Assembly (NCBI GenBank): GCA_013297775.1
Contig: JAAFIL010000034.1
Span: 1 to 37,278, forward strand
Reading direction: 5' to 3'
Source of the DNA: Bacteroidota bacterium
GTDB lineage: Bacteria > Bacteroidota > Bacteroidia > B-17B0 > Aurantibacillaceae
DNA: 37,278 nucleotides
Shown here: positions 1 to 37,278 of the stretch, in pieces
Layout of the letters: the number at the start of each line of letters is the position of its first letter
How positions within the stretch are numbered: position 1 is the first letter of the stretch
Notes under the pieces: model-generated
What the model saw: only the letters and a program-made list of their open reading frames with translations
Database searches by the model: none
What the model was told of the DNA's origin: nothing
Program-made: the position numbers and the translations under genes

Positions 1-27
1 TAATTTTATTTCTGTATTTTTACTCAT
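1..27 (-). CDS. Start of an unidentified gene running off the left edge
   Basis: The minus strand has an ATG at 27 followed by an open frame reading MSKNTEIKL up to the window edge. A perfect Bacteroidota -7 box (TAAATTTG on the minus strand, 54-61) lies 26 bases upstream, and a terminator for the preceding gene lies just before that, so a new transcription unit probably starts here. Nine residues are too few to identify the product. It shares strand and orientation with the KilA-N and cysteine desulfurase genes to its right. Confidence 0.4.
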
Positions 28-53
28 AATGTTTTTTTATGTCTTAGTAAACA

Positions 54-61
54 CAAATTTA
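54..61 (-). promoter_or_regulatory. Possible -7 promoter box for the gene leaving the window
   Basis: On the minus strand this reads TAAATTTG, matching the Bacteroidota TAnnTTTG consensus. No TTTG is present 19 bases upstream, where the sequence is instead the arm of the 69-96 hairpin, so only half of the promoter is supported. Confidence 0.35.
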
Positions 62-68
62 CATTATT

Positions 69-96
69 AAAAAAGGGTAACATCAGTTACCCTTTT
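69..96 (-). terminator. Intrinsic terminator after the KilA-N gene
   Basis: Perfect 11-bp inverted repeat (71-81 with 86-96) around a 4-base loop. Read on the minus strand the stem is followed by six T. It lies 142 bases past the stop of the KilA-N gene and just before the next minus-strand start, as expected for a terminator closing the desulfurase/KilA-N unit. Confidence 0.7.
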
Positions 97-237
97 AATT
101 AAAAAATTAGTCGGTTAGTAGTGATAATTTATATATTTCTTTCCACCCTTAGATTCCCCTAATTGTAAACATCCTTCTCACCCTCAAAGCAAGTAAGAAA
201 GAATCAAGCAATGAAATACTAAAAATCAAATCTTCCA

Positions 238-1062
238 TTATTTCAAACCTTTCAACCCCTTTGCATTCACTAGGCTTTTCATTTGCGCAATGGCAATTTC
301 GTTAAATTGTAGTAGCCTTTCTTTTTGAGCCAACCCTTGATGAATTAAAACAGCATTAATGCTTTCGATATTGGAAAGAACTACTAATTGTTCAATGGTG
401 GCATGGTCGCGAATATTTCCGTCAAGCGCAGGATTCGCATCTCTCCATGCTGCGGCAGTGATGCCAAAAAGGGCTATATTTAGTAAGTCGGCTTCATTGG
501 CATAAGTAATTCCTGCTTGTTTTTTTGTAATAGCAGCGGGTATCAATTTTTCTTTAATAGCATCGGTATGAATATGATAATTTACTTTGGCTAAGGTGCG
601 TTGCAGATTCCATTCTAATTTTAAGCGATTGTTCTCATCTTCTTTGAGTCTTTGAAATTCTTTAATAAGGTAAAGTTTAAAACTAGAGCTTACCCACGAT
701 GCAAATTCAAAAGCAATATCTTTTTGTGCATAAGTACCTCCTTTGTTTCCCGCTTTTGAAATAATTCCTTTGGCGTTGGTGCTTTCCACCCATTTGGCAG
801 GCGACATGGTGAATGAGTTACTGCCTGCTTCAAAAAGAAAGGAGTCGAATTCGACCCCTTTGAATTCTGGGTTGTTTAGCTGTTCCCATAAGCCTAAAAA
901 CTCAATTGTAGTTCGGGAACGCATCCAATTTTTCACTACGTCTTTGGGTTCTTCTGCATTCTTTTGCCGAGCTATGTCAGTAAGCGATATATAGTCTTCC
1001 TTATTAATTTTTAAAGTGGTTATCGTAAGACCTTTTACGATAATAATTTCTTTTTTTGTCAT
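238..1062 (-). CDS. KilA-N domain protein
   Basis: 274 residues. The first ~110 residues resemble the KilA-N DNA-binding domain of phage and bacterial proteins: a beta-strand start, YISLTDIAR, a Trp-centred KNWMRSRTTIEFLGLWE helix, then KGGTYAQKDIAFEFASWVS, the conserved end of the fold. Residues 110-150 form the FKLYLIKEFQRLKEDE helix common after this domain. The C-terminal ~120 residues (NYHIHTDAIKEKLIP onwards) recur in chromosomal Bacteroidota members and have no known function. KilA-N proteins bind DNA, but no enzymatic role can be assigned. The gene starts 30 bases after the cysteine desulfurase stop on the same strand and is probably cotranscribed with it. Domain call is good; function unknown. 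Confidence 0.85.
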   Translation of the reverse strand: MTKKEIIIVKGLTITTLKINKEDYISLTDIARQKNAEEPKDVVKNWMRSRTTIEFLGLWEQLNNPEFKGVEFDSFLFEAGSNSFTMSPAKWVESTNAKGIISKAGNKGGTYAQKDIAFEFASWVSSSFKLYLIKEFQRLKEDENNRLKLEWNLQRTLAKVNYHIHTDAIKEKLIPAAITKKQAGITYANEADLLNIALFGITAAAWRDANPALDGNIRDHATIEQLVVLSNIESINAVLIHQGLAQKERLLQFNEIAIAQMKSLVNAKGLKGLK

Positions 1063-1092
1063 GTTAAATCAATTTTGGTGAATTTACGATAC

Positions 1093-2274
1093 TTAACTAA
1101 TCATTGAACGAAGACTACTCACAACATTTTTTACAGCATCAATAACAATATCAATTTCCTTTTTGGTATTGAATTTTCCGATAGAAAAACGGATTGAACT
1201 AAATGCAGCAACTTCATCTAATCCCATTGCAGTTAAAACATGAGAAGGCTCAATAGATGCCGAAGTGCAAGCACTTCCATTGCTAACAGCAATCAAAGGC
1301 AAATCATTATCAGGGTTGCTCAACCCCATAATAATCGCATCTGCGTCAGCACCACAAAATAAAACATTAGAAGTATTATAAAGTCTATTTTTAATAGTGC
1401 CATTGACATAAGTTTCATCAATTTTAAGCAATTCAGTTTCTAAATAATCTCTCAAAGTACCAGTTTTTTCAGCATTCTTTGACATTTCCTTTTGTGCAAT
1501 CGAACAAGCTAAACCTAAAGCTACAATGCCAGGGACATTAAGTGTTCCGCTTCGCATACCTTTTTCGTGACCACCCCCATGTAACAAAGCAGGTATTTTT
1601 ATACGGTTCATTCTTTGACGAACATACAAAGCACCAACTCCCTTTGGGGCATGTAACTTATGACCACTAAGACACAATAAATCAATCCCCAGTTCATCTA
1701 CATGGATAGAAATTTTACCAACTGCTTGTGTAGCATCAGACATGAACAAAGCCCCTACATTATGCGACAGTTCAGCAATTTCTTTTATCGGTTGTATGAC
1801 ACCCGTTTCATTGTTGGCAAGCATGACAGATACTAAAATGGTATCATCACGCAAGCAAGTTTTGAGTTCTTCTAAATCAATTAAACCATCTGGCTTTACA
1901 GACAAGTAAGTAACTTCAAAACCTTTGCTTTCCAAATACCGACAAGTATCCAAAACAGCACTATGTTCGGTTGATACTGTAATTATATGTTTGCCTTTTA
2001 ACTGGTAATTTTCAGCGACACCTTTTATAGCAAGGTTTATCGCTTCGGTTGCCCCACTTGTAAAGACAATTTCGTGTGCTTCTGCACCTATTAATTCTGA
2101 CACTTGAACCCTAGCCGTCTTGACAGCTTCGTAGGCATGGATGCCAAACTGATGAGTGCTATTTGCATTTGCAAACTCATTGGTAAGAAATGGCATCATC
2201 GCATCCAAGACCCTTTTATCAATTTGGGTGGTTGCGTTATTGTCTAAATAAATGATTTGATTTTTTGCTTCCAT
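1093..2274 (-). CDS. Cysteine desulfurase (NifS/IscS/DndA superfamily)
   Basis: 393 residues, full length for a class V aminotransferase-fold cysteine desulfurase, a PLP enzyme that takes sulfur from cysteine as an enzyme-bound persulfide. Visible landmarks: N-terminal YLDNNATT, SGATEAIN near 73-80, PLP-contacting His104 (STEHSA) and Asp180 (MSDATQ), the PLP Schiff-base Lys206 (SGHKLHAPKG), the RSGTLN loop at 241-246, and the catalytic Cys336 in NGSACTSAS. The NNATT start and EPSHVLTAMG after the Cys loop look more like DndA-type or accessory desulfurases than a housekeeping IscS, but sequence alone does not settle this. No iscU, iscA or sufU partner lies in the window; its close neighbour is a KilA-N gene. 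Confidence 0.93.
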   Translation of the reverse strand: MEAKNQIIYLDNNATTQIDKRVLDAMMPFLTNEFANANSTHQFGIHAYEAVKTARVQVSELIGAEAHEIVFTSGATEAINLAIKGVAENYQLKGKHIITVSTEHSAVLDTCRYLESKGFEVTYLSVKPDGLIDLEELKTCLRDDTILVSVMLANNETGVIQPIKEIAELSHNVGALFMSDATQAVGKISIHVDELGIDLLCLSGHKLHAPKGVGALYVRQRMNRIKIPALLHGGGHEKGMRSGTLNVPGIVALGLACSIAQKEMSKNAEKTGTLRDYLETELLKIDETYVNGTIKNRLYNTSNVLFCGADADAIIMGLSNPDNDLPLIAVSNGSACTSASIEPSHVLTAMGLDEVAAFSSIRFSIGKFNTKKEIDIVIDAVKNVVSSLRSMIS

Positions 2275-2456
2275 TTACAACAAATAAATTTATGAATTTG
2301 AAGGGGTCTTTCGATAGGCAATTATAAAATTAATTCAACAAGAAGACACCAACAACACTCCCCAAACAAATGGATAGGTATTATATAATTCACTAAATTG
2401 TACAAGTTTTTATAGTTCAAAATGGAATTTATACACATTCATAAAACGTTGAAAAG

Positions 2457-2648
2457 ATGAAAGATAAAATAGGATTCAATATGATTTTTGCCTTGATGGC
2501 ATTTCCATTAGGTTTAGCATTGCTTAGAGAATTTGATTTTCAAAATTTCGTATTCAGAAAGCAAGCATTAGGTTTTCTTTACCTAATAGTATTTATTATC
2601 TGCGTATTTCTAACCTTTAAGAAAAAAAAGAAAGAAACCGAAAAGTAA
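2457..2648 (+). CDS. Small two-helix membrane protein, unknown
   Basis: 63 residues. Two hydrophobic stretches (about 8-23 and 40-56) are separated by a polar loop, and the tail is very basic (KKKKKETEK), which predicts both ends in the cytoplasm. ATG start in an A-rich context. It is divergent from the cysteine desulfurase and isolated before the toxin-antitoxin pair. I do not recognise the family. The pattern supports a real small gene, but length alone is weak evidence. Confidence 0.5.
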   Translation: MKDKIGFNMIFALMAFPLGLALLREFDFQNFVFRKQALGFLYLIVFIICVFLTFKKKKKETEK

Positions 2649-2765
2649 AAGTTACCACTCACAAAGGTTTGCTAAAGTAGGGTAGAAGAGTTGAGTAAAC
2701 GTACTTGGACATCTAGTAATTATTAATCACAATAGGATTACCTGCAAGTGGCAACCATTTTGTAA

Positions 2766-2816
2766 TTTGGCAATTTCAAAATTTACACGTAGATTTATAA
2801 TTAAACAAACACGTGT
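2766..2816 (+). promoter_or_regulatory. Candidate promoter and operator of the toxin-antitoxin operon
   Basis: TTTG at 2766-2769 and TAGATTTA at 2790-2797 are spaced by 20 bases, near the Bacteroidota TTTG-N19-TAnnTTTG promoter (last base of the -7 box differs). The palindrome ACACGTGT (2809-2816) sits directly before the antitoxin ATG, and a second ACACGT half-site lies upstream at 2784-2789. Paired half-sites around a promoter are what an autoregulating antitoxin would use; this is inference. Confidence 0.35.
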
Positions 2817-2819
2817 GTT

Positions 2820-3065
2820 ATGACAACAAAACTAACATTAACAATGGACGATTCCGTAATTTCAGTTGCTAAGAAATATGCAAGGCAAAAAGGTAAAAGT
2901 TTGTCCGACATAGTAGAAAACTATCTTATGTCTTTGACTTCGAAAGAAGATAAAGACGAAAAAATTTCACCAAAAATTTTAAAACTAATGGGTGTTATTT
3001 CGTTACCAAACAATTATGACTACAAAAAAGAACTAACCAAAGGACTGACTAAAAAGTATAAGTAA
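2820..3065 (+). CDS. Antitoxin of a PIN-type toxin-antitoxin pair (DUF6364-like)
   Basis: 81 residues. It begins TTKLTLTMDDSVISVAKKYARQKGKSLSDIVENYL, the beta-strand plus two-helix layout of a ribbon-helix-helix-like DNA-binding antitoxin of the DUF6364 type. The C-terminal half (KISPKILKLMGV...) would be the part that wraps and blocks the toxin. Its TAA overlaps the toxin ATG by one base (TAATG), which supports translational coupling and is typical of toxin-antitoxin operons. RHH antitoxins generally repress their own promoter; a candidate operator lies just upstream. Confidence 0.8.
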   Translation: MTTKLTLTMDDSVISVAKKYARQKGKSLSDIVENYLMSLTSKEDKDEKISPKILKLMGVISLPNNYDYKKELTKGLTKKYK

Positions 3066-3493
3066 TGAAAAATATTTTTCTAGATACCAATATACTGATT
3101 GACTTTTTTGCTGATAGAAAACCTTTTTCGATAGAGGCTGCTAAACTTTTTAATTACTCATTTAAAAAGAAAATATCTATTTACATTTCTGCCGTTTCAT
3201 ACAATAACATCTACTACATCCTTAGGCAGTCTTTCAGTCATTTAAAGGCCATTAAAATGCTTTCTGAACTAAATGAATGGACTGATATTATTGATGTTTC
3301 AAAAGAAGTAATCAGAAAATCACTTAAATCAGGCTTTAAAGATTTTGAAGATGCCATCCAATATAATTGTGCTAAATCTTACACTAAAATTGATTTTATC
3401 GTTACACGAGATACTAAAGACTTCAAAACAAGTTCTTTACCCATTTTAACGCCAAAAGAGGCGTTAACCTTAATCGAAAAGCTACCAAACTAG
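3065..3493 (+). CDS. PIN-domain toxin, PIN_3 (VapC-like) ribonuclease
   Basis: 142 residues, usual PIN length. Acidic metal-site residues are visible: Asp7 in FLDTNILIDFF, Glu95/Asp96 in FKDFEDAIQ, and Asp116 in VTRDTKDF. The second acidic position typical of classical VapC proteins is replaced by Asn in SAVSYNNIYYILR, a pattern I associate with the PIN_3 family of Bacteroidota. PIN toxins are Mg-dependent endoribonucleases that cut tRNA or rRNA; the target here is unknown. The start overlaps the antitoxin stop by one base. Acting as a toxin is inferred from family and pairing. Confidence 0.85.
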   Translation: MKNIFLDTNILIDFFADRKPFSIEAAKLFNYSFKKKISIYISAVSYNNIYYILRQSFSHLKAIKMLSELNEWTDIIDVSKEVIRKSLKSGFKDFEDAIQYNCAKSYTKIDFIVTRDTKDFKTSSLPILTPKEALTLIEKLPN

Positions 3494-3537
3494 AGGCAAA
3501 GGAGTTCATATACTATTTTACTAAACAAAAAATTTAA

Positions 3538-3697
3538 TACCAATATCGGTTCTAAAAGATACAAGTTGAACCAGAATTATTTTTCTTTTAGGCGACGAAA
3601 AAATTATAGGCGTAGCAAGGCCTACGGGTATAATTTTTGAGGAAGTATAAGAGAAAAAGAAACTGGGTCAACGTATCTTTTAGAAATGATGTTGGTA
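3538..3697. repeat. Near-perfect 160-bp palindromic element
   Basis: Outer arms 3538-3562 and 3673-3697 match as inverted repeats at 22 of 25 positions (24 of 25 counting G-U pairs). Inner arms 3599-3615 and 3622-3638 match at 15 of 17 around a 6-base loop. The sequence between also pairs in part (gttgaaccag with the complement of ctgggtcaac). The ends read taccaa...ttggta. There is no reading frame. It looks like a dispersed palindromic repeat or a small non-autonomous element between the toxin gene and the DUF2795 gene. The rest of the 3494-3808 gap holds only the terminator at 3774-3810. Confidence 0.75.
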
Positions 3698-3773
3698 TAA
3701 GCAGTCACTCCACCATCTCGGTAATTTTCAAATATAATTTTCAAATTGGGTTAAGACAGCGAATAAAATCAAT

Positions 3774-3810
3774 AAAAAAGGGCTGGTGAATAACAACAGC
3801 CCTTTTTTTT
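3774..3810. terminator. Bidirectional intrinsic terminator
   Basis: AAAAAAGGGCTG (3774-3785) pairs with CAGCCC plus T8 (3797-3810) around an 11-base loop. The A-tract and T-tract make it usable in both directions. On the minus strand it follows the DUF2795 stop, which overlaps the T-run; on the plus strand it could end toxin transcripts. Confidence 0.8.
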
Positions 3811-4030
3811 AAAATTCATCTTCATTAAAAAAGAAATCATCTTTGGTTGGATAATCTGGCCAAATTTCTTCAATGGTTTCATAACTCTCCCCTTCATCTT
3901 CTATCTCTTGCAAGTTTTCAATCACTTCCATAGGCGCACCGCTGCGAATGGCAAAATCAATTAATTCATCTTTTGTAGCCGGCCAGGGTGCATCTTCTAA
4001 CCAACTTGCTAACTCTAATGTCCAGTACAT
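3809..4030 (-). CDS. DUF2795 family small acidic protein
   Basis: 73 residues. YWTLELASWLEDAPWPATKDELIDFAIRSGAPMEVIENLQEI is the DUF2795 domain, a short helical module found in many Bacteroidota and Actinobacteria. The C-terminus is strongly acidic and aromatic (EEIWPDYPTKDDFFFNEDEF). The function of the family is not established. It is a single gene, closed by the terminator at 3774-3810. The 255 bases upstream (4031-4285) are AT-rich; besides a palindromic A6TAGCTAT6 at 4203-4220 I see nothing in them. Confidence 0.85.
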   Translation of the reverse strand: MYWTLELASWLEDAPWPATKDELIDFAIRSGAPMEVIENLQEIEDEGESYETIEEIWPDYPTKDDFFFNEDEF

Positions 4031-4285
4031 ATATTTATTTTATTTTTTTAAGCGTTAATACTTTTTAGTTTAACTAATTCTGAAACGTACTTCAACAACT
4101 AGATCAACTTATTCAAATTTGGGTTTTAACTATTCCACCTAAATCGAATTTTAATTTTGTGCAAAAGAATACATTTTTTTTTACTTAAAAAATGGTTTTT
4201 ATAAAAAATAGCTATTTTTTTTAAAAACTAATCTATTAATTACCAACAGATTAGAAAAAGGCTATAAAAAACCTATTCTCAGCAC

Positions 4286-5914
4286 CTAAGTTTGCAGCAC
4301 GCCCACGTTATACGCCTTCCGAATAGGCGCATGGTTAGCCATTTCTATGCCCATGCTAATTACTTTTCTGGTGTCGGTTGGGTGTATAATGGCATCTAAC
4401 CATAACCGCGACGCCGCATAATAGGGCGTGGTTTGCGTATCGTAACGGTCTTTAATTTTATTATACAAAGCTGTTTCTTTTTCTTCAGTAATTTCTTCGC
4501 CCTTTGCTTTTAAACTGGCCACTTCTATTTGAACTAATACTTTAGCGGCTTGTGCACCGCCCATAACGGCTACTTGGGCAGTAGGCCACCCCACAATTAA
4601 GCGAGGGTCGTACGCCTTTCCGCACATGGCATAATTAGCAGCCCCATAACTATTGCCAACAATGATGGTAAACTTAGGTACCACGCTGTTGCTCATGGCA
4701 TTTACCAATTTGGCACCGTCTTTAATAATTCCACCTTGCTCGCTGCGAGAGCCAACCATAAAGCCCGTCGCATCTTGTAAAAACACCAATGGAATTTTCT
4801 TTTGGTTACAGTTCATAATAAACCGCGCAGCTTTATCGGCACTATCGCTATAAATTACGCCACCAAATTGCATTTCGCCTTTTTTACTTTTAACTACTTT
4901 GCGTTGATTGGCAACAATACCAACCGCCCAGCCATCTATGCGGGCATAGCCACAAATGATAGATTTGCCATACAGGGCTTTGTATTCTTCGAGTTCGCCG
5001 CGGTCAACCAAGCGTTCAATAACTTCGTACATGTCGTATTGTTTATCGCGTGTATCGGGCACAATGCCTAATAATTCCTCTTGATTTTTTTGAGGTAGGG
5101 CAGGGGTTTTGCGATCGAATCCCGCTTTTTCATAATCGCCTACTTTATCCATGATGTTGCGAATGCTATCTAGGCAGGCTTGGTCGTTAGGATGTTTATA
5201 ATCGGTTACGCCACTTATTTCGCAATGAGTAGTGGCGCCGCCTAACGTTTCGTTATCAATGGTTTCGCCAACGGCTGCTTTCACTAAGTAACTGCCTGCT
5301 AAAAATATACTTCCTGTTTTATCTACAATCATGGCTTCGTCGCTCATAATAGGTAAATAGGCTCCTCCAGCCACACAACTGCCCATTACCGCAGCAATTT
5401 GTAAAATACCTTGCGAACTCATCACGGCATTGTTTCTAAAAATGCGACCGAAATGTTCTTTGTCAGGAAAAATCTCATCTTGCATGGGTAAATAAACACC
5501 TGCACTATCTACTAAATAAATAATGGGCAAACGATTTTCCATTGCTATTTCTTGAGCTCTTAAATTTTTCTTTCCTGTTATCGGAAACCAAGCGCCTGCT
5601 TTGACGGTAGCATCGTTAGCCACCACAATACATTGCTTGCCGCTTACATAGCCAATCACAATAACAACACCTCCAGCCGGACAACCGCCATGCTCGGCAT
5701 ACATCTCGTAGCCCGCAAAGGCACCAATTTCGGTGCGAGGCGTATTTTTATCTAATAAATAATCAATGCGTTCGCGCGCCGTTAATTTACCTTGTTCGTG
5801 CTGCTTATCTATTCGCGATTTTCCACCACCCAAATATATTTTTTGTAAGCGTTGTTCCATCTGCGAAATAAGCAAACGCATCTTATCCTCGTTTTTATTA
5901 AATTCTAAATCCAT
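4286..5914 (-). CDS. Acyl-CoA carboxylase, carboxyltransferase (beta) subunit
   Basis: 542 residues, normal for the biotin-dependent carboxyltransferase of methylcrotonyl-, geranyl- or propionyl-CoA carboxylase. It moves CO2 from biotin to an acyl-CoA. Family landmarks: GKLTARERIDYLLD near 42-55, the N-terminal crotonase-like half with VMGSCVAGGAYLPIMSDE, and the C-terminal half with FLQDATGFMVGSRSEQGGIIKDGAKLV and GNSYGAANYAMCGKAYDPR. PMQDEIFPDKEHFGRIFRN and MSSQGI favour the methylcrotonyl-CoA carboxylase branch (leucine breakdown) over propionyl-CoA carboxylase. The alpha subunit with biotin carboxylase and biotin carrier is not in the window, so the substrate stays open. A good promoter lies at 5932-5962. 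The 267-base gap to lpxD (5915-6181) is otherwise featureless. Confidence 0.93.
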   Translation of the reverse strand: MDLEFNKNEDKMRLLISQMEQRLQKIYLGGGKSRIDKQHEQGKLTARERIDYLLDKNTPRTEIGAFAGYEMYAEHGGCPAGGVVIVIGYVSGKQCIVVANDATVKAGAWFPITGKKNLRAQEIAMENRLPIIYLVDSAGVYLPMQDEIFPDKEHFGRIFRNNAVMSSQGILQIAAVMGSCVAGGAYLPIMSDEAMIVDKTGSIFLAGSYLVKAAVGETIDNETLGGATTHCEISGVTDYKHPNDQACLDSIRNIMDKVGDYEKAGFDRKTPALPQKNQEELLGIVPDTRDKQYDMYEVIERLVDRGELEEYKALYGKSIICGYARIDGWAVGIVANQRKVVKSKKGEMQFGGVIYSDSADKAARFIMNCNQKKIPLVFLQDATGFMVGSRSEQGGIIKDGAKLVNAMSNSVVPKFTIIVGNSYGAANYAMCGKAYDPRLIVGWPTAQVAVMGGAQAAKVLVQIEVASLKAKGEEITEEKETALYNKIKDRYDTQTTPYYAASRLWLDAIIHPTDTRKVISMGIEMANHAPIRKAYNVGVLQT

Positions 5915-5931
5915 ACGTGTTTATGAGTGTG

Positions 5932-5962
5932 TAAATATACTAATCGCATAGTCACTATCAAA
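5932..5962 (-). promoter_or_regulatory. Candidate promoter of the acyl-CoA carboxylase gene
   Basis: On the minus strand TTTG (5962-5959) is followed by exactly 19 bases and then TATATTTA (5939-5932). This fits the Bacteroidota TTTG-N19-TAnnTTTG consensus except for the last base. It lies 18 bases before the ATG. Confidence 0.55.
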
Positions 5963-6181
5963 ACAAAGCCTAAGCCAGTTAATTGATTTTATAACTAATT
6001 TTAAAAAAGTCTTGATGTAATCTAAATTAAAATAAAAGCTACAAATGTTTAGTCTATCAAATGGATGCGTTTTCCTAAAGCAAAAGTTGGCAAAGCCATA
6101 AATGGATGAGTTATGGGTACTAAATTTTAACCGAGAATAACATCAAGAGCAAAATTTTTTCATCCTATTTTATAAAACAAC

Positions 6182-7108
6182 TCAATACAATTTTTTAATT
6201 AAATCGGGTAATTGTTTGGCGGCAAATAATTCGCGCATTTTTTCTTTGGCTGGCCCTGCAGGACTTCCAAAATACGTTTGTCCATTTTTTACATTTTCGC
6301 CTAAACCACTTTGCGCCAAGAGGGTGGCATTGTCTTCAATGGTAATGCCGCTGCTAATGCCTACTTGCCCCCAAATGGTTACATTATTCCCAATTTTACA
6401 AGCGCCTGCAATGCCTACTTGTGCTGCAAATAAACACCGCTCGCCAATTTCTACATCGTGCCCAACGTGCACGTGGTTATCGAGTATGCTCCATTTACCA
6501 ATACTAGTTTGGCTACTCACCCCTTTGTCTATACTGCAATTGCTGCCAATAACCACATCGTCGTGTATCACCACATTTCCACAAGTATAAAGCGGTTCAA
6601 AGCTCGACGCACGTTTTTTAAAGTAAAACGCATCGCTACCAATGCTGGTGTTGGCGTGAATGGTAACGTTGTTTCCTATTTGGCAATGGTCGTAAACAAC
6701 TACATTCGGGTGCAGCACGCAATTGTCGCCAATGGTAACTTCATTGCCAATAAAACAACCCGGCATAATGATGGTATTTTTTCCAATTTTAGCGGTGTTG
6801 CTGATGGCTTGGCTGCTATATTGCCGTGGCGAAAAATGACGGGTGAGTGTATTGAATGCGGTAAACGGTTCGGGGTGTATAATGAGTGCTTTGCCACTCG
6901 GGCATTCTACTTCTTTGTTAATGATGATGGTAGTGGCGGCACTTTGCAAGGCTTTGTCGTAATACTTTGGATGATCTACAAATACGACATCGCCTAAGCT
7001 TACCCGATGTATTTCGTTAAACCCTGTAATGATGTGGTTGGCATTGCCAATAAATGGGGCATCAATAAGCGCAGCAATGTGTTGAAGAGAAGTGGGTGTA
7101 ATTTGCAT
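6182..7108 (-). CDS. LpxD-like UDP-3-O-acylglucosamine N-acyltransferase
   Basis: 308 residues. An LpxD-type N-terminal domain (1-95) is followed by a left-handed beta-helix made of hexapeptide repeats (about 103-275; e.g. IGKNTI, IGNEVT, IGDNCV, IGNNVT) and a helical C-terminus. LpxD transfers a 3-hydroxyacyl chain to UDP-3-O-acyl-glucosamine in lipid A synthesis. The catalytic His of the family corresponds to His217 in HVHVGHDVEIG. It is shorter than typical LpxD (about 340) and differs at conserved sites: VGHDV for IAHNV, and IGSDAFYF for IGxxGFG. It may therefore be a second LpxD-like paralogue with another acceptor or acyl chain. No lpxC, fabZ or lpxA neighbours are present; the gene follows an unknown gene by 6 bases. 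Confidence 0.8.
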   Translation of the reverse strand: MQITPTSLQHIAALIDAPFIGNANHIITGFNEIHRVSLGDVVFVDHPKYYDKALQSAATTIIINKEVECPSGKALIIHPEPFTAFNTLTRHFSPRQYSSQAISNTAKIGKNTIIMPGCFIGNEVTIGDNCVLHPNVVVYDHCQIGNNVTIHANTSIGSDAFYFKKRASSFEPLYTCGNVVIHDDVVIGSNCSIDKGVSSQTSIGKWSILDNHVHVGHDVEIGERCLFAAQVGIAGACKIGNNVTIWGQVGISSGITIEDNATLLAQSGLGENVKNGQTYFGSPAGPAKEKMRELFAAKQLPDLIKKLY

Positions 7109-7114
7109 ACAGAA

Positions 7115-7822
7115 TTAAAGATTTATTTCGTCATCGTAAGTGGCAGTGGTGCTATAGCCAAGGCGTTTGCCGGTGCGTAATACTGAACTGTTACTTTTTT
7201 CTTGAATTTCCATAACGCTTACTTCTCTAACAGCATCGAAAGGAGGTGTAAACAAATCGAAGGAAACCGCAAAAATGATGAGTTCGTTAATGATGTCTTT
7301 TAGGGTTTCTTTGTTAAGGGGTTCGGTACTAAACGAGGCGTATTTGTATGCCAAGGCGTTGATGCGCGTTTCAACAAAAAAGTGCATCTCGCGGTTTACA
7401 AAAATACGACAGGTTAAATAGCCTAAATCGCTAAGGCGATGGTATTTAAACGAGTCGGCTAAAAAGTTATAAATGTTAATGATGCCACAATAGGAGTTTA
7501 ATTGGTTTTGTTTAATGTAACCTGTTTTAAACATCGGGTGCGCATGGTCAAACTCAAAAACATTGGTGTGCATGTAAAAGTCTAAAATATCGCCAGCTAC
7601 TTTTAATTGAACGGCTTGCGCTCCCACATCCGAATACTTTATCGAAATACGTGCATCTATTTTTTCCGTGTCTCGTTTTAAATCTTCCGAAATATCAGTT
7701 AAAACGTCTTTTACCAAGGTGAAGGCTTTAATGATGTTGGCAAATACATCTTGTTTCATTACTGATTTTTGCGCAAGCATTTTCAGAATGGTTTCTTTTT
7801 GTGGATTAACTGATTCGCTCAT
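7115..7822 (-). CDS. Conserved hypothetical protein, probable lpxD-like partner
   Basis: 235 residues, no signal peptide or membrane segment. Mixed alpha/beta composition: an amphipathic N-terminal half (about 20-60), a Tyr/Phe-rich middle (MHTNVFEFDHAHPMFK, YLTCRIFVNREMHFFVETR), a segment NELIIFAVSFDLFTPPFD, and a polar tail ending in ATYDDEINL. I recognise no domain or catalytic motif. The gene stops 6 bases before the LpxD-like start, so the two are very probably cotranscribed. Cytoplasmic location is inferred; function unknown. Confidence 0.75.
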   Translation of the reverse strand: MSESVNPQKETILKMLAQKSVMKQDVFANIIKAFTLVKDVLTDISEDLKRDTEKIDARISIKYSDVGAQAVQLKVAGDILDFYMHTNVFEFDHAHPMFKTGYIKQNQLNSYCGIINIYNFLADSFKYHRLSDLGYLTCRIFVNREMHFFVETRINALAYKYASFSTEPLNKETLKDIINELIIFAVSFDLFTPPFDAVREVSVMEIQEKSNSSVLRTGKRLGYSTTATYDDEINL

Positions 7823-7914
7823 ATTAAAAGATTAAATATAAAAAAATAATGCAACGTTAGCACAGCATACTTTGTTTTACTTTTAACAGGAATAAAATAA
7901 ACTTGTTTCGGATT

Positions 7915-9171
7915 TTACGTTTTTTGTAATTCGATGAGGGTAATCTCGGGCCAAATGCCTAAACGCCCCGGATAGCCTAAAAAGCCCAAGCCACGGTTCA
8001 CGTATAAAAATTGATTAGCTTCTTTGTAAAGCCCAGCCCATTGTGGGTAAAAATATTTAGAAGGACTCCAACGAAACCCAGGAATTTCTATACCAAATTG
8101 CATGCCGTGGGTGTGGCCGCTCAAGGTTAAATCCACATCTTTATACTCTTTCGTTACTTGAACCGTCCAATGACTGGGATCGTGGCTCATCAAAATTTTA
8201 AAAGGAAACACATCTGTACCTTTGTGTGCTTCATCCATTTTACCATAACGTGGAAAACGCAGGTTACCGCCCCAATTTTCGATGCCTAGCAAGCCTATTT
8301 TTTCGCCATCTTTTTCGATGGCAACGTGTTCGTTCATTAATAAACGCCAGCCCACTTGCGCTTGGGTTTGCTTTAATTGCTCAAGGTTGGCTTGTTTGGC
8401 CTCGTCCGAATCCCAAACAACATAATCGCCGTAATCGTGATTACCTAACACCGAAAAAACGCCATAAGGAGCGTTTAATTTTTTATAAACGGCCTCGTAC
8501 CCGTTGGTTTCGGAGGAGGTGTTGTTGACCAAATCGCCCGTAAATAAAATTAAATCGGGTTTTAAATCCATCACCATATCAAACGCCTTGTTTAAGGCAT
8601 TGGTGTTTACAAAAGAACCCGTGTGAATGTCGGATAGTTGTACAATGCGAAACCCATTAAACGATGACGGCAAATTTTTAGAGGGAAACTTCACGTTATG
8701 CACTCTAAATTTATAAGCCCCACGAATAATGCCATACACAAAGCCAGCGGCGGGTATAACGGTAAACGCAATGGCAGTTTGCGACAAAAATTTTAAACGA
8801 CTTATTTTTAAATGACTCCCAGCGGTCTCTTGTTCGGTTTGCCCAACAGCCAATGCGCAAATCCAACGGAATAAGCGAAACACATCATCTATCAATAAAA
8901 AGCTACAACCTAAAATTTTACAAATCAAAATAATAAGACCAATGGAGGAAACATACCGAAAGAAATTATTCCACTCGGGTGGTGGGTAAAATAACGATAC
9001 TAAACCAATCACTATATTAAACGCAGCCAGCAAACCAGCTATCCAATAAACGATTTGGCGTTTCGATTGCGAGAAATCTTGCGCAAAGGTTTTTACCGCT
9101 TGAAAGAAATAAAATTCAATTAAGAGGATTATAAAAAAGAAAATAAGGAAACGAAAAAACATAAGTAACAA
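7915..9171 (-). CDS. Membrane-anchored calcineurin-type metallophosphoesterase
   Basis: 418 residues. The N-terminal ~150 residues carry four or five hydrophobic segments (about 1-25, 42-61, 76-96, 132-150), followed by a soluble phosphoesterase domain. All metal-site motifs are present: Asp181-x-His183 (QLSDIHTG), Asp213 (FTGDLVNN), Asn244-His245 (LGNHDYGD), His330 (LMSHDPSHW) and GHTHG with His353 and His355. The domain plan is that of the YkuE/YaeI-like group, some of which hydrolyse lipid-linked phosphates or UDP-sugar lipids; the substrate here is unknown. It lies 92 bases upstream of the hypothetical/LpxD-like pair on the same strand, so an envelope-lipid role is plausible but not shown. 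It is divergent from the kinase gene at 9270. Confidence 0.9.
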   Translation of the reverse strand: MLLMFFRFLIFFFIILLIEFYFFQAVKTFAQDFSQSKRQIVYWIAGLLAAFNIVIGLVSLFYPPPEWNNFFRYVSSIGLIILICKILGCSFLLIDDVFRLFRWICALAVGQTEQETAGSHLKISRLKFLSQTAIAFTVIPAAGFVYGIIRGAYKFRVHNVKFPSKNLPSSFNGFRIVQLSDIHTGSFVNTNALNKAFDMVMDLKPDLILFTGDLVNNTSSETNGYEAVYKKLNAPYGVFSVLGNHDYGDYVVWDSDEAKQANLEQLKQTQAQVGWRLLMNEHVAIEKDGEKIGLLGIENWGGNLRFPRYGKMDEAHKGTDVFPFKILMSHDPSHWTVQVTKEYKDVDLTLSGHTHGMQFGIEIPGFRWSPSKYFYPQWAGLYKEANQFLYVNRGLGFLGYPGRLGIWPEITLIELQKT

Positions 9172-9269
9172 AATTACCGAATAAAGCCGACGTGAGGGTA
9201 TTTTAGCTTTTTTTAGGGTTCATTTTTTTTGAAGTAATTTATTCCAGTATTTTAATTTACTTTAAAGCC

Positions 9270-9674
9270 ATGAATGCACTTATTTTATTGAGAGGTTTGC
9301 CTGGTGCTGGAAAAACAAGTCTGGCTCAATTGCTTTCGGAGGGCGGTAAATACCCGCTGTTTAGTGTAGATGATTTTTTCACCGATCCAACAACGGGGGC
9401 TTACCAATTTGAATATACTAAAAACCATTTGGCGTATCGGCAATGCCAAACGCAAACCTTTGCAGCCATGGAAGCGGGTATTGCAAAAATTTTTGTTCAT
9501 CATACATTTACGTTGTTGTGGGAAATGGAACCGTATTTAAAAATGGCAAAAGAGAATGCATATAAAGTGCACATCGTAACGGTAGAAAATTACCATGGCG
9601 GCAAAAACAAACATGCGGTAAGCCAGGAGCAATTAGAGAAAATGGCGGCGAAATATTCGCTGCGTTTATTTTAG
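9270..9674 (+). CDS. Small P-loop NTPase/kinase (N4BP2-like AAA_33)
   Basis: 134 residues. Walker A GLPGAGKT at 9-16 directly after the first beta-strand, then FSVDDFFTDP with the Asp pair typical of polynucleotide-kinase-like P-loop proteins, HLAYRQCQTQTFAAME, and late VENYHGGKNKHAVSQEQLEKMAAKY. This resembles the short bacterial relatives of the N4BP2 kinase domain, which phosphorylate small molecules or nucleic-acid ends. The substrate is unknown. The length is normal for the short family members. Another frame stays open past the stop (9668-9733, ending GQELQRLLVNEFNKVYRRI) and may be a leftover of a neighbouring gene. Confidence 0.8.
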   Translation: MNALILLRGLPGAGKTSLAQLLSEGGKYPLFSVDDFFTDPTTGAYQFEYTKNHLAYRQCQTQTFAAMEAGIAKIFVHHTFTLLWEMEPYLKMAKENAYKVHIVTVENYHGGKNKHAVSQEQLEKMAAKYSLRLF

Positions 9675-9882
9675 GTCAAGAACTGCAGCGCTTGCTAGTA
9701 AACGAATTTAACAAAGTGTATCGCCGTATCTAAAATTAAAAAATAAAAGGTGTTGTTCAAAGTGTAAGTTGTTTAAACAATTGCTACCAATCAAAATGAA
9801 GAAAATAAGCGGAATGAAAATAACGGTAAAAAAATTAACTCCATTTTAAAAATTTGATTTATTCAAAATGTAGATTATTGAT

Positions 9883-9890
9883 TACATTTG
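9883..9890 (+). promoter_or_regulatory. Isolated -7 box just upstream of structured repeat copy 1
   Basis: TACATTTG fits the Bacteroidota -7 consensus exactly. Transcription starting about 7 bases downstream would begin where homology to repeat copy 2 begins. The nearest TTTG is 26 bases upstream, not 19, so promoter strength is doubtful. Confidence 0.3.
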
Positions 9891-9895
9891 AATCC

Positions 9896-10073
9896 TAAAC
9901 AGACGGTTCAAAAGAGGAAACTGTCTGCGATTAAGTATCTGTAAGGATTTCAAGGTAAATCATTTGTAAGAAATCCTAACAGTTACTAAATCGGGATTAT
10001 CCGCACTAAGACAGATAGTTCGCTAAAAAATTTGGCTTCTACTATCTAATTGCGGTTAAACTTAAAGCAAATA
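9896..10073 (+). repeat. Structured intergenic repeat, copy 1
   Basis: Alignable along nearly its whole length with the reverse complement of 25511-25707. Visible hairpins: 9900-9908 with 9919-9927 (9 bp, one G-U); 9939-9951 with 9970-9982 (12 of 13 pairs); 10022-10027 with 10031-10036 (6 bp, one G-U). A fourth hairpin found in copy 2 is missing here, leaving a clean deletion of about 24 bases near 9994. There is no reading frame. It occupies part of the 579-base gap between the kinase and the metal exporter; I see nothing else in that gap except the isolated -7 box and the open frame at its start. Confidence 0.75.
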
Positions 10074-10253
10074 GTCCCAATTAAAAAACTGAAATGGTTC
10101 AACACTACAAAATAGTTTTTGTGTATTGAAAAAGATGAAGAACGGTGGCTCAATTCTACCTAAAATATTTTTGAAGCCACGACGTTAAAGGGTAAATGGA
10201 TAGGGTTACAATAAAATTTAGATTAGCATTAAACTGAATATTTATACCAGTAA

Positions 10254-11126
10254 ATGGCGAGTAGCACTGCAATACGAACGATTTATTTTAGTATAGCTGT
10301 TAATTTTTTGATGGCTTGCATTAAGTGGCTAAGTGGGTATTTCGGTAATTCGTATGCTCTAATTGCCGATGCTATTGAGTCCACCACCGATATTTTTGCT
10401 TCGCTTTTAGTTTGGCTTGGGTTAATTTATGCCAACAAACCTGCCGATAAAAATCACCCTTACGGACACGGGCGCGCCGAGCCTTTGGTTACCTTTTTAG
10501 TTGTAGCGTTTTTAGTTAGTTCTGCGGTTATTATTGCATTTCAAAGCATTAAAAATATTAATACGGCACACGATTTACCGCAGCCTTTTACATTAATCAT
10601 TTTAGGTGTCATCATTGTTTGGAAAGAACTGTCTTATCAACTAGTTAACCGTAAAAGTCGAGAAACCCATAGCTCGTCGTTAAAAGCCGATGCTTGGCAC
10701 CACCGCAGCGATGCCATTACCTCTTTGGCCGCTTTTATAGGTATATCAATCGCTTTGTGGCTAGGTAAAGGTTACGAAGCCGCCGACGATTGGGCAGCCT
10801 TACTTGCCTCGGTATTTATTTTGTACAACAGTTACCTCATCTTTCGCCCAGCCTTAGGCGAAATTATGGATGAACACACTTACGATACTTTGGTAACTCA
10901 AATTCGTCAGTTAGCACTTGATGTTGAAGGTATCAAAGCGACCGAGAAATGTTTTATCCGAAAGTCGGGAATGGTTTACCATGTTGATTTACACGCCGCC
11001 GTAGATGCACGTATTTCGGTTGAAGAAGGACACCATTTAGCACACCACTTAAAAAATTATTTACGAGATAAATTGCCGCAACTGGGCCATGTATTAATTC
11101 ATATTGAACCGTTTGAAACCAATTAA
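10254..11126 (+). CDS. Cation diffusion facilitator (CDF) metal exporter
   Basis: 290 residues: six-helix CDF membrane domain (about 10-200) and a C-terminal cytoplasmic dimerisation domain (about 205-288). It exports divalent metal in exchange for protons across the inner membrane. By alignment with YiiP the transport site is Glu42/Asp46 in helix 2 (DAIESTTD) and His149/Asp153 in helix 5 (ADAWHHRSD); HPYGHGRAEPL is the family loop between helices 2 and 3. Glu in place of the first Asp recurs in a Bacteroidota clade. The specific metal (Zn, Mn, Fe or Co) cannot be read from these residues. The C-terminal HVDLHAAVD and HVLIHIEPFE are standard. The next small gene follows after 11 bases. Confidence 0.92.
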   Translation: MASSTAIRTIYFSIAVNFLMACIKWLSGYFGNSYALIADAIESTTDIFASLLVWLGLIYANKPADKNHPYGHGRAEPLVTFLVVAFLVSSAVIIAFQSIKNINTAHDLPQPFTLIILGVIIVWKELSYQLVNRKSRETHSSSLKADAWHHRSDAITSLAAFIGISIALWLGKGYEAADDWAALLASVFILYNSYLIFRPALGEIMDEHTYDTLVTQIRQLALDVEGIKATEKCFIRKSGMVYHVDLHAAVDARISVEEGHHLAHHLKNYLRDKLPQLGHVLIHIEPFETN

Positions 11127-11137
11127 ATTAAAAAAAT

Positions 11138-11440
11138 ATGGAAGCAAAAAATTATGATAATTTGATAGAGGCTATTAGCGGTCTGCGTCAAGAAGGTTAT
11201 ACAGAAGATTTTAACTTAAAACAAAACTGCCTAGAATGCCGAAACGGTGCCTTTCAGATTTTTCACAATGAGTTTCATATTGATACTTATTACCGTTTCG
11301 ACGGCATGACTAATCCATCGGATGAAAGCATCATTTATGCCATCTCATCGTCCAAATATGGTTTAAAAGGCATTTTGATAAATGGCTATGGCACAAGTTC
11401 GGAGGCGTTGACCAATGAAATGCTAGAAAAATTAAGGTAG
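11138..11440 (+). CDS. Conserved small hypothetical protein
   Basis: 100 residues, soluble, starting NYDNLIEAISGLRQEGYTEDFNLKQNCLEC. It belongs to a short Bacteroidota family that databases have sometimes labelled phosphoribosylpyrophosphate synthetase; it is far too small for that enzyme (about 310 residues) and has none of its motifs, so that name should be avoided. Features: an acidic N-terminal helix, FQIFHNEFHIDTYYRFDGMTNPSDESIIYAISS, and YGLKGILINGYG. It lies 11 bases after the CDF exporter and is probably cotranscribed. Function unknown. Confidence 0.75.
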   Translation: MEAKNYDNLIEAISGLRQEGYTEDFNLKQNCLECRNGAFQIFHNEFHIDTYYRFDGMTNPSDESIIYAISSSKYGLKGILINGYGTSSEALTNEMLEKLR

Positions 11441-11698
11441 ATCGTAGAAGCTATAGTTTTATTTTATTTTTTTTAAAACTAAGAGCTAACTATTCTTAAA
11501 TTTTTTTCTTTTGCGAATTTGGCGTGCCAGAGCATATTTATAAAATTTTTATTCGGTTACTGCTTTTGTTTTAAAGTAATGCGTTCTTAAAATTTGGCTT
11601 AAATTCTTAAAAATAAGGGCAGTAAATGTTAAAAATGTATTCAACAACGAAATGTTATTAAAAAACAACGGGTTTTACTAAAAAAAGTTTAAAAAACT

Positions 11699-11729
11699 TT
11701 TGTAAGAATGAAATTACTTGTTACCTTTG
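11699..11729 (+). promoter_or_regulatory. Promoter of the tRNA-tuf cluster
   Basis: TTTG (11699-11702), exactly 19 bases, then TACCTTTG (11722-11729): a perfect match to the Bacteroidota vegetative promoter TTTG-N19-TAnnTTTG. A-rich tracts lie upstream (11661-11696), suitable as an UP-like region. The predicted start near 11736 is about 35 bases before the first tRNA. The rest of the 330-base gap after 11440 is AT-rich and shows nothing else. Confidence 0.88.
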
Positions 11730-11770
11730 CAATCCCAAAAATAGGGACGTTCTTTAAAAGTAAACTTATT

Positions 11771-11843
11771 GCCGAAGTAGCTCAGCTGGTAGAGCAGCTG
11801 ATTTGTAATCAGCTGGTCGGGGGTTCGAGTCCCTTCTTCGGCT
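11771..11843 (+). tRNA. tRNA-Thr (anticodon TGT)
   Basis: Complete cloverleaf: acceptor stem GCCGAAG with CTTCGGC, D arm GCTCAGCTGGTAGAGC, anticodon stem GCTGA/TCAGC with loop TTTGTAA (anticodon TGT, reads ACA), and T arm with GGTTCGAGTCC. CCA is not encoded. First gene of the cluster, equivalent in position to E. coli thrU. Confidence 0.97.
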
Positions 11844-11853
11844 CTTAAAGTGA

Positions 11854-11889
11854 AAAACTTAGGTTAAAAATTTAGCCTAAGTTTTTTTT
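11854..11889 (+). terminator. Intrinsic-terminator-like hairpin between tRNA-Thr and tRNA-Tyr
   Basis: AAAACTTAGG (11854-11863) pairs with CCTAAGTTTT (11876-11885) and runs into eight T (11882-11889). It has the form of a complete rho-independent terminator inside the tRNA cluster, 10 bases after the first tRNA. It may partly terminate, or help release the 3' end of the first tRNA. Confidence 0.75.
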
Positions 11890-11908
11890 GCTCCTTAACT
11901 GGAGCTAG

Positions 11909-11991
11909 GGGGTAATACCAGAGTGGCCAAATGGGGCAGACTGTAAATCTGCTGTCTTTCGACTTCGGTGGTTCGAATCCATCTTACCCCA
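11909..11991 (+). tRNA. tRNA-Tyr (anticodon GTA)
   Basis: Class II tRNA with a long variable arm (GTCTTTCGAC region). Acceptor GGGGTAA with TTACCCC, anticodon stem GCAGA/TCTGC, loop CTGTAAA (anticodon GTA), T arm GGTTCGAATCC. Equivalent to E. coli tyrU in order. Confidence 0.96.
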
Positions 11992-11999
11992 CTACTTTA

Positions 12000-12072
12000 G
12001 CGGAAGTAGCTCAATTGGTAGAGCTCTAGCCTTCCAAGCTAGAGGTTGCGGGTTCGAGACCCGTCTTCCGCT
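12000..12072 (+). tRNA. tRNA-Gly (anticodon TCC)
   Basis: Acceptor GCGGAAG with CTTCCGC, anticodon stem CTAGC/GCTAG, loop CTTCCAA (anticodon TCC, reads GGA), T arm GGGTTCGAGACCC. It lies 8 bases after tRNA-Tyr, so the two probably mature from one transcript. Equivalent to E. coli glyT. Confidence 0.96.
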
Positions 12073-12181
12073 CTTGATGTTGCAAAACAAAAAGATGAAC
12101 GATATACCTCATTTTTGATGAAAAACTTAAAAGTGAGACAGTGTAGTTGAAATTTATGTATCATAAAAATCAACGTCTGGT

Positions 12182-12207
12182 AGTCCCTCAAAATTTAGGG
12201 ACTTTTT
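12182..12207 (+). terminator. Intrinsic-terminator-like hairpin between tRNA-Gly and tRNA-Thr(GGT)
   Basis: AGTCCCT (12182-12188) pairs perfectly with AGGGACT (12197-12203) around 8 bases, then five T. It lies within the 197-base gap that separates the first three tRNAs from tRNA-Thr(GGT)-tuf and could uncouple the two groups. Confidence 0.7.
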
Positions 12208-12226
12208 GTGTATCTGAAAGCACGTT

Positions 12227-12269
12227 CTTTTGAAATATTGAAAAGCCTTGAAATGTAAGTATTTCAAAA

Positions 12270-12270
<1 letters not shown>
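12227..12270 (+). promoter_or_regulatory. 10-bp inverted repeat abutting the tRNA-Thr(GGT) 5' end
   Basis: CTTTTGAAAT (12227-12236) and ATTTCAAAAG (12261-12270) are perfect inverted repeats separated by 24 bases. The last G is also the first base of the tRNA. It could be a processing hairpin or a protein site; TTTTG here is also a possible -33 element, but no good -7 box follows. Confidence 0.4.
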
Positions 12271-12341
<71 letters not shown>

Positions 12342-12449
12342 CGCAAGCACTATTTGCAGGAATGGTGGCTAAAAATTTAATTTAAAAAATAAATTATAAA
12401 CGCACTTAGGTTAAACTAAGAACTAAAAACAAGTAAATAAAATAAAACT

Positions 12450-13637
12450 ATGGCAAAAGAAAAATTCGATCGTTCCAAACCACATGTAAACATTGGAACT
12501 ATTGGTCACGTTGACCACGGAAAAACCACTTTAACAGCTGCTATTACTGTAGTATTAGCAGAAAAAGGGTTATCAGAAGTTCGCGACTTCTCTTCAATTG
12601 ATAATGCACCTGAAGAAAAAGAACGCGGTATTACCATCAACACATCGCACGTTGAATATTCAACGGCTTTACGTCATTACGCTCACGTTGATTGTCCGGG
12701 CCACGCCGATTATGTGAAAAACATGGTTACAGGTGCTGCTCAAATGGACGGTGCTATTTTAGTAGTAGCTGCAACGGATGGGCCTATGCCTCAAACTCGC
12801 GAGCATATCCTTTTGGCTCGTCAAGTAGGTGTACCTCGCATCGTTGTATTTATGAACAAAGTGGATATGGTTGAAGATCCAGAATTGTTAGAGTTAGTAG
12901 AAATGGAAATCCGTGAATTATTAACTTTCTACAAATTTGATGGCGATAATACACCAGTTATTCAAGGTTCGGCTTTAGGCGGTTTAAATAAAGACGCGAA
13001 ATGGATGGATAAAATTATGGAATTAATGGACGCTGTTGACACGTTTATTCCATTACCTCCGCGCGAAAAAGAAAAACCATTTTTGATGCCAGTTGAAGAC
13101 GTGTTTACTATTACAGGTCGTGGTACTGTTGCCACTGGTCGTATCGAAACAGGTGTTATCAACTCTAACGATGCCGTAGATATTATCGGTATGGGATCTG
13201 AAAAATTAACATCAACCGTTACAGGTGTTGAAATGTTTCGTAAAATTTTAGATTACGGTGAGGCTGGAGATAACGTAGGTTTATTATTACGTGGTATTGA
13301 TAAAAAAGATATCAAACGTGGTATGGTTATTATTAAACCAGGTACCGTAAAACCACACGCTAAATTTAAAGCTGAGGTGTATATCTTGAAAAAAGAAGAA
13401 GGTGGTCGTCATACCCCATTCCAAAACAAGTACCGCCCGCAATTCTATTTCCGTACCACTGACGTAACTGGAGAAATCAGTTTAGAAACTGGACGCGAAA
13501 TGGTTATGCCTGGCGATAACGTAACGATTGAAGTAAACTTAATCAATCCGATTGCGATGGATAAAGGTTTACGTTTCGCTATCCGCGAAGGTGGTCGTAC
13601 CGTTGGTGCTGGTCAAGTAACCGAAATTTTAGACTAA
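12450..13637 (+). CDS. tuf: Elongation factor Tu
   Basis: 395 residues, full length. EF-Tu is the GTPase that delivers aminoacyl-tRNA to the ribosome. G1 [10 protein letters not shown] (about 19-28), G2 [14 protein letters not shown]3 [13 protein letters not shown]4 NKVDMV and G5 GSALGG are all intact, followed by domains II ([15 protein letters not shown]) and III ([34 protein letters not shown]). The ATG follows a purine- and A-rich leader without a Shine-Dalgarno site. It sits downstream of four tRNA genes and is followed by a terminator, so it may be transcribed both from the tRNA promoter and from a start nearer to tRNA-Thr(GGT). Confidence 0.99.
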
Positions 13638-13656
13638 GCCATAGTCATAAATATAG

Positions 13657-13697
13657 GCAAAATGGCATCTTAAAAAGGATCGCCATTTTGCTGTTTT
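13657..13697 (+). terminator. Terminator after tuf
   Basis: Perfect 10-bp stem GCAAAATGGC (13657-13666) with GCCATTTTGC (13682-13691), 15-base loop, then TGTTTT. It separates tuf from the tRNA-Trp-secE-nusG run. Confidence 0.75.
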
Positions 13698-13745
13698 ATA
13701 AAAGTGGTAAAAAATAAGGCTGCGCGTAATGGCAAAGCCTCATAA

Positions 13746-13816
13746 ACGGGCATAGTTCAATGGTAGAATAGCGGTCTCCAAAACCGTTGATGGGAGTTCG
13801 AATCTCTCTGCCCGTG
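13746..13816 (+). tRNA. tRNA-Trp (anticodon CCA)
   Basis: Acceptor ACGGGCA with TGCCCGT, short D arm, anticodon stem GCGGT/ACCGT with loop CTCCAAA (anticodon CCA), T arm GGGAGTTCGAATCTCTC. A tRNA-Trp between tuf and secE is common in Bacteroidota and absent from the E. coli arrangement. Confidence 0.96.
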
Positions 13817-13865
13817 CAAAAAATTAACAGTTAAACAATTTAACAGGAACTAAAAATAGGAAACG

Positions 13866-14060
13866 ATGAGCAAGTTTACGACATATTTAGAGGAAACAAA
13901 AACAGAATTGTTAACTAAAGTAAGCTGGCCAACTTGGGCAGAACTACAAGGCAGTGCTATTGTTGTAATGATATCTTCGGTTATTATTGCTTTATTAGTA
14001 TTTGCCATGGACTTTGGTTTTGATAAATTAATGGAACTACTTTACGGAGCCTTAAAATAA
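13866..14060 (+). CDS. secE: Preprotein translocase subunit SecE
   Basis: 64 residues, the short single-span form. An amphipathic surface helix (YLEETKTELLTKVSWPTWAELQGSAIVVM, with the conserved KVSWPT motif) is followed by one membrane helix (about 31-51). SecE clamps SecY in the translocon. It starts 49 bases after tRNA-Trp and precedes nusG by 12 bases, the universal secE-nusG order. Confidence 0.96.
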   Translation: MSKFTTYLEETKTELLTKVSWPTWAELQGSAIVVMISSVIIALLVFAMDFGFDKLMELLYGALK

Positions 14061-14072
14061 ATTTTTAGTAGC

Positions 14073-14642
14073 ATGACAGACCTTGTAAAAAACGAAACGC
14101 TAAGTGCAAAAAAGTGGTATGTAGTTCGCGCCATTAGCGGACAGGAAAAGAAAATAAAGCATTACATAGAAATGGAAATTATTCGTCTTAAATTGAGCGA
14201 ATACGTTTCTCAAGTGTTAATTCCTACCGAAAAGATTATTCAAATTCGCAATGGTAAAAAAATTGCCAAAGAAAAATCGTTTTACCCAGGTTATGTATTA
14301 ATCGAGGCTAACTTAACAGGCGAGGTGCCTCATGCTATTAAGAACATTACAGGGGTGATTGGCTTTTTGGGTGAAACCAAAGGTGGCGATCCAGTTCCGA
14401 TGCGCATTAGCGAAGTAAACCGTATTTTAGGTAAAGTAGATGAATTAACAGAAAGCGAAGGCACTGTTGCTTCTAATTACACCATTGGCGAAAACGTTAA
14501 GGTTATTAACGGTCCTTTCAATGGCTTTAATGGCGTTATTGAAGAAATTATGGACGATAAGAAGAAAATAAAAGTTACTGTAAAAATATTTGGTCGTAAA
14601 ACGCCAGTTGAACTCAACTATGGCGAAGTAGAAAAAGAATAA
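14073..14642 (+). CDS. nusG: Transcription elongation/antitermination factor NusG
   Basis: 189 residues. NGN domain at about 14-125 (KKWYVVRAISGQEKKIKHYIE at its start, SFYPGYVLIEANL in the core) and KOW domain at about 136-189 (IGENVKVINGPFNGFNGVIEEI). NusG binds RNA polymerase and couples it to Rho and the ribosome. Cotranscribed with secE. No insert is present between the domains. Confidence 0.97.
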   Translation: MTDLVKNETLSAKKWYVVRAISGQEKKIKHYIEMEIIRLKLSEYVSQVLIPTEKIIQIRNGKKIAKEKSFYPGYVLIEANLTGEVPHAIKNITGVIGFLGETKGGDPVPMRISEVNRILGKVDELTESEGTVASNYTIGENVKVINGPFNGFNGVIEEIMDDKKKIKVTVKIFGRKTPVELNYGEVEKE

Positions 14643-14770
14643 ACCCATTGCAGGCCATTAGTTGTTTGGTAAATATAGAGATGCTTTGCTGCTTCCACAC
14701 TCAGTATCACCAATTCTCAAAACAACGAACACCAGCGATACAATAAATAAAATAAATATAAACTAATAAA
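14643..14770 (+). promoter_or_regulatory. Untranslated leader of rplK
   Basis: A 128-base gap inside an otherwise tight operon. GTTGTTT (14662-14668) can pair with AAACAAC (14721-14727), enclosing a mostly unpaired interior. In many bacteria L1 represses rplK-rplA by binding such a leader, so this is the expected place for an L1 site; I cannot identify the binding motif by eye. Confidence 0.3.
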
Positions 14771-15208
14771 ATGGCTAAAGAGTTATCAGCAATAGTAAAA
14801 TTGCAAATTAAAGGTGGAGCTGCTAACCCATCGCCTCCTATTGGTCCGGCATTAGGTGCCAAAGGTGTTAACATTATGGAGTTCTGTAAGCAGTTTAATG
14901 CAAGAACCCAAGATTCGCCAGGGAAAATTTTACCTGTGTTAATTAATGTTTACACCGATAAGTCGTTTGATTTTGTTATCAAACGTCCACCGGTAGCCGT
15001 ACAAATATTAGAGGTAACCAAAATTAAGGCCGGTTCTGCAACGAGTAATCGTAAAAAAGTTGGTTCTATTTCATGGGATCAAATTCGTACCATTGCCGAA
15101 GATAAAATTGTTGACATGAACTGTTTTACAATTGAATCAGCAATGCGTATGGTAGCAGGTACAGCTCGCAGTATGGGGGTTACAGTAGCAGGTGACAAAC
15201 CTTTCTAG
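14771..15208 (+). CDS. rplK: Ribosomal protein uL11
   Basis: 145 residues, full length. N-terminal domain with [37 protein letters not shown], the Pro-rich segment that contacts the GTPase centre, and a C-terminal rRNA-binding domain ([15 protein letters not shown] to the end, with [10 protein letters not shown]). First gene of the rplKAJL block; it reads directly into rplA. Confidence 0.98.
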
Positions 15209-15270
15209 TTCAATAAATTATTAACAAAAACAAAGCTTAAAAAAGGCAACGTTTTACTAAAAAAGAAGCA

Positions 15271-15963
15271 ATGGCTAAAGTAGCTAAAAAAAGAAAAGAG
15301 GCTTTGAAAAGATACGATACGAAAAAAATGTACGCTCTTAACGAAGCAACAGGTGTAGTAAAAACTATTACTACCACAAAGTTCGATGCGTCTGTGGATC
15401 TTGCGATCCGTTTAGGAGTTGATCCTCGTAAAGCCAACCAAATGGTGCGTGGTACCGTAACTTTGCCTCATGGCACTGGTAAAACCATGCGCGTTTTGGC
15501 CTTAGTAACCCCCGATAAAGAAGCCGAAGCTAAAGCAGCAGGTGCAGATTTTGTGGGTTTAGACGAGTACATCGAAAAAATTAAAGGAGGATGGACAGAT
15601 GTAGATGTAATCATCACAATGCCATCTGTAATGGGTAAAGTAGGTGCACTAGGTCGTGTATTAGGTCCCCGCGGTTTAATGCCTAATCCAAAAACGGGAA
15701 CTGTTACTATGGATATTGGAAAAGCAGTAACCGACTCTAAAGGTGGTAAAATTGATTTTAAAGTTGATAAAGCAGGTATCATACATGCTGGAATTGGGAG
15801 AGTAAGTTTTGACGCAGCTAAGTTAGCCGAAAATGCAAGCGAACTCATCAATACCGTTATCAAATTAAAGCCAAGTTCAGCTAAAGGTTCTTACGTTAGG
15901 TCGGTAACCCTAAGCAGTACCATGAGTCCGGGTGTTGCTGTTGACATCAAATCATTCAATTAA
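15271..15963 (+). CDS. rplA: Ribosomal protein uL1
   Basis: 230 residues, full length. Two-domain L1 of the ribosomal stalk. Signatures: [34 protein letters not shown], the central [26 protein letters not shown], and [14 protein letters not shown]. In other bacteria L1 also represses its own operon by binding the rplK leader. It starts 62 bases after rplK and ends 17 bases before rplJ. Confidence 0.98.
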
Positions 15964-15980
15964 TTAAAAACACTGCTTAA

Positions 15981-16490
15981 ATGAATAAAGCTGAAAAAAC
16001 ACAGGTAATAGAGCAGTTAGTGGAAAAATTAAACGCTAACACAAAAGTCTATTTAGCAGATTGTTCTTCGTTAACCGTTGAAAAAGTAAATGCTTTCCGT
16101 AAAACTTGCTTCCAAAGTAAAGTATCTATTACAGTTGTAAAAAATACCTTATTAGCCAAAGCATTAGAAAGAGCTAATGACAGTAAAATGGCCGAGTTAA
16201 TTCCGGCACTAAAAGGCGAAACAGCCTTAATGTTTACTGAAACCTCTAACTTGCCGGCCAAATTAATTCGTGACTTCCGTAAAAAAGAAACCAAGCCTGC
16301 TTTAAAAGCGGCTTACGTGGAAGAAATGATTTACATGGGTGATGAGCAATTGAGCAATTTAGCATCATTGAAATCGAAAAACGAATTAATTGGCGACATC
16401 ATTGGTTTATTACAATCACCTATTCAACGCGTAATGGGCGGTTTAGAAAACAGAACCAAAGATGGTGGCGACGAAGCCGCTGCCGCCTAA
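15981..16490 (+). CDS. rplJ: Ribosomal protein uL10
   Basis: 169 residues. N-terminal rRNA-binding domain (VYLADCSSLTVEKVNAFRKTCFQSKVSITVVKNTLLAKAL) and a C-terminal helix region (about 140-160) that carries the L7/L12 dimers. The Ala-rich end (GGDEAAAA) is typical. A small hairpin (AAACCC/GGGTTT, 16513-16529) lies in the 85-base gap before rplL and could tune the L10 to L12 ratio. Confidence 0.97.
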   Translation: MNKAEKTQVIEQLVEKLNANTKVYLADCSSLTVEKVNAFRKTCFQSKVSITVVKNTLLAKALERANDSKMAELIPALKGETALMFTETSNLPAKLIRDFRKKETKPALKAAYVEEMIYMGDEQLSNLASLKSKNELIGDIIGLLQSPIQRVMGGLENRTKDGGDEAAAA

Positions 16491-16575
16491 TTCGGGTTAA
16501 CAGACTACTGAAAAACCCAGCCGGGGTTTAAACGGCACAATTAAATAATTAGTAATTAAATAAAACCATAATAAA

Positions 16576-16947
16576 ATGGCTGACGTAAAATCAATAGCTG
16601 AAACATTAGTAAGCTTAACAGTAAAAGAAGTACAAGATTTAGCTAAAATCTTAAAAGATGAATACGGTATTGAACCAGCTGCTGCTGCAGTAGTTGTATC
16701 TAACAATGGCGGTGGCGCAGAAGCTGCGGCGGTTAAAACAACTTTCGATGTTGTGTTACTTGAAGCAGGTGCTGCTAAATTAGGCGTTGTGAAAGTGGTA
16801 AAAGACTTAACAGGTTTAGGTTTAAAAGAAGCTAAAGATTTAGTGGACGGTGCTCCAAAACCAGTTAAAGAAGGTGTTAGTAAAGAAGAAGCTGAAGGTA
16901 TCAAAAAATCTTTAGAAGAAGCTGGTGCTAAAGTTGAAGTGAAGTAA
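16576..16947 (+). CDS. rplL: Ribosomal protein bL12 (L7/L12)
   Basis: 123 residues. N-terminal dimerisation helices (about 1-33), an Ala-rich flexible hinge ([18 protein letters not shown], about 36-53), and the C-terminal factor-binding domain with [31 protein letters not shown] split over 56-86. It recruits translation GTPases. A strong hairpin follows before rpoB. Confidence 0.98.
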
Positions 16948-16965
16948 TTCATCGCCACTATAAAC

Positions 16966-17003
16966 TGGGAAACGGTCTTTGCTTTGGTAAAGACCTTTTC
17001 CCA
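16966..17003 (+). terminator. Attenuator or processing hairpin between rplL and rpoB
   Basis: TGGGAAA (16966-16972) and GGTCTTT (16974-16980) pair with AAAGACC (16989-16995) and TTTCCCA (16997-17003): 14 pairs with one internal C/T mismatch and an 8-base loop. Only a weak T-rich stretch follows. E. coli has an attenuator and an RNase III site in the same gap, which lower rpoBC expression relative to ribosomal proteins; an equal role here is inference. Confidence 0.6.
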
Positions 17004-17086
17004 TTTACTAGCTTAACGCCTAACCGCTTAACTGGTAAAAAAGGAACAAAGTGTTTTTTAGAGTATTAATTAAACCATAATATACC

Positions 17087-20000
17087 TTGGCCACAGCAAT
17101 AAAAAATCAAAAACGAGTTAATTTCTCGTCAAACAAATTCCCAATCGAATATCCCGATTTTTTGGATATCCAAATCAAATCGTTTCAAGATTTTTTCCAA
17201 TTGGAAACTACTCCTGAAAATCGAAAGAAAGAAGGTTTATTTAAAGTATTCGCCGAAAATTTTCCTATTTCCGATGCACGCAATAATTTCGTGCTCGAGT
17301 TTAAGGATTACTACATTGACCCACCGCGCTATGCACTGGATGAATGTATCGAGCGTGGCCTTACTTATGCCGTGCCTCTAAAGGCCAAGCTATATCTGTA
17401 TTGTACAGATCCTGAACATGAAGATTTTGAACCCATCATGCAAGATGTGTATTTAGGAACTATTCCTTACATGACTCCTAAAGGTTCATTTATTATAAAT
17501 GGTGCCGAGCGCGTTATTGTATCGCAGTTACACCGTTCACCGGGTGTATTCTTCGGTCAAAGCCGCCATGCTAACGGTACCAAGCTATACTCTGCCCGCG
17601 TTATTCCTTTCAAAGGATCGTGGATTGAGTTTGCAACCGACATCAATAGCGTTATGTACGCTTACATTGACCGTAAGAAAAAGTTACCTGTAACCACTTT
17701 ATTGCGTGCCATAGGTTTCGAAAGCGATAAACAAATTCTCGAAATTTTTGGTTTAGCCGACGAAGTAAAAGTTTCTAAAACAGGCTTAAAACGCGAAGTA
17801 GGTCGTCGTTTAGCGGCTCGTGTCTTAAAAACATGGTTAGAAGATTTCGTTGATGAAGATACCGGAGAGGTAGTTTCTATCGAACGTAACGAAGTTATCT
17901 TAGACCGCGAAACCATTTTAGAAGATGAACACATTGATTATATCGTAGATGCGGGTGTTAAATCTATTATCCTACACAAACAAGATATTAATACCAACGA
18001 ATACGCTATTATCTATAACACCCTTCAAAAAGATTCAACCAATTCTGAAAAAGAAGCGATTGAATTTATTTACCGCTTGTTGCGTAATGCCGAGCCACCC
18101 GATGAAGAAACAGCACGTGGCGTCATTGATAAATTATTTTTCTCTGATAAACGCTACGACTTAGGAGAGGTAGGGCGATTCCGCATCAATAAAAAATTCA
18201 ATATTGATACCCCAATGGATATTCGTGTCTTAACAAAAGAAGACATGATATTGATTATTAAATACCTTATCGAACTCATCAACTCTAAAACCGATGTGGA
18301 TGATATTGATCACTTGAGTAACCGCCGTGTGCGTACTGTGGGTGAGCAATTATACGCTCAGTTTGGAGTAGGTTTAGCACGTATGGCACGCACTATCCGC
18401 GAGCGCATGAATGTTCGCGATAACGAAGTGTTTACGCCAACCGATTTAATTAATGCCAAAACATTAAGTTCAGTTATTAACTCCTTTTTTGGGACTAATC
18501 AATTATCTCAATTTATGGATCAAACCAATCCATTATCAGAGATCACCCACAAGCGTCGTTTGTCGGCACTCGGGCCAGGCGGTTTAAGTCGCGAGCGTGC
18601 AGGTTTTGAGGTACGTGATGTGCATTATACCCACTACGGTCGTTTGTGTACCATCGAAACACCCGAAGGTCCAAACATCGGTTTGATTTCTTCTTTGTGT
18701 GTTTATGCAAAGGTTAACAAATTAGGTTTTATCGAAACCCCATTCCGTCAAGTAGAAGAAGGAAAGTTGTTGTTAGATAAAGGCATTACCTACTTAACAG
18801 CCGAAGAAGAAGACCAAAAAAATATTGCACAAACGAGTGCAGAATTAGATGAAAAAGGCGCGTTCATTACTAAAAAAGTAACGGCACGCTACGAAGGTGA
18901 TTTCCCAGTATTAGAGCCCGAGAAAATTCATTTAATGGATGTAGCCCCCAATCAAATTGCTTCTATTGCGGCATCATTGATTCCGTTTTTAGAGCACGAT
19001 GATGCCAACCGCGCTTTAATGGGTTCAAACATGCAGCGTCAAGCGGTGCCATTAATGCGTCCGCAAGCGCCTATCGTTGGTACAGGTATCGAAGCACGCG
19101 TTGCCGAAGATAGCCGCGTATTAATTAATGCAGAAGGCGAAGGAACGGTTGAATACGTGGATGCACGAGAAATTACCATTCGTTATAGCCGCAGTGAAGA
19201 AGAACGCTTAATTTCGTTTGAAGGCGACGTTAAAACGTATAAATTAACCAAATTCCAAAAAACCAATCAAAGCACTTGTATGAACCTAAAACCTATCGTT
19301 AAGAAAGGCGATAAGGTTACAAAAGGCCAAGTACTGTGCGAAGGATATGCTACCGAAGGCGGCGAATTAGCCTTAGGACGTAACTTAAAAGTAGCGTTCA
19401 TGCCTTGGAAAGGGTATAACTTTGAGGATGCCATTGTAATTTCGGAACGCATTGTACGCGATGATATTTTCACCTCTATCCACATTGATGAATACACTTT
19501 AGAAGTGCGCGATACCAAACGTGGTTTAGAAGAGTTAACCCCCGATATTCCTAACGTTAGCGAAGAAGCTACTAAAGATTTGGATGAAAAAGGAATTATC
19601 CGCATTGGTGCCGAAGTAAAAGAAGGCGACATTTTAATTGGTAAAATCACTCCTAAAGGTGAAACCGATCCATCGCCCGAAGAAAAATTACTACGTGCTA
19701 TTTTTGGCGATAAGGCAGGGGATGTAAAAGACGCATCGCTCCGCGTATCTCCTTCTATTAGAGGCGTTATTGTTGATAAAAAATTATTCTCTCGCGCTAT
19801 TAAAGATAAAAAAGCGAAAGCCGAAGAGAAACCAATGATTGAAAAATTAGATGCTGAACACGAGAAAAACATCTACAACTTAAAATTACAATTGGTTGAT
19901 AAATTGTTTGTGTTGGTAAACGGCCGCACATCGCAAGGTGTAACCAATATTTTAGGAGAAGAAGTTATTCCGCGTGGTACTAAGTTCACTCAAAAATTAT

Positions 20001-20899
20001 TAGAGCGTGTAGATTATTCTGAAGTCAATCCAAGCAATTGGACTTCTGATAAAGACAAAAACGAACAAATTGAACGTTTGTTACATAACTTCATGATCCA
20101 ATACAACGATTATTTAGGAAAATACAAACGCGAGAAATTCCAAATTACGGTGGGCGATGAACTACCAAACGGAATTGTTCAATTAGCTAAAGTTTACATT
20201 GCCCAAAAACGTAAGTTGAAAGTAGGCGATAAAATGGCGGGTCGTCATGGTAACAAGGGCATTGTAGCCCGTATTGTGAAAGATGAAGACATGCCATTCT
20301 TAGAAGATGGAACGCCAGTTGATATTGTTTTAAATCCATTAGGCGTGCCTTCGCGTATGAACTTGGGTCAGATTTATGAAACCGTATTGGCTTGGGCTGG
20401 TCAAAAACTAGGCATGAAATTTTCAACGCCAATTTTTGATGGGGCAAGCATGGATCAAATTGATGATTATACCGAAAAAGCGGGTGTTCCAAAATACGGA
20501 CGCACCTATCTATACGACGGTGGAACAGGCGAGCGATTTGATCAACCTGCAACGGTAGGTATCATTTACATGCTTAAATTAGGGCACATGGTAGATGATA
20601 AAATGCACGCCCGTTCAATTGGTCCATACTCATTAATTACGCAACAACCTTTGGGCGGTAAAGCTCAATTTGGGGGTCAACGTTTTGGTGAAATGGAGGT
20701 TTGGGCACTCGAAGCGTACGGCGCAGCTAACGTGTTACAAGAATTGTTAACCGTTAAATCGGATGACGTTATAGGTCGTGCAAAAGCTTATGAAGCCATC
20801 GTTAAAGGTGAAAACATTCCAACGCCAGGCATCCCCGAATCGTTCAATGTATTGTTGCACGAGTTAAGAGGTTTAGCGTTAGATGTAACCTTAGATTAA
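17087..20899 (+). CDS. rpoB: RNA polymerase subunit beta (TTG start)
   Basis: 1270 residues, full length for Bacteroidota. The start is TTG at 17087: an in-frame TAA lies at 17078-17080, and no in-frame ATG occurs before about residue 120, inside the conserved N-terminal lobe that begins [17 protein letters not shown]. The rifampicin-pocket segment (about residues 468-500; [36 protein letters not shown]) has the wild-type Asp, His, Arg and Ser residues. Also seen: [10 protein letters not shown], [24 protein letters not shown] near the active site, [12 protein letters not shown] and the C-terminal [12 protein letters not shown]. rpoC follows after 50 bases. Confidence 0.99.
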
Positions 20900-20949
20900 A
20901 CCGTTATTGAGCTTTTAAATTTGAATTTTAACTTTTGAATTAAATTAAA

Positions 20950-23900
20950 ATGGCATTAAGAAGAGATAATAAACAAAAATCGAATTTCTCGAAGATCACC
21001 ATTAGTTTGGCTTCTCCCGAAACGATTTTAAAACGTTCGAGTGGTGAGGTGTTAAAACCCGAAACCATTAATTACCGTACCTACAAACCCGAAAGAGATG
21101 GTTTGTTTTGCGAACGTATTTTTGGGCCGGTAAAAGATTACGAATGTCATTGCGGAAAGTACAAACGTATTCGCTACAAAGGCATTACCTGCGACCGTTG
21201 TGGGGTAGAGGTAACCGAAAAGAAAGTACGCCGCGAGCGCATGGGACACATCAATTTGGTGGTACCCGTAGCGCACATCTGGTATTTCCGCTCGTTGCCC
21301 AACAAAATTGGGTATTTGTTAGGCTTACCTACCAAAAAACTAGACATGATTATTTACTACGAACGTTATGTAGTAATTAATGCTGGTGTAGCTGCCGAAA
21401 ACGGTATTTCGTATTTAGATTTCTTAACCGAAGAAGAATACTTAAATGCCATTGATGCGCTTCCTAAGGAGAATGCACTTTTAGATGATGAAGACCCTAA
21501 TAAATTCATCGCTAAAATGGGTGCCGAAGCCTTGCAAGATTTATTATCGCGTCTAAACTTAGACGAACTTTCTTACGAATTGCGTCATAAAGCCAACACC
21601 GAAACTTCGCAACAACGTAAAAACGAAGCTTTAAAACGTTTACAAGTTATTGAAGCATTCCGCCAAGCTAACCAAAACGTTGTTAACAAACCCGAGTGGA
21701 TGGTGGTAAAAGTAGTACCAGTTATTCCGCCAGAATTACGTCCTTTAGTACCTTTAGATGGCGGTCGTTTTGCAACTTCTGATTTGAACGATTTATACCG
21801 TCGAGTTATTATCCGTAACAACCGTTTAAAACGCCTTATCGAAATTAAAGCCCCCGATGTAATTTTGCGTAACGAAAAACGCATGTTGCAAGAGTCGGTT
21901 GATTCGTTATTTGACAACTCACGAAAATCAAATGCCGTTAAAACCGAAAGTAACCGTGCTTTAAAATCGTTATCCGATTCATTAAAAGGTAAACAAGGGC
22001 GTTTCCGTCAAAACTTATTAGGTAAACGTGTAGATTACTCAGCGCGTTCGGTAATTGTTGTAGGTCCAGAATTAAAATTGCACGAATGCGGTTTGCCAAA
22101 AGAAATGGCTGCCGAATTATTTAAGCCATTTATCATTCGTAAAATGATTGAACGTGGTATTGTAAAAACTGTCAAATCAGCTAAAAAAATTGTTGACAAA
22201 AAAGAACCCATCGTTTGGGATATTTTGGAAAACGTTTTAAAAGGACATCCTGTTTTATTAAACCGTGCGCCAACCCTTCACCGTTTGGGTATTCAAGCCT
22301 TTCAACCTAAGTTAATTGAAGGAAAAGCCATTCAATTACATCCATTAGTGTGTTCGGCGTTTAATGCCGATTTTGATGGCGATCAAATGGCGGTACACGT
22401 TCCATTAGGAAATGCCGCTATCTTAGAAGCACAAATTTTAATGTTAGCCTCGCACAACATCTTAAACCCATCTAACGGTGCGCCAGTAGCGGTTCCATCG
22501 CAAGATATGGTTTTAGGTTTATATTATTTAACCAAAGGCAAACGCAATTTAGTTGATGATGCTGTTAAAGGAGAAGGTAAAATATTTTATAGTGCTGAAG
22601 AAGTTATCATTGCCACTAACGAAAAGCAAATAGACATCCACGCGCAAATTAAAATTAAAATTACGAATGCCTTAGAAGGCGATCATTTAGTAACCAAACT
22701 CATTGATACCACTGCTGGACGTGTTATTTTTAATACCGTTGTGCCACACGAAGTAGGCTTTATCAACGAATTGTTGACTAAAAAATCGCTTCGCGACATT
22801 ATTGGCATGGTGTTAAAGAAAACCGGAATGGCTAAAACAGCCAAGTTCTTAGATGACATTAAAGAATTAGGATTCCGTACAGCGTTTAAAGGCGGTTTAT
22901 CGTTTAACTTAGGCGATATTCAAACACCACCTGAAAAATTCAAAATTATTGCCGACGCTCAATTAGAAGTAGATGAAGTAATGAACAGTTACAACATGGG
23001 CTTCATTACCAATAACGAGCGTTATAACCAAATTATTGATATTTGGACGCATACCAACTCTAAAGTAACCAAGAAAGTATTAGACAAGTTAAGCACCGAT
23101 AAACAAGGCTTTAACTCGGTTTATATGATGTTGGATTCGGGAGCGCGTGGTAGTAAAGAACAAATTAAACAGTTAAGCGGTATGCGCGGTTTGATGGCAA
23201 AACCACAAAAAGCGGGTGATACAACGGCTTCAATTATTGAGAACCCCGTATTATCGAACTTCCGCGAAGGCTTATCCATCTTAGAATATTTTATTTCTAC
23301 TCACGGTGCGCGTAAAGGTTTGGCCGATACCGCTTTAAAAACAGCCGATGCGGGTTATTTAACCCGTCGTTTAGTTGACGTGGCTCAAGACGTTATTATT
23401 AACGAATTTGATTGCGGAACCCTTCGTGGATTAAGCATGACGGCGTTAAAAAATAACGAAGATGTGGTAGAAAGTTTATACGACCGTATTTTAGGTCGTA
23501 CCGCAGTAAACGATGTATTTCATCCAACAACTGGCGAATTAATTGTGGCTGGTGGAGAAATTATTACTGAAGATGTAGCCGTTATTGTTGAAAAATCGCC
23601 TATCGAAACCATAGACATTCGTTCGGTATTAACCTGCGAAAGCCGCTTAGGCGTGTGTGCAAAATGTTATGGCCGCAACTTAGCCAACAACCGTTTGGTA
23701 CAATTAGGCGAGGCTGTTGGTGTTATTGCTGCTCAATCTATTGGTGAACCTGGTACACAGTTAACCCTTCGTACCTTCCACGTGGGTGGTACTGCTAGTA
23801 ACGTTACCGCTTCATCAAGTGTTATTGCCAAATACGATGGTGTTGTAGAAATTGATGAATTACGCACCGTAGAACGTGTAAACGCTGAGGGAGCCAAAGC

Positions 23901-25242
23901 TAATATTGTTATTGGCCGCTCAACCGAAATGCGTATTGTTGATGCCAACACAGGCATTACCTTAACTACTGGTAATATCCCTTACGGTTCTAACCTTTAT
24001 ACAAAGCCAGGTGCTAAAGTGAAAAAAGGAGAACTTATTTGTGATTGGGATCCTTACAATGCCGTTATCGTATCCGAATTTGGTGGAATCGTTGAATACG
24101 AACACATCAAAGAAAATATTACCTTCCGCGAAGAAGCCGATGAACAAACGGGCTTTAAAGAAAAAGTAATTATAGAAAGTAAAGACAAAACTTTGAGTCC
24201 GTTAATTAAAATTGTGGACAAAAAAGGCGAAGTGTTGAAAATGTATAACATTCCGGTAAGTGCCCACATTGTGGTAAACGAAGCCGCTAAAATTGAGCCA
24301 GGTCAAATTCTTGTTAAGATACCTCGTGTAACGGGTAAAACGGGCGATATTACGGGTGGTTTACCACGTGTAACCGAACTCTTCGAAGCACGTAATCCAT
24401 CTAACCCAGCTGTGGTTAGTGAAATTGATGGCATTGTTACGTTTGGCAAAATTAAACGTGGTAACCGCGAGGTGATTGTGGAAGCTAAAACAGGCGAACA
24501 ACGTCGTTACCTCGTTAATTTAAGTAAACACATTTTGGTACAAGAAAACGATTTCGTGAAAGCTGGTAACCCATTGTCAGATGGAGCTATTAGCCCCGGC
24601 GATATCTTAGCCATCAAAGGTCCAACTGCTGTACAAGAATACTTAGTAAACGAAATTCAGGAGGTTTATCGCTTACAAGGACAAAAATTAAACGATAAAC
24701 ACTTCGAAACCATTGTGCGTCAAATGATGCGTAAAGTCGAAATTGTTGACCCAGGCGATACTATTTTCTTAGAGCAACAACTCGTTAATAAGGCTGATTT
24801 TATGACTGAGAACGATACTATTTTTGGTAAAAAAGTAGTAATTAATCCAGGCGATAGCACCGAATTAAAACGCGGTCAAATTATTACTAGTCGTAAATTA
24901 CGTGATGAAAACTCTATTTTAAAACGTAAAGATTTAAAAGTAGTAGAGGCGCGCGAAGCGGTTCCTGCAACGGCTAATCCTATTTTACAAGGTATTACGC
25001 GTGCATCGTTACAAACTAATAGCTGGATTTCGGCGGCATCGTTCCAAGAAACCACCAAAGTATTAAACGAAGCTGCTGTAAACGGAAAAGTAGATACTTT
25101 AAACGGATTAAAAGAAAACGTAATTGTTGGGCATTTAATTCCTGCTGGTACTGGTTTACGTCAATACGAAAAATTAGTAGTAGGCAGCAAAGAAGAATAC
25201 GAGCGTTTAATGGCTAGTAAAGAAGAAGTAGAAGTTCAGTAA
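20950..25242 (+). CDS. rpoC: RNA polymerase subunit beta'
   Basis: 1430 residues. Zinc site 1 in the clamp (about 66-86: [20 protein letters not shown]), catalytic [12 protein letters not shown] with three Mg-binding Asp at about 472-478, bridge-helix and trigger-loop region, and zinc site 2 beginning near residue 895 ([13 protein letters not shown]), followed by [25 protein letters not shown]. Residues ~930-1150 hold the insert between trigger-loop halves found in this phylum. The C-terminus ends in an acidic EEVEVQ. It closes the operon and is followed by a strong terminator. Confidence 0.99.
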
Positions 25243-25262
25243 AATAGTTTAAATAATCATTT

Positions 25263-25293
25263 AAAAACCTCGGTAGAAATACCGAGGTTTTTT
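25263..25293 (+). terminator. Intrinsic terminator after rpoC
   Basis: AAACCTCGGTA (25265-25275) pairs perfectly with TACCGAGGTTT (25280-25290) around GAAA, a stable tetraloop, then continues the T-run to 25293. It ends the secE-to-rpoC transcription unit. Confidence 0.92.
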
Positions 25294-25421
25294 GTTGAAG
25301 GAGAAAGGCTTAGTTAAACGTATTGTGAGTGAGCCTTTTGGAACTATTTAACCTTAATTTCAAGAAAGAGGGTCTTCAGAATAAAGTTTATAACTCGATT
25401 AAATAATAGACTACATTAAAA

Positions 25422-25453
25422 GTAGCACGCAAAGATGCAGAGGGCGCAAAGTC
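25422..25453 (+). repeat. GCAAAG-type intergenic repeat fragment
   Basis: Contains GCACGCAAAGATGCAGAGG followed by GCGCAAAG. The same words occur in the 35400-35640 tandem repeat, near 37030 in inverted orientation, and at the right window edge. The gap 25294-25837 otherwise holds structured repeat copy 2 and no gene. Confidence 0.5.
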
Positions 25454-25510
25454 GGAAATTAAATTTTGAAAAAGGATTTTAGAATAGATCATTACCTTTA
25501 TTAAATACTA

Positions 25511-25707
25511 TGATTTAAGTTATATGGAATTAGACCGTAGAAGCCAAATTTTTTGGCGAATTATCTGTCTTGGTGTGGATAATTCCCGAAGTAAATTTGG
25601 GACAGACTTCGGTTTAGTAACTGTTAAGATTTCTTACAAATGATTTACCTTAAAATCCTCACAAATACTTAATAGCAGACAGTTTCCTCCTTTGAACTGT
25701 TTGTTTC
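25511..25707 (-). repeat. Structured intergenic repeat, copy 2 (inverted relative to copy 1)
   Basis: The reverse complement aligns with 9896-10073; the longest shared blocks are GGTAAATCATTTGTAAGAAATC and AAAAAATTTGGCTTCTAC. It keeps the three hairpins of copy 1 with substitutions that mostly preserve pairing (GCCAAA/TTTGGC here for GCTAAA/TTTGGC there). It has a fourth hairpin, CCGAAGT (25586-25592) with ACTTCGG (25606-25612), absent from copy 1. It is intergenic and non-coding. Confidence 0.75.
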
Positions 25708-25837
25708 CATCTAACTCATTTTTAAGTATTGATTTTAAGTGTTTTATAGAGTTAGCTATTTTATTCTAAAGTATTAGATTTCTTGAAATTTAGGGCTTAA
25801 AATGAATGTCTTGAGTAGGGTTATACTTGTTTACTAA

Positions 25838-26344
25838 TTATTGCTCTACGTCAAACTCATATTTTACTTCAATCCGTTTATTTTGATCGCGTTTTTCCCA
25901 TAGTCCATAAGTTAGAGACATTTTTTTTACTTTCTCTGAACTTACATCACGCAACACAAAAGTAAGTATCCAAAAATCTTCCTTGGCGTTTACATCAATT
26001 TGATTTTTTATTAAGTTGTAATTACGTTTATTTTTTTGCTTAATATTTTTACCGTAAACAATGATTTGAACATTTCCACCATTTCTAATTTCTTCTCGGT
26101 TTTTTTACCGCTCATCATTAACGCTGTATGTCATACGCATACTTATAACTGGAGGAAAATCTTCGGGATCTTTGGCAGAAACATGAAATAGAACCAAAAC
26201 GTCTTTTTTGTTGATGGAGTCCATAACTTTTGCTTTTAAAAACTTTATGTCATGCACCGTTTTTTCCTGAGCGAAAATAAACGAATGAAGAGTAATCCAG
26301 AAAAGAAATATTAAAATGATGGGGCGAACTATTTTTATTTTCAT
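25838..26344 (-). pseudogene. Secreted small protein gene interrupted by an in-frame TAA
   Basis: The frame begins at 26344 with a signal peptide (KIKIVRPIILIFLFWITLHSFIFAQ) and reads to ...SVNDER, where TAA occurs at 26107-26105. The same frame then stays open for 88 more codons, KNREEIRNGGNVQIIVYGKN onward, ending KYEFDVEQ at a TAA at 25838-25840. The second half is well-formed coding sequence in the same phase, so one nonsense change in a protein of about 168 residues explains it best. I recognise no family. Either the product is truncated at 79 residues, or the stop is read through, or it is a sequencing error. It lies downstream of the PH-like membrane protein gene on the same strand. 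Confidence 0.65.
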
Positions 26345-26419
26345 GTAAGTGCGTTTGTTTCCCGAAATTTTAGTTCTGAAGGAGTTTTAGCTACTTTGAA
26401 TGCTACCTCCCAAGTTTAA

Positions 26420-26875
26420 TTACTTTGATCTAGTTTTTAGATTTTCGTTAACCAGTTTCAAAAGGGTTTCGCGCGTGGGGGCAATGTGCGAGGGTTTAAT
26501 GCCTATTAAATTCGGACGCTCGCTTTCATCGTCGTTAAACACCACCGCAAAACGGCCGTTTTTTACTTCGTTAACCGTCTTTAAATCTAAAAAATGCCAT
26601 TGCTTGGTATGAAAAATAGATTGTTGAATTTCCATACGATCTTTATAAAATACCACAAAAGGATTAAGCATAAACCAAAACGCCTGGTAAAGCAAAACCG
26701 AGGCAGGCACCACCGAAAAGAAACTTAAAGGATTAATGGTGCGTAAATCGTTTTGGTTAAAAATACTATCGTAAACCCAATAGCAAGCCGCCGCCGCTAA
26801 AAGCCAAGTTACAATAACCACAAAGGGGTTTCGTTCAAAATAATGAATCGGGTTTTCAATAATCGTCTTTTTCAC
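26420..26875 (-). CDS. Two-helix membrane protein with a PH-like domain
   Basis: 151 residues. Two hydrophobic segments (about 17-34 and 49-70) are followed by a soluble ~75-residue part, VVFYKDRMEIQQSIFHTKQW... to VNENLKTRSK, whose strand pattern and single C-terminal helix suggest a bacterial PH-like domain. It probably sits in the inner membrane with the PH-like part in the cytoplasm. Function is not known. The gene is divergent from the lytic transglycosylase and probably the first of two with the broken secreted-protein gene (76-base gap). Confidence 0.7.
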   Translation of the reverse strand: MKKTIIENPIHYFERNPFVVIVTWLLAAAACYWVYDSIFNQNDLRTINPLSFFSVVPASVLLYQAFWFMLNPFVVFYKDRMEIQQSIFHTKQWHFLDLKTVNEVKNGRFAVVFNDDESERPNLIGIKPSHIAPTRETLLKLVNENLKTRSK

Positions 26876-27033
26876 AACGCAAAGTTAAAAATTAAAAATA
26901 GTTAATGTGCATCCTTCAACGATAATGTTTATTATTGGAAAATGTTAATTTGTAGAAAAGTTATGGTTTTGAAGTAACAAATTACTAAATTGAGCGTTTA
27001 ATCATTAGAATACCTAATTTAATCAGTAAAGCA

Positions 27034-28527
27034 ATGGTTTCACTTAAAAAATATTTCGTTTTGGCCTTAGCCACGTTAACGTCTTCATTTACTTTTTCTC
27101 AAAGTTTAAGTGCCGACGATCCCATTGCGGCCATGCTCGATAGCCTAGCCACCAAAAAGATTTTTGAAAAAGCGTTTGCCAAACCTGTTTTCCCAAAAAA
27201 TAACAAACATAAATTTACGATAGATAGCGTGCCGCGTTACGACGATTACACCTATCAGGCTCGTTTAGCTAAACTAGATGCCAACTCGCCCTTCGATTTG
27301 ATATATAACCCACATGTGAAAGGCTTTATTGAATTGTACGCCGTTCGTAAACGCGAAAGTGTGAGCCGAATGATGGGCGTTGCGCAATTGTATTACCCCA
27401 TGTTTGAAGAGATTTTAGACCGCTATAACATTCCTTTAGAGTTAAAACATTTGGCCGTTATAGAAAGTGCTCTAATTCCGTATGCCAAGTCGCGCGCGGG
27501 TGCCACGGGCTTGTGGCAATTTATGTACCCTACCGGAAAAATGTACGGATTAAACGTGAGCAGTTATGTAGATGAACGTTGCGACCCTTACAAAGCAACG
27601 GTTGCCGCCGCCGAATATTTAAAAAGCCTTTACAGTATGTTTAACGATTGGCAAATGGTTTTAGCGGCTTACAATGCGGGCCCTGGCACTATTAGTAAAG
27701 CCATTCGCCGCAGTGGGGGTAAAAAAACGTATTGGGAAATTCGTCCGTTTTTGCCTACCGAAACGCAAGGCTATGTACCTGCGTTTATTGCTGCTAATTA
27801 TGTTATGAATTATTCGCAAGAACACAATTTATACCCATCAACCCCTCGTAAAACTTATTTTGAAGTTGATACCGTGGTTGTAAAAGAACAAATGACGTTC
27901 TCTCAAATTTCTCAAGCATTAGACATTAGCGAAGAGGAAGTGCAGTATTTTAATCCACAATACCGAAAAAATTTAATTCCTGCTGGTGGCAATTCCATGT
28001 GTTTGCCTAAGGCACAAATTGGTTTGTTTTTAACGAACGAGCAAGATATTTATGTAGCCGTGAAGTCGCAACAAAACAGTTCAGAGTCTGTTGCCAATGT
28101 GAAAGAAGTTTTAAAAATGCACACCTATCGCAAAGGCGAAAAATTGAGTACCGTAGCTCGCAAATATGGCGTAACCATTAGCGATTTAAAAAATTGGAAT
28201 TATATCGGAAAACGTGGTGTAAAACCTGGAAAACAATTGCGGGTTTATGTGCGCGAACAAGCTAACGAAGCTCCCAAAAAGATAGAAATAGAGCCGAATA
28301 CCAACGCTGTTGCTAATAAAACCGAAACAGAAGAGGCTTCTAAAACACTAGCCGAAACCAAAACAGATAAAGTGCAATACGTGTATCATAAAGTGAAAAA
28401 AGGAGAAACACTTTACCGCGTGGCAAGCCGCTACGGCGTGGATGTTAGCACGGTTAAAACTTTAAATAGTTTAAAATCGAATGGCTTACGCCAAGGGCAA
28501 TTGCTAAAAATAAAAACGGTGGATTAA
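27034..28527 (+). CDS. Membrane-bound lytic transglycosylase (MltD-like) with LysM domains
   Basis: 497 residues. Signal peptide (1-22, ending FTFSQ). The lytic transglycosylase domain (about 125-235) has catalytic Glu144 in AVIESAL, then GATGLWQFMYPTGKMYGL and AYNAGPG. It cleaves peptidoglycan glycans, leaving 1,6-anhydro-MurNAc. Two clear LysM domains at the C-terminus (about 369-413, YRKGEKLSTVARKYGVTISDL; 450-495, HKVKKGETLYRVASRYGVDV) bind peptidoglycan, and a degenerate LysM-like stretch lies at about 285-331. There is no lipobox, so it is periplasmic rather than lipid-anchored. It converges on the LRR gene with 6 bases between stops; the stop overlaps a 6-bp AACGGT/ACCGTT hairpin. Confidence 0.93.
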   Translation: MVSLKKYFVLALATLTSSFTFSQSLSADDPIAAMLDSLATKKIFEKAFAKPVFPKNNKHKFTIDSVPRYDDYTYQARLAKLDANSPFDLIYNPHVKGFIELYAVRKRESVSRMMGVAQLYYPMFEEILDRYNIPLELKHLAVIESALIPYAKSRAGATGLWQFMYPTGKMYGLNVSSYVDERCDPYKATVAAAEYLKSLYSMFNDWQMVLAAYNAGPGTISKAIRRSGGKKTYWEIRPFLPTETQGYVPAFIAANYVMNYSQEHNLYPSTPRKTYFEVDTVVVKEQMTFSQISQALDISEEEVQYFNPQYRKNLIPAGGNSMCLPKAQIGLFLTNEQDIYVAVKSQQNSSESVANVKEVLKMHTYRKGEKLSTVARKYGVTISDLKNWNYIGKRGVKPGKQLRVYVREQANEAPKKIEIEPNTNAVANKTETEEASKTLAETKTDKVQYVYHKVKKGETLYRVASRYGVDVSTVKTLNSLKSNGLRQGQLLKIKTVD

Positions 28528-28533
28528 CCGTTC

Positions 28534-29394
28534 TCAAAATTTAATTTGACAACCGGGCAATAAAATTTTTAGCTTTTCAATCTCATCTGCCGAAATGGGA
28601 TTGCCCGATAGGTCTAAAAAAGCCAATTCACTAAGTTGCGAAATACTATCTGGTAAACTGGATAATAAATTATTTCGTAAGGAGATAAACCGAAGTTTTT
28701 GCGCTTTATACACATCGAACGGAAGATTTTGTAATCGGTTGTTTTCTACAATCAATACTTCTAATTGCGGTAAACGCTCAAAATGTTTACTAATAAAATG
28801 CGTGTTGGTATTGGATAAGTATAAAAATTTTAAACTCGGAATTTGAAAAAGTGGACGCGGAAAACTATCTAATACACAATTTTCAAAAACTACATCTTGT
28901 AATTTTTTTAGGAAATAGAACGTATTGGCGAGTTTCAACGTATCGTCAGTATTACCAAATTTAAACGTTTTTAATCGGCTTAAATAAGCAATACTTGTTG
29001 GAATGCTATCTATGACGGTGTGTTGTAATTCTAAATATTGTAGGTTTTGAAAAGGTTTTAAATCGTTAGGAAACGTTTTTAGCTTATTATTAAAAGAGGC
29101 TAAAAAAGTAAGGTTGATGAGCTCGTTTAATTTTGGAGGATAATCGCTAATGGAATTGGTGCTTAATTTTAAAACCTGTAAATCTTTTAATTGGTGCAGT
29201 TTATCATACTCTTTTGGTAAAATAGGTTTATACGATAAGTCTAATTTATAAACGCCTTTTCCTTTTTCGAGTGCTTCTTGCAAAATGGTATAAACCTTGC
29301 TGCCATAAGGGCCATATTGATCCATTTCTTTTTGCGAAAAAAGAGTAGGGGCAACTCCACCAAGCAGAACCAACAATAGGTACACTTTATTCAT
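28534..29394 (-). CDS. Secreted leucine-rich repeat protein
   Basis: 286 residues from the preferred ATG at 29394; a longer frame starts at 29445, but its first 17 residues precede a good signal peptide (MNKVYLLLVLLGGVAPTLFSQ). About eight to nine LRRs of the LxxLxxLxLxxNxLxxLP type run from about residue 60 to the end (e.g. LQVLKLSTNSISDYP, LRFISLRNNLLSSLPDSI, LAFLDLSGNPIS). LRR proteins act in protein-protein contact; no enzymatic domain or sorting signal is present. Probably cotranscribed with the DUF6624 gene upstream. Confidence 0.85.
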   Translation of the reverse strand: MNKVYLLLVLLGGVAPTLFSQKEMDQYGPYGSKVYTILQEALEKGKGVYKLDLSYKPILPKEYDKLHQLKDLQVLKLSTNSISDYPPKLNELINLTFLASFNNKLKTFPNDLKPFQNLQYLELQHTVIDSIPTSIAYLSRLKTFKFGNTDDTLKLANTFYFLKKLQDVVFENCVLDSFPRPLFQIPSLKFLYLSNTNTHFISKHFERLPQLEVLIVENNRLQNLPFDVYKAQKLRFISLRNNLLSSLPDSISQLSELAFLDLSGNPISADEIEKLKILLPGCQIKF

Positions 29395-29462
29395 ACTTAC
29401 AATAATAGGCAAAAAAGTAAAAGGGGTGTAAAGAGTTATAAACACAACAAGGGGTCATGGAT

Positions 29463-30455
29463 TCAATGCCTTATTTTTTCCATTTCCTTTTCGAGATTAG
29501 GCAGTTGTTTTTTATAGTTTTCTAAATTCCAAACGATGTTCCATTTTTTAGCGTAATCGGCAATGTTTCCTAAACCCATGGTGGCTCGGCGTTGGTCTAT
29601 ATCATCGGGGTCTATTATCGGAAAAACATAATATTCGCCTTTATCGGTTTGCCCAATTTGACTGCCATATATTTGTTTTTGTCCTTGCCCCATTAACACA
29701 CGGTCTTCTAAAAGTGCTAGGCTACTTGGTGCTGCTTTCCCGTTTTTTGTGGCTTCGCGCATAATCGGTAAATAATTTAATTGGGTTTTTAAGTCGGCGT
29801 GTTGTATCACTAAAAAAAGAGTAGAAGCACCTTTGTTCCCAACAACATCAGCTCCTAACCAACCCTCTTTATCGAGTATGGCTTTAACTTTAATTAAATT
29901 GATAGAATCTTTGTAGCGGATAGTCGTCCATAAATCCGACATCTCTTTCGAGTTACGACCATATTTAGCTTCTAACGTTCTACTTTGTAATCTAAGCAAT
30001 TGATCGCCATCATAAACGCTATCCAACATTGCAACCAAAGGTTTATTGAAGTGAGCCTCTTCCTCTTTTTTATTTTCTTTTATTTTCTCGATCAAAGGTT
30101 GCCAGCGTTTATCTAAGCGCAAACCTTGCAAATCGTTATCGTAGATGATGTGGTCGTAATTGCTGTAATGCGAACGGTAAGCAATGCGTTCTAAATTAAA
30201 AAAAGCACTATCTAAATTATTAGCCATAGCCCACGAGCAAGCGGCATTGTAACGGTCGTTAGGAAAGCCTTTCCACGCGTTAGACTTAAATGCTGAGGAA
30301 TACAACCCTGCCGATTTTTTATAATCTTTCAACGTATATAAAGAGTCAGCTTTCTTTACTAATACCGAGTATTCGGGAGGAACGGATTGACCAAAGGCAT
30401 TTATCAACAGAGCCAAGCAACACCCAAGCGTAACCAAAAAATGAGTCATACACAA
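29463..30455 (-). CDS. Secreted DUF6624 protein with a TPR-like N-terminus
   Basis: 330 residues. Signal peptide (about 1-22, ending NAFGQ); ATG codons 1 and 3 are both possible starts. Residues ~30-125 look like TPR repeats (KKADSLYTLKDYKKSAGLYSSAFKSN; YNAACSWAMANNLDSAFFNLERI). Residues ~140-325 carry the DUF6624 pattern: DQLLRLQ...YG, a GWLGADVVGNKGASTLFLVIQHAD core and LLEDRVLMGQGQKQIYGSQI. His at VIQHAD and the second basic/acidic cluster (DIDQRR) are conserved in the family, whose function is unknown. Periplasmic or exported. Same strand as the LRR gene. Confidence 0.82.
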   Translation of the reverse strand: MCMTHFLVTLGCCLALLINAFGQSVPPEYSVLVKKADSLYTLKDYKKSAGLYSSAFKSNAWKGFPNDRYNAACSWAMANNLDSAFFNLERIAYRSHYSNYDHIIYDNDLQGLRLDKRWQPLIEKIKENKKEEEAHFNKPLVAMLDSVYDGDQLLRLQSRTLEAKYGRNSKEMSDLWTTIRYKDSINLIKVKAILDKEGWLGADVVGNKGASTLFLVIQHADLKTQLNYLPIMREATKNGKAAPSSLALLEDRVLMGQGQKQIYGSQIGQTDKGEYYVFPIIDPDDIDQRRATMGLGNIADYAKKWNIVWNLENYKKQLPNLEKEMEKIRH

Positions 30456-30551
30456 ATATAAAAATACTACCGTGGTGTTTTCGGAAAAACTTTTCTACAC
30501 TATAAATTTTTAACAACGGCTTATTTTTAAACATTTTTGCTTTCCTTTTAA

Positions 30552-30559
30552 TACATTTG
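30552..30559 (+). promoter_or_regulatory. -7 box upstream of ffh
   Basis: TACATTTG, an exact match to TAnnTTTG, 19 bases before the ffh ATG. No TTTG lies at the standard 19-base distance (TTTTTG is only 12 upstream), so the -33 element is weak or absent. Confidence 0.4.
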
Positions 30560-30578
30560 TAATTCTTAAAAAAATAGC

Positions 30579-31934
30579 ATGTTTAATAGTTTACAAGATA
30601 AGCTCGACCGAGCCTTTAAAGTTTTAAAAGGACAAGGAAAAATTACTGAAATTAACGTGGCCGAAACCATGAAAGAAGTGCGTAAAGCCCTTTTAGATGC
30701 CGACGTTAATTACAAAGTGGCCAAAAATTTTACAGACACCGTTAAAGAAAAAGCTTTGGGCTTAGATGTGTTAAACACCATTTCGCCGGGGCAATTATTA
30801 ATTAAGGTAACACACGATGAATTAGCCATTTTAATGGGCGGCACCAAAGAAGATATTTATTTGGGAGGTAATCCAACTATTATTTTAATGAGCGGTTTGC
30901 AAGGAAGCGGTAAAACAACGTTTACAGGAAAATTAGCCTATTACCTTAAAACTAAAAAAGGAAAAAAACCGTTGATGGTAGCTTGCGACGTTTACCGCCC
31001 AGCGGCCATTGACCAGTTGCATGTATTGGGGCAACAAATAGGGATAGAGGTTTTTAGCAATAAGGAAGAAAAAAATCCGATTAAGATTGCCGAAGCCGCC
31101 ATTAAGCAAGCCAAAGAAAACGGAAACAGCGTGGTGTTAATAGATACGGCGGGTCGTTTGGCGGTGGATGAGCAAATGATGAACGAAATTGCCAATTTAA
31201 AAACAGCGGTGAAGCCCAACGAAATTTTATTTGTTGTGGATAGCATGACTGGGCAAGATGCAGTAAACACAGCCAAAGCCTTTAACGACCGTTTAGATTT
31301 TGATGGTGTTATTTTAACCAAGTTAGATGGCGATACCCGTGGTGGAGCCGCTTTATCTATTAAAAGTGTGGTTAATAAACCCATCAAGTTTATAGGTACT
31401 GGCGAAAAAATGGAAGCCTTAGATGTGTTTTATCCTGAACGGATGGCCGACCGTATTTTAGGGATGGGCGATGTGGTTACTTTAGTAGAGCGTGCTCAAG
31501 AACAATTTAATGAAGAAGAAGCCCGCAAACTCTCGAAAAAAATTGCAAATAACAAATTTGACTTCAACGACTTTTTAGGTCAATTGCAACAAATCAAAAA
31601 AATGGGTAACATTAAAGATTTGGTCGGCATGATTCCAGGTGTTGGCAAAGCCGTTAAAGATGCAGATATTAACGAAGATGCGTTTAAAGGCATCGAAGCC
31701 ATTATTTATAGCATGACACCCGATGAACGCAACAAGCCAGAATTATTGAATGGTGCGCGTCGTCAGCGCATTGCCAAAGGAAGCGGGCAAGGCATTCAAG
31801 AAGTTAATAAACTTTTAAAACAATTTGAAGACACCCGAAAAATGATGCGCATGATGAACGATAAAAACGCCATTGCAAAAATGATGCGTAACATGCCAAA
31901 AGGTGCCATGGGTGGCGGTATGCCCAAAATGTAA
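30579..31934 (+). CDS. ffh: Signal recognition particle GTPase Ffh (SRP54)
   Basis: 451 residues. N domain (1-90, with ALLDADVNYKVAKNF), G domain with GLQGSGKTTFTGKLA (about 106-120), DVYRPAAIDQL, DTAGRLAVDE, TKLDGDTRGGAALS and GTGEKMEALDVFYPERMADRILGMGD, then a Met-rich M domain (about 320-451; MMRMMNDKNAIAKMMRNMPKG) that binds 4.5S RNA and signal peptides. It targets nascent membrane proteins to SecYEG through FtsY. Five genes follow on the same strand within 4 kb; the SulP gene starts 33 bases after the stop. Confidence 0.98.
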   Translation: MFNSLQDKLDRAFKVLKGQGKITEINVAETMKEVRKALLDADVNYKVAKNFTDTVKEKALGLDVLNTISPGQLLIKVTHDELAILMGGTKEDIYLGGNPTIILMSGLQGSGKTTFTGKLAYYLKTKKGKKPLMVACDVYRPAAIDQLHVLGQQIGIEVFSNKEEKNPIKIAEAAIKQAKENGNSVVLIDTAGRLAVDEQMMNEIANLKTAVKPNEILFVVDSMTGQDAVNTAKAFNDRLDFDGVILTKLDGDTRGGAALSIKSVVNKPIKFIGTGEKMEALDVFYPERMADRILGMGDVVTLVERAQEQFNEEEARKLSKKIANNKFDFNDFLGQLQQIKKMGNIKDLVGMIPGVGKAVKDADINEDAFKGIEAIIYSMTPDERNKPELLNGARRQRIAKGSGQGIQEVNKLLKQFEDTRKMMRMMNDKNAIAKMMRNMPKGAMGGGMPKM

Positions 31935-31967
31935 ATATTTATAGTTAGTTTTGGCTATTAAGTGGGT

Positions 31968-33506
31968 ATGAACGATTTCAAATTATCTCCTAACAACATT
32001 AAAGCTGGTGTTACCGTATTTTTGGTAGCCTTGCCTTTGTGTTTAGGTATAGCCTTAGCCTGCAATACGCCTTTGTTTTCGGGATTAATTGCAGGAGTTG
32101 TAGCGGGTGTGTTTGTTACCCTATTTAGTGGATCGCGCCTAAGTGTAAGCGGCCCCGCAGCAGGTTTAACAGCCGTTGTGTTAACCGCCGTTACTAGCTT
32201 GGGTAGCTTTAATGCGTTTTGTGCCGCTGTGGTGGTAGCCGGTATTTTACAATTCATTTTGGGGCTACTAAAAACAGGAGGCATTGCTAATTATATACCC
32301 AACGCGGTTATTAAAGGCATGTTAGCAGGTATTGGATTAATACTCATTATTAAACAAATTCCGCATTTGCTTGGGTACGACAAAGACCCTGAAGGCGATT
32401 TTGAATTTATTCAACCCGATGGACACAATACGTTTTCGGAGTTAATTTACATGTTTAACAGTTTAACACCTGGTGCCATTTGTATAGGCATCTTGTCGTT
32501 GGTGTTGTTATTTTTTGCCGACTCCAAATGGTATAAATCCAATAAATGGTTTTCAAAACTACCAGCTCCTCTGTTAGTGGTTGTTTTAGGCATCTTACTT
32601 AACGAACTGTTTAAGGCATTCAACAATTCCATCTTGATTATTGAACCCGAGCATTTGGTATCGGTGCCACTTATTAATACGGCCGCCGAGTTAAAAGCCA
32701 ATTTAGTTGTTCCAGATTTTACGCTAATCGTTCAATCTAAATTTTGGTTAGTGGCATTTACTTTAGCCATAGTAGCCAGTTTAGAAACCCTTTTAAGCAT
32801 CGAAGCGGTTGATAAGTTAGATCCCGAAAAGCAAGTATCGAACAACAACAAAGAGTTAATGGCGCAAGGTATCGGAAACATTATTTGCGGGTTGATTGGC
32901 GGCTTACCCGTAACCTCGGTTATTGTGCGCAGTTCGGCCAACGTTAATGCGGGAGCCAACAACAAAAGTGCAGCCTTAATTCATGCCTTGTTATTGGCTT
33001 TAGCCGTGTTTTTAATTCCCAGTGTTTTAATGAAAATACCCAATGCGAGTTTAGCCGCCATTTTAATTGTAACAGGCTACAAATTAGTAAAACCTTCTAT
33101 TTTTAAAGAAACGTTTCGGTTGGGATATAGTCAAATTATTCCTTTTGTAATAACTATTGTGATGATGCAGTTAACCGATTTGTTATTGGGTGTTGGCTGC
33201 GGCATTGCCGTTTCGGTTTGTTTTATTATTTTTAATAACATCAGTTTATCGTTCGACTCGGCCTCGAATAAAATTAATGGCGAGCAATACCACTTATTAA
33301 AATTACCGCAACATGTTACCTTTTTCAACAAAGGGTTTTTACAAAATTATTTTTTAAAGATAGAAAACAATGCCCACGTGATTATAGATGCCTCCATTGT
33401 TAAAAGCATAGATGCCGATTCGCGCGAGGTATTAAGAGAATTTATTGAGCGAGCCGAAAAACGCCAAATAAAAATAGATTTAAAAAAACTAGAACACTTA
33501 TTATAA
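31968..33506 (+). CDS. SulP-family anion transporter, likely bicarbonate
   Basis: 512 residues from the ATG at 31968; a GTG two codons earlier is possible. The SulP membrane domain has the Gly-rich early segment FLVALPLCLGIALA, SGPAAGLTAVVLTAV and ETLLSIEAVDKLDPEKQ. A shortened STAS-like domain occupies the last ~70 residues (HVIIDASIVKSIDADSREVLREFIERA). SulP proteins carry sulfate, bicarbonate or other anions. The beta-carbonic anhydrase gene follows after 6 bases, and that pairing in bacteria points to bicarbonate uptake of the BicA kind; the transported ion is therefore inferred from context. Confidence 0.9.
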   Translation: MNDFKLSPNNIKAGVTVFLVALPLCLGIALACNTPLFSGLIAGVVAGVFVTLFSGSRLSVSGPAAGLTAVVLTAVTSLGSFNAFCAAVVVAGILQFILGLLKTGGIANYIPNAVIKGMLAGIGLILIIKQIPHLLGYDKDPEGDFEFIQPDGHNTFSELIYMFNSLTPGAICIGILSLVLLFFADSKWYKSNKWFSKLPAPLLVVVLGILLNELFKAFNNSILIIEPEHLVSVPLINTAAELKANLVVPDFTLIVQSKFWLVAFTLAIVASLETLLSIEAVDKLDPEKQVSNNNKELMAQGIGNIICGLIGGLPVTSVIVRSSANVNAGANNKSAALIHALLLALAVFLIPSVLMKIPNASLAAILIVTGYKLVKPSIFKETFRLGYSQIIPFVITIVMMQLTDLLLGVGCGIAVSVCFIIFNNISLSFDSASNKINGEQYHLLKLPQHVTFFNKGFLQNYFLKIENNAHVIIDASIVKSIDADSREVLREFIERAEKRQIKIDLKKLEHLL

Positions 33507-33512
33507 TTTGGA

Positions 33513-34175
33513 ATGACGGATACAAAAAATCATGCACAAAGCTATTTACGCCTTATTGAAGGCAACCGCCATTTTTCGTTAAGTCGGCAAATTGGCGATC
33601 CCGAGTATTTTAAACGCTTATCGTTAGGGCAAACGCCCGAGTATTTATGGATAGGTTGCAGCGATAGCCGAGTGCCAGCCAACGAAGTAACAGGCACACA
33701 CAGCGGCGAGATTTTTGTTCACCGAAACATAGCCAATGTAGTGGTTCACACCGACTTAAATTTAATGAGCGTACTCGAATATGCCGTTAATGTATTAGGC
33801 GTTAAACACATTATTGTTTGTGGGCACTTTGGTTGCGGCGGCATAAGAGCAGCCATGAGCAAAAAATCGTTTGGGTTAGTTGACAAATGGTTGCGAAATA
33901 TTAAAGATGTGTATCATTTACACCAAGCCGAACTCGATGCCATCGAAGATTTAGACAAACGCGCCGACAGACTCACCGAGTTAAATGTTATGGAACAAGT
34001 TCGTAACTTAGCCAAAACAAAAATTATTCAACGCGCTTGGCATACTAAAAAAGATTTGCACATTCATGGATGGGTATATGGTTTAAACAATGGCTTAATA
34101 ACAGAGTTAAACACCATACACGATGAAAAGGAAGATATTGACAACATTTACCAATACGATTTTGATTTAGATTGA
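33513..34175 (+). CDS. Beta-class carbonic anhydrase
   Basis: 220 residues. The zinc ligands and catalytic dyad of the family are clear: Cys49-x-Asp51-x-Arg53 (GCSDSRVPANE), then His105 and Cys108 (CGHFGCGG), with VFVHRNIANVV-like EIFVHRNIANVV between. It interconverts CO2 and bicarbonate in the cytoplasm. It starts 6 bases after the SulP transporter stop, so the two are cotranscribed and probably act together to supply bicarbonate for carboxylases (an acyl-CoA carboxylase subunit is encoded at 4286). The sigma factor gene begins 17 bases downstream. Confidence 0.96.
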   Translation: MTDTKNHAQSYLRLIEGNRHFSLSRQIGDPEYFKRLSLGQTPEYLWIGCSDSRVPANEVTGTHSGEIFVHRNIANVVVHTDLNLMSVLEYAVNVLGVKHIIVCGHFGCGGIRAAMSKKSFGLVDKWLRNIKDVYHLHQAELDAIEDLDKRADRLTELNVMEQVRNLAKTKIIQRAWHTKKDLHIHGWVYGLNNGLITELNTIHDEKEDIDNIYQYDFDLD

Positions 34176-34192
34176 ACTCATAGATAAGTACT

Positions 34193-34765
34193 TTGCCTCC
34201 GAAACTCACATACACGCACGATGAACTGGTAGCCGCTTTACGCAACCGTAATCAAACGGCATTTACTTATTTATACGATAATTATAGCCGAGCCTTACTG
34301 CATGTAATTGATGCCATTGTGAAAAGCGAAGCCGAAGCCGAGGATGTGCTTCAAAATGTATTCGTTAAAGTTTGGAATAGCTTTGATTTGTATGATGCCA
34401 GCAAAGGACGTTTATACACCTGGATGCTAAACATTGCGCGTAACATGGCTATTGACAGTACCCGCTCGAAACATGAAAAAATAAAATCTAAAATCCAAAA
34501 TACAGACGATGTCGTATATGAAAGCGGTGCTTTATCGGTTACAGATACCACACACGAAGCTATTGGTTTAAATAGCTTATTAAAGTATTTAAAAACCGAT
34601 CAGCAAGAATTGATACATTTAGCCTACTATTACGGTTATACTCAGGAAGAACTCTCCTTAAAACTGAATATACCTTTGGGTACAGTTAAAACAAAAATAA
34701 GACAAGCCCTTTTACAATTGCGTGAAATGGCAAAAAACGAATTAAAAAGTGCAGGAGAACACTAA
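34193..34765 (+). CDS. ECF sigma-70 factor (TTG start)
   Basis: 190 residues. Region 2 (about 20-85; FTYLYDNYSRALLHVI, AEDVLQNVFVKVW, YTWMLNIARNMAID) and region 4 (about 120-185; LKTDQQELIHLAYYYGYTQEELSLKLNIPLGTVKTKIRQALLQLRE) define an ECF-type sigma factor; the group resembles SigK/RpoE factors paired with RskA-type anti-sigma factors. The start is TTG: an in-frame TAG lies four codons upstream and there is no ATG before region 2. The anti-sigma gene begins on the base after the stop. Confidence 0.93.
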   Translation: MPPKLTYTHDELVAALRNRNQTAFTYLYDNYSRALLHVIDAIVKSEAEAEDVLQNVFVKVWNSFDLYDASKGRLYTWMLNIARNMAIDSTRSKHEKIKSKIQNTDDVVYESGALSVTDTTHEAIGLNSLLKYLKTDQQELIHLAYYYGYTQEELSLKLNIPLGTVKTKIRQALLQLREMAKNELKSAGEH

Positions 34766-35377
34766 ATGAAAACGGTAGGAGAATATATAGCGTCCGGAAT
34801 TTTGGAATTATATGTGTTAGGCTTAACAGATTCGTCAACCAATAAGCATATCTATGAATTGACACAAACCCATTCTGCTTTATTACAAGAAATTGAACGC
34901 ATCGAACTTAGTATTATAGAGGGTACTCATACCGCAAAAAGCCCAAGTGCCAATGCCAAAGCATTTGTGTTAGCCACTATAGATTATACCGAACGCTTAA
35001 AAAATGGCGAGTTGCCGCAAGAGCCACCTTTACTTAATTCAAATTCAAAAGCAAGTGATTATGAGCAATGGTTATCTCGTGCGGATATGACTTTGCCCGA
35101 AAACGCTGGCGATACTTATGGTAAAATTATTGGTTACAATTCTAACGCAATTACCCTTATTTCGTGGTTAAAAATTGGTTCGCCACACGAGGTACATACC
35201 AATGAACTCGAACGTTTTTTAATTATTGAAGGTACTTGCGACATTGCATTCGATACGGGCGTTGTTCATCATTTAAAAGCTGGAGATTTTTTAGAAATAC
35301 CTTTACACATTGGGCATACACTTACTGTAACCTCTAACACGCCATGTAAAGTGGTGCTTCAACGTGTAGCGGCTTAA
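34766..35377 (+). CDS. Cupin-fused anti-sigma factor, ChrR/RskA-like
   Basis: 203 residues. The N-terminal ~50 residues (EYIASGILELYVLGLTDSS, followed by a helical QTHSALLQEIERIELSI) match the sigma-binding start of RskA-type anti-sigma factors. The C-terminal ~90 residues form a cupin (ISWLKIGSPHEVHTNELERFLIIEGTCDIAF, then HHLKAGDFLEIPLHIGHTLTV) with His residues at usual metal positions. There is no membrane segment, so unlike RskA it is predicted to be cytoplasmic, and the His-x3-Cys-x2-Cys zinc motif of ChrR is absent. It likely binds the sigma factor encoded immediately upstream and releases it when the cupin senses a ligand or metal; the signal is unknown. Confidence 0.82.
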   Translation: MKTVGEYIASGILELYVLGLTDSSTNKHIYELTQTHSALLQEIERIELSIIEGTHTAKSPSANAKAFVLATIDYTERLKNGELPQEPPLLNSNSKASDYEQWLSRADMTLPENAGDTYGKIIGYNSNAITLISWLKIGSPHEVHTNELERFLIIEGTCDIAFDTGVVHHLKAGDFLEIPLHIGHTLTVTSNTPCKVVLQRVAA

Positions 35378-35400
35378 ATTCAAACGGGTTTTATTAAAAG

Positions 35401-35645
35401 GGAAGGCACGCAAAGATTCGCAGAGGGTGGGGTGGTGTATTCTACGAGATTTGAAGTAAATATTTCCAACTAAGCATTAGCATCGTATTTCTAAAAGAAG
35501 CTAGGCACGCCAAGGCGCAAAGATTCGCAAAGGGTGGGGTGGTGTATTCTACGAGATTTGAAGTAAATATTTCCAACTAAGCATTAGCATCATATTCCTA
35601 AAATAAGCCAGGCACGCCAAGGCGCAACGTTCGCAAAGAGAGGGG
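35401..35645 (+). repeat. 107-bp tandem repeat with GCAAAG motifs
   Basis: Two units of 107 bases (35415-35521 and 35522-35628) differ at about six positions, and a third begins at 35629 and ends after TTCGCAAAGAG. Each unit contains GGCACGCCAAGGCGCAA and TTCGCAAAGG words and a GGGTGGGGTGGTG tract. It fills most of the gap between the anti-sigma gene and the next gene (35378-35782). It is non-coding. Related words occur near 25422 and 37030. Confidence 0.85.
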
Positions 35646-35782
35646 ATTACTCGTTTTTGCTAATGGAAGTATTTTATTTATTGAAATCGTACAAAATATT
35701 TTTTAGTTTTTAAATCCGCTTATTTCTTTTTAACGTAAGTAGTTTAAAGCAGTTAAATTTTTACGTTATAAATCTACCGATT

Positions 35783-36211
35783 ATGAAAAGAATACGCGTT
35801 ATTAAATGGGTTCGTTACGCAACAGTAACGGCTTTATTGATGTTTTTATGTTTACTTATTTGGGCCAATTGGGAACCTAAAACTTATACCGAAAAACACA
35901 TTCCTAACGATGTGCAATACATCCAATTAAACACAGGGCAAGTTTCGCAACCCCAATTAATGAACGAACTCGAACAAAAAATTTCGAGTGTGCAAGGGGT
36001 AAGTTCTTGCAGTTACAGCAAAGTAGCTCAAACCGTTGGCGTGATGTTTAGAACCAGTGTATTAAACACGCCTGCCTTAATTAAAAAAGTAAATGCAATC
36101 ACAGGATTAAATGTAAGCGTAAAAGAAATTCCGACTAGTGGCGGCTGCCCAGTAGGAGGGGTGAAGTACTTCTTTATTTCAATTAAAAATGCTTTAAAAT
36201 TTAGAGCCTAA
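35783..36211 (+). CDS. Membrane-anchored small protein with an HMA-like fold
   Basis: 142 residues. One hydrophobic helix at about 12-28 (YATVTALLMFLCLLIWA) after a basic N-terminus, then a ~100-residue exported part. VQYIQLNTGQVSQPQLMNELEQKISSVQGVSSCSYSKVAQTVGVMF has the beta-alpha-beta rhythm of heavy-metal-associated domains, but the metal-binding CxxC is not there (one Cys at about 78 and another at about 121, in GGCPVGG). It is probably periplasmic and tethered to the inner membrane. It precedes the globin lipoprotein by 40 bases, and the two are probably cotranscribed. The function is open; a structural rather than metal-carrying role is possible. Confidence 0.65.
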   Translation: MKRIRVIKWVRYATVTALLMFLCLLIWANWEPKTYTEKHIPNDVQYIQLNTGQVSQPQLMNELEQKISSVQGVSSCSYSKVAQTVGVMFRTSVLNTPALIKKVNAITGLNVSVKEIPTSGGCPVGGVKYFFISIKNALKFRA

Positions 36212-36251
36212 TCTTAAACTGTATCATCCAATAAACTAAAAATAAATACCT

Positions 36252-36743
36252 ATGAAAAAATCAAATCTACTCTTAGCTTTAGCAGCAACAGGTTTACTAG
36301 CCGGATTAATTGCTTGTAAAAAAGAAACAAAGACCGAAACCATTTATGTGGATAATACACCACCGCCACCGCCGCCAACACTTTATACCCGCCTAGGTGG
36401 TGTTTCGGCTATCACATTGGTAGTTGATAAGTTTATCAATAACTGTGCAACCAATGCGTTTATTGGGGCTCGTTTTGCACCTGCGGCTGCCAATCCAGAT
36501 CGTTTGCAAGTGTTACGTTTTAATTTAATTGATCAAATTTGCGCGGGTTCAGGTGGGCCTTGTCAATACAAAGGTCGCACCATGGTGCAATCGCATACGG
36601 GTATGAACATTACTAATCCGGAGTTTGATACTTTAGTAGTGCAATTGGTAAAAGCAATGACCACTTACTCGGTGCCTACAAAAGAGCAAAACGATTTGGC
36701 AGCCATTTTACTACCCATGCGAACTGATATTGTTGGGAAGTAA
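36252..36743 (+). CDS. Group 1 truncated hemoglobin as a lipoprotein
   Basis: 163 residues. Lipoprotein signal peptide with lipobox GLIAC, lipidated Cys22, then a charged and Pro-rich linker (CKKETKTET, PPPPPP). Residues ~43-160 form a group 1 truncated globin: LYTRLGGVSAITLVVDKFI at the start, then CQYKGRTMVQSHTGMNITNPEFDTLV with proximal haem ligand His115. Most truncated hemoglobins are cytosolic O2/NO-binding proteins; here export and lipid anchoring are predicted, placing haem in the periplasm or at the outer membrane. NO detoxification, O2 binding or electron transfer are all possible. A long hairpin terminator follows. Confidence 0.88.
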   Translation: MKKSNLLLALAATGLLAGLIACKKETKTETIYVDNTPPPPPPTLYTRLGGVSAITLVVDKFINNCATNAFIGARFAPAAANPDRLQVLRFNLIDQICAGSGGPCQYKGRTMVQSHTGMNITNPEFDTLVVQLVKAMTTYSVPTKEQNDLAAILLPMRTDIVGK

Positions 36744-36869
36744 ATACTACTACTAAGTCCAAAAAGTCTATTAGACTAATTTGTACTAAATAGTGGTTAT
36801 GCCAGCCAAGTTAAATTTAATTGGATTAAAACATAACGAGGCGAGGTATAAATATAAGTTTGAATTAAG

Positions 36870-36934
36870 AAAGGTTGCCTATGTTACAAGCAAAATAATT
36901 TGTTTTGTTTGTAGCATTTAAAGCAACCTTTTTT
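36870..36934 (+). terminator. Two-part hairpin terminator downstream of the globin gene
   Basis: Outer stem AAAGGTTGC (36870-36878) with GCAACCTTT (36923-36931) and an inner stem of 14 pairs (36882-36895 with 36903-36916, two of them G-U) around a 7-base loop; a T-run extends to 36934. Its size is unusual for a simple terminator and would also suit a stable small RNA. The remainder of 36744-37278 has no gene I can support. Confidence 0.65.
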
Positions 36935-37015
36935 CATAAAGTTTACCTTATTAGCATTAGGTTTATCAATCAGAAAAATATTTAGGATGAAAAAAAATTG
37001 GCGAAATTAATACCA

Positions 37016-37153
37016 ATGATTTATCGCTTTCTTCCTTTGCGAGCTTTGCGCCTTGGCGTGCCACAACTGCTTTCAATTACAACTTGTCGCTTAGTTTATC
37101 TATACATTAGCTAATAAAAAAGTATGATTTATCGCTTTCTTCCTTTGCGAGCT
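37016..37153. repeat. 30-bp direct repeats 108 bases apart with inverted GCAAAG motifs
   Basis: An identical 30-base sequence (starts ATGATTTATCGC, ends TTTGCGAGCT) lies at 37016-37045 and 37124-37153. The first copy runs into CTTTGCGCCTTGGCGTGCC, the inverse complement of the word in the 35.4-kb tandem repeat. The spacing of 108 is close to the 107-base period there. Confidence 0.75.
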
Positions 37154-37278
37154 CCTATGTTTGTAAAAGTTATGGTGATTAAAAACAAGCCGTACTTTTG
37201 TTAACTTAAAGTGAAAATGAATGAGAGCACATTTGCGACTAAATAGTTTTAAAAATATATTCACGCAAAGAAATCGCC

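Follow-up and report, generated by a model that had tools for sequence, protein, structure and literature searches.

In-frame stop codons within bacterial genes have been argued to be widespread and mostly short-lived, and it has been suggested that they may be read through (Belinky et al. 2021, PMC7918605, in the parts of that paper drawn on here). We describe one such stop in a member of the Bacteroidota (family Aurantibacillaceae), located in a window of 37,278 nucleotides, i.e. the whole stretch of DNA that was analysed (assembly GCA_013297775.1, contig JAAFIL010000034.1, positions 1 to 37,278). In our judgement a recent nonsense substitution has probably made a pseudogene of an accessory gene that encoded a small exported protein with a beta-sandwich fold.

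The gene layout, as put forward in a preliminary description of this DNA, was confirmed on the sequence. On the minus strand an ATG at 26344-26342 opens the N-terminal part (26108..26344), which runs for 79 codons to an in-frame TAA at 26107-26105. This part comprises a likely signal peptide and predicted strands 1-3; taken at face value, the sequence would yield this part as its product. Past the TAA the same frame stays open, with no frame shift, for 88 codons more (C-terminal part, 25841..26104, predicted strands 4 to 8) up to a second TAA at 25840-25838, and the homologues described below end within a few residues of the same place. The split frame has 168 positions when the internal stop is counted as one. 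It had been proposed that a standard gene caller would give only the 79-residue protein, and the mechanical list of open reading frames (minimum 50 aa) indeed has just one entry for the split frame, 26105-26344, 79 aa. The upstream neighbour (26420..26875, minus strand, co-directional) by reading probably encodes a small membrane protein. It is present in 37 of the 40 genomes of the genus, its stop codon lies 75 bases from the ATG at 26344, and a gene for an SLT/LysM protein lies beyond it. On its other side the split gene is flanked by rpoC (20950-25242, plus strand).

Two unrelated frames, the second of them open by chance, might be suspected in a locally AT-rich sequence, and pairs of same-frame open segments (at least 50 codons on both sides of a stop) occur 426 times in 1.35 Mb of this genome. 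Against this, 88 open codons arose in 0.03% of 20,000 simulations when a dinucleotide Markov model was given the composition of the C half, and in 0.14% of 20,000 when it was given that of the surrounding region. The hexamer usage of the C half is coding-like, with log-odds per codon of +0.38 as compared to -1.0 and -1.4 in the other two forward frames; the six neighbouring genes measured ranged from +0.25 to +0.52. The N half, about one third of which is signal peptide, scored only +0.03 per codon. It is homology that decides for one gene rather than a chance frame, since the two halves, searched separately, hit the same proteins: the loci L003, L004 and L005 for the C half (tblastn, 5e-10 to 1e-11), and L003 (7e-12) and L004 (7e-7), not L005, for the N half. 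As homologues join both halves in one frame, the chance reading is refuted and its probability is negligible. The product of the split gene is likely to be secreted, judging from a hydrophobic N-terminal stretch followed by ..FAQ and from the helix predicted for residues 3-17 of the folded homologue L003.

The preliminary description had proposed to look for one homologue spanning the stop. Nine were found besides the window (in G018, G013, G030, G364, G236, G384, G467, G493 and G490), which supports its claim that an in-frame stop splits a single secreted-protein gene; homologues ending at the first stop, which it had named as contrary evidence, were not seen among the nine. When aligned together, all nine run across the stop position and none has an internal stop, i.e. 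TAA occurs at the split site in one of the ten aligned sequences, the window's own. The G467 and G236 proteins do not differ in the aligned residues, and the nine thus represent eight distinct proteins. The family members are window positions 25841-26344 and the loci L003-L005, L087-L089, L252, L254 and L255. Two weak matches were left out of the count: one in G067 (6e-4, positions 78-153) has two stops inside, and its locus (L090) has no family-like open reading frame of at least 60 aa in the matched frame; the other, in G035 (0.006), covers 33 positions.

The homologues are distant from the window protein (23-36% identity) and define a family whose members are about 165 residues long and probably secreted; it occurs patchily in two families of one class. 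A search with the single sequence gave matches in 4 of 100 relatives, source genome included, and in the same four among 87 genomes of the family. The profile search gave matches in 6 of 395 genomes of the class, in 4 of 87 of the order (which here counts no more genomes than the family) and in 6 of 45 genomes of the family of G364. Within the genus it matched 5 of 40 genomes at E <= 0.01 and 4 of 40, source genome included, at E <= 1e-3. Pfam and NCBIfam gave only below-cut-off matches (best E 0.025) in 7 of 10 aligned members scanned, and a sequence search of the PDB gave no match at E <= 1.

The split gene looks like a dispensable accessory gene, and its accessory status (4 of 40 genus genomes) makes a loss plausible and unremarkable. 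It was absent from the 80 RpoC loci examined, where the best RpoC matches were Bacteroidota records (up to 92%). The closest copy found of the neighbour 26420-26875 is that of G027 (58%), with SLT/LysM, LRR, ffh and sulP-like genes near it. The split-gene family was not found in G027, and rpoC was not reached before the end of the contig. At the place that corresponds to window positions 25243-26419, G027 has a different gene on the opposite strand (contig C53, L124) which adjoins the neighbour homologue. The different gene at this place, together with the missing rpoC, indicates that this side of the neighbour is variable. We also note that a same-genus homologue of 26420-26875 (G009, contig C31, 27184-27582; L108) is listed as having a single TGA inside. 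A search of five larger homologue regions (L125-L129; E <= 0.01) for seven of the window neighbours gave no match to any of them, and the neighbourhood thus gives no clue to function.

The fold was predicted with AlphaFold for the intact homologue L003, using a six-row homologue alignment from which the window was left out. The model (mean pLDDT 79, pTM 0.72) has an N-terminal helix followed by eight beta strands, and the fold predicted for this one intact homologue is that of an Ig-like beta sandwich. The internal stop aligns with L003 residue 78, in a predicted hairpin turn between strands 71-76 and 79-83 (strands 3 and 4); the turn region varies by a few residues in length across the family, so the exact aligned residue is uncertain. 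According to this model the truncated product would contain three of the eight strands, and it would probably be unable to fold as the domain.

Foldseek gave one match in the PDB at E <= 0.001 (9pr6_A, 6e-4, TM 0.40), and the best VIA-align Z was 7.8, with many ties and no match clear of unrelated rows. The predicted sandwich has a common arrangement that resembles the archaellum stator proteins FlaG/FlaF and parts of particulate methane/ammonia monooxygenase subunits (VIA-align Z 7.2-7.8), and these rows are tied with a viral protein, US2, at Z 7.8 and with antibody domains at a Z of about 7. All Z values are however below 8 and the identity in the FlaG/FlaF and monooxygenase rows is 7-12%, in other words the resemblance is one of general fold only and does not show a family relation. 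A function could not be assigned from the fold, as neither Foldseek nor VIA-align gave a structural match clear of unrelated ones.

The position of the stop within the predicted beta sandwich also speaks against a division of the gene into two, in which a short N-terminal peptide would be exported and the C-terminal protein would have a start of its own. Although both halves are preserved as sequence, no ATG, GTG or TTG is present in the first 49 codons after the internal TAA, and the second half would be without a signal peptide. We give this division into two genes hardly any credence.

The divergence of the two halves was compared with that of the homologues. In the C half the identity between the window and six homologues is 27-35%, and among those six it is 15-41%. 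The corresponding values for the mature N half are 20-39% between the window and the homologues and 4-52% among the homologues. The C half is without a further stop or frameshift. In simulations of a neutral substitution model, without indels or selection, the median distance at which the next stop appeared in the C half was 0.034-0.042 substitutions per site, and 95% of the runs had one by 0.15-0.18. As the C half is undecayed and no more diverged than the homologues, the interruption is either young or an error. We note that an error or a functional readthrough would account just as well for the lack of further decay.

On the nonsense reading, which we favour, the intact ancestral gene would have encoded a secreted protein about 168 residues long, with one Ig-like beta-sandwich domain. 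In the middle of this domain a sense codon would then have changed to TAA, as is suggested by the stop being private to the source genome among the sequences found and by the frame being unbroken on both sides. Translation would end after 79 residues, i.e. after the signal peptide and three of the eight strands, leaving an incomplete sandwich, and the second half would no longer be made. The still undecayed C half suggests that such an event would be recent.

The explanation that comes second is a sequencing or consensus error, in which case the organism would have a sense codon at this place and an unbroken gene. We consider this less likely than a real mutation, but in its favour the gene otherwise looks intact, the 4.35 Mb source genome is assembled in 128 contigs, and the other convincing private stop that we found (L138, see below) is near the start of a 6 kb contig. 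However, the frame is kept on both sides, and therefore a single homopolymer indel cannot explain the stop despite the seven-A run in TAAAAAAA. A substitution error would be needed, and such errors are rarer in consensus sequence. Moreover, the long open reading frames around the split gene are uninterrupted. The A7 run follows the stop and resembles a slippery site; a frameshift or slippage was nevertheless rejected, as both halves are already in one frame and no shift is needed.

The background of in-frame stops was estimated in a scan of 79 stretches including the window, together 1,352,572 bases or 31% of the genome. The scan looked for coding-like frames that run on after a stop with no start codon soon behind it, and it gave ten candidates, two of which were convincing by reading (the split gene and an HsdR_N-like gene) and one doubtful (L140). 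This low background is as expected of ordinary pseudogenes; one other convincing and one doubtful case fit scattered pseudogenes or errors, not a changed code.

The HsdR_N-like gene (L138, G000 contig C9, 116-1051, minus strand; Pfam HSDR_N 1e-14) has its open frame interrupted by a TAA after codon 203, within the first 450 bases of its contig. This stop is private, as six homologous frames (G043, G070, G036, G035, G057 and G027) are open there. A TAA shared with G036 and G035 was considered and rejected after seven frames were read: in those two genomes it lies upstream of the ATG, and only that of the source genome is internal. The 3' end of the HsdR_N-like gene also departs from its homologues. 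In the doubtful case (L140, G000 contig C11, about 2667-2825, plus strand) a frame of 641 codons ends in TAA, behind which the same frame continues for 52 codons, possibly an interrupted gene. The 52-codon tail has a weak match to Por_Secre_tail, a secretion sorting tail (E 0.043, below cut-off).

A functional stop readthrough, whereby some ribosomes would decode the TAA as an amino acid and so produce a low level of the full protein, appears very improbable. It would agree with the preserved second half, and with the argument on bacterial in-frame stops in the cited parts of Belinky et al. 2021 (PMC7918605). On the other hand, TAA is the main terminator of this genome (383 of the 514 long open reading frames in the sampled 1.35 of 4.35 Mb), and TAAA is the commonest four-base stop context (173/514), the internal TAA too having A as the next base. 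No UAA-reading anticodon was detected by ARAGORN at 33 tRNA matches, where 150 of 375 first-look candidates were scored and a missed tRNA is possible. The 120 nucleotides after the stop form no stable RNA structure: 145 of 200 shuffled versions fold equally well or better (z 0.62). The absence of the stop from the nine homologues indicates that it is not a conserved recoding site. Genome-wide recoding or suppression of TAA was rejected on terminator use in the sampled 1.35 Mb and on the anticodons at the 33 tRNA matches. By analogy one may also imagine that the TAA is kept as a low-level switch, with mostly the 79-residue product being exported and rare readthrough giving a little full-length surface protein, so that the stop would be a short-lived dosage device such as Belinky et al. 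have proposed; we regard this as a speculation with an even smaller chance of being right.

The preliminary description had left three causes open. With respect to these, a nonsense mutation is now favoured and an error comes second, whereas readthrough found no positive support in terminator use, tRNAs or RNA folding. The finding is an ordinary one and matters little in itself. Nevertheless, a standard gene caller would give a misleading 79-residue protein here, and a member of a small secreted family that has no name would go unnoticed; the nine intact relatives make this family recognisable and could seed a profile.

As in the cases of Belinky et al. 2021 (PMC7918605), one in-frame stop is present and the frame behind it is preserved; the large-scale set described in the cited parts of that paper is based on stops common to two or more species, whereas the present one occurs in one genome only. 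The locus differs from the bacterial nonsense pseudogenes in that no other decay is visible, which would place it at their young end or else reflect an error. In other respects it is like them: one in-frame stop is private to one genome, intact homologues exist elsewhere, and the gene is an accessory one.
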